Of a DNA stretch of 64,000 nt, positions 1-64,000 are shown piece after piece. The notes beneath the pieces are model-generated. The model ran no database searches and had not been told where the DNA came from. It worked only from the letters and a program-made list of their open reading frames with translations. The stretch comes from Seonamhaeicola sp. S2-3 (GTDB lineage Bacteria; Bacteroidota; Bacteroidia; Flavobacteriales; Flavobacteriaceae), in NCBI RefSeq assembly GCF_001971785.1, contig NZ_CP019389.1, forward strand, positions 2,057,001-2,121,000. The letters run 5' to 3'. The translations under genes and the position numbers were made by a program. Position 1 is the first letter of the stretch, and every line of letters starts with the position of its first letter.

Positions 1-870
1 AATTGGGTTGGCAATTCCTTTATTGGTAGCCTTAGAATATGCACCGTGAATAGGCTCAAACATAACGTGTTTTTCGCCAATAGAAGCCGAAGCTAATAAT
101 CCAATAGAGCCAACAATAACACTGGCTTCTTCTGAAAGGATATCACCAAACATATTCTCTGTTAAAATAACATCAAACTGGCGTGGGTTGATAATGAGTT
201 CCATAGCGGCATTATCAACAAACAAACAATTTAATGCAACATCTGGGTATTCTGCAGCAATTTCTGTTACTACACTACGCCAAAGTCTAGAACTAGCTAG
301 TACATTGGCTTTATCTACCAAAGTTAATTTACGTTTTCTGCCCTGTGCAGCTTTAAATGCTAAATGTGCAATACGTTCAATTTCAGAACGTTTATAAACA
401 CAAATATCAGAGGCTTCGGTATCACTAAATTTCTTTTCGCCAAAATAAATACCACTGGCTAATTCTCTATAAATAAGAATATCGGTACCCTTAATTTGCT
501 TAATTTTTAATGAGGATTTGTTTAGTAAATCTTCGTAAGCAATTACGGGTCTTATATTGGTGTAAAGGTCGAAGGTCTTTCTAAGTCCTAATAAACCTTG
601 TTCTGGTCTTATTTCAGCAGTAGGGTTATCATCATATTTAGTATTACCAATAGCACCAAATAAAATAGCATCTGCTTTATCGCAAATGCTAATGGTTTCT
701 TCTGGTAGGGGGTTGCCCGTTTTATCAATGGCGCTGGCGCCAACTAATGCCTCGTTGAAAGTGAACACATGGTTAAACTCCATAGCAATAGCTTTCAAAA
801 CCTTGACGGCTTGAGCAGTGACTTCGGGTCCTATGCCATCACCTGGTAAAACAGCTATGTTTAACTTCAT
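1..870 (-). CDS. leuB: 3-isopropylmalate dehydrogenase LeuB, partial (C-terminus beyond window)
   Basis: Reading the minus strand from the ATG at 870 gives an open frame to the window edge that starts MKLNIAVLPGDGIGPEVTAQ, the typical N-terminus of 3-isopropylmalate dehydrogenase. It continues through the family segments around RPEQGLLGLRK, the VDKANVLASSRLWR substrate/NADP region and DNAAMELIINPRQFD, and ends at the left edge in GIANPI. The enzyme oxidatively decarboxylates 3-isopropylmalate in leucine synthesis in the cytoplasm. About 290 of the usual 350 or so residues are present. It lies 20 bp after leuA on the same strand, so the two are probably cotranscribed. Identification is by visible motifs and neighbourhood; the missing part is simply outside the window. 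Confidence 0.95.
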   Translation of the reverse strand, partial: MKLNIAVLPGDGIGPEVTAQAVKVLKAIAMEFNHVFTFNEALVGASAIDKTGNPLPEETISICDKADAILFGAIGNTKYDDNPTAEIRPEQGLLGLRKTFDLYTNIRPVIAYEDLLNKSSLKIKQIKGTDILIYRELASGIYFGEKKFSDTEASDICVYKRSEIERIAHLAFKAAQGRKRKLTLVDKANVLASSRLWRSVVTEIAAEYPDVALNCLFVDNAAMELIINPRQFDVILTENMFGDILSEEASVIVGSIGLLASASIGEKHVMFEPIHGAYSKATNKGIANPI

Positions 871-890
871 CCCTTTTTATGTTATAATAT

Positions 891-2066
891 TTAAGACGAC
901 GTAATTTCGTTATAAACGGAAGTCGACTCAATTATTTGATGAATATCACTATCGTCAATTTCTTTTTTCTTATCGGCAAATTCTAAGAATTTACTATAAA
1001 CTTCATCTAACTGAAGTTTTGTTAATTCATACCCAATATTTTTAGCTCTATATGCTAAGGCAGCTCTTCCGCTTCTTGCAGTTAACACAATAGCAGATTC
1101 TGTTACACCAACAGCTTTAGGATCTATAATTTCGTAAGTTTCACGGTTTTTAATAACCCCATCTTGATGAATTCCAGAGCTATGAGCAAAGGCATTAGCA
1201 CCAACAATAGCTTTGTTTGGTTGTGTGTAAATACCCATACTGTCAGACACTAACTGGCTAATGCCATAAAGCATTTCAGATTTAATTTTGGTATCTAAAT
1301 TTAGGTAAGGGTGTTGTCTTAAAATCATTACTACTTCTTCTAAAGCAGTGTTTCCTGCGCGTTCACCAATACCGTTAATAGTACATTCAATTTGACGTGC
1401 ACCATTAATTACACCTTCAATTGAATTGGCAGTTGCTAAACCTAAATCGTTATGGCAATGGCATGATAGAATAGCTTTATCTATACCTTTAACATTTTCT
1501 TTTAAGTATTTAATTTTAGCACCATATTCACTTGGTAAACAGTATCCCGTAGTATCTGGAATGTTTAAAACTGTAGCACCAGCTTTAATTACCGCTTCAC
1601 AAACTCTTGCTAAATATTCGTTATCTGTTCTACCAGCATCTTCGGCATAAAATTCTACATCTTCTACAAAAGATTTTGCATAACTTACAGCTTTTACAGC
1701 ACGTTCTATTATGGCTTCTTGATTAGATTTAAATTTGAATTTTATATGAGATTCTGAAGTGCCTATTCCTGTATGGATTCTAGGAGTTTTAGCATGTTTT
1801 AATGCTTCAGCAGCCACTTTTATATCATTTTCAACAGAGCGTGTTAATCCACAAACGGTTGCTGATTTTACAATTTTAGAAATTTCTTCAACCGATTTAA
1901 AGTCGCCAGGACTAGAAACAGGAAAACCAGCTTCAATGATATCAACACCTAATTGATCAAGCTGTTCAGCAATAACTAATTTCTGTTCTGTATTTAACTT
2001 ACATCCAGGTACTTGCTCGCCATCGCGCAACGTAGTATCAAAAATTTGAACCTTATTATCAGACAT
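891..2066 (-). CDS. leuA: 2-isopropylmalate synthase LeuA, short form
   Basis: The 391-residue product condenses acetyl-CoA with 2-oxoisovalerate, the first committed step of leucine synthesis. The HMGL-like TIM barrel starts with [14 protein letters not shown] at residues 8-21. Later come the metal-binding HCHNDLGLA segment, the NGIGERAGN loop and the SSGIHQDG motif. It stops near residue 391, so the C-terminal allosteric LeuA dimer domain of the roughly 500-residue enzymes is absent. That short form is common in Bacteroidetes and suggests weak or no classical leucine feedback through that domain (inference). A homologous acyltransferase such as citramalate synthase is possible from sequence alone, but the adjacent leuB argues for LeuA. 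The gene is transcribed divergently from the gene at 2216. Confidence 0.93.
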
Positions 2067-2091
2067 TTATTTAAAATATATTTTCTAATTC

Positions 2092-2149
2092 TTTTACGAA
2101 TGTATATTTTGGTTTCGTAAAACACGTAACTTTATATACTTTTTTACGA
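2092..2149. promoter_or_regulatory. Inverted repeat in the leuA / unknown-gene divergent region
   Basis: Between the divergent starts at 2066 and 2216, TTTTACGAA (2092-2100) is the exact reverse complement of TTCGTAAAA (2114-2122), with a 13-base spacer. A third half-site TTTTACGA lies near 2142-2149. This could be an operator for one or both genes, or a hairpin in the leuA leader. No regulator can be named from the sequence. Confidence 0.35.
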
Positions 2150-2215
2150 TGTTTAACTACTTCTGTATTAAGTTAATTAGTTGTTATTCAGTAATTTAAA
2201 CTTGTTTTTGTAACT

Positions 2216-3760
2216 ATGACAAGAGAGCAAAAAGATAATTTGTTTGTATTGGTAAAGTCACTGTCTAAATCAGAGAAAAGGCAGTTTAAGCTTTATGTGG
2301 GTAGATTGGGGGTAAACGAAGACTCTAAATTTTTAACCCTGTTTAATATTTTAGATAAATTACAAAAATATGATGAGGCAACTATTTTAAAAAAAGGCAT
2401 TGTAAAAAAACAACAACTTTCTAATTTAAAAGCGCATTTGTATAAGCAAATTTTAATTAGTTTGCGGTTAAATCCATCGCATAAAGACGCTAGAATTCAA
2501 ATTAGAGAACAGTTAGATTTTGCTACCATTTTATATCATAAAGGATTGTATAAACAAAGTTTAAAAATTCTTGAGAAGGCAAAAAACATGGCTATTGCTA
2601 ATGAAGAAAAAAATATAGCCTATGAGATTGTAGATTTAGAAAAAGTCATAGAGTCACAATATATTACCCGAAGTTTAAGTAATAGAGCCGATGAATTAAC
2701 CATACAAGCCAAAGAATTAAGCCAACAAAATGTGGTGGCTAGTAAGCTCTCTAATTTGTCGTTGCAATTGTATGGCTTGTTTTTAAAAACTGGCTATGTT
2801 AAAAATGACTCAGAGCACAAACGTATTACAGAATATTTTCATGCTCGTTTGCCAGAATATGATATTAATACATTGGGATTTAGAGAAAAGTTGTGGCTTT
2901 ACAAAGCTCATTTGTGGTACAGCTTTTTAACCCAAGATTTTTTGTCTTGTTACAAATACGCCTTAAGATGGGTTACACTTTTTTATGATAATAAAGATAT
3001 GATTGTGCTCAATCCGGTATTCTTTATGAGAGGGAATCACTATTTGTTAGAATCCTTATTTTATCTGCGTAAGTATAAAAAATTTAAAGAATATTTAGAA
3101 AAATTAGAAACGGTTACTAAAGAAAAATGGTTTCCTGTAGATGATAATATTGACGGGTTGGCTTTTCTTTATATCTATACCAATAAATTTAATTTACATT
3201 TTATAGAAGGAAGTTTTAAAGAAGGCTTATCATTAATTGATGAAGTCTTAGTAAAACTTAAAAATTACAGAAACCGAATTGATGAGCACCATGTAATGGT
3301 ATTATATTACAAGATAGCAAGTATGTATTTTGGTGCGGGCGATAATAAAGGATGTATACGGTTTTTAGATAAGATAATTAGTAATAAATCATTGCATATG
3401 CGCGAAGATTTATTATGTTTCTCAAGAATTTTAAATTTAGTAGCACACTACGAAGCAGGTTTAGATTATAACTTAGATGTACTTATAAAAAGCACTTATA
3501 AGTTTTTAATTAAAATGGAAGACTTGTATGAAGTACAAAAAGAGTTCATTAAGTTTTTACGTAACCTTGGAGATATTTATCCACAAGATGTAAAAAATGA
3601 GTTCATTAAGCTTCATAAAAAGCTTAAAGAGTTTGAAAATGATCCTTATGAAAGTAGAGCATTCCTGTATTTAGACATAATCTCTTGGTTAGAATCTAAA
3701 ATTGAAAGTAGGCCTATAGAAGATATAATTAAAGATAAATTTGAACAGAGTTTGAATTGA
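2216..3760 (+). CDS. Conserved helical protein of unknown function
   Basis: This is a 514-residue cytoplasmic protein with no signal peptide or membrane segment. It is rich in Leu, Lys and aromatic residues and composed almost wholly of predicted amphipathic helices. Several segments, for example around residues 95-130 (FATILYHKGLYKQSLKILEK) and 330-400, have the small/large residue spacing of degenerate tetratricopeptide repeats, so an alpha-solenoid protein-protein interaction role is the best structural guess. I recognise it only as a type of hypothetical protein common in Flavobacteriaceae. It is divergent from leuA and about 50 bp upstream of the SAM riboswitch promoter region, with no operon partner. 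The ATG at 2216 is the first in frame. No catalytic motif was found, so function is not assigned. Confidence 0.8.
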   Translation: MTREQKDNLFVLVKSLSKSEKRQFKLYVGRLGVNEDSKFLTLFNILDKLQKYDEATILKKGIVKKQQLSNLKAHLYKQILISLRLNPSHKDARIQIREQLDFATILYHKGLYKQSLKILEKAKNMAIANEEKNIAYEIVDLEKVIESQYITRSLSNRADELTIQAKELSQQNVVASKLSNLSLQLYGLFLKTGYVKNDSEHKRITEYFHARLPEYDINTLGFREKLWLYKAHLWYSFLTQDFLSCYKYALRWVTLFYDNKDMIVLNPVFFMRGNHYLLESLFYLRKYKKFKEYLEKLETVTKEKWFPVDDNIDGLAFLYIYTNKFNLHFIEGSFKEGLSLIDEVLVKLKNYRNRIDEHHVMVLYYKIASMYFGAGDNKGCIRFLDKIISNKSLHMREDLLCFSRILNLVAHYEAGLDYNLDVLIKSTYKFLIKMEDLYEVQKEFIKFLRNLGDIYPQDVKNEFIKLHKKLKEFENDPYESRAFLYLDIISWLESKIESRPIEDIIKDKFEQSLN

Positions 3761-3810
3761 AACTAAAAAATTTTTTCAATAAAAAATTAGGATTTTAATT
3801 TTTCTGAACC

Positions 3811-3818
3811 AATATTTG
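3811..3818 (+). promoter_or_regulatory. Probable promoter -7 element of the metY riboswitch transcript
   Basis: AATATTTG followed by C matches the Bacteroidetes -7 consensus TAnnTTTG at 7 of 8 positions. It lies about 32 bp before the SAM riboswitch P1 stem, leaving a short 5' leader. No clear -33 TTTG was seen. Confidence 0.45.
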
Positions 3819-3847
3819 CAAAACAAAAGTTCAACTCACGTATTGAA

Positions 3848-3973
3848 ATGTTATCAAGAAAGGTGGAGGGATTAGACCCAATGAAACCTTAGCAACCCTT
3901 TAAACTTATTAAAGAAGGTGCTAAATTCTACTTAAACTACCAATTCATTTATTGGTGTTTGGATAGATAACTT
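3848..3973 (+). promoter_or_regulatory. SAM-I (S-box) riboswitch upstream of metY
   Basis: The segment carries the S-box core. P1 is GTTATC (3850-3855) pairing GATAAC (3966-3971). After P1 come the AAGAAAGGTGGAGGGA kink-turn region, CCCAATGAAACC, the AGCAACC junction and AAGGTGCTAAATTC. A variable P4-like hairpin (ACCAATTCATTTATTGGT) closes the domain. The class binds S-adenosylmethionine and turns genes off when it is abundant. It precedes metY and the metX-AK-HSD fusion gene, which fits. A hairpin with weak T-run at 3977-3999 may be the expression platform. Confidence 0.93.
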
Positions 3974-3976
3974 AAC

Positions 3977-4003
3977 AAAATTACTTCCTGTAATTTTTAA
4001 AAT
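3977..4003 (+). terminator. Hairpin after SAM riboswitch (possible expression platform)
   Basis: AAAATTAC (3977-3984) pairs with GTAATTTT (3990-3997) across the loop TTCCT. A broken T/A-rich run follows. It begins six bases after the P1 3' strand, the place where S-box terminators normally lie, but the T tract is poor. Function as an intrinsic terminator is therefore uncertain. Confidence 0.45.
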
Positions 4004-4099
4004 TTCTTTGTAACATTTTTCTATGGTAAGTACGTTAGTAATAACGCATTTTGGCTTTTGAATTTATATAATAAAATAAATCAAAAAAAAATTAGAAAA

Positions 4100-5374
4100 A
4101 TGAGCGATTTAAAATTAGAAACAAACGCATTACACGCGGGTCATGATGTAAAAGCAACAGGAGGAACCAGAGCCGTACCTATTTACCAAACAACTTCGTA
4201 TGTTTTTAACGATTCTGAGCATGCTGCTAACCTATTTTCATTACAGGAGTTAGGTTTTATTTACACACGTTTAAATAATCCAACCAACCAAATATTACAA
4301 GAACGTTTAGCTGCTGTAGAAGGCGGTATAGGCGCTGTGGTATTTGCTTCTGGTACGGCAGCTATTTCAACAGGTTTGTTAACACTTTTAAAAGCTGGAG
4401 ACCACATTGTAGCATCTAGTAGTTTATATGGAGGTACTTACAATTTGTTAAGTGTTACTTTGCCTAGATTAGGTATTACAACAACTTTTGTAGATGGATC
4501 TAATCCTGATAGTTTTGCAGAAGCGGTTCAAGATAATACACGTGCCTTTTTTGTAGAATCTTTAGGAAATCCAAAATTAGATGTGCTAGATTTAGAAGCC
4601 ATTGCCGAACATTCTAAGGCGGCCGGGGTGCCATTTATTGTTGATAATACGGTGGCAACACCAGCACTTTTAAATCCAATAAAACACGGTGCAAATATTG
4701 TAATTCACTCATTAACAAAATATATTGGCGGTCAAGGAACATCGCTTGGAGGCGCTATTATTGATGGTGGTAATTTCGATTGGTCAAACGGGAAATTCCC
4801 AGAATTTACAGAACCATCAGCAGGTTATCACGGTTTAAAATATTACGAAACTTTAGGAGCTGCTTCATACACTTTCAAATTAATTTTAGAAGGTTTGCGT
4901 GATTTTGGAGGCGCTATGAGTCCAACTAACGCATTTAACATCATACAAGGTTTAGAAACCTTATCAGTTAGAATTAAGAAACATAGTGAAAATGCCTTAG
5001 CTTTAGCAAAATGGCTAGAAGAGCAACCAGAAGTGGCTTGGGTAAACTATCCAGGATTAGAAAGTAGCAAATACAAAGCATTAGCCGATAAATATTTGCC
5101 AAAAGGTCAAAGCGGAATTGTAACCTTTGGTGCTAAAGGCGGTTTTGAAGCTGCTAAAACCATTGCCGATAAAACCAAGTTATTTTCTTTGCTAGCTAAT
5201 ATTGGCGATACTAAATCTTTAATAATCCATCCGGCAAGTACAACACACCAACAATTAAATGAAGAAGAGCAAGCATCGGCAGGTGTTACACCAGATCTAA
5301 TTCGTTTATCTGTGGGTATTGAAGATTTAGCAGATTTAAAAGCAGATTTAAAAGCAGTTTTTGCTGAAATATAA
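4100..5374 (+). CDS. metY: O-acetylhomoserine sulfhydrylase (aminocarboxypropyltransferase) MetY
   Basis: A PLP enzyme of the Cys/Met metabolism family that makes homocysteine directly from O-acetylhomoserine and sulfide. The frame is open from 4058, but homology begins at MSDLKLETNALHAGHD, so I place the start at the ATG at 4100, preceded by an A-rich stretch as is usual in Bacteroidetes. That gives 424 residues, the normal length for MetY. The PLP-binding lysine lies in IHSLTKYIGGQGTSLGG, the family GSGTAA-type loop is ASGTAAIS, and the C-terminal IHPASTTHQQL motif is present. The gene sits directly under the SAM-I riboswitch and is followed by the metX-containing fusion gene, which supplies its O-acetylhomoserine substrate. 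It is probably repressed when S-adenosylmethionine is plentiful. Confidence 0.95.
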   Translation: MSDLKLETNALHAGHDVKATGGTRAVPIYQTTSYVFNDSEHAANLFSLQELGFIYTRLNNPTNQILQERLAAVEGGIGAVVFASGTAAISTGLLTLLKAGDHIVASSSLYGGTYNLLSVTLPRLGITTTFVDGSNPDSFAEAVQDNTRAFFVESLGNPKLDVLDLEAIAEHSKAAGVPFIVDNTVATPALLNPIKHGANIVIHSLTKYIGGQGTSLGGAIIDGGNFDWSNGKFPEFTEPSAGYHGLKYYETLGAASYTFKLILEGLRDFGGAMSPTNAFNIIQGLETLSVRIKKHSENALALAKWLEEQPEVAWVNYPGLESSKYKALADKYLPKGQSGIVTFGAKGGFEAAKTIADKTKLFSLLANIGDTKSLIIHPASTTHQQLNEEEQASAGVTPDLIRLSVGIEDLADLKADLKAVFAEI

Positions 5375-5393
5375 ATTAAGAAGAAACAACAAG

Positions 5394-8300
5394 TTGGAAA
5401 ACGAGTTACAACATATCATTATAAAAAATTACAAGACCGAAAGTGGTGTTCTAAATCCTGAAATAAAATTAAGTTATCAGGTATTTGGGAAACCACTTGG
5501 TTCTGCTCCTATTGTGTTAGTTAATCACGCTTTAACAGGTAACAGTAATGTTGCTGGAAAAGATGGTTGGTGGAAAGATTTAATTGGTAATAACAAGGTT
5601 ATAGATACCAAACTATACACGGTGCTTGCTTTTAATATACCTGGAAATGGTTTTGATGGTTTTATTATTGAAAACTATAAAGATTTTGTTGCTCGTGATG
5701 TAGCTAAACTGTTTTTACAGGGTTTAAATGAATTAAAAACTGGTAAAATTTTTGCTACTATTGGCGGTTCTTTAGGTGGTGGTATTGCTTGGGAAATGGC
5801 AGTATTACAACCTAATTTTTCAGAACATTTAATTGTTGTGGCAACCGATTGGAAATCTACCGATTGGTTAATTGCCAACTGCCAAATTCAAGAACAATTT
5901 TTGTTGAATTCTAAAAACCCCGTGCATGATGCCAGAATGCATGCCATGTTGTGTTATAGAACACCAGAGTCTTTCAAAGAGCGCTTTCAGCGTACTAAAA
6001 ATGACGATCTTGAAATTTTTAATGTTGAAAGTTGGCTGCTACATCATGGTAAAAAATTACAAGAACGGTTTCAGTTGTCGGCCTATAAATTAATGAATCA
6101 ATTACTTAAAACAATTGATGTAACCAAAGGGCGTTCTAGCAACTTTAATGTGTTAGAGAATATTGAAGCTAAAATTCATATTGTTGGTGTAGATTCTGAT
6201 TTGTTTTTTACTGCCGAAGAAAACCGCGAAACACATAAGCAACTGGCGTTAACACATCCAAACGTAACCTACAGTGAAATACATTCGGTGCATGGACATG
6301 ATGCCTTTTTAATGGAATATGACCAACTTGAAAAAATAATAGAAGGCATTTTTGTGCCAAATTCTAAAAGACGAAGAATGAAAATATTGAAGTTTGGAGG
6401 GAAATCTCTAGCTAATGGAAAAGGTTTAGAAACCGTACTTTCAATTATTGAAAATAAGGTAAAGGCAGGAGAGCGTATTAGCGTTGTGGTTTCCGCCCGT
6501 GGAAATGCTACCGATGACTTAGAAGCTATTTTAAATAAAGCTATAAAAGGTGAAGACTATAAACAAGATTTAGAGGCTTTTAAAGTTTACCAATCAGAGC
6601 CTTCAAAACAGGTAGATTTCTCTGAAGAATTTTCAGTGCTTGATAAATTATTTGAAGGCATTAGTCTGTTGCGCGATTATAGCAAAAAGACCAAAGATAA
6701 TATTCTGGCACAAGGAGAATTGTTGGCTGTAAAGCTCATTACTCAATTATTAAACGAAAGGGGTATTGAAGCTAAAGCAGTAGACTCGCGCGAATTAATA
6801 AAAACCAATGAGTCTTTTGGTAATGCGCAACCACTATCAAAAGTATCAAAAGAAAACACCAAAGCTTATTTTAAAAAGAACAACGGTGTTGTAAATGTAG
6901 TTACCGGTTTTATTGCTTCAAATTTAAAAAACGAAACCACAACTTTAGGTAGAAATGGCAGCAATTATACAGCAGCATTATTAGCCAATTATTTAGATGC
7001 CGAAGAATTACAAAATTATACCCATGTTAGTGGTATTTATACGGCAGACCCAAATTTGGTGCCAGATGCTCAACAAATTAGAGAACTATCTTTTAGTGAA
7101 GCTAATGAATTAGCAAACTTTGGAACATCTGTATTACATGCCAAAACCATAATTCCGCTAGTTGAAAAAAATATCAACTTACGTATTTTAAACACCTTTA
7201 ATCCAGAAGATGAAGGTACACTTATTACCGCAAAACCTAGTACCAAAGAGGTTACCTCTTTATCGGTTTTAGAAAATGTAGCTTTACTAAATTTAGAAGG
7301 TAGAGGTTTGTTAGGGAAAATTGGTGTTGATGCCAGAATTTTTGGAGCCTTAAGTAATTATGGTATTAGTGTGAGTATTGTATCTCAAGGATCGTCGGAA
7401 AGAGGTATTGGACTTATAATAGATGCAGACCAAGCTACCCAAGCTGTTATTGCTTTAGAGCGTGAGTTTGAAAGCGATTTTTACTCACAAGATGTTAATA
7501 AAATTGATGTGGTAGATGATGTAGCCGTTATTTCCATTGTGGGTATAGAATTAAGCTCGTTTCATAAACCTTTCAACGCTTTAATAAAGAATCAAATCAC
7601 ACCGTTATTGTTCAATAATACAGTAACAGGAAAGAATGTGAGTTTGGTGGTTAAGGAATCCGATCTTAGCAAGGCATTAAACGTAATTCATGGTGAAGTT
7701 TTTGGTATTTCTAAAAAAATAAACATTGCTATTTTTGGTCACGGTGGTGTTGGTGGGGCTTTAATTAATCAAATTTTAAAGTCGAAAGACGATATTGAAA
7801 AACGCAAAGGCATTAATTTAAATGTGTTTGCTATTGCTAATTCTAAAAAGTTATTGTTAGATAAAAAAGGCGTAAATTCTAATTGGGAAAAAGCCATTGC
7901 TTCAAGTACTTTAGAAAGTTCTATTGATGATATAATTACCTATGCCAAAAATCATCATTTAGAAAATTTAATAGCAGTAGATAATACAGCAAGTTCTACT
8001 TTTTATCAAAATTATATTCCTTTAATTGAAGCTGGATTCGATTTGGTGTCGTCTAACAAAATAGCCAATACCATTTCGCACGATTTTTATAGAGAACTAC
8101 GCCAACAACTTGATGAAAATAAAAAGGAGTACCTTTATGAAACTACCGTTGGTGCAGGATTGCCGTTAATTGATACTATTAAGTTACTGCACGAATCGGG
8201 AGAAAACATCACGCGTATAAGAGGGGTGTTTTCTGGTACATTAAGTTATTTGTTTAATAATTTTTCGGTGCAAGACAAACCGTTTAGTGCTATTGTTCAG

Positions 8301-8792
8301 GAAACTATTGATAAAGGCTTTACAGAACCAGACCCTAGAGAGGATTTCTCAGGAAACGATGTAGCTAGAAAGCTATTAATTTTAGCAAGAGAGTTAGATT
8401 TACAAAATGAATTTGAAGATGTAGCGGTTTTAAATTTAATTCCAGAAGCCTACAGAGATATTTCGGTTGAAGAATTTTTAGGACAACTGCATGTTTTAGA
8501 TGAACAATACCAAAAGATAAAAGAGGCGCAAGAACCCGGACACGTGTTACGATACGTTGGTGATTTATCAGGAGATTTATCACAAGATAAGGGTAATTTA
8601 GAAGTAAAATTAGTGTCTATTCCAGAAGACAGTACCTTAGGTCATGTAAAAGGAAGCGACGCTATTTTTGAAATTTTTACAGAGAGTTATGGAGAGCAAC
8701 CTATTGTTATTCAAGGTGCTGGAGCAGGTGCAGAAGTAACCGCTCGAGGTGTTTTTGGAGATATTTTAAGGTTATCCAAACATATTAATTAA
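5394..8792 (+). CDS. Trifunctional fusion: homoserine O-acetyltransferase (MetX) - aspartate kinase-like - homoserine dehydrogenase
   Basis: One uninterrupted frame carries three enzymes (numbering from the TTG at 5394, 1132 residues). Residues 1-325 are an alpha/beta-hydrolase of the MetX type, with nucleophile elbow GGSLGGG (Ser126), a VDSDLFF acid (Asp269) and GHDAFL (His302). Residues 329-770 are aspartokinase with ACT-like domains. Residues 775-1132 are homoserine dehydrogenase, with the FGHGGVGG Rossmann loop, SNK near 889, TTVGAGLPLID and EPDPREDFSGND. The product would turn aspartate semialdehyde into O-acetylhomoserine for MetY. No ATG occurs near the 5' end; TTG at 5394 (after an A-rich stretch) or at 5361 (overlapping metY) must be used. 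Several kinase-site residues deviate (KFGGKS, GSNYTA, THVSG in place of KFGGTS, GSDYTA, TDVDG), so aspartokinase activity is doubtful. The fusion is known in Flavobacteriaceae. Confidence 0.92.
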   Translation: MENELQHIIIKNYKTESGVLNPEIKLSYQVFGKPLGSAPIVLVNHALTGNSNVAGKDGWWKDLIGNNKVIDTKLYTVLAFNIPGNGFDGFIIENYKDFVARDVAKLFLQGLNELKTGKIFATIGGSLGGGIAWEMAVLQPNFSEHLIVVATDWKSTDWLIANCQIQEQFLLNSKNPVHDARMHAMLCYRTPESFKERFQRTKNDDLEIFNVESWLLHHGKKLQERFQLSAYKLMNQLLKTIDVTKGRSSNFNVLENIEAKIHIVGVDSDLFFTAEENRETHKQLALTHPNVTYSEIHSVHGHDAFLMEYDQLEKIIEGIFVPNSKRRRMKILKFGGKSLANGKGLETVLSIIENKVKAGERISVVVSARGNATDDLEAILNKAIKGEDYKQDLEAFKVYQSEPSKQVDFSEEFSVLDKLFEGISLLRDYSKKTKDNILAQGELLAVKLITQLLNERGIEAKAVDSRELIKTNESFGNAQPLSKVSKENTKAYFKKNNGVVNVVTGFIASNLKNETTTLGRNGSNYTAALLANYLDAEELQNYTHVSGIYTADPNLVPDAQQIRELSFSEANELANFGTSVLHAKTIIPLVEKNINLRILNTFNPEDEGTLITAKPSTKEVTSLSVLENVALLNLEGRGLLGKIGVDARIFGALSNYGISVSIVSQGSSERGIGLIIDADQATQAVIALEREFESDFYSQDVNKIDVVDDVAVISIVGIELSSFHKPFNALIKNQITPLLFNNTVTGKNVSLVVKESDLSKALNVIHGEVFGISKKINIAIFGHGGVGGALINQILKSKDDIEKRKGINLNVFAIANSKKLLLDKKGVNSNWEKAIASSTLESSIDDIITYAKNHHLENLIAVDNTASSTFYQNYIPLIEAGFDLVSSNKIANTISHDFYRELRQQLDENKKEYLYETTVGAGLPLIDTIKLLHESGENITRIRGVFSGTLSYLFNNFSVQDKPFSAIVQETIDKGFTEPDPREDFSGNDVARKLLILARELDLQNEFEDVAVLNLIPEAYRDISVEEFLGQLHVLDEQYQKIKEAQEPGHVLRYVGDLSGDLSQDKGNLEVKLVSIPEDSTLGHVKGSDAIFEIFTESYGEQPIVIQGAGAGAEVTARGVFGDILRLSKHIN

Positions 8793-8796
8793 AATT

Positions 8797-9969
8797 ATGA
8801 GCAAGAAAAAGCATTTTGAAACGGAAGCTATTCGCAATCAATCTGAAACTACACAGTTTTCAGAACACTCCGTACCTTTATATTTAACATCGGGTTTTGT
8901 ATTTGATGATGCCGAGGAAATGCGTGCGTCGTTTGCCGAAGAAAAAAAACGTGATTTATATAGTAGATATGGTAATCCAAATGTGAGTGAATTTGTTGAC
9001 AAAGTCTGTGATATGGAAGGTGCCGAAGCAGGTTTTGCATTTGCTAGTGGAATGGCAGCGGTGTTTTCAACATTTGCTACCCTGTTAAATGCTGGAGATC
9101 ATGTAGTGTCTTGTAGCTCTGTATTTGGTGCAACTCATGGTTTGTTTACTAAATATTTTCCAAAGTGGAATATTGAATGCTCATATTTTAGCATCAATGA
9201 AGTTGATTCTGTTGAAGACTTAATTCAACCTAACACCAAATTCATTTACGCCGAAACACCAACAAATCCAGGAGTTGATGTGTTAGATTTAGAGTTTCTA
9301 AGTGCCATTTGTAAAAAGCATAATTTATTATTGGTAATAGATAATTGTTTTGCAACACCATATTTACAAAACCCTATAAAACAAGGAGCAGATTTAGTAA
9401 TTCATTCTGCTACCAAACTAATGGACGGACAAGGGCGTGTTTTAGGAGGTGTTACCGTTGGAAAAAAAGAATTGATTAGAGAAATATATCTGTTCTCCAG
9501 ATTAACAGGACCTTCAATGAGTCCGTTTAACGCTTGGGTACTATCAAAATCTTTAGAAACCTTAGCAGTTCGAGTAGAAAAACACTGTGAGAATGCTTTA
9601 AAATTAGCAACTTATTTAGAAGATCATCCCAAAGTAAAATGGGTAAAATATCCGTTTTTAAAATCGCATCCTAAGTATAACATCGCTAAAAAACAAATGC
9701 GTTTAGGAGGTAATATTATAGCTTTTGAAGTTAAAGGTGGGTTAGAAGGCGGACGTACGTTTTTAGATAGTATAAAAATGTGTTCGTTATCTGCCAATTT
9801 AGGAGACACCAGAACCATTGTTACGCATCCAGCAAGTACTACACATGCAAAGGTGGAAGCAGAAGTGAAAGCTGCTGCAGGTATAACCGATGGCATGGTA
9901 CGTGTTTCTGTAGGCTTAGAACATATAGATGATATTATTGCAGATTTAGAACAAGCTTTAGGTAATTAA
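8797..9969 (+). CDS. metZ: Trans-sulfuration PLP enzyme, O-succinylhomoserine sulfhydrylase-like (MetZ/MetB type)
   Basis: A 390-residue second member of the Cys/Met metabolism PLP family, clearly different from MetY upstream. It has the YSRYGNPN segment, ASGMAAVFS, the IDNCFATP strand and the PLP lysine in HSATKLMDGQGR. The C-terminal THPASTTHAKV motif is complete. It starts at the ATG 8797, four bases after the fusion gene's stop, so the three genes form an operon under the SAM riboswitch. Family members use O-acyl-homoserine with sulfide or cysteine; the exact acceptor cannot be read from motifs. Because the operon makes O-acetylhomoserine, that ester is the likelier substrate (inference). 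Alternatives are cystathionine gamma-synthase or gamma-lyase. Confidence 0.85.
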   Translation: MSKKKHFETEAIRNQSETTQFSEHSVPLYLTSGFVFDDAEEMRASFAEEKKRDLYSRYGNPNVSEFVDKVCDMEGAEAGFAFASGMAAVFSTFATLLNAGDHVVSCSSVFGATHGLFTKYFPKWNIECSYFSINEVDSVEDLIQPNTKFIYAETPTNPGVDVLDLEFLSAICKKHNLLLVIDNCFATPYLQNPIKQGADLVIHSATKLMDGQGRVLGGVTVGKKELIREIYLFSRLTGPSMSPFNAWVLSKSLETLAVRVEKHCENALKLATYLEDHPKVKWVKYPFLKSHPKYNIAKKQMRLGGNIIAFEVKGGLEGGRTFLDSIKMCSLSANLGDTRTIVTHPASTTHAKVEAEVKAAAGITDGMVRVSVGLEHIDDIIADLEQALGN

Positions 9970-9986
9970 ACATTCTCATTTTAAGG

Positions 9987-10029
9987 TAATTAAAAATGAA
10001 AAAGTGTCATTTTTAATTAAGAATTTTTT
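9987..10029 (+). terminator. Intrinsic terminator after the metY operon
   Basis: TAATTAAAAATGA (9987-9999) pairs perfectly with TCATTTTTAATTA (10007-10019) around a 7-base loop. The downstream AAGAATTTTTTAA supplies T residues. It closes the metY / fusion / metZ operon, 17 bases after its last stop codon. Confidence 0.7.
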
Positions 10030-10245
10030 AAGATTTTCTGTCAACTTTTCATTGTAAAGAGTGTACTTCATACAAAAAATTGATTTAAGCTAGTTTGGTA
10101 TTTTTTTTGTTTTTATAACAATGTCTTTTTGAGGTGAATCAGCATTTCTACAATGGTTTGCTTTAATAAAGAAACTTTTTAGAAGATGCTGTTTTATAAC
10201 CTTTTAAGGCAATTAAGTTTTTTGTTTAATTATTAATTATTTGTT

Positions 10246-10623
10246 ATGGAAGTAATTGATAAGAATGAAAAAGTTTTAAACCTGTCTAAACAATCATCTT
10301 TTAAACTTACAGAACTAAAAATGGATGTGAAAGACGACGTTTTAACAATTCGTTTAAAAGCACCACTTTTAAGTCCGAACAATTATGTAGTTGATGTTTC
10401 TGACGGAATTCTAACCCTAAAAGTAATGTTAGCTAAAATTGAAACTAATTACGGTGAAATTAAAAAGAAACCAATTTTTGTAGAATGCTTTTTAGTGCTA
10501 CCTAATAGCAGTTTTAATAGTTTGCTAAACTCTCAATATTCAAAAGGGGGTCTGTTTATTTCCATAGCGCAAAACACACCAAAAACGTTGTTGTCTTCAG
10601 ATGCAATAACCGGTGTAGCATAA
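10246..10623 (+). CDS. Divergent small heat-shock (alpha-crystallin-like) protein
   Basis: This 125-residue protein sits 40 bp before a normal hsp20 on the same strand. Residues 28-108 align by eye with the alpha-crystallin domain of that neighbour. DDVLTIRLKAPLLSPNNYVV matches the ADAFFVDMAVPGMKKEDFTI strands, a loop follows, then IFVECFLVLPNSSFNSLLNSQY matches SSFKRTFSLPEYIDESKIKA, and GGLFISIAQ matches GILSVQLPK. It lacks the consensus A-x-x-x-G-V-L motif and the C-terminal I-x-I anchor, and is more hydrophobic. I call it a diverged Hsp20-fold protein that may co-assemble with or regulate the neighbouring chaperone (inference). A database search may label it simply hypothetical. Confidence 0.65.
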   Translation: MEVIDKNEKVLNLSKQSSFKLTELKMDVKDDVLTIRLKAPLLSPNNYVVDVSDGILTLKVMLAKIETNYGEIKKKPIFVECFLVLPNSSFNSLLNSQYSKGGLFISIAQNTPKTLLSSDAITGVA

Positions 10624-10663
10624 GTAATTAATAAAATTATTTGTTTAACTAAAATTTTAAATT

Positions 10664-11143
10664 ATGAGCAATCTAGTAACAACAACTCAAAAAAATGGAA
10701 ATTTGGCAAAAGTTGATAGATTTGCTGATTTCCCTGCATGGTCTAATTGGATAGATAAAATGTTTAGTACTGATTTTCCTTCTATTATGATGCCTAATTT
10801 CAATACAGGAATGACTTTGCCAAAAGTTAATATTAGAGAAACTGCAGATGCATTTTTTGTAGATATGGCAGTTCCTGGAATGAAAAAAGAAGATTTTACT
10901 ATAAACTTAGATAATGAAGTATTATCTATTTCATCAGAGGTTCATAAAGAAGATAATCAGGTAGAAGATAATCACATTCGTAAAGAATATGGCTACTCAT
11001 CATTTAAGAGAACTTTTTCTTTACCAGAATATATTGATGAGTCTAAAATTAAAGCTACTTATAAAGAAGGAATTTTAAGTGTACAGCTTCCAAAAAAAGA
11101 AGAGGCAAAACAAAAGCCTCCTAGAACAATTAAAATTTCATAA
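10664..11143 (+). CDS. Hsp20/alpha-crystallin family small heat-shock protein
   Basis: A 159-residue ATP-independent holdase chaperone that binds unfolding proteins in the cytoplasm. The alpha-crystallin domain covers about residues 45-145, opening with PKVNIRETADAFFVDMAVPG. It includes the SSFKRTFSLPEYID segment and the diagnostic YKEGILSVQLPK (A/G-x-L) strand. A Lys/Pro-rich tail ends TIKIS, an I-x-I type anchor. The start ATG follows an A-rich stretch. It is the downstream member of a two-gene unit with the divergent Hsp20-like gene and is followed immediately by a strong terminator. Confidence 0.95.
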   Translation: MSNLVTTTQKNGNLAKVDRFADFPAWSNWIDKMFSTDFPSIMMPNFNTGMTLPKVNIRETADAFFVDMAVPGMKKEDFTINLDNEVLSISSEVHKEDNQVEDNHIRKEYGYSSFKRTFSLPEYIDESKIKATYKEGILSVQLPKKEEAKQKPPRTIKIS

Positions 11144-11146
11144 AGC

Positions 11147-11176
11147 AAAAACCTCATTTTAATGAGGTTTTTTTTT
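11147..11176 (+). terminator. Intrinsic terminator after hsp20
   Basis: AAAAACCTCAT (11147-11157) pairs with ATGAGGTTTTT (11162-11172) around the tetraloop TTTA and is followed by a run of T residues. It starts four bases after the hsp20 stop codon. Confidence 0.9.
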
Positions 11177-11201
11177 ATCCTCAAATGTTTATATTAGCGG
11201 C

Positions 11202-11615
11202 ATGCTTTCAAAAAGAACTAAATACGGATTAAAGGCTTTAACTTATATAGCTAAGAAAGAAGGAGAACAACCTGTAAGGGTAGGTGAGATTGCTGAAAGC
11301 GAAAACATACCTCAAAAGTTTTTAGAGAGTATTTTATTAACCTTAAAAAAAGCAGGAATACTTGGTTCTAAAAAAGGAAAACATGGTGGTTATTACCTAA
11401 GAAACGAACCATCTGAAATACAAATGACCGATGTTATGCGTGTTTTAGAAGGGCCTATAGCCATGGTGCCTTGTGTAAGTTTAAATTACTACGAAAAGTG
11501 TGATGATTGTCCAGATGAACATCAATGCAGTGTTCATAAGCTTATGATAGAGGTGAGAGACAGTACTTTAAAAGTCTTTAGAAACACTACTTTAGCTGAT
11601 TTAGCTCTTAATTAG
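11202..11615 (+). CDS. Rrf2-family transcriptional regulator, cysteine-rich
   Basis: This 137-residue protein has the Rrf2 winged-helix N-terminus MLSKRTKYGLKALTYIA, a recognition region around VGEIAESENIPQKFLESIL, the GGYYL wing, and the MTDVMRVLEGPI linker. Cysteines at 91, 100, 103 and 109 (CVSLNYYEKCDDCPDEHQC) could bind an iron-sulfur cluster as in IscR/NsrR-type relatives, or act as a thiol sensor. It lies just upstream of the sulfate assimilation genes on the same strand, so control of cysteine synthesis, in the manner of CymR, is the natural inference. A palindrome at the next promoter (11744-11760) is a candidate target. It is probably transcribed separately: a promoter lies between it and the DUF2061 gene. 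Confidence 0.9.
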   Translation: MLSKRTKYGLKALTYIAKKEGEQPVRVGEIAESENIPQKFLESILLTLKKAGILGSKKGKHGGYYLRNEPSEIQMTDVMRVLEGPIAMVPCVSLNYYEKCDDCPDEHQCSVHKLMIEVRDSTLKVFRNTTLADLALN

Positions 11616-11708
11616 CTTGATAAATTCTTAAATTTATAAGGATTTAGTATTTATTTTATACCAATTACCTAAAAAATATTCCATTATTCTAAAAAGTTAG
11701 TAATGTTG

Positions 11709-11738
11709 TTTGTCATGTAATAAAAAGTATTACTTTTG
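11709..11738 (+). promoter_or_regulatory. Promoter of the sulfate-assimilation operon
   Basis: TTTG (11709-11712), an 18-base spacer and TACTTTTG (11731-11738) fit the Bacteroidetes TTTG / TAnnTTTG consensus exactly. The predicted transcription start is near 11744, so the palindrome at 11744-11760 would overlap the start site. It drives the DUF2061-cysH-cysD run. Confidence 0.75.
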
Positions 11739-11743
11739 TAATC

Positions 11744-11760
11744 CCTACTAAATTGATAGG
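11744..11760 (+). promoter_or_regulatory. Candidate Rrf2 operator overlapping the cys transcription start
   Basis: CCTACTAAATTGATAGG is a 17-base inverted repeat with arms CCTA and TAGG around an AT core. Outside it, AATCC (11740-11744) and GGATT (11759-11763) extend the symmetry by an alternative pairing. Its placement immediately downstream of the -7 element suits a repressor such as the Rrf2 protein encoded upstream. Binding is inferred, not shown. Confidence 0.45.
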
Positions 11761-11781
11761 ATTAATATAAAATAATGGCAA

Positions 11782-12039
11782 ATGATAGCGCAAATGTTAT
11801 TAAAGAGTAAACAAAAAACTACTTATAAAGAGGATAGTGTTGGTGAAAAACCTATACGCAGTGTAGCTAAAGCACTTAGTTGGCGTATTGTTGGTACTTT
11901 AGATACCTTGTTGGTATCCTACATATTAACAGGAAAAATATCGCTTGCTGCTTCTATAGCTTCAGTAGATTTTGTCACAAAATTAATTTTATACTTTTTC
12001 CACGAACGTTTTTGGAACCTTATTAAGTGGGGAAAATAA
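11782..12039 (+). CDS. DUF2061 small membrane protein at the head of the sulfate-assimilation operon
   Basis: An 85-residue protein with the DUF2061 pattern: KPIRSVAKALSWRIVGTLDT, a hydrophobic stretch (LLVSYILTGKISLAASIASV) and a C-terminal FVTKLILYFFHERFWNLIKWG. It probably makes two membrane-associated helices. The family's biochemical role is unknown, but its members repeatedly occur beside cysH/cysD in Flavobacteria, so a link to sulfate uptake or assimilation is a contextual guess. ATG codons at 11782 and 11794 are both possible starts. An 11-codon frame at 11774-11809 overlaps the start and contains no cysteine codons. Confidence 0.85.
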   Translation: MIAQMLLKSKQKTTYKEDSVGEKPIRSVAKALSWRIVGTLDTLLVSYILTGKISLAASIASVDFVTKLILYFFHERFWNLIKWGK

Positions 12040-12051
12040 TATATAAAAGAT

Positions 12052-12672
12052 ATGTTTACAGAAGAGCAAATACAAAGTTTAAACAAGGAATTCAAAAAAG
12101 CGTCTCCTGCTGAAATTATAAAAAAAGCACTAGAGCTTAATGATAAAGCAGTGGTAACAACCAATTTTAGACCTTATGAAGCTGCTATTCTTCATGCTGT
12201 AAATTCAGTAAAAAATAATATTCCTGTAGTATGGTGTGATACGGGTTATAATACACCACAAACCTATAAACACGCAGAACAAGTAATTAAAGATTTAAAC
12301 TTAAATGTGTTTTTATATGTGCCAAAGCAAACAGCTGCACATAGAGATGTAGTTTTAGGTGTACCAAGTGTAGATGACCCTAAACATGCAGAATTTACAG
12401 AACAGGTAAAGCTAGAACCTTTTAGGCGAGCTATGGAAGAGCATAAACCAAATGTTTGGTTTACAAACCTTCGCCAAGGGCAAACCGCCTTTAGAAACAG
12501 TATTGATATTTTTAGTTTAAGTGCCGATGGTGTACTGAAAGTAAGTCCCTTTTACTACTGGTCAGACGAAAAACTCGACACCTATTTAGAAGAACATAAT
12601 TTACCTAACGAATTTAAATATTTCGACCCAACAAAAGCATTAGCAAATAGAGAGTGTGGTTTACACGCTTAA
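12052..12672 (+). CDS. cysH: Phosphoadenylyl/adenylyl-sulfate reductase family protein CysH
   Basis: A 206-residue reductase that converts (phospho)adenylyl sulfate to sulfite. It has the adenine-nucleotide alpha-hydrolase fold: a KAVVTTNFRPYEAAIL P-loop-like segment, VVWCDTGYNTPQTY, NLRQGQTAFR and the C-terminal catalytic ECGLHA. Only two cysteines are present, so the CC...CxxC set that holds the [4Fe-4S] cluster in APS reductases is missing. By motif it resembles PAPS reductase, yet no APS kinase (cysC) lies in this cluster. The protein ends right after the catalytic cysteine motif, which is unusually abrupt. It follows the DUF2061 gene by 12 bp and precedes cysD by 10 bp. Confidence 0.92.
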   Translation: MFTEEQIQSLNKEFKKASPAEIIKKALELNDKAVVTTNFRPYEAAILHAVNSVKNNIPVVWCDTGYNTPQTYKHAEQVIKDLNLNVFLYVPKQTAAHRDVVLGVPSVDDPKHAEFTEQVKLEPFRRAMEEHKPNVWFTNLRQGQTAFRNSIDIFSLSADGVLKVSPFYYWSDEKLDTYLEEHNLPNEFKYFDPTKALANRECGLHA

Positions 12673-12682
12673 AAATAATATT

Positions 12683-13588
12683 ATGAAGAAAGATACATCG
12701 CATATCAATTCGCTTGAAAACGAAGCAATTTATATCATGAGAGAAGTAGCAGCTCAGTTTGAAAAACCTGTGTTGTTATTTTCAGGAGGAAAAGATTCAA
12801 TCACATTAGTAAGATTAGCAGTAAAAGCTTTTTACCCAGCTAAAATACCTTTTCCTTTATTGCATATTGATACGGGGCATAATTTCCCTGAAACTATTGA
12901 ATTTAGAGATAGACTTGTAAAAGAGTTAGGCTTAGAATTAATAGTAAGAAACGTGCAAGATTCTATAGATCAAGGTAAAGTGAAAGAAGAGTCTGGGCGT
13001 TATGCAAGTAGAAATATGTTGCAAACCACAACACTTTTAGATGCTATTGAAGAATTTAAGTTTGATGCTTGTATAGGTGGCGCTAGAAGAGATGAAGAAA
13101 AAGCCAGAGCAAAAGAACGTATATTTTCAGTACGTGATGATTTTGGTCAATGGGATGAGAAAAACCAAAGACCAGAGTTGTTTGATATGTTAAATGGTGA
13201 AATAGATTTAGGGCAAAACGTTCGTGTATTCCCAATTTCAAACTGGACAGAGCTAGACGTGTGGTCTTACATAGAAAAAGAAAATATTGAAATCCCTTCT
13301 ATTTATTTTGCACACAAACGTAAAGTTTTCTTAAGAGACGGAATGATTTGGTCTGCAGAAGATGGTATAGTATACCGTGATGAAGATGAAGAAGTGATTG
13401 AGGAAATGGTACGTTTTAGAACTGTAGGAGACATGAGTTGTACCGCAGCCGTATTATCAGATGCTACAACCATTACAAAAGTAGTTGAAGAAATTAGAGA
13501 TTCTTCAATTTCAGAACGTGGTGCGCGTATTGATGACAAACGCTCTGAAGCCGCCATGGAGAAACGTAAACAACAAGGGTATTTTTAG
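12683..13588 (+). CDS. cysD: Sulfate adenylyltransferase subunit 2 CysD
   Basis: The catalytic ATP sulfurylase subunit (301 residues) that forms adenylyl sulfate from ATP and sulfate, driven by the CysN GTPase. The PP-loop is LLFSGGKDSITLVRLA, followed by PLLHIDTGHNFPETI, GGARRDEEKARAKERIFSVRD and the C-terminal DMSCTAAVLSDATTI and RGARIDDKRSEAAMEKRKQQGYF-type end, cut here into its shorter parts for clarity. The frame is open from 12656, but the family start is MKKDTSHINSLENEAIYIMR at the ATG 12683, ten bases after the cysH stop. It works as a heterodimer with the cysN product 126 bp downstream. Confidence 0.96.
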   Translation: MKKDTSHINSLENEAIYIMREVAAQFEKPVLLFSGGKDSITLVRLAVKAFYPAKIPFPLLHIDTGHNFPETIEFRDRLVKELGLELIVRNVQDSIDQGKVKEESGRYASRNMLQTTTLLDAIEEFKFDACIGGARRDEEKARAKERIFSVRDDFGQWDEKNQRPELFDMLNGEIDLGQNVRVFPISNWTELDVWSYIEKENIEIPSIYFAHKRKVFLRDGMIWSAEDGIVYRDEDEEVIEEMVRFRTVGDMSCTAAVLSDATTITKVVEEIRDSSISERGARIDDKRSEAAMEKRKQQGYF

Positions 13589-13713
13589 AAATTTGCTTCG
13601 CAAATTTTGCAACTGGCTTTTAGCTCATGGTTATTAGCCGAAAAACCGAAAAAAACAAATAAAATATTAAACAAGCCAATAGCCAACAGCTAAAGGCTAA
13701 CAGCTATAAAAGC
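13589..13713 (+). repeat. Hairpin and short direct repeats in the cysD-cysN spacer
   Basis: AAATTTGC (13589-13596) and GCAAATTT (13600-13607) form a tight hairpin directly after cysD. Toward 13674-13706, related units such as AGCCAATAGCCAACAGC and TAAAGGCTAACAGC follow each other. This is the style of heptamer-like extragenic repeat also seen in the rRNA operon spacers of this window. No gene is visible. Confidence 0.55.
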
Positions 13714-14961
13714 ATGGAAGTATTAAAAATAGCAACAGCAGGAAGTGTAGATGACGGAAAGAGTACCTTAATTGGGCGTATTCTTTACGATACAAAATCA
13801 TTAACTACAGACAAACTTGAAGCCATTGAAAAAACAAGTAAACAGCGTGGTTATGATTACTTAGATTTTTCTTTAGCTACAGATGGTTTGGTTGCCGAAA
13901 GAGAACAAGGTATCACCATTGATGTGGCACACATTTACTTTTCAACAAAAAATAAAAGTTACATTATAGCAGATACTCCAGGTCATGTAGAGTATACCAG
14001 AAATATGGTAACTGGCGCTTCAACTTCACAAGCATCTATCATATTAATTGATGCCAGAAAAGGCGTGATTGAGCAAACTAATCGTCATTTTTTCATCAAT
14101 AATTTATTAAGAATTAAAGATGTTGTAGTGGCTATTAATAAAATGGACTTGGTAGATTATTCTGAAGAAGTTTATAGCAAAATTAAAGCCGATTTTGAGG
14201 AATTAATGAAAAAGCGTGATTATCAAGATCAAAACATTTCATTTATTCCCGTAAGTGCTTTAAAAGGAGATAACGTAGTTAATAAATCTGATAAAATGCC
14301 TTGGTACAAAGGAGAGGCTTTATTAGAACATTTAGAAAAATTAGACAAAGCCGATATCTTTAATGTAGGTACACCGCGCTTCCCAGTACAATATGTAATT
14401 CGTCCTAAAACTGAAGATTTTCATGATTTTAGAGGTTATGCAGGAAAAGTGTATGGGGGTAATTTAAGTGTAGGCGATGAGGTTGTTGTATTGCCTTCTC
14501 AAACCAAATCTAAAATAAAAGAAATTTATTTCTATAATGAAAAGTACGAAACAGCATCAAGACGTTCTTCTGTTACTATTACTTTAGAAGACGATATTAA
14601 CGTGAGTCGTGGAGATATGATTGTTAAAGAAGGAGATTTGCCAACTATTGAAAAACAGTTTACAGCTAATGTTTGTTGGATGGATTCTAAACAATTAACA
14701 CCAGGTACTAAATACATTGTGCAACATGGTGTAAATAAAGTTTTAGCTAAGGTAGATACCATTCACCATAAAATTAACCCAGATTACTCAGGTATAGAAG
14801 AAGGTGTATCTGGTTTAGGCATGAATGATATTGCTCAGGTTAGTTTTAAACTAAACAAACCTATTTTTTATGATAAGTTTAAAAACCATCGCACAAACGG
14901 ATCTTTCATTATAATTGATTCACAATCAAATAATACCGTAGGAGCAGGTTTCATTCAATAA
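13714..14961 (+). CDS. cysN: Sulfate adenylyltransferase subunit 1 CysN (GTPase)
   Basis: A 415-residue EF-Tu-like GTPase whose GTP hydrolysis drives sulfate adenylation by CysD. G1 is GSVDDGKST (residues 10-18), the switch region holds REQGITIDVAH, G3 is DTPGH (87-91) and G4 is NKMD (142-145). Domains II and III follow from about residue 220 (FPVQYVIRP onward). Its length excludes a C-terminal APS kinase domain as found in CysNC fusions. It is separated from cysD by a repeat-containing spacer but should belong to the same transcript. Confidence 0.96.
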   Translation: MEVLKIATAGSVDDGKSTLIGRILYDTKSLTTDKLEAIEKTSKQRGYDYLDFSLATDGLVAEREQGITIDVAHIYFSTKNKSYIIADTPGHVEYTRNMVTGASTSQASIILIDARKGVIEQTNRHFFINNLLRIKDVVVAINKMDLVDYSEEVYSKIKADFEELMKKRDYQDQNISFIPVSALKGDNVVNKSDKMPWYKGEALLEHLEKLDKADIFNVGTPRFPVQYVIRPKTEDFHDFRGYAGKVYGGNLSVGDEVVVLPSQTKSKIKEIYFYNEKYETASRRSSVTITLEDDINVSRGDMIVKEGDLPTIEKQFTANVCWMDSKQLTPGTKYIVQHGVNKVLAKVDTIHHKINPDYSGIEEGVSGLGMNDIAQVSFKLNKPIFYDKFKNHRTNGSFIIIDSQSNNTVGAGFIQ

Positions 14962-15027
14962 AATCATAGTCTACCGTAAAGACTAAAAAAAGAAACGGAA
15001 AAAGAAAAAAGGGAAACACTAAAAAAT

Positions 15028-15050
15028 CCTTCCTAATTTATTTAGGAAGG
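15028..15050 (+). promoter_or_regulatory. Hairpin just upstream of the sulfite reductase start
   Basis: CCTTCCTAA (15028-15036) pairs perfectly with TTAGGAAGG (15042-15050) across a five-base loop, ending ten bases before the ATG at 15061. No T tract follows, so it is unlikely to be a terminator. A translational control element, RNA-stability hairpin or protein-binding palindrome is possible. Confidence 0.5.
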
Positions 15051-15060
15051 TAAGGAAACA

Positions 15061-17169
15061 ATGCAAAGTTTTAGAACAGAAATAGAAAATCCGGTTGTTG
15101 AAAAGGATATTATTGAATTAGCCAATAAGATTGAATTATTCAACAATGGTAAAATTGACGAAGAAAAATTTAGAAGCCTTCGTTTAGCTCGTGGCATTTA
15201 CGGGCAGCGTCAAGAAGGTGTTCAAATGATTCGTATTAAATTACCTTACGGAAAAGTAAAAAGCAACCAGTTACGCAGAATTTCTGATGTGTCTGATGAA
15301 TATTCTAGAGGGCGTTTACATATTACAACGCGTCAAGATATTCAAATTCACTACGTAGATATTAATCGTACACCAGAATTGTGGGCAGAATTAGATAAAG
15401 ACGAAATAACCATAAGAGAAGCTTGTGGTAACACGGTACGTAATGTAACTGCTAGTGAAACTGCAGGAATAGACGTAAACGAACCATTTGATGTGTCGCC
15501 ATATGCAGATGCATTATTTCGTTTCTTTTTACGTAATCCTATTTGTCAAGAAATGGGACGTAAATTTAAAGTGTCTTTTTCTTCTTCAGATGAAGATACA
15601 GGATTATCCTATTTACACGATTTAGGTTTTATTGCCAAAATAAAAGATGGTGTTCGCGGATTTAAAGTCATGCTTGGTGGTGGTTTAGGTTCACAGCCAC
15701 GCCATGCAGATTTATTTTACGATTTTATAGAAACCGATAAAATTATACCACTTATGGAAGGTGTGGTACGTGTGTTTGATCGTTATGGCGAACGTAAAAG
15801 TCGTGCCAAAGCCCGTATGAAATTCTTATTAAAAGATATAGGGTTAGAAGCGTTTAAAGAACTGATTGATGCAGAACAAAAAGCCATAGAGTTTAAGTCT
15901 GTTCCTATTGATGCTGATGCTTATGAAACGTCAACACCAGTAGAAATCACCTCTATTCCTGAAGTGGAAATTAAAGATGAAACAGCTTTTAATACTTGGA
16001 AATCCACCAATTTAATTCCTCAAAAACAAGAAGGTTATGTTGGCATAGGTATTAAAGTGTTATTAGGAGATTTTTATACAGATAAAGCGCGATTATTAGC
16101 AGATTTAGTTGAAAATTATGCTGCCGGAGAAATTCGTTTAACCTTACGTCAAAATATTGTAATTCCTTTTGTAAAGAAAGAATTAGTGCCATTCTTCTAC
16201 CAAGAATTAGAAAAATTAGGCTTTGTAGAAGCTGGTTACAACAAAGCGGTTGATATTACAGCTTGCCCAGGAACGGATACTTGTAATTTAGGAATTGCCA
16301 GTAGTACAGGAATAGCCGATGAGTTAGAACGAGTTATAAAAGCCGAATATCCGCAGTATTTAAATAACAAAGATTTAGTTATTAAAATTAGTGGATGTAT
16401 GAATGCTTGCGGGCAACACAATATGGCAAATATTGGTTTCCAAGGAATGTCTGTTCGTACGCCAGATAAATTAGTGGCACCTGCGCTACAAGTGCTTTTA
16501 GGTGGTGGAAATTTAGGTGATGGTAACGGTATTTTTGCCGATAAAGTAGTAAAAGTACCAAGTAGACGCGGCCCCGAAGCATTGCGTAGAATTTTAAATG
16601 ATTACGAAGCAAACGCAAACGGAAAAAAGTTTGTAGATTATTATAAAGAGAAAGGTCAAAAATATTTTTATGATTTCCTTCAAGATTTACAAGATGCTAG
16701 TAACTTAACAGAAGCCGATTTTATAGATTGGGGCACCAATGAAAAATATGTTAAAGCAATTGGCGTTGGTGAGTGTGCTGGTGTTGTAATAGATTTAGTA
16801 GCTACGTTGTTTTTAGAAAGTGACGAAAAAATTGAAAATGCTAAAGAATCAGTTAGTAACGGTGTGTATTCTGGAGCTATTTATCACGCTTATAGCTCAA
16901 TGATTAATTCAGCAAAAGCCTTGTTAACCGCAGAGAACAAGAAAACCAATACACATGCAGGTATTGTGAAACAATTTGATGAATTGTTTGTAGAAAGTAA
17001 TAAAATTGAATTGGGCGGAACTTTCAGCGATATAGTTTATCAAATCAATAAATTTGCACCATCTAAAGATTTTGCATTAAAATATATTGAAAATGCTTCC
17101 GTATTTTTACAAAAAGTAAGGGCTTATAGAGAAGCAGAATTAGATACTGCAAATAAACAAGTTGTTTAA
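15061..17169 (+). CDS. Siroheme sulfite reductase with C-terminal HEPN-like domain
   Basis: A 702-residue assimilatory nitrite/sulfite reductase-type hemoprotein that reduces sulfite to sulfide. Two ferredoxin-like half-domains are visible, the first around GRLHITTRQDIQIHYV and GNTVRNVTA, the second around GEIRLTLRQNIVIPF. The [4Fe-4S]-siroheme cysteines are C402 and C408 (ACPGTDTC) and C446 and C450 (SGCMNAC). From about residue 555 the protein continues with a helical module not found in ordinary CysI: EKYVKAIGVGECAGVV, then GVYSGAIYHAYSSMINSAKA and a final helix. It has the spacing of HEPN domains but no obvious R-x4-6-H nuclease motif. Genes for sulfate reduction and siroheme synthesis flank it, so sulfite rather than nitrite is the likely substrate. 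Confidence 0.93.
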   Translation: MQSFRTEIENPVVEKDIIELANKIELFNNGKIDEEKFRSLRLARGIYGQRQEGVQMIRIKLPYGKVKSNQLRRISDVSDEYSRGRLHITTRQDIQIHYVDINRTPELWAELDKDEITIREACGNTVRNVTASETAGIDVNEPFDVSPYADALFRFFLRNPICQEMGRKFKVSFSSSDEDTGLSYLHDLGFIAKIKDGVRGFKVMLGGGLGSQPRHADLFYDFIETDKIIPLMEGVVRVFDRYGERKSRAKARMKFLLKDIGLEAFKELIDAEQKAIEFKSVPIDADAYETSTPVEITSIPEVEIKDETAFNTWKSTNLIPQKQEGYVGIGIKVLLGDFYTDKARLLADLVENYAAGEIRLTLRQNIVIPFVKKELVPFFYQELEKLGFVEAGYNKAVDITACPGTDTCNLGIASSTGIADELERVIKAEYPQYLNNKDLVIKISGCMNACGQHNMANIGFQGMSVRTPDKLVAPALQVLLGGGNLGDGNGIFADKVVKVPSRRGPEALRRILNDYEANANGKKFVDYYKEKGQKYFYDFLQDLQDASNLTEADFIDWGTNEKYVKAIGVGECAGVVIDLVATLFLESDEKIENAKESVSNGVYSGAIYHAYSSMINSAKALLTAENKKTNTHAGIVKQFDELFVESNKIELGGTFSDIVYQINKFAPSKDFALKYIENASVFLQKVRAYREAELDTANKQVV

Positions 17170-17180
17170 AAACTACATTA

Positions 17181-17945
17181 ATGAGTGCAATAATACCAAA
17201 ATTAACCGTTGTAGGTGCTGGTCCGGGAGACGAAGATTTAATTACGCTTAAAGCCATTAAAGCCATTGAATCTGCTAACGTTATCCTGTACGATGCACTA
17301 ATTAATGAGAGTTTACTAAAATACGCCTCGGCAGATGCAGAGCTTATTTTTGTAGGTAAACGTAGAGGGTGTTATGCATTTCAACAAGAGCAAATTAATG
17401 AGTTAATAGTTTCTAAAGCAAATGAAAGAGGGCATGTAGTAAGGCTTAAAGGAGGTGATCCATTTATTTTTGGTAGAGGTGCAGAAGAAATAGATTATGT
17501 AAAAGATTTTGGGTTACAAACAGCTGTAGTCCCCGGAATTTCATCGGTAGTTGGTGTGCCAGCATATCAAGGCATTCCGTTAACCAGACGTGGCGCCTCA
17601 GAGAGTTTTTGGGTAATAACAGGAACTACAAAAAATCATCAATTATCTAATGATGTGTTGTTGGCTGCAAAGTCAACTGCTACGGTAGTTATTTTAATGG
17701 GGATGCATAAATTGGGTGAAATTGTACAGGCCTTTTCAAATGAAAATAAACAAGAAACGCCTGTAGCCATCATTCAAAATGGAACAAGAGATAATGAAAC
17801 TGTTGGTATTGGTACTGTAGAAACTATTGAAGCGGTTGTGCAAGAAAAACAACTTTCATCTCCAGCTATTATAGTTATTGGAGAAGTGGTAAATAAAAGA
17901 GTAAAGCTTACTTCTATTTATGATAGCGTAAAGGCACAGTTTTAA
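17181..17945 (+). CDS. cobA: Uroporphyrinogen-III C-methyltransferase
   Basis: A 254-residue SAM-dependent methyltransferase that adds two methyl groups to uroporphyrinogen III to give precorrin-2, the first step to siroheme. The tetrapyrrole methylase signature VVGAGPGDEDLITLKA opens the protein. VGKRRGCYAF, RLKGGDPFIFGRGAEE, VVPGISSVVGVPAYQGIPLTRRG and the late VVILMGMHKL segment are all in order. It begins 11 bp after sulfite reductase and ends 9 bp before the precorrin-2 dehydrogenase gene, so siroheme is made where its apoenzyme is made. It lacks the CysG N-terminal domains, which are a separate gene here. Confidence 0.95.
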   Translation: MSAIIPKLTVVGAGPGDEDLITLKAIKAIESANVILYDALINESLLKYASADAELIFVGKRRGCYAFQQEQINELIVSKANERGHVVRLKGGDPFIFGRGAEEIDYVKDFGLQTAVVPGISSVVGVPAYQGIPLTRRGASESFWVITGTTKNHQLSNDVLLAAKSTATVVILMGMHKLGEIVQAFSNENKQETPVAIIQNGTRDNETVGIGTVETIEAVVQEKQLSSPAIIVIGEVVNKRVKLTSIYDSVKAQF

Positions 17946-17954
17946 ATAAGAATT

Positions 17955-18530
17955 ATGGAACGCAATAATTTATACCCCATTTTTCTTAAAGTAAAACAGC
18001 TTAATGTGCTTATTGTTGGAGGTGGTTTTGTGGCCGAAGAAAAGCTAACGTTCTTATTAAAATCTAGTCCAGATGCTTGTGTAACATTAGTGTCACCAAT
18101 GTTTAGAGAGGGTACAGTATCTTTAGCAAAAAAAGGGAATGTAACCTTGGTGAAATCTAAATATAAAAAGCATTTTTTAAAAGGCAAACATATTGTAGTA
18201 GTAACTACTGATAAGCCTAAAGTGAATAAAAAGGTTTATAAGCATTGTCGTAAAAAAAGCATTTTGGTTAATGTTGCCGATAATCCGCCACTGTGCGATT
18301 TTTACATGGGTGGTATTGTTACTAAAGGCAATGTAAAAGTGGCTATTAGTACCAACGGAAAATCGCCAACAACAGCAAAACGATTACGTCAGTTTTTTGA
18401 AGACGTTATCCCTGAAAATGTGGACGATTTAGTGAAAAATTTAAACGAATATAGAAAAACAATAAAAGGTGATTTCGAAGAAAAAGTTGAAAAATTAAAC
18501 GAATTCACAAAAGGATTAATTCAAAAGTAA
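17955..18530 (+). CDS. Precorrin-2 dehydrogenase / sirohydrochlorin ferrochelatase (Met8/CysG N-terminal type)
   Basis: A 191-residue NAD-dependent enzyme of the siroheme synthase N-terminal family. The Rossmann loop is VLIVGGGFVAEEK (residues about 18-30). KSILVNVADNPPLCDFYMGGIV and VKVAISTNGKSPTTAKRLRQFFE are the characteristic active-site segments, including the Asp region used for dehydrogenation and iron insertion. It completes siroheme synthesis begun by the methyltransferase encoded just upstream. It lacks the methyltransferase domain present in enterobacterial CysG. Confidence 0.93.
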   Translation: MERNNLYPIFLKVKQLNVLIVGGGFVAEEKLTFLLKSSPDACVTLVSPMFREGTVSLAKKGNVTLVKSKYKKHFLKGKHIVVVTTDKPKVNKKVYKHCRKKSILVNVADNPPLCDFYMGGIVTKGNVKVAISTNGKSPTTAKRLRQFFEDVIPENVDDLVKNLNEYRKTIKGDFEEKVEKLNEFTKGLIQK

Positions 18531-18546
18531 AATTAGAATTAGAACA

Positions 18547-19602
18547 ATGATTAAAACAGATATACTTATTATCGGAGCTGGACCTACTGGATTATTTACA
18601 GTTTTTGAAGCAGGTTTATTAAAATTAAAATGTCATTTAATTGATGCTTTACCACAACCAGGTGGACAATGTTCAGAGATTTATCCAAAGAAACCTATCT
18701 ATGATATACCTGGGTTTCCAGAGATTTTAGCAGGCGATTTAACCAGAAATTTGTTGGAACAAGGCAAGCAATTTGAGCCAGGTTTTACCTTAGGTGAACG
18801 TGCTGAAACTATAGAAAAGCAAGAAGATGGTTCGTTTATTGTTACAACCAATAAAGGTACAAAACACCAAGCGCCTGTGGTAGCTATTGCTGGTGGTTTA
18901 GGTTCTTTTGAGCCTCGTAAACCTGCCATTGAAGGGTTAGCTGATTATGAAGATAACGGCGTTGAATATATTATTAAAGATCCAGAAATTTATCGCGATA
19001 AAAATGTGGTTATTGCTGGAGGTGGAGACTCTGCTTTAGATTGGAGTATCTTTTTAACAGATGTGGCAAAATCTGTAACCCTAATTCATAGAAGAAATGA
19101 GTTTAGAGGAGCACTAGATTCTGTTGAAAAAGTGGGAGAATTAAAAAATGAAGGTAAAATAAACTTAATAACACCAGCAGAAGTTACAGGTATTTTAGGT
19201 GATGGTAAAGTAACAGGTGTTGTTGTAGAAAAGAAAGACGAAGAACCTTTTACTATTGATACCGATCATTTTATCCCATTATTTGGTTTGTCTCCAAAAT
19301 TAGGTCCTATTGCAAACTGGGGCTTAGAAATAGAAAAAAATGCTATTAAGGTTGATAATACTAGAAACTATCAAACCAATATTGATGGTATTTTTGCCAT
19401 AGGAGATGTAAATACATATCCAGAAAAATTAAAATTAATTCTTTGTGGATTCCATGAAGCAACATTAATGTGTCAAGCAGCATATAGAATTATAAACCCA
19501 GGAAAACGTTTAGTTTTAAAATATACAACAGTTAGTGGTATTGATGGTTTTGATGGGTCTCGTAAAGAAGCTCCTAAAGCTGTAGTACAGGCTATAAAGT
19601 AA
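18547..19602 (+). CDS. Ferredoxin-NADP reductase-like flavoprotein (thioredoxin-reductase fold)
   Basis: A 351-residue FAD/NAD(P) two-domain oxidoreductase. The FAD loop is IIGAGPTGLF (residues 8-17), then the conserved LPQPGGQCSEIYPKKPIYDIPGFP. The NADPH loop is VVIAGGGDSALDW near 150, and the C-terminal FAD segment is GIFAIGDVNTYPEKLKLILCGFHEA. The redox-active C-x-x-C of true thioredoxin reductase is missing, and the sequence fits type-2 ferredoxin-NADP reductases (YumC-like). Placed 16 bp after the siroheme gene, it probably supplies electrons, through ferredoxin, to sulfite reductase (inference). Confidence 0.9.
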   Translation: MIKTDILIIGAGPTGLFTVFEAGLLKLKCHLIDALPQPGGQCSEIYPKKPIYDIPGFPEILAGDLTRNLLEQGKQFEPGFTLGERAETIEKQEDGSFIVTTNKGTKHQAPVVAIAGGLGSFEPRKPAIEGLADYEDNGVEYIIKDPEIYRDKNVVIAGGGDSALDWSIFLTDVAKSVTLIHRRNEFRGALDSVEKVGELKNEGKINLITPAEVTGILGDGKVTGVVVEKKDEEPFTIDTDHFIPLFGLSPKLGPIANWGLEIEKNAIKVDNTRNYQTNIDGIFAIGDVNTYPEKLKLILCGFHEATLMCQAAYRIINPGKRLVLKYTTVSGIDGFDGSRKEAPKAVVQAIK

Positions 19603-19627
19603 ATTTTATCTTGGTTATATAATCTTT

Positions 19628-19660
19628 AAATCCTGTAAGTTTTTTTACCTTGCAGGATTT
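19628..19660 (+). terminator. Strong hairpin between the sulfite reductase cluster and cysE
   Basis: AAATCCTGTAAG (19628-19639) pairs with CTTGCAGGATTT (19649-19660) with one G-U pair around a T-rich loop. No T tract follows on the plus strand, so it may be a weak terminator, a transcript-end stabiliser or attenuator before cysE. Confidence 0.5.
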
Positions 19661-19691
19661 AGTATTTAAAAGACATAATAAGTTTGTGCAA

Positions 19692-20432
19692 ATGAAAAGT
19701 TACAATGTTTGTTTAAAAGACACCGTTAAAACATTTACAAAGCGTTTGTTTTATTCATTATTTGATTGTGAGCAAGACGAAGAACATTCAAAATATCTCG
19801 AAAAAACTTTTTTGAAAGTACTTAAAACGCTTGAAGTTGATAATGCAGAACAAATATGGGCAACCTTTAAAACTAACCTTCCAGAAATAAGAAGAATGTT
19901 AGATTTAGATGCTTTAGCTTTTGAAAACAATGACCCAGCTTCATATAATTTACAAGAAATATATTTGGCTTATCCTGGTTTTTATGCTATTTCAGTTTAT
20001 AGATTGAGTCATGCTTTATATAAATTAAAAGTGCCTATTCTTCCAAGAATGATGAGTGAATTTATTCATGGTATAACAGGTATAGATATTCACCCAGGCG
20101 CTACAATAGATGAGTCTTTCTATATCGATCACGGAACAGGTATTGTAATTGGAGAAACGTCTGTAATAGGTAAAAATGTAAAAATTTATCAAGGTGTTAC
20201 TTTAGGAGGAATCTCGGTAGCAAAAAGTTTAGCATCAACTAAACGGCATCCTACTATAGAAGATAATGTTTGTATTTATGCCAATGCCACAATATTAGGT
20301 GGAGATATTGTAATTGGAGCCAATAGTATCATTGGTGCAAACGTTTGGATAACAGAATCGGTACCCGAAAACTCATTGGTAACGTATCAAACTGAAATAA
20401 AAATTAGACCTAAAAAAAATGGCATTAAATAA
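19692..20432 (+). CDS. cysE: Serine O-acetyltransferase CysE
   Basis: Acetylates serine to O-acetylserine, the precursor of cysteine. The frame is open from a TTG at 19650, but the first ATG, at 19692, gives MKSYNVCLKDTVKTF and 246 residues. The C-terminal left-handed beta-helix is clear: ITGIDIHPGATIDESFYIDH, GTGIVIGETSVIGKNVKIYQ, GVTLGGIS, then NVCIYANATILGGDIVIGAN. The catalytic His lies in the DIHPGA and IDHGTG turns. It overlaps the start of cysM by 14 bp, giving a translationally coupled cysteine-synthase pair. Confidence 0.94.
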   Translation: MKSYNVCLKDTVKTFTKRLFYSLFDCEQDEEHSKYLEKTFLKVLKTLEVDNAEQIWATFKTNLPEIRRMLDLDALAFENNDPASYNLQEIYLAYPGFYAISVYRLSHALYKLKVPILPRMMSEFIHGITGIDIHPGATIDESFYIDHGTGIVIGETSVIGKNVKIYQGVTLGGISVAKSLASTKRHPTIEDNVCIYANATILGGDIVIGANSIIGANVWITESVPENSLVTYQTEIKIRPKKNGIK

Positions 20433-21309
20433 AACAGTTTTAGATTTTATAGGCAACACGCCGTTGGTAGATGCAAGTCATTTAGTGTCTAAAAAAGGTG
20501 TAAAGCTATTGTTGAAATTAGAAGGCAATAACCCAGGAGGAAGTGTAAAAGATCGTCCTGCCTTTAACATGATAAATGAAGCTTTAAAAAGAGGCGACAT
20601 TAAAAAAGGTGATACTTTAGTTGAAGCTACCAGCGGAAACACAGGAATAGCCCTAGCATTAATTGCCAAATTGTTAGAGGTAAATATGGTACTAATTATG
20701 CCTGAAAACTCAACTGAAGAACGTGTAAAGACCATGAAAGCGTATGGTGCTGAAGTTATTTTAACACCTTCTAACGTGGGGATTGAAGGGTCGCGTGATT
20801 TAGCTTTTAAATTAAGAGATGAAAAAGGCTATACGCTTTTAAACCAGTTTGAAAATGATGATAACTGGAAAGCACATTACAAAACTACGGGACCAGAAAT
20901 TTGGAGAGATACCAATGGTGAAATCACTCACTTTGTATCTGCCATGGGAACCACAGGAACCATTATGGGGGTATCTACGTTTTTAAAAGAAAAAAACAAC
21001 AACATTACCATTGTTGGGGCACAACCCGATGATCATTCTAGAATCCCAGGCATTAGAAAATGGTCTCCAGAATATGTGCCTAAATTTTTTAATAAGAGTA
21101 AAGTAGATGAGGTCATTGAGGTCACACAAGATGAAGCCAAAGTAACTACACAACGTATAGCAAAAGAAGCAGGGGTTTTTGCAGGTATGAGTAGTGGAGG
21201 CTCTGTGTTTTGTGCTTTAAAAGTTGCAGCTTCTATTAATAAAGGTGTCATTGTTGCTATTATTTGTGATAGAGGAGACCGTTATTTATCATCAGATTTA
21301 TTTGAATAA
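20419..21309 (+). CDS. cysM: Cysteine synthase B (O-acetylserine sulfhydrylase) CysM
   Basis: A 296-residue PLP enzyme that combines O-acetylserine with sulfide to give cysteine. The N-terminus VLDFIGNTPLV and the PLP lysine in NNPGGSVKDRPAFNMI are typical. VEATSGNTGIALA is the substrate loop, VSAMGTTGTIMGVS the phosphate cup, and AGMSSGGSVFCAL and ICDRGDRYLSSDLF close the fold. The KWSPEYVP segment and short length suit the CysM rather than CysK subfamily. The cysE-cysM overlap suggests a coupled unit at the end of the cys cluster. Confidence 0.94.
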   Translation: MALNKTVLDFIGNTPLVDASHLVSKKGVKLLLKLEGNNPGGSVKDRPAFNMINEALKRGDIKKGDTLVEATSGNTGIALALIAKLLEVNMVLIMPENSTEERVKTMKAYGAEVILTPSNVGIEGSRDLAFKLRDEKGYTLLNQFENDDNWKAHYKTTGPEIWRDTNGEITHFVSAMGTTGTIMGVSTFLKEKNNNITIVGAQPDDHSRIPGIRKWSPEYVPKFFNKSKVDEVIEVTQDEAKVTTQRIAKEAGVFAGMSSGGSVFCALKVAASINKGVIVAIICDRGDRYLSSDLFE

Positions 21310-21349
21310 GAGAGCATTAAATTAAATAGGATAACAAGAATATAGTTAC

Positions 21350-21357
21350 TATTTTTG
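21350..21357 (+). promoter_or_regulatory. Promoter -7 element of the metH riboswitch transcript
   Basis: TATTTTTG is a perfect TAnnTTTG match, 27 bp before the P1 stem of the second SAM riboswitch. No good -33 TTTG was found at standard spacing. Confidence 0.6.
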
Positions 21358-21383
21358 TCAACCAAGTTCATTAACGTGTTAGT

Positions 21384-21506
21384 GTTATCAAGAAAGGTAG
21401 AGGGAATAGACCCAATGAAACCTTGGCAACCCTTTAACTTGTAAAGAAGGTGCTACGTTCTACTGTTAATTCTGAAATTATTTCAGACATAAAACAGAAA
21501 GATAAC
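21384..21506 (+). promoter_or_regulatory. SAM-I (S-box) riboswitch upstream of metH
   Basis: P1 is GTTATC (21384-21389) pairing GATAAC (21501-21506). The core reads AAGAAAGGTAGAGGGA, CCCAATGAAACC, TTGGCAACC and AAGGTGCTACGTTC, near-identical in order to the copy at 3848. It precedes the split metH and metF genes, consistent with feedback by S-adenosylmethionine. Confidence 0.93.
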
Positions 21507-21532
21507 GAATAGTATTTTTTACTTTTCTTGAT

Positions 21533-21554
21533 GATGTTACACTAAAGTAATATC
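21533..21554 (+). promoter_or_regulatory. Hairpin between riboswitch and metH start
   Basis: GATGTTAC (21533-21540) pairs with GTAATATC (21547-21554) with one G-U, ending five bases before the ATG at 21560. It has no T tract, so if it acts as the riboswitch expression platform it is likely to be translational, masking the initiation region. Inference only. Confidence 0.4.
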
Positions 21555-21559
21555 AAAAA

Positions 21560-22573
21560 ATGTCAAACATATACAAAGCTTTAAAGGAGCGAATTTTGGT
21601 TTTAGATGGCGCCATGGGTACCATGCTACAAGCCTATAAATTCACCGAAGAGGATTTTAGAGGAGAACGCTTTAAAGACTACCCTATTCCATTACAAGGT
21701 AATAACGACTTATTGTCTATTACCCAGCCAGAAGCTATAAAAACCATACATGCTAAATACTTAGAAGCTGGAGCCGATATTATTGAAACCAATACCTTTT
21801 CTGGTACTACCATTGCTATGGCAGATTATCAAATGGAAGATTTGGTGTATGAACTCAATTATCAGTCGGCAAAAATAGCCAAAGAAGTGGCTAATGAGTT
21901 TACTAAAAAAGAACCGCATAAACCGCGTTTCGTAGCTGGTTCTATGGGGCCAACCAACCGTACAGCAAGCATGTCGCCCGATGTAAACGATCCTGGATAT
22001 AGAGCTGTAACGTTTGACGAATTAAGAATAGCATACAAACAACAAGCCGAAGCGTTGGTTGATGGTGGCGCTGATTTACTGTTGGTTGAAACCGTATTTG
22101 ATACCTTAAATGCCAAGGCTGCTCTTTTTGCTATAGAGCAAGTTAAAGATGAACGCAATATAGATATTCCGGTAATGCTTAGCGGCACCATTACTGATGC
22201 TTCTGGTAGAACATTGTCAGGGCAAACAGCCGAAGCATTTTTAATTTCAGTATCGCATGTACCTTTACTATCAGTAGGTTTTAATTGTGCTTTAGGTGCT
22301 AACTTATTGCAACCACATTTAGAAGCTATTGCTAACAAAACAGAGTTTGCAGTTTCGGCTCACCCAAATGCAGGATTACCAAATGCCTTTGGTGAATATG
22401 ATGAGTCTCCAGAAGAAATGGGGGCTCAAATAGAAGAGTATCTAAAGAAAAATTTAATAAATATAATTGGCGGTTGTTGTGGTACAAGTCCAGAACACAT
22501 TAAAGTAATTGCAGAAATAGCTGCAAAATATAAACCACGCCCTTTTGCTGAACTTGTCTCAGTAATTCAATAG
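21560..22573 (+). CDS. metH: Methionine synthase, homocysteine-binding half (MetH N-terminal module)
   Basis: A 337-residue homocysteine S-methyltransferase domain equal to the first module of cobalamin-dependent methionine synthase. It starts with [13 protein letters not shown] and contains [22 protein letters not shown]. The zinc-binding cysteines are in GFNCALG and [10 protein letters not shown]. The remaining MetH modules are encoded by the next frame, which begins 15 bases after this stop. There is no sign of a simple frameshift, since each protein has its own natural ends; the split form is common in Bacteroidetes. The two products must act together to methylate homocysteine. It is controlled by the upstream SAM-I riboswitch. 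Confidence 0.93.
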
Positions 22574-22588
22574 AATGAAGCAAGAAAT

Positions 22589-25261
22589 ATGAAAGTGAAA
22601 CAAACAAAATACATGAAATTGTCTGGTTTAGAGCCTTTGGTTTTAAATGAAAACAGCAACTTTATAAATGTAGGTGAACGAACAAATGTGGCGGGATCTC
22701 GTAAATTCTTGCGTTTAATTAAAGAAGAGAAATTTGATGAAGCGCTAGATATTGCACGTCATCAGGTTGATGGTGGTGCACAAATTATTGATATCAATAT
22801 GGATGATGGCCTTATTGATGGTAAAGAAGCTATGGTTAAATTTTTAAACCTTATTGCTGCAGAACCTGATATTTGTCGTGTACCAATAATGATAGACAGT
22901 TCTAAATGGGAAATTATTGAAGCAGGTTTGCAAGTAATACAGGGCAAAGGCGTGGTGAATTCCATTTCATTAAAAGAAGGTGAAGATAAATTTATCTGGG
23001 AAGCTAAACAGATAAAACGCTACGGTGCAGCTGTTATAGTTATGGCTTTTGATGAGGTTGGACAAGCCGATAATTACGAACGAAGAATTGAAATTGCAGA
23101 ACGTTCTTACCGTATTTTAGTAGATAAGGTTGGCTTTCCTTCTGAAGATATTATTTTCGACTTAAACATCTTTCCTGTGGCAACAGGAATGGAAGAACAC
23201 AGACGAAATGCTATCGATTTTATTGAAGCCACCCGTTGGGTGCGTCAAAATTTAGAGAATGCTAGTGTGAGTGGTGGTGTAAGTAATGTGTCGTTTTCGT
23301 TTAGAGGGAACAACATAGTGCGAGAAGCTATGCATTCCGTATTTTTATATTACGCTATTCAGGCAGGTATGAATATGGGTATTGTTAACCCTTCAATGTT
23401 AGAGGTTTATGACGATATTCCAAAAGATTTACTAGAGCATGTAGAAGATGTTATTTTAGACAGACGTGATGACGCTACAGAACGCTTATTAGAATTTGCC
23501 GAAACCGTTAAAGGTTCTAGAGCAGAAAAAACAGTAGACTTATCATGGCGAGAAAATCCGTTACAAGACAGAATTACACATGCGCTTGTTAAAGGAATTG
23601 ATGCTTTTATTATTGAAGATATTGAGCAAGCCAGACAAGAAGCTGCAAAACCAATTGATGTTATTGAGGGGCATTTAATGATTGGTATGAACGTTGTTGG
23701 CGATTTATTTGGAGCAGGAAAAATGTTCTTGCCTCAGGTAGTAAAATCGGCACGTGTAATGAAAAAAGCAGTGGCGTATTTAAACCCATTTATTGAAGCC
23801 GAAAAAACCGAAGAGGCAGAACCCGTTGGTAAAATATTAATGGCTACTGTAAAGGGTGATGTACACGATATTGGTAAAAATATTGTAAGCGTGGTACTGG
23901 CATGTAACAACTACGAAATTGTAGATTTAGGCGTGATGGTACCGCCAGAAAAAATTATAGAAACGGCCATAAAAGAACGTGTTGATGCTATAGGGCTTTC
24001 AGGTTTAATTACGCCTTCGTTAGATGAAATGGTGTATTTGGCCAAAGAAATGCAACGCGAGGATTTTGAAATTCCATTGTTAATTGGTGGGGCAACAACC
24101 TCAAAAGCTCATACTGCTGTAAAAATAGATACACAGTATAAAAATGCCGTGGTTCATGTAAATGATGCATCGCGTGCGGTTACTGTTGTTGGTGATTTGC
24201 TAAACAAAAAATCTTCAAATGAATATGTTGCTAAACTGAAGAAAGATTACGATGAGTTTAGAACCAAGTTTTTAAAACGTGGTAAACAAAAATCATATAT
24301 TTCTATTGAAGAGGCTAGAAAAAGGAAGTACCAAATAGATTGGGATAAAACAAACATAGTAAAGCCCAAAGAAATGGGTGTGCAAATGCTTAAACAATTA
24401 AGTTTAAAAGACCTTTTACCGTTTATAGATTGGAGCCCTTTTTTTAGAAGCTGGGATTTACATGGTAAATTCCCCGATATTTTAAAAGATGACTTGGTTG
24501 GTGAACAGGCTACCATTTTATATGAGGAAGCACAAACTATGATTCAAGAAATTGTAGCAAAACAATTACTTAAACCTAAGGCAGTTTTTGGATTGTTTGA
24601 AGCTAATACCGTTAACCATGATGATATTTTGGTAAAAAAGAAAGGCAAAGAAATTGCCGTTTTTAGAACCTTGCGTCAGCAATTAAAAAAGCGCGAAGGT
24701 GTTCCAAATCATGCCTTAGCAGATTTTGTAGCGCCAGAAGATATTGGAAAAACAGATTATGTTGGTGCTTTTTGTGTAGGTATTTTTGGTGCACAAGAAT
24801 TAGCCGATAGTTACAGAGCTAAAAACGATGATTATAGTGCTATTATGGCTCAGGCTATTGCTGATAGGTTTGCAGAAGCATTTGCAGAATATTTACATAA
24901 ACAAGTAAGAACCAAACATTGGGGCTATGCTGCAGATGAAGATTTAAGTAATGATGAACTGATTAAAGAAACCTATAAAGGTATTCGTCCAGCACCAGGT
25001 TATCCAGCGTGTCCAGATCACTTAGAGAAAAAAACCATTTGGCAATTGTTAGATGTTGAAAATGTTATTGGTGTAACCTTAACCGAAAGTTTAGCCATGT
25101 GGCCCGCAGCAGCTGTATCGGGGTATTATTTTGCTAATCCGGAAGCCAAATATTTTGGATTGGGAAAAATTAAAGACGACCAATTAACCGATTATGCTGT
25201 GAGAAAAGGCATAAGCAAAGAGGTGGCTAGAAAATGGTTGCACGCAAATTTGGCTGATTAA
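22589..25261 (+). CDS. metH: Methionine synthase, folate-, cobalamin- and SAM-binding modules (MetH C-terminal part)
   Basis: An 890-residue protein with the pterin-binding barrel ([16 protein letters not shown] at about 25-40 and [16 protein letters not shown]). The cobalamin cap follows near 330-400, then the Rossmann B12 domain with the lower-ligand motif [11 protein letters not shown] and [11 protein letters not shown]. The C-terminal activation domain includes [14 protein letters not shown] and ends by [21 protein letters not shown]. It lacks only the homocysteine module supplied by the gene immediately upstream. With metF next downstream, the unit remethylates homocysteine using 5-methyltetrahydrofolate. 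Confidence 0.95.
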
Positions 25262-25332
25262 CCCGCGTTAGCGATTGTAGCAAGTTACCGTGTAACGCGA
25301 AAAGCGCGACCCGCAGGGGAACGCCCAAAAAA
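25262..25332 (-). repeat. GC-rich dispersed extragenic element, copy 1
   Basis: Directly after the metH stop, a GC-rich block in otherwise AT-rich DNA starts GCGTTAGCGATTG and ends GACCCGCAGGGGAACGCCC. Its reverse complement matches, in order, the blocks GCGTTCCCCT, GGGTCG, GCTTT-TCG, CAATC and CTAACGC of the element at 57369. The ends GCGTT / AACGC are complementary, and the interior can fold. This looks like a REP-type family scattered in flavobacterial genomes. It has no coding potential. Confidence 0.65.
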
Positions 25333-25381
25333 AGAAAATATGGATTTATTTCTGCTGAGGTGGAAATGATAAAAAATATAA

Positions 25382-26338
25382 ATGAAAGTAACAGACCACA
25401 TTAAAAATGCGAACGGAAAAACCTTGTTTTCGTTTGAAGTGATACCGCCTAAAAAAGGTAAAAATATTCAGGATTTGTATAATAATATAGATCCGTTAAT
25501 GGAGTTTAATCCGCCGTTTATTGATGTAACCACCTCACGCGAGGAGTATGTGTATATTGATAAAGGTAATGGTTTATTAGATAAACGTATTACACGTATG
25601 CGCCCAGGAACGGTGGGGATTTGTGCTTCTATTATGCATAAGTATAATGTTGATGCTATACCGCATTTGCTTTGTGGTGGCTTTACTAAAGAAGAAACAG
25701 AATATGTGTTGGTAGATTGCCATTATTTAGGTATAGATAATGTAATGGCATTGCGTGGAGATTCTATGAAAGATGAACCTTATTTTAAACCCTGTGAAGG
25801 CGGACACGCATTTGCTAGCGAGCTTGTAGGGCAAATTGCAAAACTAAACAGAGGGCAATATTTACATGATGATGTAGAGGTGGAAAGTAATTCTGATTTC
25901 TGTATTGGAGTAGCTGGTTACCCAGAAAAACACATGGAAGCTCCATCTTTACAAACCGATTTAAAACGCTTAAAAGCCAAGGTAGATGCGGGGGCTGATT
26001 ATGTTGTTACTCAAATGTTTTTTGACAACCAAAAGTATTTTGAGTTTGTTAAAAAAGCTAGAGAAATAGGCATAAACGTGCCAATTATTCCTGGTATTAA
26101 ACCTATTGCAGTAAAGCGCCATTTACAACTGTTGCCTCAGGTGTTTAAAATTGATTTACCTGAAGATTTAATTGATGCTGTAGAGGCTTGTAAAGATAAT
26201 AAGGCAGTGAGACAAGTTGGTATTGAGTTTGCTATTCAGCAGAGTAAAGAACTGTTAGATTTTGGTGTTCCCGTACTGCATTATTACTCCATGGGAAAGA
26301 GTGACAATATTAAGGCTGTTGCTTCGGCCTTATTCTAA
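25382..26338 (+). CDS. metF: 5,10-methylenetetrahydrofolate reductase MetF
   Basis: A 318-residue FAD enzyme that makes the 5-methyltetrahydrofolate used by MetH. The family opening KTLFSFEVIPPKKGKNIQDL is followed by PPFIDVTTS, MHKYNVDAIPHLLCGGFT, DNVMALRGDSMK and GVAGYPEKHMEAPS. DYVVTQMFFDNQKYFEFV and VPIIPGIKPI complete the barrel. It is the last gene of the riboswitch-controlled metH-metF unit, separated from metH by an extragenic repeat element. Complete, with the usual length. Confidence 0.96.
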   Translation: MKVTDHIKNANGKTLFSFEVIPPKKGKNIQDLYNNIDPLMEFNPPFIDVTTSREEYVYIDKGNGLLDKRITRMRPGTVGICASIMHKYNVDAIPHLLCGGFTKEETEYVLVDCHYLGIDNVMALRGDSMKDEPYFKPCEGGHAFASELVGQIAKLNRGQYLHDDVEVESNSDFCIGVAGYPEKHMEAPSLQTDLKRLKAKVDAGADYVVTQMFFDNQKYFEFVKKAREIGINVPIIPGIKPIAVKRHLQLLPQVFKIDLPEDLIDAVEACKDNKAVRQVGIEFAIQQSKELLDFGVPVLHYYSMGKSDNIKAVASALF

Positions 26339-26373
26339 TTAATGTTATACATTTGCTGCGTAAATTCACCCCA

Positions 26374-27471
26374 ATGAAGTTTTTGTTAGCCTGTTTTTTT
26401 TGCCTTATTTGCTATGTTACTGTAGCTCAAGAAAAGCAGTATGCCTCTTATTTTGATGTGAATTACTTTAAAGGTAATATTGCATTGCATAATGATGATA
26501 TCCTACATTTAATTCAGGGGCATCCAGAGGGGGTGATTTTAAGTTGGAACAAAAAAACTTTTGGATTTGAAGACTGGGAACAGCGTTATAACTACCCAGA
26601 TTATGGTGTGTCTTTTGCTTATCAAAATTTAAAGAATGAGGTTTTAGGAAACAACTATTCGTTATATGCTCATTATAATTTTTATTTTTTTAAGAGGAAT
26701 TTAATGATGCGAATAGGTCAGGGGATAGCGTATACTACAAATCCTTATGATAAAGAAGAAAACTACAGGAATATTGCTTTTGGATCTCGTATTTTGAGTT
26801 CTACTTATGCCATGTTAAATTATAAAAAGGAACGTATTTTTGGCAGGTTTGGTTTGCAAGCAGGTTTAACCTTTATTCATTATTCTAACGCTAATGTAAA
26901 GGCGCCTAATACCAGTATAAATTCTATAGCCTTAAATTTGGGACTAACATACAATTTAGAAGATACAAATCCAGAGTATCAACATACATTACTAGAAAAT
27001 GATAGTGAATTTACAGAACCCATTAAATATAACCTAGTTTTTAGAAGTGGGGTTAATGAAAGCGATATTATTGATAGTGGGCAATTTATGTTTTATACTT
27101 TGTCGGCTTATGCCGATAAACGCATTAATAGAAAAAGTGCTTTACAATTAGGAACCGATGTGTTTTTTTCTAATTTTTTAAAGGAATATATAAAGTATAA
27201 AGCGGTGGCGTTTACAGAAGAAGATGTGTCTGGTAACGAAGATTATAAGCGGGTTGGTATTTATGCAGGCCATGAGCTATTTGTAAATAGAATTAGTCTG
27301 GTTTCTCAATTAGGTTATTATGTGTATTATCCGTTTGATTTTGAAGGGCGTACATATTTCCGTATTGGTTTAAAACGTTATTTTGGTGATAAATTTTTTG
27401 GTGCATTAACATTAAAATCACATGGAGCAAAAGCCGAAGCAGTTGAATTTGGAGTAGGTGTACGATTATGA
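26374..27471 (+). CDS. Outer-membrane acyloxyacyl hydrolase (PagL-like lipid A 3-O-deacylase)
   Basis: A 365-residue secreted beta-barrel protein. The frame opens at a TTG at 26353, but the signal peptide starts at the ATG 26374 (MKFLLACFFCLICYVTVAQ), so that start is preferred. The diagnostic segment is GLTFIHYSNANVKAPNTSIN, which carries the His-x-Ser pair of the PagL catalytic site. Alternating aromatic/hydrophobic strands run to the C-terminal RL end. The expected activity is removal of an ester-linked acyl chain from lipid A in the outer membrane. It overlaps the following lipoprotein gene by 4 bp. Confidence 0.82.
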   Translation: MKFLLACFFCLICYVTVAQEKQYASYFDVNYFKGNIALHNDDILHLIQGHPEGVILSWNKKTFGFEDWEQRYNYPDYGVSFAYQNLKNEVLGNNYSLYAHYNFYFFKRNLMMRIGQGIAYTTNPYDKEENYRNIAFGSRILSSTYAMLNYKKERIFGRFGLQAGLTFIHYSNANVKAPNTSINSIALNLGLTYNLEDTNPEYQHTLLENDSEFTEPIKYNLVFRSGVNESDIIDSGQFMFYTLSAYADKRINRKSALQLGTDVFFSNFLKEYIKYKAVAFTEEDVSGNEDYKRVGIYAGHELFVNRISLVSQLGYYVYYPFDFEGRTYFRIGLKRYFGDKFFGALTLKSHGAKAEAVEFGVGVRL

Positions 27472-28214
27472 AAATCTTAAAATACATATTCATTTTTCTT
27501 TTTATTGTGGCTTGTGACAATGAAAATGCTAACGATTGTTTTCAAAAAACAGGAGATATTATACAACAAGAAATTTCGGTTGAAGCATTCAGCAAAATAT
27601 TTGTAAATAGAGATATTGAATTAATTATAACCGAAGGTGCTACCCAAAAAGTAGTGATTGAAACAGGCGATAACTTAATGAATGATGTTACTGTTGAAGT
27701 AGTAGATAGCCAATTAATTTTAACCGATAACAATACTTGTAATTATTTTAGAGACTACGGTGTAACCAAAGTGTATGTTATCTCTCCTAACATTACAGAA
27801 ATTAGAAGTTCTACACAGTATACCATTAGTTCAAATGGCGTGTTAACCTACCCTAGTTTAACAATTTTGTCTGAAGATTATGGCGCCCCAGATACCATTA
27901 CTAATGGTGAATTTAACTTAAATGTAAATAACAATAGTCTTATCATTGTTTTTAATAATTTGTCTAATTGTTATGTAAGTGGAAGCACTACTAATTTAAA
28001 TATAACGTTTGCAGCAAGTAATAGCCGTTTTGAAGGAGCACATCTTTTAGCAGAAAACGTTACTATTTCCCACCGAAGTTCTAATGACATGATTGTGAAT
28101 CCACAACAATCTATTCAAGGAGTAATAAGAAGCACAGGTGATGTGATTTCTAAAAACCAACCACCTGTGATTCAAGTAGAGGAACTCTATACCGGTAGGT
28201 TACTTTTTGAATAA
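27468..28214 (+). CDS. GIN-domain (DUF2807) lipoprotein
   Basis: A 248-residue surface or periplasmic lipoprotein with signal peptide MKILKYIFIFLFIVAC and a lipobox cysteine at about residue 16. After it comes the head-GIN pattern: a first strand with FSKIFVNRDIELIITEGATQ, then repeated short beta-strands with many Asn, Ser and Thr, as in right-handed beta-helix or solenoid proteins. The role of this family is not established; adhesin-like surface functions are suggested by its name only. It overlaps the PagL-like gene by 4 bp and converges with ackA, whose stop lies inside its 3' end (15 bp overlap). Confidence 0.8.
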   Translation: MKILKYIFIFLFIVACDNENANDCFQKTGDIIQQEISVEAFSKIFVNRDIELIITEGATQKVVIETGDNLMNDVTVEVVDSQLILTDNNTCNYFRDYGVTKVYVISPNITEIRSSTQYTISSNGVLTYPSLTILSEDYGAPDTITNGEFNLNVNNNSLIIVFNNLSNCYVSGSTTNLNITFAASNSRFEGAHLLAENVTISHRSSNDMIVNPQQSIQGVIRSTGDVISKNQPPVIQVEELYTGRLLFE

Positions 28215-29387
28215 ATCTACCGATTGTTTTGCTATTTCTAGTTCTTCGTTCGTAGGAATGACTAACACTTTAACTTTTGAGTTTTTAGAGTTAATTTCGT
28301 GTAAACCACCTGTACGAACTTTGTTTTCTTCAGTATCTAATTCAATTCCTAAATAATCTAAATCTTCACAAACTAGTTGGCGTATTAAACTTGAGTTTTC
28401 ACCAATACCTGCAGTAAATACAATAGCATCTAGTCCGTTTAATATTGCTGCATAACTTCCTATATACTTTTTAATGCGGTAAGCATTCATTTGCAATGCT
28501 AATTGGCAAGATTTATTTCCTTTTTCAGCTTCGGTTTGTATATCTCTTAAATCACTAAACCCTGTTAAACCTAGCATGCCGCTTTTTTTAAGTAGAAGTG
28601 TGTTAATATCATCTAGATTGTAATTTAATTCACTAGCTAAATGAAAAATAACAGAAGGATCAATATCTCCACTTCTGGTACCCATAATTAAGCCATCTAA
28701 AGGTGTTAATCCCATAGAGTGATCTATACTTTTACCGTCTTTTACAGCAGTTATACTACAACCATTTCCTAAGTGAATTGAAATAATTTTAGATTCTTTT
28801 TTGTTTAGATAAGCAATGGCTTGTTCTGAAACATATTTATGACTTGTGCCATGAAACCCGTATAATCTAATTTTATGTTCTGTTAAAAGCTCATTAGGTA
28901 TGGCGTATTTATAAGCGTGTTCTGGAATTGTTTGATGAAAAGCCGTATCAAAAACAACAGCTTGTTTAGCTTTAGGAAAAACTGCTTCTGCAACTTCAAT
29001 GCCTTCTAAATTGGCTGGGTTGTGTAGAGGTCCTAAGCTAAAAAGGGATTTAATATTTTCTTTAGCACTAGGGGTTACTTCTGTTGTTTTTTTAAATAGT
29101 GAGCCACCTTGTACTACTCTATGTCCCACAATATCAATGTCGTTGGCAGAAGAAATAATTCCAGTATCTTTATCAAGCAATTGTTTTGCTAATAGCTCTA
29201 ATCCAATTTTGTGATTTGCTATAGGAGTTGAGATTTCAATTTTATCTTTATTAGTTTTGAATATGAATTTTCCTTCTTCTAAACCAATACGTTCTATTAA
29301 ACCAGAGCAAAGAATTGTTTCTTCTGGCATTGCGAATAATTGAAATTTTAGAGAGGAACTTCCTGAGTTTAAAACAAGTACTTGCAT
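28200..29387 (-). CDS. ackA: Acetate kinase AckA
   Basis: A 395-residue ASKHA-fold kinase that interconverts acetyl phosphate plus ADP with acetate plus ATP. The N-terminal VLVLNSGSSSLKF is the family signature. HRVVQGG, FDTAFHQTIPEHA, GFHGTSHKYVSEQA, SIHLGNGCSITAV and MGTRSGDIDPSV hold the substrate and nucleotide residues in order. It lies one base after pta on the same strand, the classical acetate-overflow pair. The last codons overlap the convergent lipoprotein gene. Confidence 0.97.
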   Translation of the reverse strand: MQVLVLNSGSSSLKFQLFAMPEETILCSGLIERIGLEEGKFIFKTNKDKIEISTPIANHKIGLELLAKQLLDKDTGIISSANDIDIVGHRVVQGGSLFKKTTEVTPSAKENIKSLFSLGPLHNPANLEGIEVAEAVFPKAKQAVVFDTAFHQTIPEHAYKYAIPNELLTEHKIRLYGFHGTSHKYVSEQAIAYLNKKESKIISIHLGNGCSITAVKDGKSIDHSMGLTPLDGLIMGTRSGDIDPSVIFHLASELNYNLDDINTLLLKKSGMLGLTGFSDLRDIQTEAEKGNKSCQLALQMNAYRIKKYIGSYAAILNGLDAIVFTAGIGENSSLIRQLVCEDLDYLGIELDTEENKVRTGGLHEINSKNSKVKVLVIPTNEELEIAKQSVDLFKK

Positions 29388-29388
29388 A

Positions 29389-31476
29389 TTATATTTCTTG
29401 GGCTTGAATTGCGGTTATAATTACGGTGCTGTAAATATCATCAGATGTACAGCCTCTACTTAAATCGTTAACAGGTTTGTTTAACCCTTGTAGCATAGGG
29501 CCAATGGCAAGAGCGCCTGTTTCTCTTTGTACAGCTTTATAAGTGTTGTTTCCTGTATTTAAATCGGGGAAAATTAATACACTAGCTTCTCCTGCAACAT
29601 CAGAGTCTGGTAACTTACTTTTTCCAATACGTTTATCTACGGCAGCATCGTATTGAATAGGTCCCTCAATTTTTAGTGAAGGATTGGTGGCTTTGGCAAT
29701 TTCAGTAGCTTTTCTAACTTTATCTACATCTTCACCTTTTCCTGAAGCACCTGATGAGTATGATAACATAGCTACTTTAGGTTCAATACCAAAGTCTAAA
29801 GCTGTTTGGGCAGATGAAATAGCTATTTCTGCTAACTGTTCTGCATTGGGGTTTGGATTAATAGCACAATCACCAAAAATAGACACTCTATCTTCTAAAC
29901 ACATAAAGAATACAGAAGATACAATATTACAACCTGATTTTGTTTTTATAAATTGTAATGCAGGACGCAGGGTATGTGCTGTGGTGTGTACCGCTCCAGA
30001 TACCATACCGTCTGCATGTCCTTTGTGTATCATCATAGTAGCGAAATAAGATACATCAGACATGGCATCTTTTGCCATATCCATATTTATATTTTTGTGT
30101 TTTCTTAGTTCGTAAAAAGTATTTACATAATCATCAAAATGAGGTGATTTTTGAGGGAATACTACGTTTACATCATCAAGATTTAGAGGAATGTCATTAA
30201 GTTCAATATTTTCTTGAATTTTGTCTCTTTCACCTATTAATGTAATGTCAACTACTTGTGCATTTATTAATCTAGCAGTGGCTCTAAGTACGCGTTCATC
30301 ATAACCTTCTGGTAAAACAATGTGTTTTTTATTGCTTAATGCACGTTGTAAAAGGTTGTATTGAAACATTCTAGGAGTAAAAATATCACTTTGGAATGTT
30401 ACTAACTTATCGGCTAACTTATCGGTGTCTACGTGTTTTTCAAAAGTAGAAATTGATATAGATATTTTTTCTGTGTTTTCGGCATAAATTTTAGACTTAA
30501 CTTTTCCTATAGCGTTTGCGACATTAAACGTGCCGTCGTTTACACTAATAATAGGCACTACACTAGATAATCCTTCAATTAATTTTAGAATAGATTCTTC
30601 AGGAATTAATCCGCCAGTTAAAACAATACCCGAAATTTTTGGATAATTTTTAGATATATGGGCTTGTAAAGCACCTAGAATAATATCGGCTCTATCTCCT
30701 GCTGTTATAACTAAAGCGCCTTCTTTTAATTTTGTTAAGTAGTTTCTAAGTTGCATGGTGCCCACTCCAGATTTTTGAACTTGGTTGTTAAGCATGTCTT
30801 TGCCAAACAAAACTTTGGCATCAAGTGCTTTAACAATTTCTTTTAAGGTTGGGCTTGCTAAACTTTTAATTTTTGGTATTACGGCAATATTGGTATCATT
30901 AATACGCTCTAGTAATTTAGATTTTACACAGTCTAGCAGTTCTTCATCTACTTTATTGGTCATTATAGAAAGTACATCTACTTCTTCTTTAAAAGTGTCA
31001 TGAGCTAGCTGTACACTATCAACAATTTCTTTTTTCTTTTTACCATCTCCATTTATAACAATAATAACTGGAAGTCCTAGATTTTTAGAGATTAACATGT
31101 TTATATCTAGTTCTAAACTAGAATTTTCATGAGAGAAATCAGTGCCTTCAACTAAAATTAAATCGAAATGTTCTTCTAAGCGTTTGTATTTTTTTATGAT
31201 TTCATCAATAACATAACCAGATTTTCCTTGATTATATAAATCTAATACCTCACTTCTGGTGAATGCGAATGTTTTTTTGTAATTAATGTCAATATCAAAA
31301 TGAGAGATAACCGTATTAATGTGGTTGTCCATTTCTCCTGCTTCAACATCTTCAATAATTGGTCTAAAATAACCTACTTTAGCAGTTTTACCTAATAGCA
31401 TACGCATTAGCCCTAGAACTACTACCGATTTGCCGCTATTTGGTTCTATAGTAGCGACATAAATTCCTTTGCTCAT
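29389..31476 (-). CDS. pta: Phosphate acetyltransferase Pta
   Basis: A 695-residue long-form enzyme that converts acetyl-CoA and phosphate to acetyl phosphate. Residues 1-230 are the BioD-like P-loop region (ATIEPNSGKSVVVLGLMR), followed by a DRTGG domain around 240-350. The catalytic PTA domain from about 370 includes LPEGYDERVLRA, GMVSGAVHTTAHTLRP, YSSGASGKG and the terminal LNKPVNDLSRGC. It is the first gene of the pta-ackA operon; a -7 element lies on the minus strand at 31574-31581. It couples acetyl-CoA to ATP production with AckA. Confidence 0.97.
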   Translation of the reverse strand: MSKGIYVATIEPNSGKSVVVLGLMRMLLGKTAKVGYFRPIIEDVEAGEMDNHINTVISHFDIDINYKKTFAFTRSEVLDLYNQGKSGYVIDEIIKKYKRLEEHFDLILVEGTDFSHENSSLELDINMLISKNLGLPVIIVINGDGKKKKEIVDSVQLAHDTFKEEVDVLSIMTNKVDEELLDCVKSKLLERINDTNIAVIPKIKSLASPTLKEIVKALDAKVLFGKDMLNNQVQKSGVGTMQLRNYLTKLKEGALVITAGDRADIILGALQAHISKNYPKISGIVLTGGLIPEESILKLIEGLSSVVPIISVNDGTFNVANAIGKVKSKIYAENTEKISISISTFEKHVDTDKLADKLVTFQSDIFTPRMFQYNLLQRALSNKKHIVLPEGYDERVLRATARLINAQVVDITLIGERDKIQENIELNDIPLNLDDVNVVFPQKSPHFDDYVNTFYELRKHKNINMDMAKDAMSDVSYFATMMIHKGHADGMVSGAVHTTAHTLRPALQFIKTKSGCNIVSSVFFMCLEDRVSIFGDCAINPNPNAEQLAEIAISSAQTALDFGIEPKVAMLSYSSGASGKGEDVDKVRKATEIAKATNPSLKIEGPIQYDAAVDKRIGKSKLPDSDVAGEASVLIFPDLNTGNNTYKAVQRETGALAIGPMLQGLNKPVNDLSRGCTSDDIYSTVIITAIQAQEI

Positions 31477-31573
31477 TATACCTGTTTAATTTTTATAAAG
31501 ATACTATTTTGATTTATGTTTAATAATTTAAAATAGTTATCTAATGCTGTGTTAATATAAATTTAATACGGTG

Positions 31574-31581
31574 CAAAATTA
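31574..31581 (-). promoter_or_regulatory. Promoter -7 element for pta-ackA
   Basis: On the minus strand the bases read TAATTTTG, a perfect TAnnTTTG match, about 98 bp before the pta start. The -33 element is not clear. Confidence 0.5.
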
Positions 31582-31698
31582 ATAACCGAATATACTTTTA
31601 AAGATGATATTTGTCATGGTTTTTATAAAACCTAAAATTGGTTAACCAATTTAAATAAATAATTTAGATAAGCAAATATTTGTTTTTAAGAAGTAATT

Positions 31699-32595
31699 TT
31701 AGTTATTGGTTAAGTCTCTAAACAAAGTTTCTAAACTGGTGTTTTTTTGGTTTAGCTGAAGAATTTTTAATTGATTGTCATGCGCAAAGTCAAAAACATA
31801 AGAGCGCATATCTTCTGAAGTGTTAAATGTAATTTCATAAACAAAATCATGTGTGTTTTCAACGCTTTTTACTTTAGGTAATTGTTTTAAAAAGGCATTT
31901 TCAACTCTAAAGTCAAATTCAACAATTACAACTTGTTCTTTTTCTTCTCTTAATTCAGAAAGTTTTTTGTTGGCAACAATTTCACCTTTGTTAATTATAA
32001 TAACGCGGTCACACATGGCTTCAACTTCTTGCATAATATGTGTAGATAAAAACACGGTTTTTGTTTTACCAATGGTTTTAATTAAGCTTCTTATGTCAAC
32101 CAACTGATTGGGGTCTAAACCAGTGGTGGGTTCGTCTAAAATTAAAACATCTGGGTTGTGTAAAAGCGCTGTGGCTAAACCTACACGTTGTCTGTATCCT
32201 TTAGAGAGTTGTCCTATTTTTTTATGTGCTTCGGGAGTTAATCCGGTAAGTTCTATAACCTCGTTTATTCTTTCTTTTGATACTTTATAAATATGAGCAT
32301 TAAATTTAAGGTATTCTTTAACATACATTTCTGTATATAAGGGGTTGTGCTCTGGCAAGTACCCAACACTTAATTGAGCTTGCTGGGTATTTTGGTTTAT
32401 ATCAAACCCATTTACTTTAGCATTTCCATTGCTGGGTTTTATATAAGTGGTTAAAATTTTCATCATTGTAGATTTACCAGCACCATTAGGCCCTAAGAAC
32501 CCAACTATTTCAGGTTTATCAACTTTAAAAGAAATGTTATTTAAAGCTTTTTGGTTAGCGTAGCGCTTCGAAATATTTTTAACCTCAATAGACAT
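31699..32595 (-). CDS. gldA: Gliding motility ABC transporter ATPase GldA
   Basis: A 298-residue ABC ATPase with Walker A GPNGAGKST (35-43), signature LSKGYRQR (130-137), Walker B VLILDEPTTGLD (150-161) and H-loop STHIMQEVE. The opening MSIEVKNISKRYANQKALNN and the C-terminal extension of about 80 residues match GldA of gliding Flavobacteria, which works with GldF and GldG membrane proteins. Those partners are not in this window. Gliding genes in this phylum are typically scattered. A minus-strand -7 element lies at 32613-32620. Confidence 0.9.
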   Translation of the reverse strand: MSIEVKNISKRYANQKALNNISFKVDKPEIVGFLGPNGAGKSTMMKILTTYIKPSNGNAKVNGFDINQNTQQAQLSVGYLPEHNPLYTEMYVKEYLKFNAHIYKVSKERINEVIELTGLTPEAHKKIGQLSKGYRQRVGLATALLHNPDVLILDEPTTGLDPNQLVDIRSLIKTIGKTKTVFLSTHIMQEVEAMCDRVIIINKGEIVANKKLSELREEKEQVVIVEFDFRVENAFLKQLPKVKSVENTHDFVYEITFNTSEDMRSYVFDFAHDNQLKILQLNQKNTSLETLFRDLTNN

Positions 32596-32612
32596 ATTTA
32601 AAATATTTGTTT

Positions 32613-32620
32613 CAAAAATA
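32613..32620 (-). promoter_or_regulatory. Promoter -7 element for gldA
   Basis: The minus strand reads TATTTTTG, a perfect TAnnTTTG, 18 bp upstream of the gldA ATG. Confidence 0.5.
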
Positions 32621-32701
32621 AATGATTATATAAACTAAAGTAAGTTTTGCTGTAAAATCTTTAAAACTTTTAAAAAAAATACAAAAAAGTAATTTTACAA
32701 T

Positions 32702-32731
32702 TTTGATTTCTTAAAATATTAATTACTTTAG
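32702..32731 (+). promoter_or_regulatory. Promoter of the aromatic amino acid operon
   Basis: TTTG (32702-32705), 18 bases, then TACTTTAG (32724-32731), one mismatch from TAnnTTTG. The predicted start near 32737 places the transcript start a few bases before the leader peptide ATG at 32743, so the leader would be translated as soon as it emerges. Confidence 0.65.
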
Positions 32732-32742
32732 CCGCTGTAATT

Positions 32743-32799
32743 ATGAGAACAACAGCAGTTTATACATATTTTAGCTTTTATTACTTCTTTTTTAGTTAA
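32743..32799 (+). CDS. Phe/Tyr-rich leader peptide of the aromatic operon attenuator
   Basis: A short frame encodes MRTTAVYTYFSFYYFFFS and stops with TAA at 32797. Nine of its last twelve residues are aromatic (four Tyr, five Phe), including TAT TAC TTC TTT TTT in tandem. It sits between a good promoter and a terminator that directly precedes pheA. This is the arrangement of ribosome-mediated attenuation: scarcity of charged tRNA-Phe or tRNA-Tyr would stall the ribosome here and favour the antiterminator at 32805-32854. The peptide itself probably has no other job. It is too short for standard gene finders. Confidence 0.85.
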   Translation: MRTTAVYTYFSFYYFFFS

Positions 32800-32804
32800 A
32801 GGAA

Positions 32805-32854
32805 CGAGGCTTTATATGTGTAAATTAAAATAATAAATTTAAATATAAGTCTCG
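32805..32854 (+). promoter_or_regulatory. Antiterminator of the aromatic operon attenuator
   Basis: CGAGGCTTTATAT (32805-32817) can pair with ATATAAGTCTCG (32843-32854), twelve pairs with one G-U and one bulged base. The 3' strand includes the whole left arm of the terminator at 32847-32854, so the two structures are mutually exclusive. A ribosome resting at the leader stop (32797-32799) would cover the 5' strand and allow termination. Confidence 0.8.
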
Positions 32855-32876
32855 GTGAAAATCGGGACTTTTTTTT
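32847..32876 (+). terminator. Attenuator terminator immediately upstream of pheA
   Basis: AAGTCTCG (32847-32854) pairs with CGGGACTT (32863-32870) with one G-U pair, loop GTGAAAAT, followed by eight T residues that run right up to the pheA ATG at 32877. It is an intrinsic terminator by form, placed between the leader peptide and the first structural gene. Confidence 0.9.
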
Positions 32877-33704
32877 ATGATAAAATCAGTAGCAATACAA
32901 GGAGTAAAGGGATCTTATCATCATATTGTTTCAGAACAATTTTTTGATAATTCAGTAGAACTTATAGAATGTTTAACATTTGATAGAGTGGTTGAGGTTT
33001 TAACCACCAAGCACTGTGACGCAGCTATTATGGCTTTAGAAAACTCTATTGCAGGTTCTATAATCCCAAATTACGCATTAATAGATAGCCATAATTTACA
33101 TATTGTTGGAGAACATTATTTAGATATCCAGCATAACCTAATGGCGTTGCCAGGGCAAAGTATAGAAGATATAAAAGAGGTGTATTCTCACCCAATGGCA
33201 CTATTACAATGTAAGGAGTTCTTTAAAAAACATCCTCATATTAAATTAGTAGAGGATAAAGATACCGCAGAGGTAGCAGATAGAATACATAGCAATCAAC
33301 TTAAAAATGTAGGTGCAATTGCCAGTGTTTTGGCAGCTAAAATTTTTGAGCTAGATATTTTGGCTAGCAGTATCCAAACTATAAAAAATAATGAGACTCG
33401 TTTTGCTATTGTAAAAAGAACCAATTCGGAAGTGTCGCAAAGCGAAATAAATAAAGCGTCTATAAAATTTGAGGCTAACCATAAAAGAGGAAGTTTAGCC
33501 ACCATTTTAAATGTAATGAGCGATTGTAAATTGAATTTAACTAAAATACAATCCTTACCAATTATTGAAACACCTTGGAAGTATGCCTTTTTTGTTGATG
33601 TTACTTTTGAAGATTACAGCGATTTCCAAAAAGCAAAATCGCTTATAGAAATAATGGCCGAAGGATTTAAAATATTAGGTGAATATAAAAATGCAAAGTT
33701 ATGA
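32877..33704 (+). CDS. pheA: Prephenate dehydratase PheA
   Basis: A 275-residue enzyme that converts prephenate to phenylpyruvate for phenylalanine. The periplasmic-binding-like catalytic domain runs from VAIQGVKGSYHH to the catalytic NNETRFAIVKR (Thr-Arg-Phe). A C-terminal ACT domain follows from about residue 195 (SIKFEANHKRGSLATILN, then ESLP-type QSLPIIETPWKYAFFVDV), which normally senses phenylalanine. No chorismate mutase domain is attached; that activity is fused to the DAHP synthase later in the operon. It overlaps the aminotransferase gene by 4 bp. The start is set immediately after the terminator T-run. Confidence 0.95.
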   Translation: MIKSVAIQGVKGSYHHIVSEQFFDNSVELIECLTFDRVVEVLTTKHCDAAIMALENSIAGSIIPNYALIDSHNLHIVGEHYLDIQHNLMALPGQSIEDIKEVYSHPMALLQCKEFFKKHPHIKLVEDKDTAEVADRIHSNQLKNVGAIASVLAAKIFELDILASSIQTIKNNETRFAIVKRTNSEVSQSEINKASIKFEANHKRGSLATILNVMSDCKLNLTKIQSLPIIETPWKYAFFVDVTFEDYSDFQKAKSLIEIMAEGFKILGEYKNAKL

Positions 33705-34846
33705 TTGAAGTAGCTAACAGATTGCATACCGTACAAGAATACTATTTCTCAAGAAAATTGAGAGAAGTGAATACCATGATTGCAGAGGGTAAACCCGTTA
33801 TTAATTTGGGTATTGGTAGTCCAGATATGCAACCACCACAAAAGGTAATTGAAGCTATAACAAGTAGTTTAAAAGAAGTTAACGCTCATAAATATCAAAG
33901 TTATCAAGGGGTTCCAGAGTTGCGCGAAGCTATGGCATCATTTTATAAAGAGCAATTTTCTGTTAACGTAAATCCTGCTAATGAAATTCTTCCTTTAATG
34001 GGGAGTAAAGAAGGTATTATGCATATATCAATGGCTTACCTAAATGAAGGCGATGCTGTTTTAATTCCAAACCCAGGTTATCCAACTTACCAATCTGTAA
34101 CCAAATTGGTAGGCGCTACACCCGTTTTTTACGAATTAGACGCTGCAAATAATTGGTTGCCAAATATTGATGCACTAGAAAAGTTAGATTTAAGCAATGT
34201 TAAGTTAATGTGGGTAAATTATCCGCATATGCCAACAGGAGCACAACCAACAGAAGCTGCTTTTAAGAGTTTAGTCGCTTTTGCCAAACGTCATAACATC
34301 TTAATTGTAAATGATAATCCATATAGTTTTGTGCTTAATGACAACCCCACAAGTATTCTAAATATAGATGGAGCAAAAGAAGTTTGTTTAGAGTTAAACT
34401 CTTTAAGCAAAACCTTTAATATGGCTGGTTGGCGAGTAGGTATGGTTTTGGGTAGTAGTGAACATATTAGTAACATTTTAAAAGTAAAAAGTAACATGGA
34501 TTCGGGCATGTTTTATGGCATTCAAAAAGGCGCTATAGAAGCCTTAAAATGTTCTAAAAATTGGTTTGTAGCATTAAACAATGTATATAAAAAACGTAGA
34601 GATTTGGTTTGGAAATTAGCCAAAACTCTTAATTGTACTTATGATGAAAACGCTACAGGTATGTTTGTTTGGGCTAAATTACCACATGGTATAAAGTCTG
34701 AAGAGTTTATTGATATCATTCTAAAAAACAACCATGTGTTTATAACACCAGGAACCATTTTTGGTAGCCAAGGTGAAGGGTACATAAGGTTTTCACTTTG
34801 TGCACCGGCAGAAGTAATAGAAGAATGTATAGTAAGAATTAAGTAG
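33701..34846 (+). CDS. Class I/II aminotransferase of the aromatic operon
   Basis: A 381-residue fold-type I PLP aminotransferase. Motifs include INLGIGSPDMQPPQKVIEA, the GSKEGIMH substrate loop, NPGYPTY, the PLP lysine in SLSKTFNMAGWRVG and the C-terminal RFSLCAP arginine. The usual NYPNNPTG motif reads NYPHMPTGA. From its position between pheA and tyrA, with 4 bp and 1 bp junctions, it should transaminate phenylpyruvate and hydroxyphenylpyruvate, or prephenate (inference). Sequence similarity to LL-diaminopimelate and aspartate aminotransferases means the substrate cannot be fixed by motif alone. Confidence 0.85.
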   Translation: MIEVANRLHTVQEYYFSRKLREVNTMIAEGKPVINLGIGSPDMQPPQKVIEAITSSLKEVNAHKYQSYQGVPELREAMASFYKEQFSVNVNPANEILPLMGSKEGIMHISMAYLNEGDAVLIPNPGYPTYQSVTKLVGATPVFYELDAANNWLPNIDALEKLDLSNVKLMWVNYPHMPTGAQPTEAAFKSLVAFAKRHNILIVNDNPYSFVLNDNPTSILNIDGAKEVCLELNSLSKTFNMAGWRVGMVLGSSEHISNILKVKSNMDSGMFYGIQKGAIEALKCSKNWFVALNNVYKKRRDLVWKLAKTLNCTYDENATGMFVWAKLPHGIKSEEFIDIILKNNHVFITPGTIFGSQGEGYIRFSLCAPAEVIEECIVRIK

Positions 34847-34847
34847 T

Positions 34848-35699
34848 ATGAAGAATATATATTTCATAGGAATTGGATTAATAGGCGGTAGTCTTGCTAA
34901 AGATATAAAGAAGCATAACCCAGATACTGTTATACATGGTATAAGCAGAAAAGATGCTACTTTAGAGCAAGCCTTATCATTAAATTTAATAGACAAAAAA
35001 GCCACTTTTGATGATATTGAACAAGCCGATTTGGTTATTGTATCTATTCCAGTTGATGCCACGGTAAAACTATTACCAACCATACTAGATAAAGTTCCAG
35101 ATAATGCTTTGGTAATAGATGCGGGCTCAACAAAAGAAGCCATATGTAAAGCCGTAGAAAATCATCCTAAAAGGAGAAATTTTTTAGCAGCACACCCCAT
35201 TGCAGGTACCGAACATTCGGGTCCAAGTGCAGCCATTAGTGGCTTATTTGAAGGTAAAACAAATATTATTTGCGAAGTAGAAAAAACAGCCTTTAAACTT
35301 CAGGAAAAAGCCTTAGAGATTTTTAGAAATTTAGGAATGCGTATTCGTTATATGAATCCAGAAGCCCATGATAAGCATATAGCCTATGTTTCTCACTTAT
35401 CGCACATTAGCTCCTTTATGTTAGGTAAAACGGTTATTGATAAAGAACGAAACGAACGCGATATTTTTGATATGGCAGGCAGTGGTTTTGCTTCAACAGT
35501 AAGGCTAGCTAAAAGTTCACCTGAAATGTGGACTCCCATTTTCAAACAAAATAAAGACAATGTTATAGAAACATTAGAAGAATATATAAACAACCTTTCT
35601 CATTTTAAAGACTTAATGAAACAAGATAATTTTGAAGCCATTTTTGATGAGATGAAAAACACAAATTATATAAAAGAGATATTAAACGGAATCAATTAA
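34848..35699 (+). CDS. tyrA: Prephenate dehydrogenase TyrA
   Basis: A 283-residue NAD-dependent enzyme converting prephenate to 4-hydroxyphenylpyruvate for tyrosine. The Rossmann loop FIGIGLIGGSLAKDI opens the protein. VIDAGSTKEAI, the catalytic AAHPIAGTEHSGPSAA and HDKHIAYVSHLSHISSFML follow, then the helical dimer domain. There is no mutase or ACT domain, so feedback must come from elsewhere, such as the attenuator. The start codon lies one base after the aminotransferase stop region. Confidence 0.93.
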   Translation: MKNIYFIGIGLIGGSLAKDIKKHNPDTVIHGISRKDATLEQALSLNLIDKKATFDDIEQADLVIVSIPVDATVKLLPTILDKVPDNALVIDAGSTKEAICKAVENHPKRRNFLAAHPIAGTEHSGPSAAISGLFEGKTNIICEVEKTAFKLQEKALEIFRNLGMRIRYMNPEAHDKHIAYVSHLSHISSFMLGKTVIDKERNERDIFDMAGSGFASTVRLAKSSPEMWTPIFKQNKDNVIETLEEYINNLSHFKDLMKQDNFEAIFDEMKNTNYIKEILNGIN

Positions 35700-35786
35700 C
35701 AAAAAAAACAATAATAAAATCCCAAATTCTAATAGGCATTAATACTTGGATTTTGGAATTGGAAGCTTGAAATTTTATTAAAAATT

Positions 35787-36869
35787 ATGGAAAACAAAAA
35801 AGAATTAAGAAGTTGGTTAGATGATTTAAATTTAGATCATCCGTTAGTGATTGCAGGACCATGTAGTGCAGAAACAGAAGAGCAAGTATTAAAAATTGCT
35901 CATGAATTAAAAGATACAGACGTAACTTATTTTAGAGCGGGTATCTGGAAACCAAGAACCAGACCTGGTAATTTTGAAGGCGTGGGAGCTTTAGGGCTAA
36001 AGTGGCTACAAAAAGTAAAAGAAGAAACAGGAATGAAAGTTTGTACAGAAGTAGCCAATGCTGCTCATGTAAAACTAGCTTTAGAGCATGATATTGACAT
36101 GCTTTGGATTGGAGCTCGCTCAACAGTTTCTCCATTTATCATGCAAGAAATTGCAGATGCTTTAGAAGGTACAGATAAACCAGTATTAATTAAAAATCCT
36201 GTTAACCCAGATTTAGCACTTTGGTTAGGAGGGATTGAAAGAATTTATAGTTCTGGCGTTAAAAATATTGGCGCTATTCATAGAGGGTTTTCTACTTATG
36301 AAAAAACCAAATACAGAAATAACCCTAACTGGCAAATGGCTATTGAATTTCAAAACAAATTCCCAGATATTCCATTAATTAACGATCCTTCTCATATTAC
36401 AGGTAAGAGAGATATGGTTTTTGATGTATCTCAAGTTGCTTTAGATTTAAATTTTGATGGTTTAATGATAGAAACACATCATAACCCAGAAAAAGCATGG
36501 AGTGATGCAGCACAACAAGTAACACCAAATACCTTAGTTCAAATCATGAGAGATTTAAAGGTTAAAAAAGAAGAAGATCCAGAGGCAGATTACAATAATA
36601 AACTTGATAATTTAAGAGCCCAAATAGATGTTGTAGATCATGAAATTATTGAACTTTTAGGAAAACGCATGCAAGTATCTGATGGTATTGGAAAGCTTAA
36701 AAAAGAGAAAAATCTTTCTGTTTTACAAAGTAAACGTTGGAATGAGATTTTAGGTAGAATGGTACTTGAAGGTCAAGAACATGGTTTAAGTGAAGAGTTT
36801 ATCTTAAAAATGTTTAAAGCTATTCACCAAGAATCTATTAACCACCAAGAGAAAATTATTAACGGTTAA
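35787..36869 (+). CDS. Bifunctional DAHP synthase / chorismate mutase
   Basis: A 360-residue fusion. Residues 1-265 are a type I-beta 3-deoxy-7-phosphoheptulonate synthase (PLVIAGPCSAETEEQ, YFRAGIWKPRTRPGNFEG, IGARSTVSPF, NDPSHITGKRD, GLMIETHHNPEKA). Residues 275-360 are an AroQ-type chorismate mutase (LRAQIDVVDHEIIELLGKRM, with the later IHQESINHQEKI helix). It joins the first step of the shikimate pathway to the branch-point step that feeds pheA and tyrA, and mutase-based feedback is typical of such fusions. It is the last gene of the attenuated operon and is followed by a terminator. Confidence 0.94.
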   Translation: MENKKELRSWLDDLNLDHPLVIAGPCSAETEEQVLKIAHELKDTDVTYFRAGIWKPRTRPGNFEGVGALGLKWLQKVKEETGMKVCTEVANAAHVKLALEHDIDMLWIGARSTVSPFIMQEIADALEGTDKPVLIKNPVNPDLALWLGGIERIYSSGVKNIGAIHRGFSTYEKTKYRNNPNWQMAIEFQNKFPDIPLINDPSHITGKRDMVFDVSQVALDLNFDGLMIETHHNPEKAWSDAAQQVTPNTLVQIMRDLKVKKEEDPEADYNNKLDNLRAQIDVVDHEIIELLGKRMQVSDGIGKLKKEKNLSVLQSKRWNEILGRMVLEGQEHGLSEEFILKMFKAIHQESINHQEKIING

Positions 36870-36890
36870 TAATAAGTAATTTATATAAAT

Positions 36891-36923
36891 AAAAATGCCT
36901 CACATTTGCGAGGCATTTTTTTA
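36891..36923 (+). terminator. Intrinsic terminator of the aromatic operon
   Basis: AAAAATGCCTC (36891-36901) pairs with GAGGCATTTTT (36910-36920) around ACATTTGC, then further T residues. The A-rich 5' side means it could also end the convergent minus-strand gene at 36937. Confidence 0.9.
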
Positions 36924-36936
36924 TGAGTAATGTTTT

Positions 36937-37386
36937 TTATTTACTTCTTCTAAAAAAGTATCTAGTAATAAAAATACCTTGTCCATCTCCTTTACCACCT
37001 TCACTTTCAACACCGGTATTTACAAAAGCAAGTTCCCATCCTTCTTCAATCATAGTGTTAATTTTAGAAGTAATAATAGCATCATTTGCTGCAATATTTT
37101 GAAATCTAATACCTCCTAAATTATAAAAGTTTAAAAGTTTTGTTTCGTCATAACCTTTCACTCTAATTTCGCCACGTTTAGATTTATTACGTGTATTGTC
37201 TTCTTCAGTTTGTGTAGTTGTAAATTCTTTGTAATCTTTGGTGTCATTAGCACTTATAATTCTAGAACGTCCTAGTCCGTTAGGGACAATAGATTCCACA
37301 CTAGTAATAACTTTATACTCATATTGAGCATTAACCTCAGTTAAACCAAATACTGCAATAGCAATAATTAAAATTAATTTTTTCAT
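36937..37386 (-). CDS. Small secreted protein of unknown function
   Basis: A 149-residue protein with signal peptide MKKLILIIAIAVFGLTEVNA, probably cleaved before QYEYKV. The rest, with YEYKVITS near the start and INTMIEEGWELAFVNTG later, faintly recalls DUF4177-type small beta/alpha proteins. That resemblance is weak and no function follows from it. Two Lys/Arg-rich stretches and the terminal FFRRSK are notable. It stands alone between convergent and divergent neighbours and shares a likely bidirectional terminator with the aromatic operon. Confidence 0.75.
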   Translation of the reverse strand: MKKLILIIAIAVFGLTEVNAQYEYKVITSVESIVPNGLGRSRIISANDTKDYKEFTTTQTEEDNTRNKSKRGEIRVKGYDETKLLNFYNLGGIRFQNIAANDAIITSKINTMIEEGWELAFVNTGVESEGGKGDGQGIFITRYFFRRSK

Positions 37387-37460
37387 GTTGTTGATTTGTT
37401 TATAAAATTTAATATGCCGAATATAGATGTATTCATATAAACTATATAATTATTTTAAGT

Positions 37461-37468
37461 TATTTTTG
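37461..37468 (+). promoter_or_regulatory. Promoter -7 element for rsgA-dtd-mazG
   Basis: TATTTTTG is a perfect TAnnTTTG match. It ends eight bases before the rsgA ATG at 37477, so the transcript would have almost no 5' leader. Confidence 0.55.
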
Positions 37469-37476
37469 GAATAAAT

Positions 37477-38427
37477 ATGACAGGACTAGTTTATAAATCT
37501 ACCGGAAGTTGGTATACCGTTAAAACCCAGTTGGGTGAAACCTACCAATGCAGAATAAAAGGGAAGTTCCGTATTAAAGGCATTAAAAGCACCAATCCAA
37601 TAGCGGTAGGTGATGTGGTTGATTTTGAATTAGAAAAAGCTAACGATGTTGAATCTGGTATTATATACAACATACACGAGAGAAAAAATTACATTGTACG
37701 TAAATCCGTAAACCTCTCTAAACAAACCCATATTATTGCTGCTAACCTAGATCAGGTTTTTTTAATGATAACCATTAATAATCCGCCTACATTAACAAGT
37801 TTTATAGATAGGTTTTTAGTAACTGCAGAGGCGTATTCAATTAAAACTATTTTAATTTTTAATAAATTAGATGCTTATGATGAAGAAGCACTTTTAGAAG
37901 CAAAATATTTAGCACATATTTATAGAAAAATAGGGTATGAGTGTATAGGTGTTTCGGCAAAAACCGGAAAAAATGTAGATAAGATAAAAGCCATGATGAA
38001 AGATAAAGTGAGCATGTTTTCTGGTCACTCAGGGGTTGGTAAATCTACTTTAGTAAATACTATTCAACCTAATTTAAATTTAAAAACAAAAGAAATTTCA
38101 ACCTTACATATGCAGGGGCAACATACTACTACTTTTGCAGAAATGTTTGATACTGATTTTGGAGGAAAAATAATTGATACACCTGGAATAAAAGGTTTTG
38201 GTGTGGTAGATATGGATAAAGAAGAAGTAGGTGATTATTTTCCTGAAATTTTTGCTTTAAAGCAAGATTGTAAGTTTAATAATTGTTTGCATTTACAAGA
38301 ACCAAAATGCGCTGTAAAAAAAGCAGTAGAAGCCGATGAAATAGCCTATTCCCGCTACAGAAGCTACCTGCAAATTATAGAAGGTGAAGATGAAAATTAC
38401 AGAACTGATAATTGGGATAAAGAATGA
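37477..38427 (+). CDS. rsgA: Ribosome small-subunit-dependent GTPase RsgA
   Basis: A 316-residue circularly permuted GTPase that assists late 30S subunit maturation. An N-terminal OB fold (TGLVYKSTGSWYTVKT) is followed by G4 (FNKLDA), then G1 (SGHSGVGKSTLVN) and G3 (DTPGIKGFG), in the permuted order that marks the family. The C-terminal zinc-binding knuckle CKFNNCLHLQEPKC supplies Cys, Cys, His and Cys. It overlaps the dtd start by 4 bp, so both are translated together. Confidence 0.96.
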   Translation: MTGLVYKSTGSWYTVKTQLGETYQCRIKGKFRIKGIKSTNPIAVGDVVDFELEKANDVESGIIYNIHERKNYIVRKSVNLSKQTHIIAANLDQVFLMITINNPPTLTSFIDRFLVTAEAYSIKTILIFNKLDAYDEEALLEAKYLAHIYRKIGYECIGVSAKTGKNVDKIKAMMKDKVSMFSGHSGVGKSTLVNTIQPNLNLKTKEISTLHMQGQHTTTFAEMFDTDFGGKIIDTPGIKGFGVVDMDKEEVGDYFPEIFALKQDCKFNNCLHLQEPKCAVKKAVEADEIAYSRYRSYLQIIEGEDENYRTDNWDKE

Positions 38428-38876
38428 AAATAGTAATTCAAAGAGTATCTGAAGCTAGTGTAACTGTTGAAGGAGAAAGAGTTGCTGAAATAAATAACGG
38501 ACTCTTAATTCTTTTAGGAATAGTAAACGAAGATACACAAGAAGATATTAAATGGCTAACTAATAAAATTGTCAACTTACGTATTTTTAGTGATGAAAAT
38601 GATGTAATGAACAAATCTATAAAAGATGTTGATGGTAATATTATAGTGGTAAGTCAGTTTACATTACATGCACTAACCAAAAAAGGAAACAGACCAAGCT
38701 ATATTAAAGCGGCTAAACCAGATATTGCCATTCCATTATATCAAACGTTTATTAAACAATTAGAATCAGACTTGGGTAAAAAAGTTCAAACAGGACAGTT
38801 TGGAGCCATGATGCAAGTAGCGTTAGTAAATGATGGCCCTGTAACAATAATTATAGATTCTAAGAACAAAGAGTAA
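38424..38876 (+). CDS. dtd: D-aminoacyl-tRNA deacylase Dtd
   Basis: A 150-residue proofreading enzyme that removes D-amino acids from mischarged tRNA. MKIVIQRVSEASVTVEGE is the family start. The active-site motifs are VVSQFTLHA and the cis Gly-Pro of VNDGPVTI. GNRPSYIKAA lies between. Full length for the family. It lies between rsgA (4 bp overlap) and a MazG-like gene. Confidence 0.96.
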   Translation: MKIVIQRVSEASVTVEGERVAEINNGLLILLGIVNEDTQEDIKWLTNKIVNLRIFSDENDVMNKSIKDVDGNIIVVSQFTLHALTKKGNRPSYIKAAKPDIAIPLYQTFIKQLESDLGKKVQTGQFGAMMQVALVNDGPVTIIIDSKNKE

Positions 38877-38887
38877 ATAATAAAGAT

Positions 38888-39217
38888 ATGGATATAAAAA
38901 ACGCTCAAAAAGTTGTAGATAATTGGATTAATGAACACGGTGTACGTTATTTTAATGAACTAACCAATATGGCGCAACTTACTGAAGAAGTAGGTGAGGT
39001 TGCTAGAATAATAGCGCGTCGCTATGGTGAGCAAAGCGAAAAAGAAAGTGATAAGGATAAAGATTTAGGTGAAGAACTTGCCGATGTACTCTTTGTAGTA
39101 CTATGTCTTGCTAACCAAACAGGGGTTGATTTACAAGCCGCTTTTGATAAGCGTATGGATAAAAAAGCAAAACGAGACCATGACAGGCACCATCAAAATG
39201 AAAAATTAAAATCATGA
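38888..39217 (+). CDS. MazG-like nucleotide pyrophosphohydrolase
   Basis: A 109-residue all-alpha NTP pyrophosphohydrolase. The metal-binding pattern is complete: LTEEVGEVARII provides the E-x-x-E pair and LGEELADVLFVVLCLA the E-x-x-D pair. Short MazG-type proteins hydrolyse non-canonical or excess nucleoside triphosphates to monophosphates; the preferred substrate cannot be read here. The C-terminus is a highly charged tail rich in Lys, Asp and His (DKRMDKKAKRDHDRHHQNEK). Last gene of the rsgA unit. Confidence 0.88.
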   Translation: MDIKNAQKVVDNWINEHGVRYFNELTNMAQLTEEVGEVARIIARRYGEQSEKESDKDKDLGEELADVLFVVLCLANQTGVDLQAAFDKRMDKKAKRDHDRHHQNEKLKS

Positions 39218-39289
39218 AAATAAATTGAAATTCAAAAGGTTCAAGTGTTTTGTACACTATAAAACCTCTCAGATGAAATAATTTATATT

Positions 39290-39297
39290 TATATTTG
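39290..39297 (+). promoter_or_regulatory. Promoter -7 element for aroA, abutting a terminator
   Basis: TATATTTG is a perfect TAnnTTTG match. The base after it begins the hairpin at 39298-39319, so transcription from this promoter would start inside the hairpin's left arm and not form the terminator. Confidence 0.6.
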
Positions 39298-39324
39298 ACG
39301 CTTCTAATTTTAGAAGCGTTTTTT
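39298..39324 (+). terminator. Intrinsic terminator ending at the aroA start codon
   Basis: ACGCTTCTA (39298-39306) pairs with TAGAAGCGT (39311-39319) around ATTT, followed by six T residues; the aroA ATG is at 39326. It should stop transcripts coming from the rsgA-dtd-mazG unit. Confidence 0.85.
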
Positions 39325-39325
39325 A

Positions 39326-40543
39326 ATGGATATTACCCTACATAAATCAACTATACAACAACAATCTTCAATTGAAATTACAGGTTCTAAGAGCGAATCT
39401 AACAGATTACTGTTGTTACAAGCTTTGTTTCCAGAAATTGAGCTAACTAATGTGTCAAATTCTGATGATAGTAATTTAATGATTAAGGCATTAGCCTCAA
39501 AAGAAAAAGTAGTAGATATCCATCATGCAGGTACCGCCATGCGTTTTTTAACCGCCTATTTTTCGGTACAAGAAGGAAGAGATACACTACTTACAGGGTC
39601 TAAACGCATGAAAGAACGTCCTATTAAAATTTTGGTAGATGCTTTAAGAGAATTGGGGGCAGATATAAATTATGTTGAAAATGAAGGCTTTCCTCCCATA
39701 GCTATAAAAGGTAAAAAGTTAACCAAAAATAAAGTATCATTAAAAGCAAATGTGAGTAGCCAGTATATTTCGGCCTTATTGTTAATTGCTTCAAAATTAG
39801 AAAATGGTATAGAACTTACTTTAGAAGGCGATATTACTTCAGTGCCATATATTAATATGACATTAAGTCTGTTAAATGAAATAGGTGTTAAAACAGCTTT
39901 TGAAAATAATGTAATAACCGTTTATCCTTCAAACGCAAATCCAAAACCACTAGTTGTAGAGTCAGATTGGTCATCGGCATCTTATTACTTTAGTATTGCT
40001 GCTCTAACTGAGGTGGGAACAGAAATCACTTTGTCATCATATAAAGAAAATTCATTACAAGGCGATTCTGCACTTGTTGATATTTATAAACATTTTGGAG
40101 TGTCATCAAAATTTGATGGTAATAACATCACCTTAAAAAAGGAAACATCTGAAGTTAAACCGCTAACTTTAGATTTAAAAAACGCACCAGATATAGCGCA
40201 AACCATAGTAGTAACGTGTTTTGCTTTAGGAGTACCTTGTGATTTAACAGGATTGCATACATTAAAAATTAAAGAAACAGATAGGTTGGTAGCCTTAAAA
40301 ACTGAAATAGAAAAATTAGGAGGAAAAGTTGATATAACAGATAAATCACTTCACTTAAAAGCTTCAAACGGTATTAATGAACTGGTGCCAATAGCAACGT
40401 ATAATGACCATAGAATGGCCATGGCCTTTGCGCCAATAGCCTTAAAAAAACCAATTGTAATTGAAGATGCTATGGTAGTTTCTAAGTCGTATCCAACCTT
40501 TTGGGAAGATTTAAAATCTATAGGTTTTAAAATATCTCAATAA
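39326..40543 (+). CDS. aroA: 3-phosphoshikimate 1-carboxyvinyltransferase (EPSP synthase) AroA
   Basis: A 405-residue enzyme that adds the enolpyruvyl group of PEP to shikimate 3-phosphate. ITGSKSESNRLLLLQALFP carries the conserved Lys-Ser pair. HHAGTAMRFLTAYF, SSQYISALLL, SDWSSASYYFSIAAL and the TLKIKETDRLVALKTEIEKL segment are in order, ending with YNDHRMAMAFAPIAL. It is somewhat shorter than the 427-residue enterobacterial form, as is usual in Bacteroidetes. Its product leads to chorismate, used by the aromatic operon upstream. Confidence 0.95.
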   Translation: MDITLHKSTIQQQSSIEITGSKSESNRLLLLQALFPEIELTNVSNSDDSNLMIKALASKEKVVDIHHAGTAMRFLTAYFSVQEGRDTLLTGSKRMKERPIKILVDALRELGADINYVENEGFPPIAIKGKKLTKNKVSLKANVSSQYISALLLIASKLENGIELTLEGDITSVPYINMTLSLLNEIGVKTAFENNVITVYPSNANPKPLVVESDWSSASYYFSIAALTEVGTEITLSSYKENSLQGDSALVDIYKHFGVSSKFDGNNITLKKETSEVKPLTLDLKNAPDIAQTIVVTCFALGVPCDLTGLHTLKIKETDRLVALKTEIEKLGGKVDITDKSLHLKASNGINELVPIATYNDHRMAMAFAPIALKKPIVIEDAMVVSKSYPTFWEDLKSIGFKISQ

Positions 40544-40558
40544 TAATGACTTAAATAC

Positions 40559-40590
40559 TTGACAACCCCTATTCTCAGATTGTATATTTG
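40559..40590 (+). promoter_or_regulatory. Promoter of queA
   Basis: TTGAC begins at 40559 and TATATTTG lies at 40583-40590, a perfect TAnnTTTG with a spacer of about 20 bases. The transcript would start about 17 bp before the queA ATG. Confidence 0.65.
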
Positions 40591-40614
40591 CAACTTTCTA
40601 AAAAACAAAACTAG

Positions 40615-41664
40615 ATGAAATTATCAAACTTTGGCTTTAATTTACCCCCAGAACTATTAGCAGAATACCCTTCAGAAAACAGAGATGAAGCGCGTTTAAT
40701 GGTTTTAAACAGAAAAGAACAAACTATTGAACATAAATTATTTAAAGATATTATCGATTATTTTGATGAAGATGATGTTTTAATTTTAAATAATACTAAA
40801 GTATTTCCAGCTAGACTGTACGGTAATAAAGAAAAAACGGGTGCTAGAATTGAGGTGTTTTTATTAAGAGAACTTAATGAAGAACAACGCCTATGGGATG
40901 TTTTGGTAGACCCAGCTAGAAAAATTAGAATTGGAAACAAATTATATTTTGGTGATGATGATGCTTTAGTTGCAGAGGTAATTGATAACACAACATCACG
41001 TGGTAGAACGCTTCGTTTTTTATATGATGGTTCTTACACTGAATTCCGTAGAAAATTACAGGAGTTAGGCGAAACACCACTTCCTAAATACATAAAAAGA
41101 GAAGTTGAACCAGAAGACGAAGAGCGTTACCAAACTATTTATGCTAAAAAAGAAGGTGCTGTTGCTGCTCCAACTGCAGGGTTGCACTTTTCAAAGCATT
41201 TATTAAAACGTTTAGAAATTAAAGGTGTTAATTTTGCAGAGGTAACCTTACACGTAGGTTTAGGTACTTTTAACCCTGTTGAAGTAGAAGATCTTTCTAA
41301 ACATAAAATGGATAGTGAAGAAGTTACCATAGCTAAAGCTGCGGTTGAAACCGTTAATGAAGCTATTCAAAACAAAAAGCGTGTTTGTGCTGTGGGTACA
41401 ACTGCTATGAGAGCTATTGAAAGTTCTGTGTCTTCTAACGGATTGCTTAATGAAATTGATGGTTGGACAAATAAATTCATTTTTCCACCATACGATTTTA
41501 GTATAGCAAACTGTATGATTACTAATTTTCATACACCAAAATCTACACTTTTAATGATGGTGTCTGCTTTTGCGGGTCATGATTTTATTATGAAAGCTTA
41601 TGAAGAAGCTGTAAAAGAAAAGTATAAATTTTATAGTTATGGAGATGCCATGTTAATTATTTAA
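40615..41664 (+). CDS. queA: tRNA preQ1(34) S-adenosylmethionine ribosyltransferase-isomerase QueA
   Basis: A 349-residue enzyme that transfers the ribose of S-adenosylmethionine to 7-aminomethyl-7-deazaguanine in tRNA, forming epoxyqueuosine. The opening [22 protein letters not shown], the [14 protein letters not shown] segment, [34 protein letters not shown] and the [25 protein letters not shown]-type C-terminus (read in two shorter blocks) are characteristic. Full length. It has its own promoter upstream and terminator downstream, so it is monocistronic. Confidence 0.96.
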
Positions 41665-41686
41665 TCTAAGATAAAATAGAATGTAT

Positions 41687-41716
41687 AAAAGCCTCGTTTT
41701 ACGGGGCTTTTTTTTT
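41687..41716 (+). terminator. Intrinsic terminator after queA
   Basis: AAAGCCTCG (41688-41696) pairs with CGGGGCTTT (41702-41710) with one G-U pair around TTTTA, followed by T residues to 41716. Confidence 0.9.
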
Positions 41717-41788
41717 ATAACAAGGTTGCTTTCAAAAGCAATTTTGTCAAATACTGTATCAAAAATCGTTATTCGTAAAACGTTTCTT

Positions 41789-41796
41789 TATTTTTG
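41789..41796 (+). promoter_or_regulatory. Promoter -7 element for rlmN
   Basis: TATTTTTG followed by C matches TAnnTTTG exactly. It ends eight bases before the rlmN ATG at 41805, again giving a nearly leaderless transcript. Confidence 0.55.
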
Positions 41797-41804
41797 CAAA
41801 ATAT

Positions 41805-42845
41805 ATGGCAATTAACAAAAAAGATATAAGAGCTTTAACAAAAGAACAGTTAAGAGAGTTCTTTGTAAATCAGGGAGATAAAGCATTTCGAGGCAATCAA
41901 GTATATGAGTGGCTTTGGCAAAAATCTGCTCATACTTTTGGTGATATGACTAACATATCAAAAAGTACCCGAGAAATGCTAGAAAACCATTTTGTAATTA
42001 ACCATGTAGAGGTAGATACTATGCAACGCAGTAACGATGGTACGGTTAAAAATGCAGTGAGATTACATGATGGTTTAATAGTAGAGTCGGTTTTAATACC
42101 AACAAAAACAAGAACAACTGCTTGTGTTTCCAGTCAGGTAGGATGTAGTTTAGATTGTAAATTTTGTGCTACCGCACGTTTAAAACGTATGCGTAATTTA
42201 AATCCAGATGAAATCTATGATCAAGTAGTTGCTATTGATAAAGAAAGTAAGCTTTACTACAATCGTCCCCTTAGTAATATTGTTTTCATGGGTATGGGAG
42301 AACCACTTATGAATTACAATAACGTATTAAAAGCTATTGATAAAATAACGTCTCCAGAAGGTTTAGGTATGTCTCCAAAGCGTATTGTAGTGTCTACCTC
42401 TGGTGTACCAAAAATGATAAAAAAAATGGCCGATGATGGGGTTAAATTTAAACTAGCCGTATCATTACATTCTGCTATAGATGAGGTTAGAAGTTCTATC
42501 ATGCCATTTAATGAAAACTTTCCGCTTAAAGATTTAAGAGAAGCATTGCAGTATTGGTATGCTAAAACTAAAAATAGAATTACTTACGAGTATGTGGTTT
42601 GGAGTGGTATTAACGATAAACGTAAAGATGTAGATGCCTTAGTTGCGTTTTGTAAGTTTGCTCCTAGCAAAGTAAACCTAATTGAATATAACCCTATTGA
42701 TGATGGCGAATTTCAGCAAGCACATGCAGATGTTATAGACATGTATCAAAATGTTTTAGAAGCTAATAACATAACCGTTACCGTGCGTAGAAGTAGAGGA
42801 AAAGATATTGATGCTGCTTGCGGACAGTTAGCAAACAAAAGTTAG
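41805..42845 (+). CDS. rlmN: Dual-specificity 23S rRNA / tRNA adenine-C2 methyltransferase RlmN
   Basis: A 346-residue radical SAM enzyme that methylates A2503 of 23S rRNA and A37 of some tRNAs. The iron-sulfur cysteines are C114, C118 and C121 (CSLDCKFC). VFMGMGEPLMNYNNVLKAI is the SAM-binding GGE-like region. SLHSAIDEVRSSIMPFN follows, and a C-terminal cysteine in DAACGQLA is the one needed for the methylation mechanism. Monocistronic, with its own promoter. Confidence 0.96.
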   Translation: MAINKKDIRALTKEQLREFFVNQGDKAFRGNQVYEWLWQKSAHTFGDMTNISKSTREMLENHFVINHVEVDTMQRSNDGTVKNAVRLHDGLIVESVLIPTKTRTTACVSSQVGCSLDCKFCATARLKRMRNLNPDEIYDQVVAIDKESKLYYNRPLSNIVFMGMGEPLMNYNNVLKAIDKITSPEGLGMSPKRIVVSTSGVPKMIKKMADDGVKFKLAVSLHSAIDEVRSSIMPFNENFPLKDLREALQYWYAKTKNRITYEYVVWSGINDKRKDVDALVAFCKFAPSKVNLIEYNPIDDGEFQQAHADVIDMYQNVLEANNITVTVRRSRGKDIDAACGQLANKS

Positions 42846-42922
42846 AAAATTTCATCATATTTTATAGCAATAATTTAAAAGGCTATTCTAATAAAGCGCC
42901 ATTTTATTTACCTAATTAGTAT

Positions 42923-42930
42923 TATATTTG
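42923..42930 (+). promoter_or_regulatory. Promoter -7 element for the polyprenyl synthase
   Basis: TATATTTG followed by G is a perfect TAnnTTTG match, about 20 bp upstream of the TTG start at 42951. Confidence 0.55.
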
Positions 42931-42950
42931 GTCTCTTATAAAAGAAAAAT

Positions 42951-43928
42951 TTGAAGATAGTAGAGCAAATAAAACAGCCCATTGCTTTTGAAATGGATCT
43001 TTTTGAACAAAAGTTTCAATTATCCATGTCTAGCAAGGTTGCTTTGTTAAACAGAATTACAACTTACATTGTAAACCGTAAAGGGAAGCAAATGCGCCCT
43101 ATGTTTGTGTTTTTAGTTTCTAAACTAGTATCAAACGGAGAGGTGAGTGAACGTACTTACCGAGGCGCATCGGTAATAGAATTAATTCATACAGCTACAT
43201 TGGTTCATGACGATGTGGTTGATGATAGTAATAGGCGTAGAGGTTTTTTCTCGGTAAATGCCCTTTGGAAAAATAAAATAGCGGTATTAATTGGAGATTA
43301 TTTGCTATCTAAAGGTTTGTTACTCTCTATTGATAACAATGATTTTGACTTGCTGAAAATTATTTCTATAGCTGTTAGAGAAATGAGTGAGGGTGAGTTG
43401 CTTCAAATTGAAAAAGCCAGAAAACTTGATATTACAGAAGCTGTTTATTATGAAATTATCCGGCAAAAAACAGCTACTTTAATTGCTGCTTGTTGTAGTT
43501 TAGGTGCTGCTTCGGTAAAACCAGATTCTGATGATGTTGAAAAAATGCGAAAGTTTGGGGAGCTTATTGGGATGGCTTTTCAAATAAAAGATGATTTGTT
43601 TGATTATGGCGATACCCAAATAGGAAAACCTACAGGTATTGATATTAAGGAACAAAAAATGACATTACCTTTAATTTACGCATTAAACAACGCTTCTAAA
43701 AAAGATAAAAGTTGGTTAATTAATTCTATAAAAAACCATAATAAAGATAAAAAGCGTGTAAAAGAAGTGATTGCTTTTGTAAAAAATAATGGCGGATTAG
43801 ATTATGCTATTAAAAAAATGAAGGCATTTCAAGAAGAAGCACTTACAATTCTTAAAGGCTATCCAGAGTCTGAGTTTAGAAACTCATTAGAACTTATGGT
43901 AAATTATGTAATAGATAGAAAGAAGTAA
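42951..43928 (+). CDS. Polyprenyl diphosphate synthase (octaprenyl/heptaprenyl type)
   Basis: A 325-residue trans-prenyltransferase that lengthens isoprenoid chains, probably for the menaquinone side chain. The first Asp-rich motif is LVHDDVVDDSNRRRG, the second DDLFDYG, and GKQMRPMF precedes them with the substrate-binding Lys/Arg. The start is the TTG at 42951 (reading MKIVEQIKQPIAFEMDLFEQ), since the first in-frame ATG lies about 15 codons further in and would cut conserved sequence. Chain length cannot be read with certainty. Downstream lies an IS remnant. Confidence 0.92.
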   Translation: MKIVEQIKQPIAFEMDLFEQKFQLSMSSKVALLNRITTYIVNRKGKQMRPMFVFLVSKLVSNGEVSERTYRGASVIELIHTATLVHDDVVDDSNRRRGFFSVNALWKNKIAVLIGDYLLSKGLLLSIDNNDFDLLKIISIAVREMSEGELLQIEKARKLDITEAVYYEIIRQKTATLIAACCSLGAASVKPDSDDVEKMRKFGELIGMAFQIKDDLFDYGDTQIGKPTGIDIKEQKMTLPLIYALNNASKKDKSWLINSIKNHNKDKKRVKEVIAFVKNNGGLDYAIKKMKAFQEEALTILKGYPESEFRNSLELMVNYVIDRKK

Positions 43929-43969
43929 ACCGTTTAATGCATACAGGTTTTTAAAGACACTATTCCTTA

Positions 43970-44663
43970 AAGTGTGTAAACAAAATTTATCGAGGGTTTC
44001 ACTTTTTCTAAAGTTGCACCCTTTTTTCAAATATAATTAAAAACTGGTTTAAAATAATGCCCCAATTATGAAATTGGCATAGGCCATTTTTTAGTAGCCT
44101 CCCTTAAGGCTAAAAACGTGGATTTCATTACAGTTTCGTCTGTTGGGAACAAGAGCTTATTTTTAGTGTATTTCCTGATTTTTCCATTAAGGTTTTCAAC
44201 AAGGTTGGAGGTGTAAATTATTTTTCTAATCTCCACAGGGAACTCATAAAATACGGTAAGTTCGTCCCAGTTGTCTCTCCAGCTTTTAACGGCATATAAG
44301 TATTTGGTCTCCCTGGTTTTTGCAAAGTCGTTCAAAGCAGCTTTAGCCGCTTGTTTGGTGGGCGCATTATATATTTTTTTCATATCCTTAGAGAAGGTCT
44401 TTTTATCTTTCCACACCACATATCTGCTAGCGTTCCTGATTTGATGCACTATACGCATATTTGGGTAGTTGATTTAGAAAATACATTTCTTTACCTCGAT
44501 TTTGAATGGGTTTTAAAAATGAAGTAAGCTCTTTGTCTGTTTTGAATTGTTTCAAAAATTTATCGTTTAATAAATCTTTTTTCTTCAAAAGGGTATAAAA
44601 TTTAAAATTAATCAAAAAAATATCGAGGATTGCAACCCTCGATATTTTAAACTTTACACACTT
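43970..44663 (-). mobile_element. Internally deleted IS256-family element
   Basis: The ends are inverted repeats: the left end begins AAGTGTGTAAA and continues to TATCGAGGGTT, and the right end reads the same on the opposite strand (AAGTGTGTAAA...TATCGAGGGTT). Between them are only the first and last parts of a transposase gene. At about 694 bp it is roughly half the size of an intact IS256-type element. I could not see a target-site duplication (left flank CTATTCCTT, right flank GGTGAGATA), so the copy is old or was rearranged. It could be mobilised in trans by a full-length relative. Confidence 0.8.
44066..44588 (-). pseudogene. IS256-family transposase remnant
   Basis: On the minus strand, reading starts at about the TTG at 44586-44588 with KKKDLLNDKFLKQFKTDKEL, the normal N-terminus of Bacteroidetes IS256 transposases. 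It runs about 35-40 codons to KPIQNRGKEM. It then meets, in another frame, the C-terminal part [53 protein letters not shown] and KWPMPIS. The middle, including two of the three catalytic acidic residues, is missing. The gene is therefore both internally deleted and frameshifted, and cannot encode an active transposase. The C-terminal frame alone (44066-44458, 130 codons) would be the longest product. Confidence 0.85.
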
Positions 44664-44712
44664 GGTGAGATACTACCTAATCAATCAACAAACTAAATTC
44701 TTTAGTTTAATT

Positions 44713-45174
44713 TTACATTTTTTTTCTGCCTTCACCTTTCTTTTTGCCTTTGCCTCTTTTTGCCATTTTTGCTTGTGCTTCTTCCCATTTAGCATATTGA
44801 ACTTCATTTAAAATCTTTTTCATTTTAGCTTTCATTTCAATTTGCTTATCTAATCTGGCATTAGCCATTTTTATACGCTCTTCTTTAGTAGGCTTTTGTA
44901 ATTCACCACTTTCTTTTTTGGCTTTGCGTTCTTCCATCATTGCTTTTCTCTCAATGGCATTAGCTAATAATATTTCTTTAACTTGTGCTTGTTGCTTTTC
45001 AGTTAAATCTAAATTTAGGGTCAATTTTTTTGTTTGTAAAGTAGCGGCTTCTTCTGGTGTAAGGTTCATCATTTGTTTCCCTCTTTCACCTCTGTTTCCC
45101 CTATCTTTTCTGTTTTCTTGAGCAAAAGCTTGAATTGAAATAAAAGCTAATGCAATTAATATTATTTTTTTCAT
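44713..45174 (-). CDS. Spy/CpxP-like periplasmic helical protein
   Basis: A 153-residue protein with signal peptide MKKIILIALAFISIQAFA. The mature part is a charged helical chain: MNLTPEEAATLQTKKLTLNL and DLTEKQQAQVKEILLANAIE recall the LTxxQ repeats of Spy, CpxP and related periplasmic proteins. The C-terminus is strongly basic (KMAKRGKGKKKGEGRKKM). Spy-like proteins act as chaperones or metal/stress sensors, but that role here is only suggested by shape. It lies next to the IS remnant and is alone on its strand segment. Confidence 0.7.
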   Translation of the reverse strand: MKKIILIALAFISIQAFAQENRKDRGNRGERGKQMMNLTPEEAATLQTKKLTLNLDLTEKQQAQVKEILLANAIERKAMMEERKAKKESGELQKPTKEERIKMANARLDKQIEMKAKMKKILNEVQYAKWEEAQAKMAKRGKGKKKGEGRKKM

Positions 45175-45301
45175 CTTACTAAAATTTAAAAGTTATTTGC
45201 CTTTTTGACTTTAGTAAATAAGAAAGGTTTAATGGAATATTGTTTTTAACTTGAAATTAACAATCTAAATTTGAAGAAGTTAAATAAAAAATGTTTTTAA
45301 A

Positions 45302-46522
45302 TTACTTAAAAACAGGGACTTTTAAATGAATTCCTGTTTGAAAATCTGGAGCGTTATTAATTACAAAATCTTCCTTAAAAAATAAGCTTAGTTTGTATTT
45401 TGAATGGCCGTAAGTATATATAAAAGACCAAGTTGATAATGTATTATAAAGCGTAGCAACACCATTATACCAACCACCGTTTATTTCCTGCCACTTGCCT
45501 CTAAGGTTGTAATAACCAGCTTCTTCTTTTTTATTATATCTAGTTTGTAGTTGGAAATTAAAACCTAAAGAATTGTAGTGCCTTTTCTTGGTGAATTTTG
45601 TAACTTCTGTGTTTGCTTCAAAGGTTCCTATATATGGGTTGTTGCCTAAATCTATTGCATCATCACTAAACTTAATTAGGTTTTTACGTAGTACATTTGC
45701 ACCTAGACCAAAGTTTAACTGATATTTATTTTTTAAAGGTAGATGTTTAACCAAATTAGCAGAAATACCAAAGTCTAAAGAAGGATTATATTTTGAAGTA
45801 TTTATACCTAAATGGCTGCCTAGATTAATGTAGATGTTGTTTTTGTTATTTAGAGAAAGTTTAGGATAGTAGTAATGAGACAATTCAATTCCTCCAATAA
45901 AAAAATCGTTATTTTCAAACTTTAGTGTATTTCCATTGCGGTCTAAATATTCAAAATTAACTTTATTCAACCCGTAATATCTCCTTCCAAAAGGGTCTTC
46001 GCCTCCAGCAATATTACTATGAAACCATTCTATAGTTTCGTCATTTGTGAAAATTGAAAATGGATATTTTCCTTTTGTTATTAAGTAAGAACGTAATGTA
46101 ATACCTATTTCTTGTCTTTTGGTTATAGGAATATTTAAGGTTGCTCTAAATTCTTTAATAACAGCATCAACAACAATATTCATGTAATCTGCAGGTGTAG
46201 TTTCTTGGTCTACAAAATAGAAATTTCTATGGTACCAAATTACGTTACTTGATTGCTCTCTTACTTCTGGGTCTTTAGGAAAATAAGATTCTACATACGG
46301 ATGAAAAGTATTACCGCTTGTATAATTAAAAGAGAACGTTTTGTTTTTTGAAGCCTTAAGTTTAAAATTACTATTTATTCTAGAATTGAAGATACCAAAG
46401 TGATGTGTTGCTAAAAGCGAGGGATTATCTATACCATTTTTAATAGACAAGCTATCTTGTTTTTGACCAAACAATGTAGTTGTAAATGTTGCTAAAATGA
46501 TAAAGATAGCTTTTTTAAACAT
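45302..46522 (-). CDS. Outer-membrane beta-barrel protein of unknown function
   Basis: A 406-residue protein with signal peptide MFKKAIFIILATFTTTLFG. Many alternating strands rich in Tyr, Phe and Asn follow, for example FKLKASKNKTFSFNYTSGN, YINLGSHLGINTS and YKLSLFFKEDFVI. It ends in HLKVPVFK, a terminal strand with a final basic residue rather than the classic aromatic one. It may belong to the DUF3187 group of barrel proteins, but I am not sure. The 240 bp upstream of its start holds a (TTAG)9 repeat that could influence its expression. Confidence 0.7.
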   Translation of the reverse strand: MFKKAIFIILATFTTTLFGQKQDSLSIKNGIDNPSLLATHHFGIFNSRINSNFKLKASKNKTFSFNYTSGNTFHPYVESYFPKDPEVREQSSNVIWYHRNFYFVDQETTPADYMNIVVDAVIKEFRATLNIPITKRQEIGITLRSYLITKGKYPFSIFTNDETIEWFHSNIAGGEDPFGRRYYGLNKVNFEYLDRNGNTLKFENNDFFIGGIELSHYYYPKLSLNNKNNIYINLGSHLGINTSKYNPSLDFGISANLVKHLPLKNKYQLNFGLGANVLRKNLIKFSDDAIDLGNNPYIGTFEANTEVTKFTKKRHYNSLGFNFQLQTRYNKKEEAGYYNLRGKWQEINGGWYNGVATLYNTLSTWSFIYTYGHSKYKLSLFFKEDFVINNAPDFQTGIHLKVPVFK

Positions 46523-46763
46523 TGAGTAAATATAGAATAATTATAGCCACAGATAATTATTTTTGAAGAATAAATGAAGTTAAAAGAGCAAGAATTTCTT
46601 AAAATATTTATAAAATTTAAGTTTAGCTGTTAAACCTTTCTAAATATGTATGGTTATATGGTTTTTTTGTCGTCAATTTGTACCATAATTTGATTTTCAT
46701 AGAGAAGAGAACTCTATATATTTTAATTTAGTGAGAAGAATTAAAATAAGTTTAAATTCATAT

Positions 46764-46802
<39 letters not shown>

Positions 46803-46807
46803 AGTTG

Positions 46808-46848
46808 AAAAAAACCAGTAGTTATCTTAAGGCTACTGGTTTTTTTTC
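46808..46848. terminator. Bidirectional-type terminator after lysS
   Basis: AAAACCAGTAG (46811-46821) pairs perfectly with CTACTGGTTTT (46833-46843), with A residues on one side and T residues on the other, so it reads as an intrinsic terminator on either strand. Its natural client is lysS on the minus strand. Confidence 0.9.
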
Positions 46849-46868
46849 TTTTATTATATAACTAAAAT

Positions 46869-48560
46869 TTAAATAACCTCTACAAACAACCCTTCTTCAG
46901 TTTTTTCAACCTTTGCTAATTTGTTTTTGGTAAGTTCTTTAATAGACTTATCCCATTTTTTATTTGATAAACCAGATTGCGATTTTAACTCTGTTAAAGG
47001 TGATTTTTCAACTTTCTTTAAAATATCAAAAATAGCTTTTGCTTCATCAGTAAGAGCTACTTGCTTTTTCTCTGGGCGCATTTGAGGGAAGAACAATACT
47101 TCTTGAATAGATTCATTATTGGTTAAAAACATAATGAGTCTATCCATACCAATTCCCATACCAGATGTTGGTGGCATACCATATTCTAAGGCACGTAAAA
47201 AGTCAAAATCTATAAATTCTGTAGCTTCATCATCTCCTTTTTCGGCTAATTTTAATTGGTGTTCAAAACGCTCACGTTGGTCTATGGGGTCATTTAATTC
47301 AGAGTAGGCATTGGCTATTTCTTTACCGCAAACCATGAGCTCAAAACGTTCTGTTAATTCAGGATTATCTCTGTGTTCTTTACAGAGTGGGCTCATTTCT
47401 TTTGGGTAGTCTGTAATAAAGGTTGGTTGTATGTAGTTGCCTTCACATTTTTCGCCAAAAATTTCATCAATCAATTTGCCTTTACCCATGGTTTCATCAA
47501 CCTCAATCCCCATATCAATAGCAGCTTTTCTAATGTCATCTTCAGTTTTACCTGTAATATCAAAACCTGTAAAATGTTTAATAGCATCTGTCATACTAAC
47601 TCTGGCGTAAGGTGCTTTAAAATCAACCTCATGTTTGCCAAAAGTAGCTTTTGTGGTTCCGTTTACTGCTATAGCACAATGTTCTAAAAGGCGCTCACAG
47701 AAATCCATCATCCAGTTGTAATCTTTGTATGAAACGTAAATTTCCATAGCTGTAAATTCTGGATTGTGAGTTCTGTCCATACCTTCGTTTCTAAAGTTTT
47801 TAGAAAACTCATAAACGCCATCAAAACCGCCAACAATTAAACGTTTTAGGTATAACTCATTAGCAATACGCATGTATAAAGGTACATCTAGTGTGTTATG
47901 GTGTGTAATAAAAGGTCTTGCGGCAGCGCCTCCAGGAATTGGTTGTAAAACAGGAGTTTCAACTTCAAAATAACCAGCGTTGTTAAAGAACTCACGCATA
48001 GCGTTGAATAGTTTTGTGCGCTTAACAAATACTTCTTTAACGTGTGGGTTTACAACTAAATCTGCATACCGTTGTCTGTAACGTTGTTCTGGATCTGTAA
48101 AGGCATCATAAACTACGCCATCTTTTTCTTTTGGTAATGGTAATGGTTTTAAAGATTTGCTTAAAAGCGTAAAGTCTTTAACTCTAACACTTTTTTCGCC
48201 TACTTTAGTGGTGAAAAGCTCACCTTTTACGCCTACAAAATCACCAAAATCAATTAGTTTTTTAAAAACGTCGTTGTATTTAGATTTGTCTTCACCTGTG
48301 CAAATTTCATCTCTGTTAAAATACACTTGTATTTTTCCTTCGGCATCTTGTAACTGTGCAAAACTAGCTTTCCCCTGCACTTTAATCATCATTAACCTTC
48401 CGGCAATAATAACGTGTTTACCTTCTTCAAAATTATCTTTTATTTGTTTTGAAGTGTGGTTTACAGGGTATAATTCTGCGGGATACGGATTAATACCTAA
48501 CTCACGTAATTTTACTAATTTTTCTCTTCTTACAAGCTCTTGCTCTGATAATTGCGACAT
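46869..48560 (-). CDS. lysS: Lysyl-tRNA synthetase LysS
   Basis: A 563-residue class II aminoacyl-tRNA synthetase. The frame extends further upstream to 48593, but the family start is MSQLSEQELVRREKLVKLRE at the ATG 48560. The N-terminal OB fold (VIIAGRLMMIKVQGKASFAQ) binds the anticodon. Motif 2 is FRNEGMDRTHNPEFTAMEIY and motif 3 is GMGIGMDRLIMFLTNN. After about residue 490 there is a short extra helical C-terminal extension ending VEVI, often present in Bacteroidetes LysS. A minus-strand promoter element lies at 48593-48600. Confidence 0.96.
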   Translation of the reverse strand: MSQLSEQELVRREKLVKLRELGINPYPAELYPVNHTSKQIKDNFEEGKHVIIAGRLMMIKVQGKASFAQLQDAEGKIQVYFNRDEICTGEDKSKYNDVFKKLIDFGDFVGVKGELFTTKVGEKSVRVKDFTLLSKSLKPLPLPKEKDGVVYDAFTDPEQRYRQRYADLVVNPHVKEVFVKRTKLFNAMREFFNNAGYFEVETPVLQPIPGGAAARPFITHHNTLDVPLYMRIANELYLKRLIVGGFDGVYEFSKNFRNEGMDRTHNPEFTAMEIYVSYKDYNWMMDFCERLLEHCAIAVNGTTKATFGKHEVDFKAPYARVSMTDAIKHFTGFDITGKTEDDIRKAAIDMGIEVDETMGKGKLIDEIFGEKCEGNYIQPTFITDYPKEMSPLCKEHRDNPELTERFELMVCGKEIANAYSELNDPIDQRERFEHQLKLAEKGDDEATEFIDFDFLRALEYGMPPTSGMGIGMDRLIMFLTNNESIQEVLFFPQMRPEKKQVALTDEAKAIFDILKKVEKSPLTELKSQSGLSNKKWDKSIKELTKNKLAKVEKTEEGLFVEVI

Positions 48561-48592
48561 ATTATAAATACTGTGTATGAATTTTAAGAGCA

Positions 48593-48600
48593 CAAAGATA
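48593..48600 (-). promoter_or_regulatory. Promoter -7 element for lysS
   Basis: The minus strand reads TATCTTTG, a perfect TAnnTTTG, 32 bp upstream of the preferred lysS start. It supports starting lysS at 48560 rather than 48593. Confidence 0.6.
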
Positions 48601-48693
48601 CTATTAATACGTATCTTTTAAAATAAAATTTAGTGTAACAAAAAGCAAAGTGTTACGTCAAATTAATACATCAATCGAATAAATAAATTATAA

Positions 48694-48852
48694 ATGAGTT
48701 TTTGGAGAGTTTTACTGTCTATTATTTGTCCGCCTTTAGCAGTATTAGATAAAGGTTGTGGCTCTATTATTATTGTGTTTTTATTATGGCTTTGTGGTTG
48801 GGTTCCTGGAGTTATAGCTGCCTTAGTAATTTTAAACAACCCTAATAGATAA
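48694..48852 (+). CDS. Pmp3/YqaE-family small membrane protein
   Basis: A 52-residue gene read directly from the sequence: it begins MSFWRVLLSIICPPLAVLDK and continues GCGSIIIVFLLWLCGWVPGV to a final NNPNR, stopping at TAA 48850. Two hydrophobic helices separated by a short DKGCG turn, with the CPPLAV and GWVPG motifs, are diagnostic of the UPF0057/Pmp3 family. Members sit in the cytoplasmic membrane and are linked to salt or stress tolerance and membrane potential in other organisms. It lies between the divergent lysS and lipB. Confidence 0.92.
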   Translation: MSFWRVLLSIICPPLAVLDKGCGSIIIVFLLWLCGWVPGVIAALVILNNPNR

Positions 48853-48867
48853 ATTTTAAAAATGTTG

Positions 48868-48875
48868 TAGTTTTG
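48868..48875 (+). promoter_or_regulatory. Promoter -7 element for lipB
   Basis: TAGTTTTG followed by C is a perfect TAnnTTTG. It ends six bases before the ATG at 48882, so the transcript would be leaderless or nearly so. Confidence 0.6.
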
Positions 48876-48881
48876 CAGTCT

Positions 48882-49580
48882 ATGAATAAGACAGTTGAAC
48901 TGCAAGATTTAGGGCATAAAGACTACAAACAAACTTGGGATTACCAAGAGCAGTTGTTTAAAGGTATAGTTGATACCAAGATAAAAAATAGGAGAGAGGG
49001 AACTGATTTAAAGACCAACAATTACTTTTTATTTGTTGAGCATCCTCATGTGTATACCTTGGGTAAAAGTGGCGATTTGTCTAATTTACTTTTAACAGAA
49101 GAACAACTTGCTGAAAAAGGAGCTACATTTTATAAAATTAACAGAGGTGGAGATATAACCTACCATGGTCCAGGACAAATTGTAGGCTACCCTATATTAG
49201 ATTTAGAAAACTTTTTTACCGATATTCATAAATACCTTCGCTTACTTGAAGAAATGATTATTTTAACTTTAGTCGAATATGGTTTAAAAGCAGAGCGAAG
49301 TGAAGGCGAAACGGGGGTTTGGTTAGATGTAGGTACTCCGTTTGCAAGAAAAATTTGCGCAATGGGGGTTAGGGCAAGTCGCTGGGTAACTATGCATGGT
49401 TTTGCACTTAATGTTAATGCCGATTTAGGGTATTTTGATAATATTATACCTTGCGGAATAAGGGGAAAAGCCGTAACTAGTTTAAATGTAGAACTGGGTA
49501 AAAAATTGGTTGACGAATCTGAGGTGAAAGATAAATTAATAAAGCATTTTACCGCACTTTTTGAGGCTGAAGTTTTATAG
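48882..49580 (+). CDS. lipB: Octanoyl-[acyl carrier protein]:protein N-octanoyltransferase LipB
   Basis: A 232-residue enzyme that transfers the octanoyl group from ACP to lipoyl domains, the first step of lipoate synthesis. VEHPHVYTLGKSG, INRGGDITYHGPGQIVGYPI and the catalytic cysteine in IIPCGIRGKAVTSLN are the family signatures. The frame opens at a TTG (48873), but ATG 48882 is preferred because the promoter -7 element covers the TTG. Full length for the family. Confidence 0.95.
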   Translation: MNKTVELQDLGHKDYKQTWDYQEQLFKGIVDTKIKNRREGTDLKTNNYFLFVEHPHVYTLGKSGDLSNLLLTEEQLAEKGATFYKINRGGDITYHGPGQIVGYPILDLENFFTDIHKYLRLLEEMIILTLVEYGLKAERSEGETGVWLDVGTPFARKICAMGVRASRWVTMHGFALNVNADLGYFDNIIPCGIRGKAVTSLNVELGKKLVDESEVKDKLIKHFTALFEAEVL

Positions 49581-49710
49581 TTTTTATTTCTAAATTCATG
49601 TATAATACATGTTGACTGTTAAGATTATTTTATTTAGCTATGCTATATAATCCTTCTTTAAGAATAATAACAAATTTTTAAAATTACTAGTTTTAATTGT
49701 TTATCCTTGA

Positions 49711-50493
49711 TTAGTATTTTTCTGGAATAAATGTTTGATAATCTATTGGCGGACGTACATAAGCATCTTTATCTGGTAAGTTAGGGAGTTCTATAGGTTT
49801 AATATTCATCTTTTTATAAGGAATCTTACTTAAAACGTGGCTAATACAATTTAAACGAGCTCGTTTTTTATTATCTGAATTTACCACGTACCAGGGCACT
49901 TGTTTGGTGTCGGTATGAGCAAACATATCATCTTTAGCTTTAGAATATTCTAACCAGCGGGAGCGTGATTCTAAATCCATAGGGCTAAACTTCCAACGCT
50001 TTAAAGGGTTGTTAATACGGTTTTTAAAGCGCTTTTCTTGTTCTTCGTCGCTTACAGAAAACCAATATTTTAAAAGAATAATACCCGAACGAACCAACAT
50101 ACGTTCAAACTCTGGGCAAGAGCGTAAAAATTCTTCGTATTCATCTTGGGTGCAAAAGCCCATAACCTTTTCAACTCCAGCTCTGTTGTACCAACTTCTA
50201 TCAAATAAAACTATTTGTCCTGCATGAGGTAAATGTTCTACATAGCGTTGAAAATACCATTGTGTTTTTTCTTTCTCGGTAGGAACACCTAATGCTACCA
50301 CTTTACAAATTCTAGGGTTTAAAGGTTCTGTAAATCGTTTAATAGTGCCGCCTTTACCAGAAGCATCGCGCCCTTCAAAAAGGATGACTACTTTTAAACC
50401 TTGGTTTTTAACCCATTCTTGTAGATGAACTAGTTCTGTATGAAGTTTTTTTAATGCTGTTTCGTAATCTTTGGTTGAAATAGTTTTTGACAT
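49711..50493 (-). CDS. ppk2: Polyphosphate kinase 2 family protein
   Basis: A 260-residue PPK2-family phosphotransferase that moves phosphate between polyphosphate and nucleotides. Walker A is EGRDASGKGGTIKR (residues 40-53), the polyphosphate/nucleotide lid holds PTEKEKTQWYFQRYVEHLP, Walker B is IVLFDRSWYNRAGVE, and the RFKNRINNPLKRWKFSPMDL segment follows. The single PPK2 domain of this length suits class I enzymes, but direction and nucleotide preference cannot be read. Monocistronic, with a promoter element at 50517-50524 on the minus strand. Confidence 0.93.
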   Translation of the reverse strand: MSKTISTKDYETALKKLHTELVHLQEWVKNQGLKVVILFEGRDASGKGGTIKRFTEPLNPRICKVVALGVPTEKEKTQWYFQRYVEHLPHAGQIVLFDRSWYNRAGVEKVMGFCTQDEYEEFLRSCPEFERMLVRSGIILLKYWFSVSDEEQEKRFKNRINNPLKRWKFSPMDLESRSRWLEYSKAKDDMFAHTDTKQVPWYVVNSDNKKRARLNCISHVLSKIPYKKMNIKPIELPNLPDKDAYVRPPIDYQTFIPEKY

Positions 50494-50516
50494 AAATTGG
50501 AGTTAGTTATTACTCT

Positions 50517-50524
50517 CAAATTTA
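50517..50524 (-). promoter_or_regulatory. Promoter -7 element for ppk2
   Basis: The minus strand reads TAAATTTG, a perfect TAnnTTTG, 24 bp upstream of the ppk2 ATG. Confidence 0.5.
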
Positions 50525-50540
50525 ATAATTTAAATGTAGT

Positions 50541-51590
50541 TTAGTTTTCAGCATTAAAAAAAACTTTATAATAGTGCATTTTCTTTTCTTCATCATAGCC
50601 ACGTTCTAGGTATTCGGTAGAGGCATCAGGGGCATCAATATCTAGTTTTATTTGAATGTTGGTATCTAATTTAATATCGGTTTTTATCTTTTTCTTTTCT
50701 TTGTTTACAACACGTTCGGCTACATCAAACTGATTTCTAATAATTAGGTTTTGTTCGCCTTCAAACGTTTTTTTATAATTATCAAATTCGTTTTTGTGTT
50801 TGTCTTCTTCAAAAAGTTCGTCTTTAAAGCGTTCTACATTAACTACTTCGTTTTCTTTAAAAAAGTCAATAGTTTTTGCTAAAAACGTATTTTGTTCTTG
50901 TGCACCATAAGTGGTTTTAATAATTTCTGTAGAAAATTCTTTGCACAATTCAATGTACTGTTGGGTGTGATTATTGGCATCATCAGCATATTTAATGTTT
51001 AAAAATTGATTGATCCAATATTGCGCGTCATAATTGTTATTATCAACACTAAAGATAATATTGCCTTCAGCATCGGTTTGGTTTAAAATTAGGCAACCTT
51101 TATCAACTTTTTTAGAGTTTATGCCTTTTTGTACTAAGACATCATAACTATTATTTTCTAGAAATGTTTGAAAGAAATTAACCTTATTTTCAATTTTAAA
51201 AATTCCTAGAGCGTTGGTAGTTATATCATTAAATTCTATGCCTTCAAAAAGAGCTACAAGTACATCGCCTGTTTTTATATTTGCTGAGTTTGATTGCTCA
51301 TATAGGTGCATTACAATATGCTTTGAAACTTCAACAAAGGCTTCTTCATCATTAAAAATTTGAGAGCTATAGTTGTTGATTTCGTTTAAGCTTATATTGG
51401 CATGATGGTTAAACCTATAGGTTTGTACTGCACTAGCAAAGGGTCTTAACAAAAAAGGTAACATGAGGTCATAACTAGCTTCATCAAACTCAACGGTTTT
51501 TTCTGAAAATGCATTTTTAGTATCGTTATGTTTGTTACCTACTTTATGGATGATAAATTTTGATATGGAGGCGTTTTTTCTTGAAATCAT
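50541..51590 (-). CDS. Nucleoid-associated protein (NdpA/YejK family)
   Basis: A 349-residue protein with the pattern of the 37-kDa nucleoid-associated family: an N-terminal SKFIIHKVGNKHND, a central SNSANIKTGDVLVALFEG and ALGIFKIENKVNFFQTF strand set, and GCLILNQ nearby. Family members bind the nucleoid, but their exact role is unclear. The C-terminal third is highly charged (VNKEKKKIKTDIKLDTNIQI). It has no operon partner: a minus-strand terminator at 51640-51673 separates it from the lipoprotein gene upstream. Confidence 0.85.
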   Translation of the reverse strand: MISRKNASISKFIIHKVGNKHNDTKNAFSEKTVEFDEASYDLMLPFLLRPFASAVQTYRFNHHANISLNEINNYSSQIFNDEEAFVEVSKHIVMHLYEQSNSANIKTGDVLVALFEGIEFNDITTNALGIFKIENKVNFFQTFLENNSYDVLVQKGINSKKVDKGCLILNQTDAEGNIIFSVDNNNYDAQYWINQFLNIKYADDANNHTQQYIELCKEFSTEIIKTTYGAQEQNTFLAKTIDFFKENEVVNVERFKDELFEEDKHKNEFDNYKKTFEGEQNLIIRNQFDVAERVVNKEKKKIKTDIKLDTNIQIKLDIDAPDASTEYLERGYDEEKKMHYYKVFFNAEN

Positions 51591-51639
51591 AGTTTAAATT
51601 TAAGATTACAATAGTAATAATTTTAACAAGAGAAACCCA

Positions 51640-51673
51640 TAAAAAATAGCGCCAAAGTATAAAACTTTGGCGC
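51640..51673 (-). terminator. Intrinsic terminator (minus strand) after the large lipoprotein gene
   Basis: GCGCCAAAG (51649-51657) and CTTTGGCGC (51665-51673) pair perfectly around a seven-base loop. On the minus strand the stem is followed by TATTTTTTA. It lies 188 bp beyond the stop at 51861, so an untranslated tail, or a further short transcript from 51675-51860, is implied. That stretch otherwise shows only a small GGTAAT/ATTACC hairpin. Confidence 0.8.
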
Positions 51674-51860
51674 CTGAGATTTGAGGACTTCGGGTAATAA
51701 TAATATTACCGTAATTTAATTTTTTATACTTTAAATAAACAAATTGAAATTAGAGAGAGGTGGAGTGTCATTGTATGTGTCTGATTAATAGCTGGCTTAA
51801 AGATAAAAATTAGTTTCTTAACAACAAATAATTTCGGACAATTTGATTTTTTAGTTACAA

Positions 51861-54302
51861 CTAGTTAATTTGATATAAAATTATAGAGTTGCTTTCTCCT
51901 TTGGTTACAAGCTCTAGGTTTCTGTCTTTGTCTATATTGTTTAATTCAATTAAAGAGTTTCCATAAACTGGGAAGTTGGGGATTAATTTAGATAAACTAT
52001 CAAAAAGATATACCTTATGAGATTGTTTATCTGTAACCGTTACATAAATTTTATCGTTTATATAGAAGATTTTGGGTTTTGAGTAACTACCAAAATCTAG
52101 CTCTGTGGTTTTGCTTTTTATAGTTAGTTTATTTTCGTTTAAAGCTACCAGTGTTTTACTTGTTGTAGTTAAATAGTGGTCTTTGGTAAATCCTAAATTT
52201 TTTAATGATACATTACCATTTGTACTTACCGAATATAAATTACCATTGTTTGTAGTGGTTGTAAATTGATTATTATACAAGAAAACAGGTTGATTTGAAA
52301 ATAAAGCGTTTGTTTTAGGTTTTACACGTGTGCGTCCGGTTCTATCTAAAATGTATAATTTGTTTTCTGTTTTAAAAGTTAAATAATCTTTACTACCAAT
52401 TCTAAAATGTTTTGGCTGTGAAACAATATTGTTATTGGCAGATTTAAATGTGAACCCTTCAACAATTTTAGATTGTACATTGTACATTAAAAGGTTTTTG
52501 CCTTGTGTAATAAGTAGTCTGTAATTCTTTTTATTATCATAATCAAAAACAGATAATGGTTGGGTTATTTTATCATTAAATTTACGTGGAAATGGAGCTA
52601 CATCTCTACCTTTTCTGTCAATAACATAAACTCTATTAGGGGTTGCAAAACAAAGTTGTAATCTGCCATTTTTATAAATGTCTATTTGGTTAATTTCTCC
52701 TAAAACTGGGCCATGTAGTTTCTTTTTCCAAAGAATTTTTCCTTTGTTAGAAATTAAATATAAATTGTTGTTAATGTCTTGAACCACAATTTCTTTTTGC
52801 TTGGTAATATGATTGGTAACAAATTGTGGATTGTTTAAAATATCGGCATCAAGTTTAATATTCCATTCTTCTGATACTGAGTTTAAAGAGGTTCTTGTTT
52901 TACTCTTTTTTATAACGCCGTTTACGTGTGCAAAATTATTATCGTAAATAAATTGTAGGGCAGAAGTGTGGTATTTATTCAAATTATAATCTAGCGTTTC
53001 TTCTAAATTAATATTGATGATTTTATTGAGTGTTGATGGTGTGTAAACACATAAAAGAGAAGATTCATCACTTAAATTTTCTTTTATGTTTTTGTAATAG
53101 CTACGTTCACTAAACGTGGTTTTGTTTTGGTAATTGGCTATAATGGTTTGCAGAAATTCTTTAGAGTCTGCAAACACAAAAAAGTTATCAATTACACAAT
53201 ACACATTAGCATTATTGAATGATATAAAAGGTGTAAAAGTTTTTGAAAATATCAAAGGAGTTTCAAAATCATAAATATTAATTTCTCTATAAGTATCAAC
53301 AATATTTCTATTACCTATAAGAGCATCTTTTGTGGCAATATTATCAATAGAATTTAAAACAATAGCCTGCTCATTTCCTTGGTAAATTATGCCAATTTCA
53401 ATGATGTCATTAAATAAACTAGGACTTATGTAAGTAGAATCTTTTTGATTGTAGGTAATTAAATTAGATTCAAAAGATTTAAAATCATTAAAAGTAATAC
53501 TCATAAATCCATCACTATTAGATGGGGTTATGTTTGCTGTTAGGTTTTCTTGTGGAATGGTTTTGTTAAACAGATTAATAATACTATTTAATGAGTCTGT
53601 TGCTTTTGTAATACCATTTAAAATAATTTCGTTTTGGTTAGCATCAATATCTAAAGCAAGGTAGTTAGTAAAGTTTTTAAACTGAAGATTTTTTTCTAAA
53701 AAGAACTGCTTAATGAAGGTAGAATCTGGTTTAATAATAACAGAACATGTTTTGTTGTTGCTGGTTGTGTTATATATTTTTTTAAGCTCTTGGTTAGTTT
53801 TAGATTGAATAAAAACACCATCTAAAATGTTTTTAGAGGTAGATGCAAAAAATGTACTATCTACAATTGTACTAAATAAGGGCAGATTGTTTAAAACAGA
53901 TTTCACAACAGTTTTATTCTTATAGTTTAAAGTTTCTTGGGTATAATTTTTTAACGAGTCTGTTTTAAATAAGTTAGAATGGTTTTTAGTTATAATAGTA
54001 TATTGTAAACTGTCGGTTGAGTCTTTTGAAAAACATAATAACACATTGCCTAAAGGGTTTATAAGCGATGAGTTTTCTAGAGTTTTTTCTAAATTTTTAT
54101 AAGTGCTACTTTTTGAAATTTCCTGTAAAACATCATTGTTTGAAATGGTGTTTTTAAGACTTTCAAAATTTGAAGTTTTTATTATAACAGAACTGTTTTC
54201 TGGAACAAAATCAATAAGTTCTACACGTTTTGTTTTTAGGTTAGAACAACTTTGAAGTGAAATTAAAAATAAGAGGGCTAAGAAATAGGGTTTCATTAAC
54301 AA
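51861..54302 (-). CDS. Large lipoprotein with C-terminal beta-propeller-like region, unknown function
   Basis: An 813-residue lipoprotein; signal peptide MLMKPYFLALLFLISLQSC gives a lipobox cysteine at about residue 19 (starts at the first or third codon are possible). Residues 30-480 look like repeated alpha/beta units beginning with VELIDFVPENSSVIIKTSNF, reminiscent of DUF3352-type proteins. From about 490 on, repeated strands such as NNLYLISNKGKILWKKKLHG, RVYVIDRKGRDVAPFPRKF and KLYILDRTGRTRVKPKTN have the spacing of PQQ-like or WD-like propeller blades. I do not recognise its role. It is rich in Asn, Ser and Thr and ends 26 bp before the rnhB stop, so the two are probably cotranscribed. 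Confidence 0.75.
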   Translation of the reverse strand: MLMKPYFLALLFLISLQSCSNLKTKRVELIDFVPENSSVIIKTSNFESLKNTISNNDVLQEISKSSTYKNLEKTLENSSLINPLGNVLLCFSKDSTDSLQYTIITKNHSNLFKTDSLKNYTQETLNYKNKTVVKSVLNNLPLFSTIVDSTFFASTSKNILDGVFIQSKTNQELKKIYNTTSNNKTCSVIIKPDSTFIKQFFLEKNLQFKNFTNYLALDIDANQNEIILNGITKATDSLNSIINLFNKTIPQENLTANITPSNSDGFMSITFNDFKSFESNLITYNQKDSTYISPSLFNDIIEIGIIYQGNEQAIVLNSIDNIATKDALIGNRNIVDTYREINIYDFETPLIFSKTFTPFISFNNANVYCVIDNFFVFADSKEFLQTIIANYQNKTTFSERSYYKNIKENLSDESSLLCVYTPSTLNKIININLEETLDYNLNKYHTSALQFIYDNNFAHVNGVIKKSKTRTSLNSVSEEWNIKLDADILNNPQFVTNHITKQKEIVVQDINNNLYLISNKGKILWKKKLHGPVLGEINQIDIYKNGRLQLCFATPNRVYVIDRKGRDVAPFPRKFNDKITQPLSVFDYDNKKNYRLLITQGKNLLMYNVQSKIVEGFTFKSANNNIVSQPKHFRIGSKDYLTFKTENKLYILDRTGRTRVKPKTNALFSNQPVFLYNNQFTTTTNNGNLYSVSTNGNVSLKNLGFTKDHYLTTTSKTLVALNENKLTIKSKTTELDFGSYSKPKIFYINDKIYVTVTDKQSHKVYLFDSLSKLIPNFPVYGNSLIELNNIDKDRNLELVTKGESNSIILYQIN

Positions 54303-54327
54303 ATTAATTTGCAGTAAAGATAATAAC

Positions 54328-54927
54328 TTATAAATCTAATTTTAATTGTTCGGGTAATAATCTAAAAGACTTTCGGTGATACTTTGTTATACCATATTTT
54401 TTAATGGCTTCTCTATGCTCTTTGGTAGGGTAACCTTTATTTTGTTTCCAATTATACATAGGATATTCTTCATGAATTTTATTCATATAAAAATCTCTGT
54501 GGGTTTTGGCTAAAATAGAAGCGGCAGCAATACTTAAATATTTACCATCTCCTTTTATAATAGTTTCATAAGGAATATTTTTATAGGGTTTAAATTTGTT
54601 GCCATCTACAATAATAAATTCGGGGTTAATAGATAATTTTTCAATAGATTGATGCATGGCCAAAATAGAAGCATTTAAAATATTAATATGATCAATTTCT
54701 TCCTGAAAAATATGAGCAACACCAAAGGTTAAAGCATTAGTTTCTATTATAGGTTTTAAAAATGCTCGTTTCTTTTCGCTTAATTGCTTAGAGTCGTTTA
54801 AAACGGTGTTATTAAAATCTTTAGGTAAAATAACAGCAGCAGCGGTAACAGGACCAGCAAGACAACCTCTGCCTGCCTCGTCTGTACCACACTCAAATTC
54901 AAAATTAGAATGGTTAGCTAATAACAT
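54328..54927 (-). CDS. rnhB: Ribonuclease HII RnhB
   Basis: A 199-residue enzyme that cuts RNA in RNA-DNA hybrids, including single ribonucleotides in DNA. The first metal motif is [15 protein letters not shown] (Asp16, Glu17). [12 protein letters not shown]-like [26 protein letters not shown] and [22 protein letters not shown] carry the other catalytic acids. It starts at the ATG 54927, and an ATG-proximal Met-Leu-Leu precedes conserved sequence directly. First gene of a two-gene unit with the lipoprotein. Confidence 0.95.
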
Positions 54928-55226
54928 GTTTACAATTTAATTGTCAAATCTATAATATTATGTGTAAAAATTATGCACGTATAATATGTTTGAGCAGTTT
55001 AGATGGCTTATATAATAATTGTTTAATAAAACTTGTTGAAATTATTAAAACCATTAAAAAAACATAAAATTTAATGCTTTTTAATAAAAATTTATTAATT
55101 TTAAAAACCTGATAAAAAACAGTTTTTAGTATGTTTTTTATCTGTTTGTTTGTTTTTTCGTTTTAATATTTAGATGTTTGCGACTGACTAACTCAAAATA
55201 AATATTCTTGTTTAATATTTAAAATA

Positions 55227-55259
55227 AGGCCAACAACATGTTTGTTGGCTTTCTTTATT
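55227..55259 (+). terminator. Orphan plus-strand intrinsic terminator
   Basis: AGGCCAACAA (55227-55236) pairs with TTGTTGGCTT (55242-55251) with one G-U pair around CATGT, followed by TCTTTATTT. No plus-strand gene precedes it: the spacer from 54928 contains only the divergent rnhB start. It may end a small RNA transcribed from within 54928-55226, or simply insulate. The rest of the 429-bp spacer holds another loose hairpin near 55103-55128 and no recognisable gene. Confidence 0.75.
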
Positions 55260-55293
55260 TAAAATAATTAGAGGCTCTTTCCGTTCAAATAAT

Positions 55294-55301
55294 TACTTTT
55301 G
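55294..55301 (+). promoter_or_regulatory. Promoter -7 element for the putative porin
   Basis: TACTTTTG followed by C is a perfect TAnnTTTG, about 56 bp upstream of the porin start. Confidence 0.55.
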
Positions 55302-55356
55302 CTTGTTGAAAAAAAAATTATAAAATACAGTTAGAAAAATTTCGTTATAATCGAAT

Positions 55357-57360
55357 ATGCCTTACATGTCAAAAACCTTATATATTAAAAGAAATAGAAT
55401 CATTGTAAAAACTGTTTTGGCATGTTTTTTTGTCTGTATTTTTAGTATAGTACAAGCTCAAGTTAATCCAGAAGGAAACTCTAGACCGCCTAGAAAAGAC
55501 CAAGATTCTGTATCTAACAATAGAAATGCTAGAAAAGAACAAGAAAAAAAAGCAGATATAACGCAGTATCAAATTATTTCTGTAGAAAATGATACTACTT
55601 ATGTAGATACCACCTTATCAATAAAAAAAGAATATAAATTTAACTACTTAAGAAAAGATAATTTTGGGTTAATGCCATTTGCCAATTTAGGACAAACATA
55701 TAATAGTTTAACCTACAATTTTCAGAATACTAATTTAATGCCTGGTTTTGGGGCTACAGCAAGACATTTTAATTATTGGGAAATAGAAGATATAAATTAT
55801 TATAGAGTACCAACACCATTAACAGAATTGTTTTTTAAAACAGCTTTTGAGCAGGGGCAACTGGTAGACTCCTTTATAACCATTAATACATCGCCTCAAT
55901 TTAACTTTTCAATAGCTTATAAAGGACTAAGGTCTTTAGGTAAATATCAAAACGCTTTAACCAGTACAGGTAACTTTAGGTTTACATCAAACTATCAATC
56001 AAAAAATAAAAGATATAATGCGCGCGGGCACATAGTAACCCAAGATTTAATGAATCAAGAAAATGGTGGGTTAGAAGATACAAGCGTAACAAACTTTACA
56101 AATGGCGATGAAGAATTTATAGACCGCTCCATACTAGAAGTAAACTTTGAAAACGCAGAAAGCATTTTAGTAGGTAAAAGGTTTCATTTAGAACATGATT
56201 ATAAACTCATTCAAAAAGACTCCCTTTCAAAAAACGAAATTAAAATAGGACATATAATGTCTTTTGAAGATAAGTACTTTCAGTACGATCAATCATCAAG
56301 CGAAACAAGTTTTTTTGGAGAATCTTTTGTGAGTTCAGATATTAAAGACAGAAATACCCTAGAAAACTTTTACAATAAAGTATATGTAAACTACAGTAAC
56401 AACTTAATAGGAGACCTACAATTCAATGTAAGTAACAATAACTTTAACTACGGTTACAACAAAGTAATAGTCCTAGATAACACAACAATAACAAATCGTT
56501 TAAAAGGAAATGTGTATTCCGTAGGCGGTAAATACAAAAAACAATACAAAGGTTTTCAGTTAGATGGAGAATTTGGTTTAAACGTAGCAGGAGATTTTGA
56601 TGGTAATTTTATAAAAGCAAAAGCAACATTTAATCTAAATGAAGAAATTGCAGCATCAGCATCATTAAACCACAGTTCACAAGCCCCAAAATACAACACC
56701 TTATTACACCAAAGCAGCTACAAAAATTACAATTGGCAAAACAGCTTTAATAATACAGAAATCCAACAACTAGCATTTAACCTAAAATATAAGCAACTAG
56801 CAAATATCACAGTAGATCTTAATACAATAACAGATTATGTGTACTTTAAACAAGACAATGATATTACAGATACAGAGCAAGCAATAAAACCCTACCAAAA
56901 CAATAGTACCATAACCTACTTAAGAGCCAAATTAGAAAACGAAATAAAGTTCGGTAAATTTGCACTCAATAATACAGTACTGTATCAAAACGTACAAGAC
57001 AATAATAATACACTCAATGTACCAGAGCTAACAACCCGTAATACACTCTACTTTTCAAGCCATATGTTTAAAAAAGCCCTATTTATGCAAACAGGACTTA
57101 CATTAAACTATTTCACAAAATACTATATGAACGCCTATAATCCTGTTTTAGCAGAATTCTATGTTCAAAATACCGAAGAATATGGAGACTTTCCACGTTT
57201 AGACTTTTTCATAAACGCAAAAATCCGTCAAACACGTCTCTTTCTAAAAGCAGAACACTTCAATTCAGCATTTACAGGCTACAATTATTTTTCAGCACCC
57301 AATAACCCATACAGAGACTTTATAGTGCGCTTCGGTGTCGTTTGGAATTTCTTTAAATAA
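55357..57360 (+). CDS. Putative porin (outer-membrane beta-barrel)
   Basis: A 667-residue outer-membrane protein of the Bacteroidetes 'putative porin' family. An N-terminal signal segment (KTVLACFFVCIFSIVQAQ) is followed by a polar linker rich in Arg, Lys and Glu, then barrel strands such as FGLMPFANLGQTYNSLTYNF, FNFSIAYKGLRSLGKYQ and NNFNYGYNKVIVL. It ends in FRFGVVWNFFK-like FIVRFGVVWNFFK, with an aromatic-rich final strand. ATG 55366 is an alternative start that gives a more ordinary signal peptide. The substrate of the channel is unknown. A GC-rich extragenic element follows its stop codon. Confidence 0.82.
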   Translation: MPYMSKTLYIKRNRIIVKTVLACFFVCIFSIVQAQVNPEGNSRPPRKDQDSVSNNRNARKEQEKKADITQYQIISVENDTTYVDTTLSIKKEYKFNYLRKDNFGLMPFANLGQTYNSLTYNFQNTNLMPGFGATARHFNYWEIEDINYYRVPTPLTELFFKTAFEQGQLVDSFITINTSPQFNFSIAYKGLRSLGKYQNALTSTGNFRFTSNYQSKNKRYNARGHIVTQDLMNQENGGLEDTSVTNFTNGDEEFIDRSILEVNFENAESILVGKRFHLEHDYKLIQKDSLSKNEIKIGHIMSFEDKYFQYDQSSSETSFFGESFVSSDIKDRNTLENFYNKVYVNYSNNLIGDLQFNVSNNNFNYGYNKVIVLDNTTITNRLKGNVYSVGGKYKKQYKGFQLDGEFGLNVAGDFDGNFIKAKATFNLNEEIAASASLNHSSQAPKYNTLLHQSSYKNYNWQNSFNNTEIQQLAFNLKYKQLANITVDLNTITDYVYFKQDNDITDTEQAIKPYQNNSTITYLRAKLENEIKFGKFALNNTVLYQNVQDNNNTLNVPELTTRNTLYFSSHMFKKALFMQTGLTLNYFTKYYMNAYNPVLAEFYVQNTEEYGDFPRLDFFINAKIRQTRLFLKAEHFNSAFTGYNYFSAPNNPYRDFIVRFGVVWNFFK

Positions 57361-57368
57361 CAATAATA

Positions 57369-57470
57369 GCGTTCCCCTACGTACCTTCGGGTCGGGCTTT
57401 CGGCAGTCGCTCCCTCCTTAGGTCGGGGAGCTTCAACAAATGCCTCAATCCCTAACGCACCCATCCGCAA
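57369..57470 (+). repeat. GC-rich dispersed extragenic element, copy 2
   Basis: The block starts GCGTTCCCCTACG, continues with TTCGGGTCGGGCTTTCGGC and ends CAATCCCTAACGC. GCGTT and AACGC at its ends are complementary. Conserved pieces match the reverse complement of the element at 25262. GC content is visibly above the flanks. It lies between the porin gene and the rRNA promoters and seems to be a non-coding REP-type repeat. Confidence 0.7.
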
Positions 57471-57633
57471 AAGCAAACTCTATACATATAATAAAGTACC
57501 ATTTGCATAACTTCCCATCAACAACAAATCAAAAGTCAATAAATTTCTTAAAAAAATATTAGCTGTAAATAACTGATAATAAGTCAGTAAAAAACAGAAT
57601 AAAAAAAACCATAAAAAAAGATTAAAAAAGTCA

Positions 57634-57663
57634 TTGCAAAAAGGAAAATAGGTATTATGTTTG
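57634..57663 (+). promoter_or_regulatory. rRNA operon promoter P1
   Basis: TTG (57634-57636), a 19-base spacer, then TATGTTTG (57656-57663), a perfect TAnnTTTG. It continues CACCCGC and AAACGAGGAA, the same initiation-region sequence as P2. Confidence 0.8.
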
Positions 57664-57773
57664 CACCCGCAAAAACGAGGAATAAAATCCAAGTTAAGCA
57701 GACGTTCATAGTACAAGATTAGAGTAGAGAAAAAGGGTTAAAAAATTTTTTTCAAAAAAATCAAAAAAAAGTA

Positions 57774-57803
57774 TTGTGAGTATAAAAAAAGGTTTTATAT
57801 TTG
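57774..57803 (+). promoter_or_regulatory. rRNA operon promoter P2
   Basis: TTG (57774-57776), a 19-base spacer, then TATATTTG (57796-57803), followed by CACCCGC and AAACGAGGAA. It is 140 bp downstream of P1 with the same geometry, and about 180 bp before the 16S 5' end. Confidence 0.85.
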
Positions 57804-57844
57804 CACCCGCTAAACGAGGAAACGAATATTAGCGAAGCAAAAAA

Positions 57845-57877
57845 AGTTCATAAACATATTGAAATTGACAGCGTAAG
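57845..57877 (+). other. 16S rRNA leader motif and 5' strand of processing stem
   Basis: AGTTCATAAACATATTGAAA (57845-57864) recurs in variants at 59757 and 59962. The part ATATTGAAATTGACAGCGTAAG (57856-57877), read in two shorter blocks, is complementary, with small bulges, to 59559-59580 beyond the 16S 3' end. Together they should form the helix cut when 16S precursor is released; the recurring motif may also act in antitermination. Confidence 0.6.
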
Positions 57878-57982
57878 ATTTAGTTGGAAACGATTAAATC
57901 AGACAAGAGAATAAACCATTTTGAGTACTAGAAATTCTTATTAGTTGTTAAATAGTAAAAGTCATAAAAGACTTAAAAATTT

Positions 57983-59505
<1,523 letters not shown>

Positions 59506-59558
59506 AGAGAAAGACGACTAATAGGTAAAAGTTTTTAAGAAAGAAATAGTTTATTCTT

Positions 59559-59650
59559 CTTGCTGTTAATTTTAAAATATAAAAGTAAGTCATTAAGTAT
59601 TAGTGATTAGGTAATCTAAGCGCTAAAAGCTGAGGACTCACGACTAAGTA
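59559..59650 (+). other. 16S-tRNA spacer: 3' strand of processing stem and short repeats
   Basis: Bases 59559-59580 (ending TTTAAAATAT) are the complement of the 16S leader segment 57856-57877. From about 59585 to 59650, short related units (TAAGTATTAGTGATTAGG, GCTAAAAGCTGAGGACT) form a degenerate repeat tract before tRNA-Ile. Confidence 0.55.
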
Positions 59651-59651
59651 C

Positions 59652-59725
59652 AGTCTCATAGCTCAGCTGGTTAGAGCGCTACACTGATAATGTAGAGGTC
59701 GGCAGTTCGAGTCTGCCTGAGACTA
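59652..59725 (+). tRNA. tRNA-Ile (anticodon GAT)
   Basis: A 74-base cloverleaf. The acceptor AGTCTCA (59652-59658) pairs TGAGACT (59718-59724), discriminator A at 59725. The D arm is GCTCAGCTGGTTAGAGC, the anticodon loop CTGATAA contains GAT, and the T arm holds GTTCGAGTC. CCA is not encoded. It lies in the 16S-23S spacer, the usual place. Confidence 0.97.
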
Positions 59726-59756
59726 CAAGTTAAGGTTGGGTAAGAAAATCTTAATA

Positions 59757-59865
59757 AGTTCATTAAATATTGAAAGGAAATTTTAGAAGTTGGGTATCCC
59801 AAGTTGACGTATAGGTCATCAATTAACTGATAACTGTTAACTGATAACTGACTACTGAAAATACA
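59757..59865 (+). repeat. tRNA-Ile / tRNA-Ala spacer with repeated leader motif and heptamer-like repeats
   Basis: A shortened copy of the leader motif, AGTTCATTAAATATTGAAA, is at 59757-59775. Around 59822-59856, the units TTAACTGATAACTG repeat (AACTGATAACTGTTAACTGA, then TAACTGACTACTG), producing strong self-complementarity. No gene is present. Confidence 0.65.
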
Positions 59866-59940
<75 letters not shown>

Positions 59941-59961
59941 CAATTCCGCAGAGCGGAAAAA

Positions 59962-59999
59962 GGTTCATTGACATATTGAAAAAGATACATGAAAATAAA
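59962..59999 (+). other. 23S rRNA leader motif and 5' strand of processing stem
   Basis: GGTTCATTGACATATTGAAA (59962-59981) is the third copy of the leader motif. Bases 59969-59999 pair almost perfectly with 62939-62969, about 28 of 30 positions counting G-U pairs. This long helix would loop out the 23S rRNA for RNase III-type cleavage. Confidence 0.75.
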
Positions 60000-60092
60000 A
60001 TTAGAATAAGATCTAGTTTTAAGTAATTTGGATTAATTAGAGTCACGCGAGCGACAATCTAATTAATCATAACTCATTAAAAAAGCAAAAAG

Positions 60093-62912
<2,820 letters not shown>

Positions 62913-62938
62913 CGCCTGTTTTTTTATAAGAGTAGAAA

Positions 62939-63060
62939 TTATATTCATGTCATTTTTTTCAATATGTTAAAATATTTGCGCAAGTAGCGCGGTTGATAGT
63001 TGATAGTTATTAGTTGGAAAAAGATACAACAACTAAAAACTACAAATTAACAACCAACAG
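62939..63060 (+). other. 23S-5S spacer: 3' strand of processing stem and heptamer-like repeats
   Basis: Bases 62939-62969 complement the 23S leader strand. From about 62992 to 63060, units like GTTGATAGTTATTAGTTGG and CAACAACTAAAAACTACAA form complementary repeats that could fold back on each other. Confidence 0.6.
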
Positions 63061-63063
63061 TTT

Positions 63064-63168
63064 AAGGTGGTTATAGCAATGGGGCTCACCTCTTACCATT
63101 CCGAACAGAGAAGTTAAGCCCATTAGCGCCGATGGTACTACGTTTGTGGGAGAGTAGGTCATCGCCTT
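63064..63168 (+). rRNA. rrf: 5S ribosomal RNA
   Basis: About 105 bases with 5S landmarks: AGGTGGTTATAGCAATGGGG at the start, CACCTCTTACCATTCCGAAC, AGAGAAGTTAAGCCCATTAG, GATGGTACTACG and GTGGGAGAGTAGGTCATCGCC-type closing end, here read as GGGAGAGTAGGTCATCGCC. It ends just before the T-run that precedes the operon terminator. Confidence 0.95.
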
Positions 63169-63174
63169 TTTTTG

Positions 63175-63210
63175 AAACCCTTCATATTATTATGAAGGGT
63201 TTTTTTTTGT
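63175..63210 (+). terminator. Intrinsic terminator of the rRNA operon
   Basis: AAACCCTTCATA (63175-63186) pairs perfectly with TATGAAGGGTTT (63191-63202) around TTAT, followed by a run of T residues. Confidence 0.93.
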
Positions 63211-63322
63211 TTTTACCTCAAATTAGTATACTAAAAAGAGCCTATTTTATTATCTTGATGCTTCATCTGTAAATGATTTCTGAAAATGACGGATCAAGTC
63301 CAAAATCTGGGTTTTTACCATT

Positions 63323-64000
63323 TTAAGAATATAATTTAATCAAGCGATATAAGAAGTATTCCGTATTCCTGACTCCCCTAAATTGAGATCTAAAAGCCTT
63401 TACTTTGGCATTAAAGGATTCAGCTGAAGCATTAGTACTTCTGTTTATAAAATAGTTGAGTACAGAGCGGTAATTTAAAGTAATACTATTGGCTACCGTT
63501 TGGAAGCTCTTAAATCCTGACTCCTCTACATCTTTGTACCAGTGGGCTAGTTTGGTGTAAGCTACTTTAATATCTATGGCTTGGTTAAAAATATTCCTCA
63601 AGCCTTGAACAAGTCCATAAGCTTTCTTTAATTCTGGGTATTCATTAAACAATATCTGTCCCCTCTCTTTCTGATTTGGAGTCCATTTATCTGGGGATTT
63701 ATACAGTAGATATCTACTCCTGGCCAGGAGTTGTTTTGAGCTATCACCATTAGAAAAAGTTACAGGTTTAAATTCTTTGTCGGCAGCTCTAGATAGCTTT
63801 ATCTGTTCATTTTCTTGATCCAAAGCTTCCCATCGGTATTTGATACGAAGATCTTGGAGCGCCTCTATTGCCAGCTTCTGTACATGGAACCTGTCTGTTA
63901 CTTGGATGGCTTTCGGGAAACATTTAGTGGAGATTGTTTTCATAGAGTTAGCCATGTCTAAGGTAATCTCTTTCACTTTAGCACGCTTTTTTGCTGGGAT
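63323..64000 (-). CDS. ISAon1-family (ISL3-like) transposase, partial
   Basis: The minus-strand frame runs in from the window edge with no stop and ends at 63323, at least 225 residues. KEITLDMANSMKTISTKCFP, QVTDRFHVQKLAIEALQDLR and the later STNASAESFNAKVKAFRSQF are features of the ISL3/ISAon1 DDE transposases: an Asp-containing strand, a second Asp in TDRFH, and a C-terminal Glu in AESFNAKVKAFR. Only the C-terminal part is inside the window. It lies about 110 bp beyond the rRNA terminator, so an insertion sequence has landed next to the rRNA operon. The element's outer end should lie in 63211-63322, but I could not define its inverted repeat. Confidence 0.9.
   Translation of the reverse strand: MPAKKRAKVKEITLDMANSMKTISTKCFPKAIQVTDRFHVQKLAIEALQDLRIKYRWEALDQENEQIKLSRAADKEFKPVTFSNGDSSKQLLARSRYLLYKSPDKWTPNQKERGQILFNEYPELKKAYGLVQGLRNIFNQAIDIKVAYTKLAHWYKDVEESGFKSFQTVANSITLNYRSVLNYFINRSTNASAESFNAKVKAFRSQFRGVRNTEYFLYRLIKLYS

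Follow-up and report, generated by a model that had tools for sequence, protein, structure and literature searches.

Upstream of pheA in Seonamhaeicola sp. S2-3 lies a short open reading frame crowded with phenylalanine and tyrosine codons, together with a terminator hairpin, and the question that this locus raises is whether a ribosome translating the short frame decides if transcription continues into the genes behind it. The answer favoured here, with a probability of about 0.9, is that the region is a ribosome-mediated transcription attenuator of the pheA–aminotransferase–tyrA–DAHP synthase/chorismate mutase operon, which would sense charged Phe- and Tyr-tRNA. In what follows, the window is the whole stretch of 64,000 nucleotides that was analysed, and all coordinates refer to it.

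The leader frame encodes MRTTAVYTYFSFYYFFFS and ends in a TAA stop; read directly from the sequence, its 18 codons include five for Phe and four for Tyr. Folding with RNAfold yields three helices from four strands (Table 1). Helix 1:2 pairs 32758-32769 with 32814-32825 and 32773-32778 with 32806-32811, giving a hairpin (32757-32825) of -17.4 kcal/mol. The antiterminator, helix 2:3, joins 32805-32811 to 32848-32854 and 32815-32819 to 32843-32847, is extended by 32821-32826 with 32836-32841, and reaches -12.5 kcal/mol. The terminator stem 3:4 (32847-32856 with 32861-32870; -11.9 kcal/mol) draws its 5' arm, 32847-32856, from within the strand 3 region, so that these bases have a double role, and its eight T residues (32869-32876) directly abut the pheA ATG at 32877. 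Shuffled sequence would be expected to produce 0.2 terminator-like sites per 600-base stretch around the leader. In the minimum-energy fold of the entire leader, 1:2 occurs together with 3:4. The first-pass annotation had described an 18-codon leader with nine Phe/Tyr codons upstream of pheA, an antiterminator of 32805-32817 with 32843-32854, an overlapping terminator whose eight T's reach the pheA start codon, and a strand 2 that starts six bases past the leader stop. All of these were recovered at their places, the last as five bases between the stop and strand 2, which begins at the sixth. It had also called the attenuator complete; the parts it listed are present, and a third helix, 1:2, had been missed. 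With this helix added, the element counts as a full four-strand attenuator, more complete than first claimed, and in the folding model it is a full trp-type set of 1:2, 2:3 and 3:4.

Table 1. Features of the leader region and of the operon behind it, in window coordinates.
Feature	Position	Strand	Basis
Promoter-like site, Bacteroidota type, TTTTG-N18-TACTTTAG	32701..32731	+	motif scan
Leader ORF MRTTAVYTYFSFYYFFFS, with stop	32743..32799	+	sequence; conserved in close relatives
Strand 1 (leader bases, partner of strand 2)	32758..32778	+	folding; shuffle tests
Strand 2 (antiterminator 5' strand; also partner of strand 1)	32805..32826	+	folding; shuffle tests
Strand 3 (antiterminator 3' strand)	32836..32854	+	folding; close-alignment covariation
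Intrinsic terminator 3:4 + T8	32847..32876	+	terminator scan; folding
pheA, prephenate dehydratase, C-terminal ACT-like region	32877..33704	+	PF00800, E 4.6e-56
Class I/II aminotransferase, 4-base overlap with pheA	33701..34846	+	domain search
tyrA, prephenate dehydrogenase	34848..35699	+	above NCBIfam cut-off
DAHP synthase fused to chorismate mutase	35787..36869	+	PF00793 + PF01817, both above cut-offs

Elsewhere, the window carries two SAM riboswitches above the Rfam gathering score (3848-3973 and 21382-21508, both on the forward strand) and, at 57984-63170 (+), a set of rRNA genes (16S, 23S and 5S) in which two tRNA genes separate 16S from 23S.

The leader, the three mutually exclusive helices, their coevolution and their spacing can be read from the sequences, and they suggest the following course of switching. 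When aromatic amino acids are ample, the ribosome would read to the stop codon and its front would cover strand 2; 3:4 would then pair, and RNA polymerase would terminate just before pheA. When Phe or Tyr is short, the ribosome would stall on an aromatic codon, breaking or blocking 1:2 and halting before strand 2. With the ribosome stalled in the leader, 2:3 would form first and the terminator could not form. If the leader were not translated at all, 1:2 and 3:4 would both form and transcription would end.

This course was modelled by keeping leader bases single-stranded to mimic the ribosome and then folding the RNA. A mask up to 32803 on RNA cut at 32860 gives the antiterminator (-12.5); extending the mask to 32817 abolishes it (0.0), and longer RNA keeps the terminator. 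When the mask ends at 32803 and strand 4 is present, the terminator and a small hairpin (-14.1) appear, not the antiterminator. The masked fold that the first-pass annotation had proposed as a check behaves as predicted before strand 4 is made and departs from the prediction once strand 4 is present. Because the terminator is favoured once strand 4 exists, antitermination would have to be kinetic, with 2:3 forming first. Such reliance on an antiterminator that forms first is usual for attenuator-type switches.

The genes behind the leader bear on which amino acids the element would serve. The ACT region of pheA matches PF01842 at E 1.7e-4, which is under that profile's cut-off. The DAHP synthase/chorismate mutase catalyses the step at which aromatic synthesis begins. 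An operon that makes Phe and Tyr and also feeds the common pathway fits a leader reading both amino acids, and the gene content (pheA, tyrA, aminotransferase and DAHP synthase) agrees with the earlier suggestion that such a leader suits an operon making both. An aminotransferase match lies near pheA in 80 of 80 close loci and in 29 of 29 and 27 of 39 loci of two further sets, as counted, irrespective of gene order, within a fetched stretch of up to 1.5 kb on each side of pheA. In one locus (L172, genome G362), an aromatic leader and terminator precede an aminotransferase gene, and its 1.4 kb stretch holds no pheA. At the position of the window's pheA ATG, the 81 close loci (window included) have ATG in 45 cases, TTG in 34 and GTG in 2; as far as the lists were compared, TTG is found where terminator and gene lie far apart.

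The promoter, which had been described as good, calls for a correction. On the leader's strand, a scan with the E. coli sigma-70 consensus, which is uninformative for Bacteroidota, found no promoter. The TTTTG-N18-TACTTTAG site, which is promoter-like in the Bacteroidota manner, belongs to a kind that is common by chance (3.4 expected vs 4 found within the window). A -7-like element, defined as TAnnTTWG within 75 nt before the leader ATG, is enriched over controls: 75 of the 79 close loci, the window among them, and 89 of 118 wider loci have it, vs 20 of 157 control stretches.

Whether the arrangement is kept by relatives was examined in loci fetched through the pheA protein. The close set consists of the best 80 of 568 confirmed loci, by their titles nearly all from Flavobacteriaceae. 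Wider samples at the level of order, class and phylum gave pheA-protein matches in 120 of 196, 43 of 148 and 102 of 118 genomes, respectively; these samples overlap and include the family, and the best 30 places of each became loci. The best-scoring loci of the order search (L179-207), 20 hand-picked from its weaker matches (L208-227) and the best-scoring new loci of the class search (L228-253) were compared with the close set, the class being taken as Bacteroidia from the window's family. Among the 155 pheA-fetched loci one genome appears twice (L225, L230), and named and unnamed sets may share others. The search rule asked for an ATG-initiated ORF of 8-50 codons whose end lies close to a terminator hairpin and in which some stretch of 10 codons specifies at least five aromatic residues. 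Such a leader was found in 227 of 245 upstream regions, window included, and in 138 of the 155 pheA-fetched loci, a count that leaves aside the window and the loci L089-178. In the close set the figure is 78 of 80, the other two being truncated at contig ends; it is 29 of 29 for L179-207, 12 of 20 for L208-227 and 19 of 26 for L228-253. The terminator is present in 81 of 81 close loci (window included), its motif having been written after inspection of those loci, and in L245 the chosen terminator, 223 nt from the gene, looks wrong.

A plain terminator of some unrelated short RNA, accompanied by a chance ORF, could in principle imitate this arrangement, since AT-rich DNA yields Phe- and Tyr-rich frames and the window holds two loose candidates elsewhere. 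The same rule found a leader in none of 735 dinucleotide shuffles, in one of 245 reverse-strand sequences and in two of 1050 further 330-nt stretches from the close loci, against the 138 of 155 above; because these controls almost never produce the arrangement, the chance reading was rejected and its probability is close to nil. The two candidates of the loose scan, at 36068 (-) and 55131 (+), are short Phe-rich ORFs near terminator-like hairpins and are probably chance; the one at 36068 lies antisense within the DAHP synthase gene.

By this rule the device is absent from 15 loci with enough upstream sequence (L211-214, L216, L220-222, L228, L229, L234, L235, L238, L240 and L241). L211 has an aromatic-rich ORF, MKKVKYKSRYLYYFLWWQF, but no terminator in range, and in L212-214 the prephenate dehydratase is distant, with 27-31% identity. 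L220-L222 come from reduced genomes of 0.3-0.6 Mb, symbiont-like by size, in which pheA is kept and no leader was found.

Forty-seven close leaders, with helices 1:2 and 3:4, served to build a covariance model, which gave one strong match in the window's own genome, namely this leader (E 1e-21), the next being at E 0.13, and matches in 297 of 397 family genomes at E <= 0.01. Neighbouring genes were checked for 90 of the family matches (L089-L178), which were selected by the model and hence are not independent evidence; with L172, which is without pheA, left out, 88 of these 89 loci carry the leader under the rule, and in the remaining one, L121, the leader sits further upstream. The earlier proposal to look for conserved aromatic codons upstream of pheA in relatives is answered in favour of the attenuator by the pheA-fetched loci, and the distribution indicates that the predicted aromatic attenuator extends beyond Flavobacteriaceae to many families of one Bacteroidota class.

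In 191 distinct leader ORFs drawn from the 227 regions, the distance from the last aromatic codon to the start of strand 2 is 5-13 nt in every case and exactly 11 nt in 98. When a codon occupies the A site, the ribosome's footprint extends about 10 nt past it; at the 11-nt offset, strand 2 would then be just free if the ribosome stalled at the last aromatic codon. In 160 leaders the stop codon is past strand 2 and in 18 it falls inside, which makes 178 of the 191 whose ORF enters or crosses that strand; the other 13, the window among them, have the stop 0-5 nt ahead of it. A ribosome at the stop would thus cover strand 2 wholly or in part. This spacing is consistent with a stalled ribosome that leaves strand 2 free and a terminating one that covers it. 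In most relatives the leader is longer than in the window, ending for example in YFFFSKRNETLYV and a stop. The close loci whose leader stops early, ahead of strand 2, are the window, L001, L007, L013, L024, L069 and L076. With the footprint given above, the window's early stop would mask only about 5 bases of strand 2, which counts against attenuation.

All 191 leaders contain both Phe and Tyr, and 114 contain Trp too, so that in many relatives the attenuator may also sense the supply of Trp-tRNA; the window's leader is without Trp codons. The final four aromatic positions typically read Y-F-F-F (Y in 160, F in 174, 168 and 167 of 191), a regularity that would also suit a TnaC-like arrest leader, whose nascent peptide would sense free aromatic amino acids within the ribosome. 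At these same positions, however, F, Y and sometimes W interchange, synonymous codons vary, and leader lengths range from 16 to 44 codons; moreover, a biosynthetic operon would be regulated in the wrong direction if surplus amino acid caused the arrest. The arrest peptide was rejected because of its interchangeable aromatics, synonymous codons and variable length, and retains a slim chance of being correct. Ribosome-mediated attenuation, in which aromatic codons are read through their charged tRNAs, is the preferred interpretation of these leaders.

The pairings were examined in a diverse set of 55 leaders, hand-picked among the loci that carry the arrangement, 10 of them from the group chosen by the covariance model. 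Native pairing was compared with 300 shuffles of strand 2. Helix 2:3 beats the shuffles at p<0.05 in 49 of 55 leaders (p<0.01 in 41), and helix 1:2 in 42 (p<0.01 in 20); the test was not passed at p<0.05 by 2:3 in 6 and by 1:2 in 13 of the 55. The results are given leader by leader, since a combined p-value would treat related leaders as independent. In 54 of 55 leaders, at least three strand 2 bases are common to 1:2 and 2:3, so the mutually exclusive pairings noted at the outset are kept in relatives. When the longest unbroken 2:3 run of each of the 55 leaders is taken, 44 distinct sequences occur, with a median of 8 pairs, and these runs comprise 391 Watson-Crick vs 36 G-U pairs. Examples include cgagac/gtctcg, cgggact/agtcccg, gtcaggattgtg/tacaatcctgat and gagcggtc/gaccgctc, as well as gccgggact/agtcccggc and acgggagg/cctcccgt. 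Helix sequences thus differ between relatives yet remain complementary, which is the compensatory change that the first-pass annotation had suggested looking for. Strand 1 tracks its own strand 2 in the cases traced, where YTY, SNR or WNG leader codons match it, and this would explain why some non-aromatic codons are kept.

Exchanging strands between leaders gave a weaker signal. A median of 24% of foreign strands 3 pair as well as or better than the native strand, with only 46 of 168 leaders at 5% or less, and the native pairing beats its own swap mean in 154 of 168; for 1:2 the median is 6%, with 80 of 168 at 5% or less. The weak result arises because related clades share core sequence, and the case for coevolution therefore rests on the shuffles and on the range of distinct helices. 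In the close alignment (A1), helix 2:3 has modest covariation, with 5 pairs changed on both sides (reached by 3 of 500 shuffles), and 82% of cells are paired vs 22-54% when the strands are slid. A plain MAFFT alignment of the diverse set placed strand 2 of some clades out of register, and column-wise covariation was therefore not counted there.

A structured 5' element with a terminator might also belong to a riboswitch, a T-box or a leader bound by a protein, the ORF then being incidental. At the leader, every Rfam family stays under its gathering score. Nine matches appear when E is allowed up to 10, and no T-box or riboswitch class is among them; one of these weak matches is the PyrR binding site (20.5 bits vs a gathering score of 54). 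The strand sequences turn over, whereas both the aromatic codons and the spacing between them and strand 2 are retained. Given the lack of Rfam support and the conserved codons and spacing, this explanation was rejected, and its prospects are very slim. The conserved codons, exclusive helices and spacing together support ribosome-mediated attenuation, as the first-pass annotation had read the locus.

The place of the terminator relative to the gene bears on a further alternative, a translation switch in which the hairpin beside the pheA ATG hides the start codon and is opened by the position of the leader ribosome. The T-tract abuts the start codon or lies within 6 nt of it in the window and in many relatives, which would suit such a switch. 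In other relatives, however, the same hairpin is found 22-105 nt before the start with its T-tract kept, and in L223 the distance is 134 nt; Shine-Dalgarno pairing is also rarely used by Bacteroidota. Across close relatives the gap between T-tract and pheA varies over 0-105 nt, and hairpin and T-tract are constant, so hiding of the start codon cannot be the common function, and the pattern fits a transcription switch. A hairpin that in some relatives lies far upstream of the start codon led to rejection of the translation switch, which keeps a small probability. Termination of transcription before pheA, governed by a leader ribosome, is the reading carried forward.

The pheA element does not stand alone in its genome. 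A His-rich leader, MTFIQTHHHFHICSQAK, with a terminator lies upstream of hisG (L267, G000:C1 ~3325932 (-)), a Trp leader, MNTQLNNTWWWCFRNSTFVK, with a terminator upstream of trpE (L268, G000:C1 ~443370 (+)), and an Ile/Val-rich leader, MKKQILNIISIIVIVIISQ, with a terminator about 360 nt upstream of ilvD (L270, G000:C1 ~1951686 (+)), each leader being closed by a stop codon. Pairing of strand 2 with the terminator 5' arm and loop beats shuffles in all three (his p 0.002, trp 0.042, ilv 0.012), and 1:2 is better than shuffles in his (0.018) and ilv (0.002) and not in trp (0.098). A hisG element has been named in Flavobacterium psychrophilum as well (PMC9723704).

Outside the class, two loci of the same phylum (L258 in G726 and L259 in G766) have a pheA 44% identical to the window's and an aromatic leader upstream, against pheA matches of 32-36% in other members of their families. 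It is possible that the operon was transferred horizontally together with its switch. Four other same-phylum loci (L263-L266; pheA 34-40%) have no aromatic leader that could be seen.

A broader view of these observations is that an old aromatic attenuator from an early Bacteroidia ancestor, reading Phe, Tyr and in many lineages Trp, able to travel with the operon and forming one of a set with the his, trp and ilv leaders, would make the following of RNA polymerase by ribosomes a main sensor of amino-acid supply in Bacteroidota; this view seems slightly favoured. Leader-peptide attenuation is textbook knowledge for Proteobacteria. If the view holds, transcription and translation would be closely coupled in Bacteroidota. 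Whether ribosomes stay close behind RNA polymerase in this phylum could readily be tested on the conserved aromatic attenuator. Through the attenuator, Phe and Tyr synthesis would come under feedback control, and those who work with flavobacteria could use it as a built-in sensor of amino acids.

Earlier work on this phylum bears on how new the element is. A comparative study by Vitreschak et al. in 2004 reportedly lists attenuators in Bacteroidetes/Chlorobi. The Bacteroid-trp RNA is linked to trp genes. It appears as a Bacteroidetes cis-regulatory RNA (RF01692, Weinberg 2010) in Table 1 of PMC2864571. On 32650-32950, RF01692 and the T-box families have no match at E up to 10. Short ORFs resembling leader peptides are mentioned for Bacteroides in PMC7366714, leader genes, those of Bacteroidetes included, are surveyed with reference to Lopatovskaya 2010 in PMC4833913, and the 2010 view of leader-peptide attenuation is set out in PMC2965389. 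For F. psychrophilum, PMC9723704 (2021) describes 'strong clues' for leader-peptide attenuation upstream of amino-acid operons and lists, ahead of pheA, a structured 5' element that has no Rfam hit and is said to be conserved in Flavobacteriaceae, other genera included. The pheA element is given a single sentence, with no leader, strands or amino acids in that main-text section, and it is very likely the same element as the one described here. The statement of the first-pass annotation that no example had been described in this phylum was thus too strong, given the pheA 5' element reported there. In the full-text literature searched, mostly outside subscription papers, only PMC9723704 was found to name a pheA element. 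The mechanism is already known; what the present analysis adds is the anatomy, the proposed co-sensing of Phe and Tyr and the spread beyond the family.

Among known attenuators, pheL of E. coli has a Phe-rich leader peptide with mutually exclusive antiterminator and terminator and reads Phe codons only. This system, Rfam Phe_leader RF01859, shares the target gene pheA with the element described here, and its model aligns at full length to 32756-32876 with 19.3 bits (E 0.65), against a gathering score of 55. In contrast to pheL, the present leader reads Phe and Tyr, in many relatives Trp too, and its operon adds tyrA and DAHP synthase. The trpL attenuator has four strands in the order 1:2, 2:3, 3:4 and a stop codon near strand 2. 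The strand order of E. coli trpL is alike and the amino acids differ; here, the loop that separates strands 1 and 2 holds many of the regulatory codons, and in most leaders (178/191) the ORF enters or crosses strand 2. The attenuators of ilvGMEDA and thrABC use a single leader with codons for more than one amino acid made by the operon. Those systems read branched-chain amino acids or Thr/Ile and belong to another phylum, whereas the leader of the pheA operon reads aromatic amino acids.
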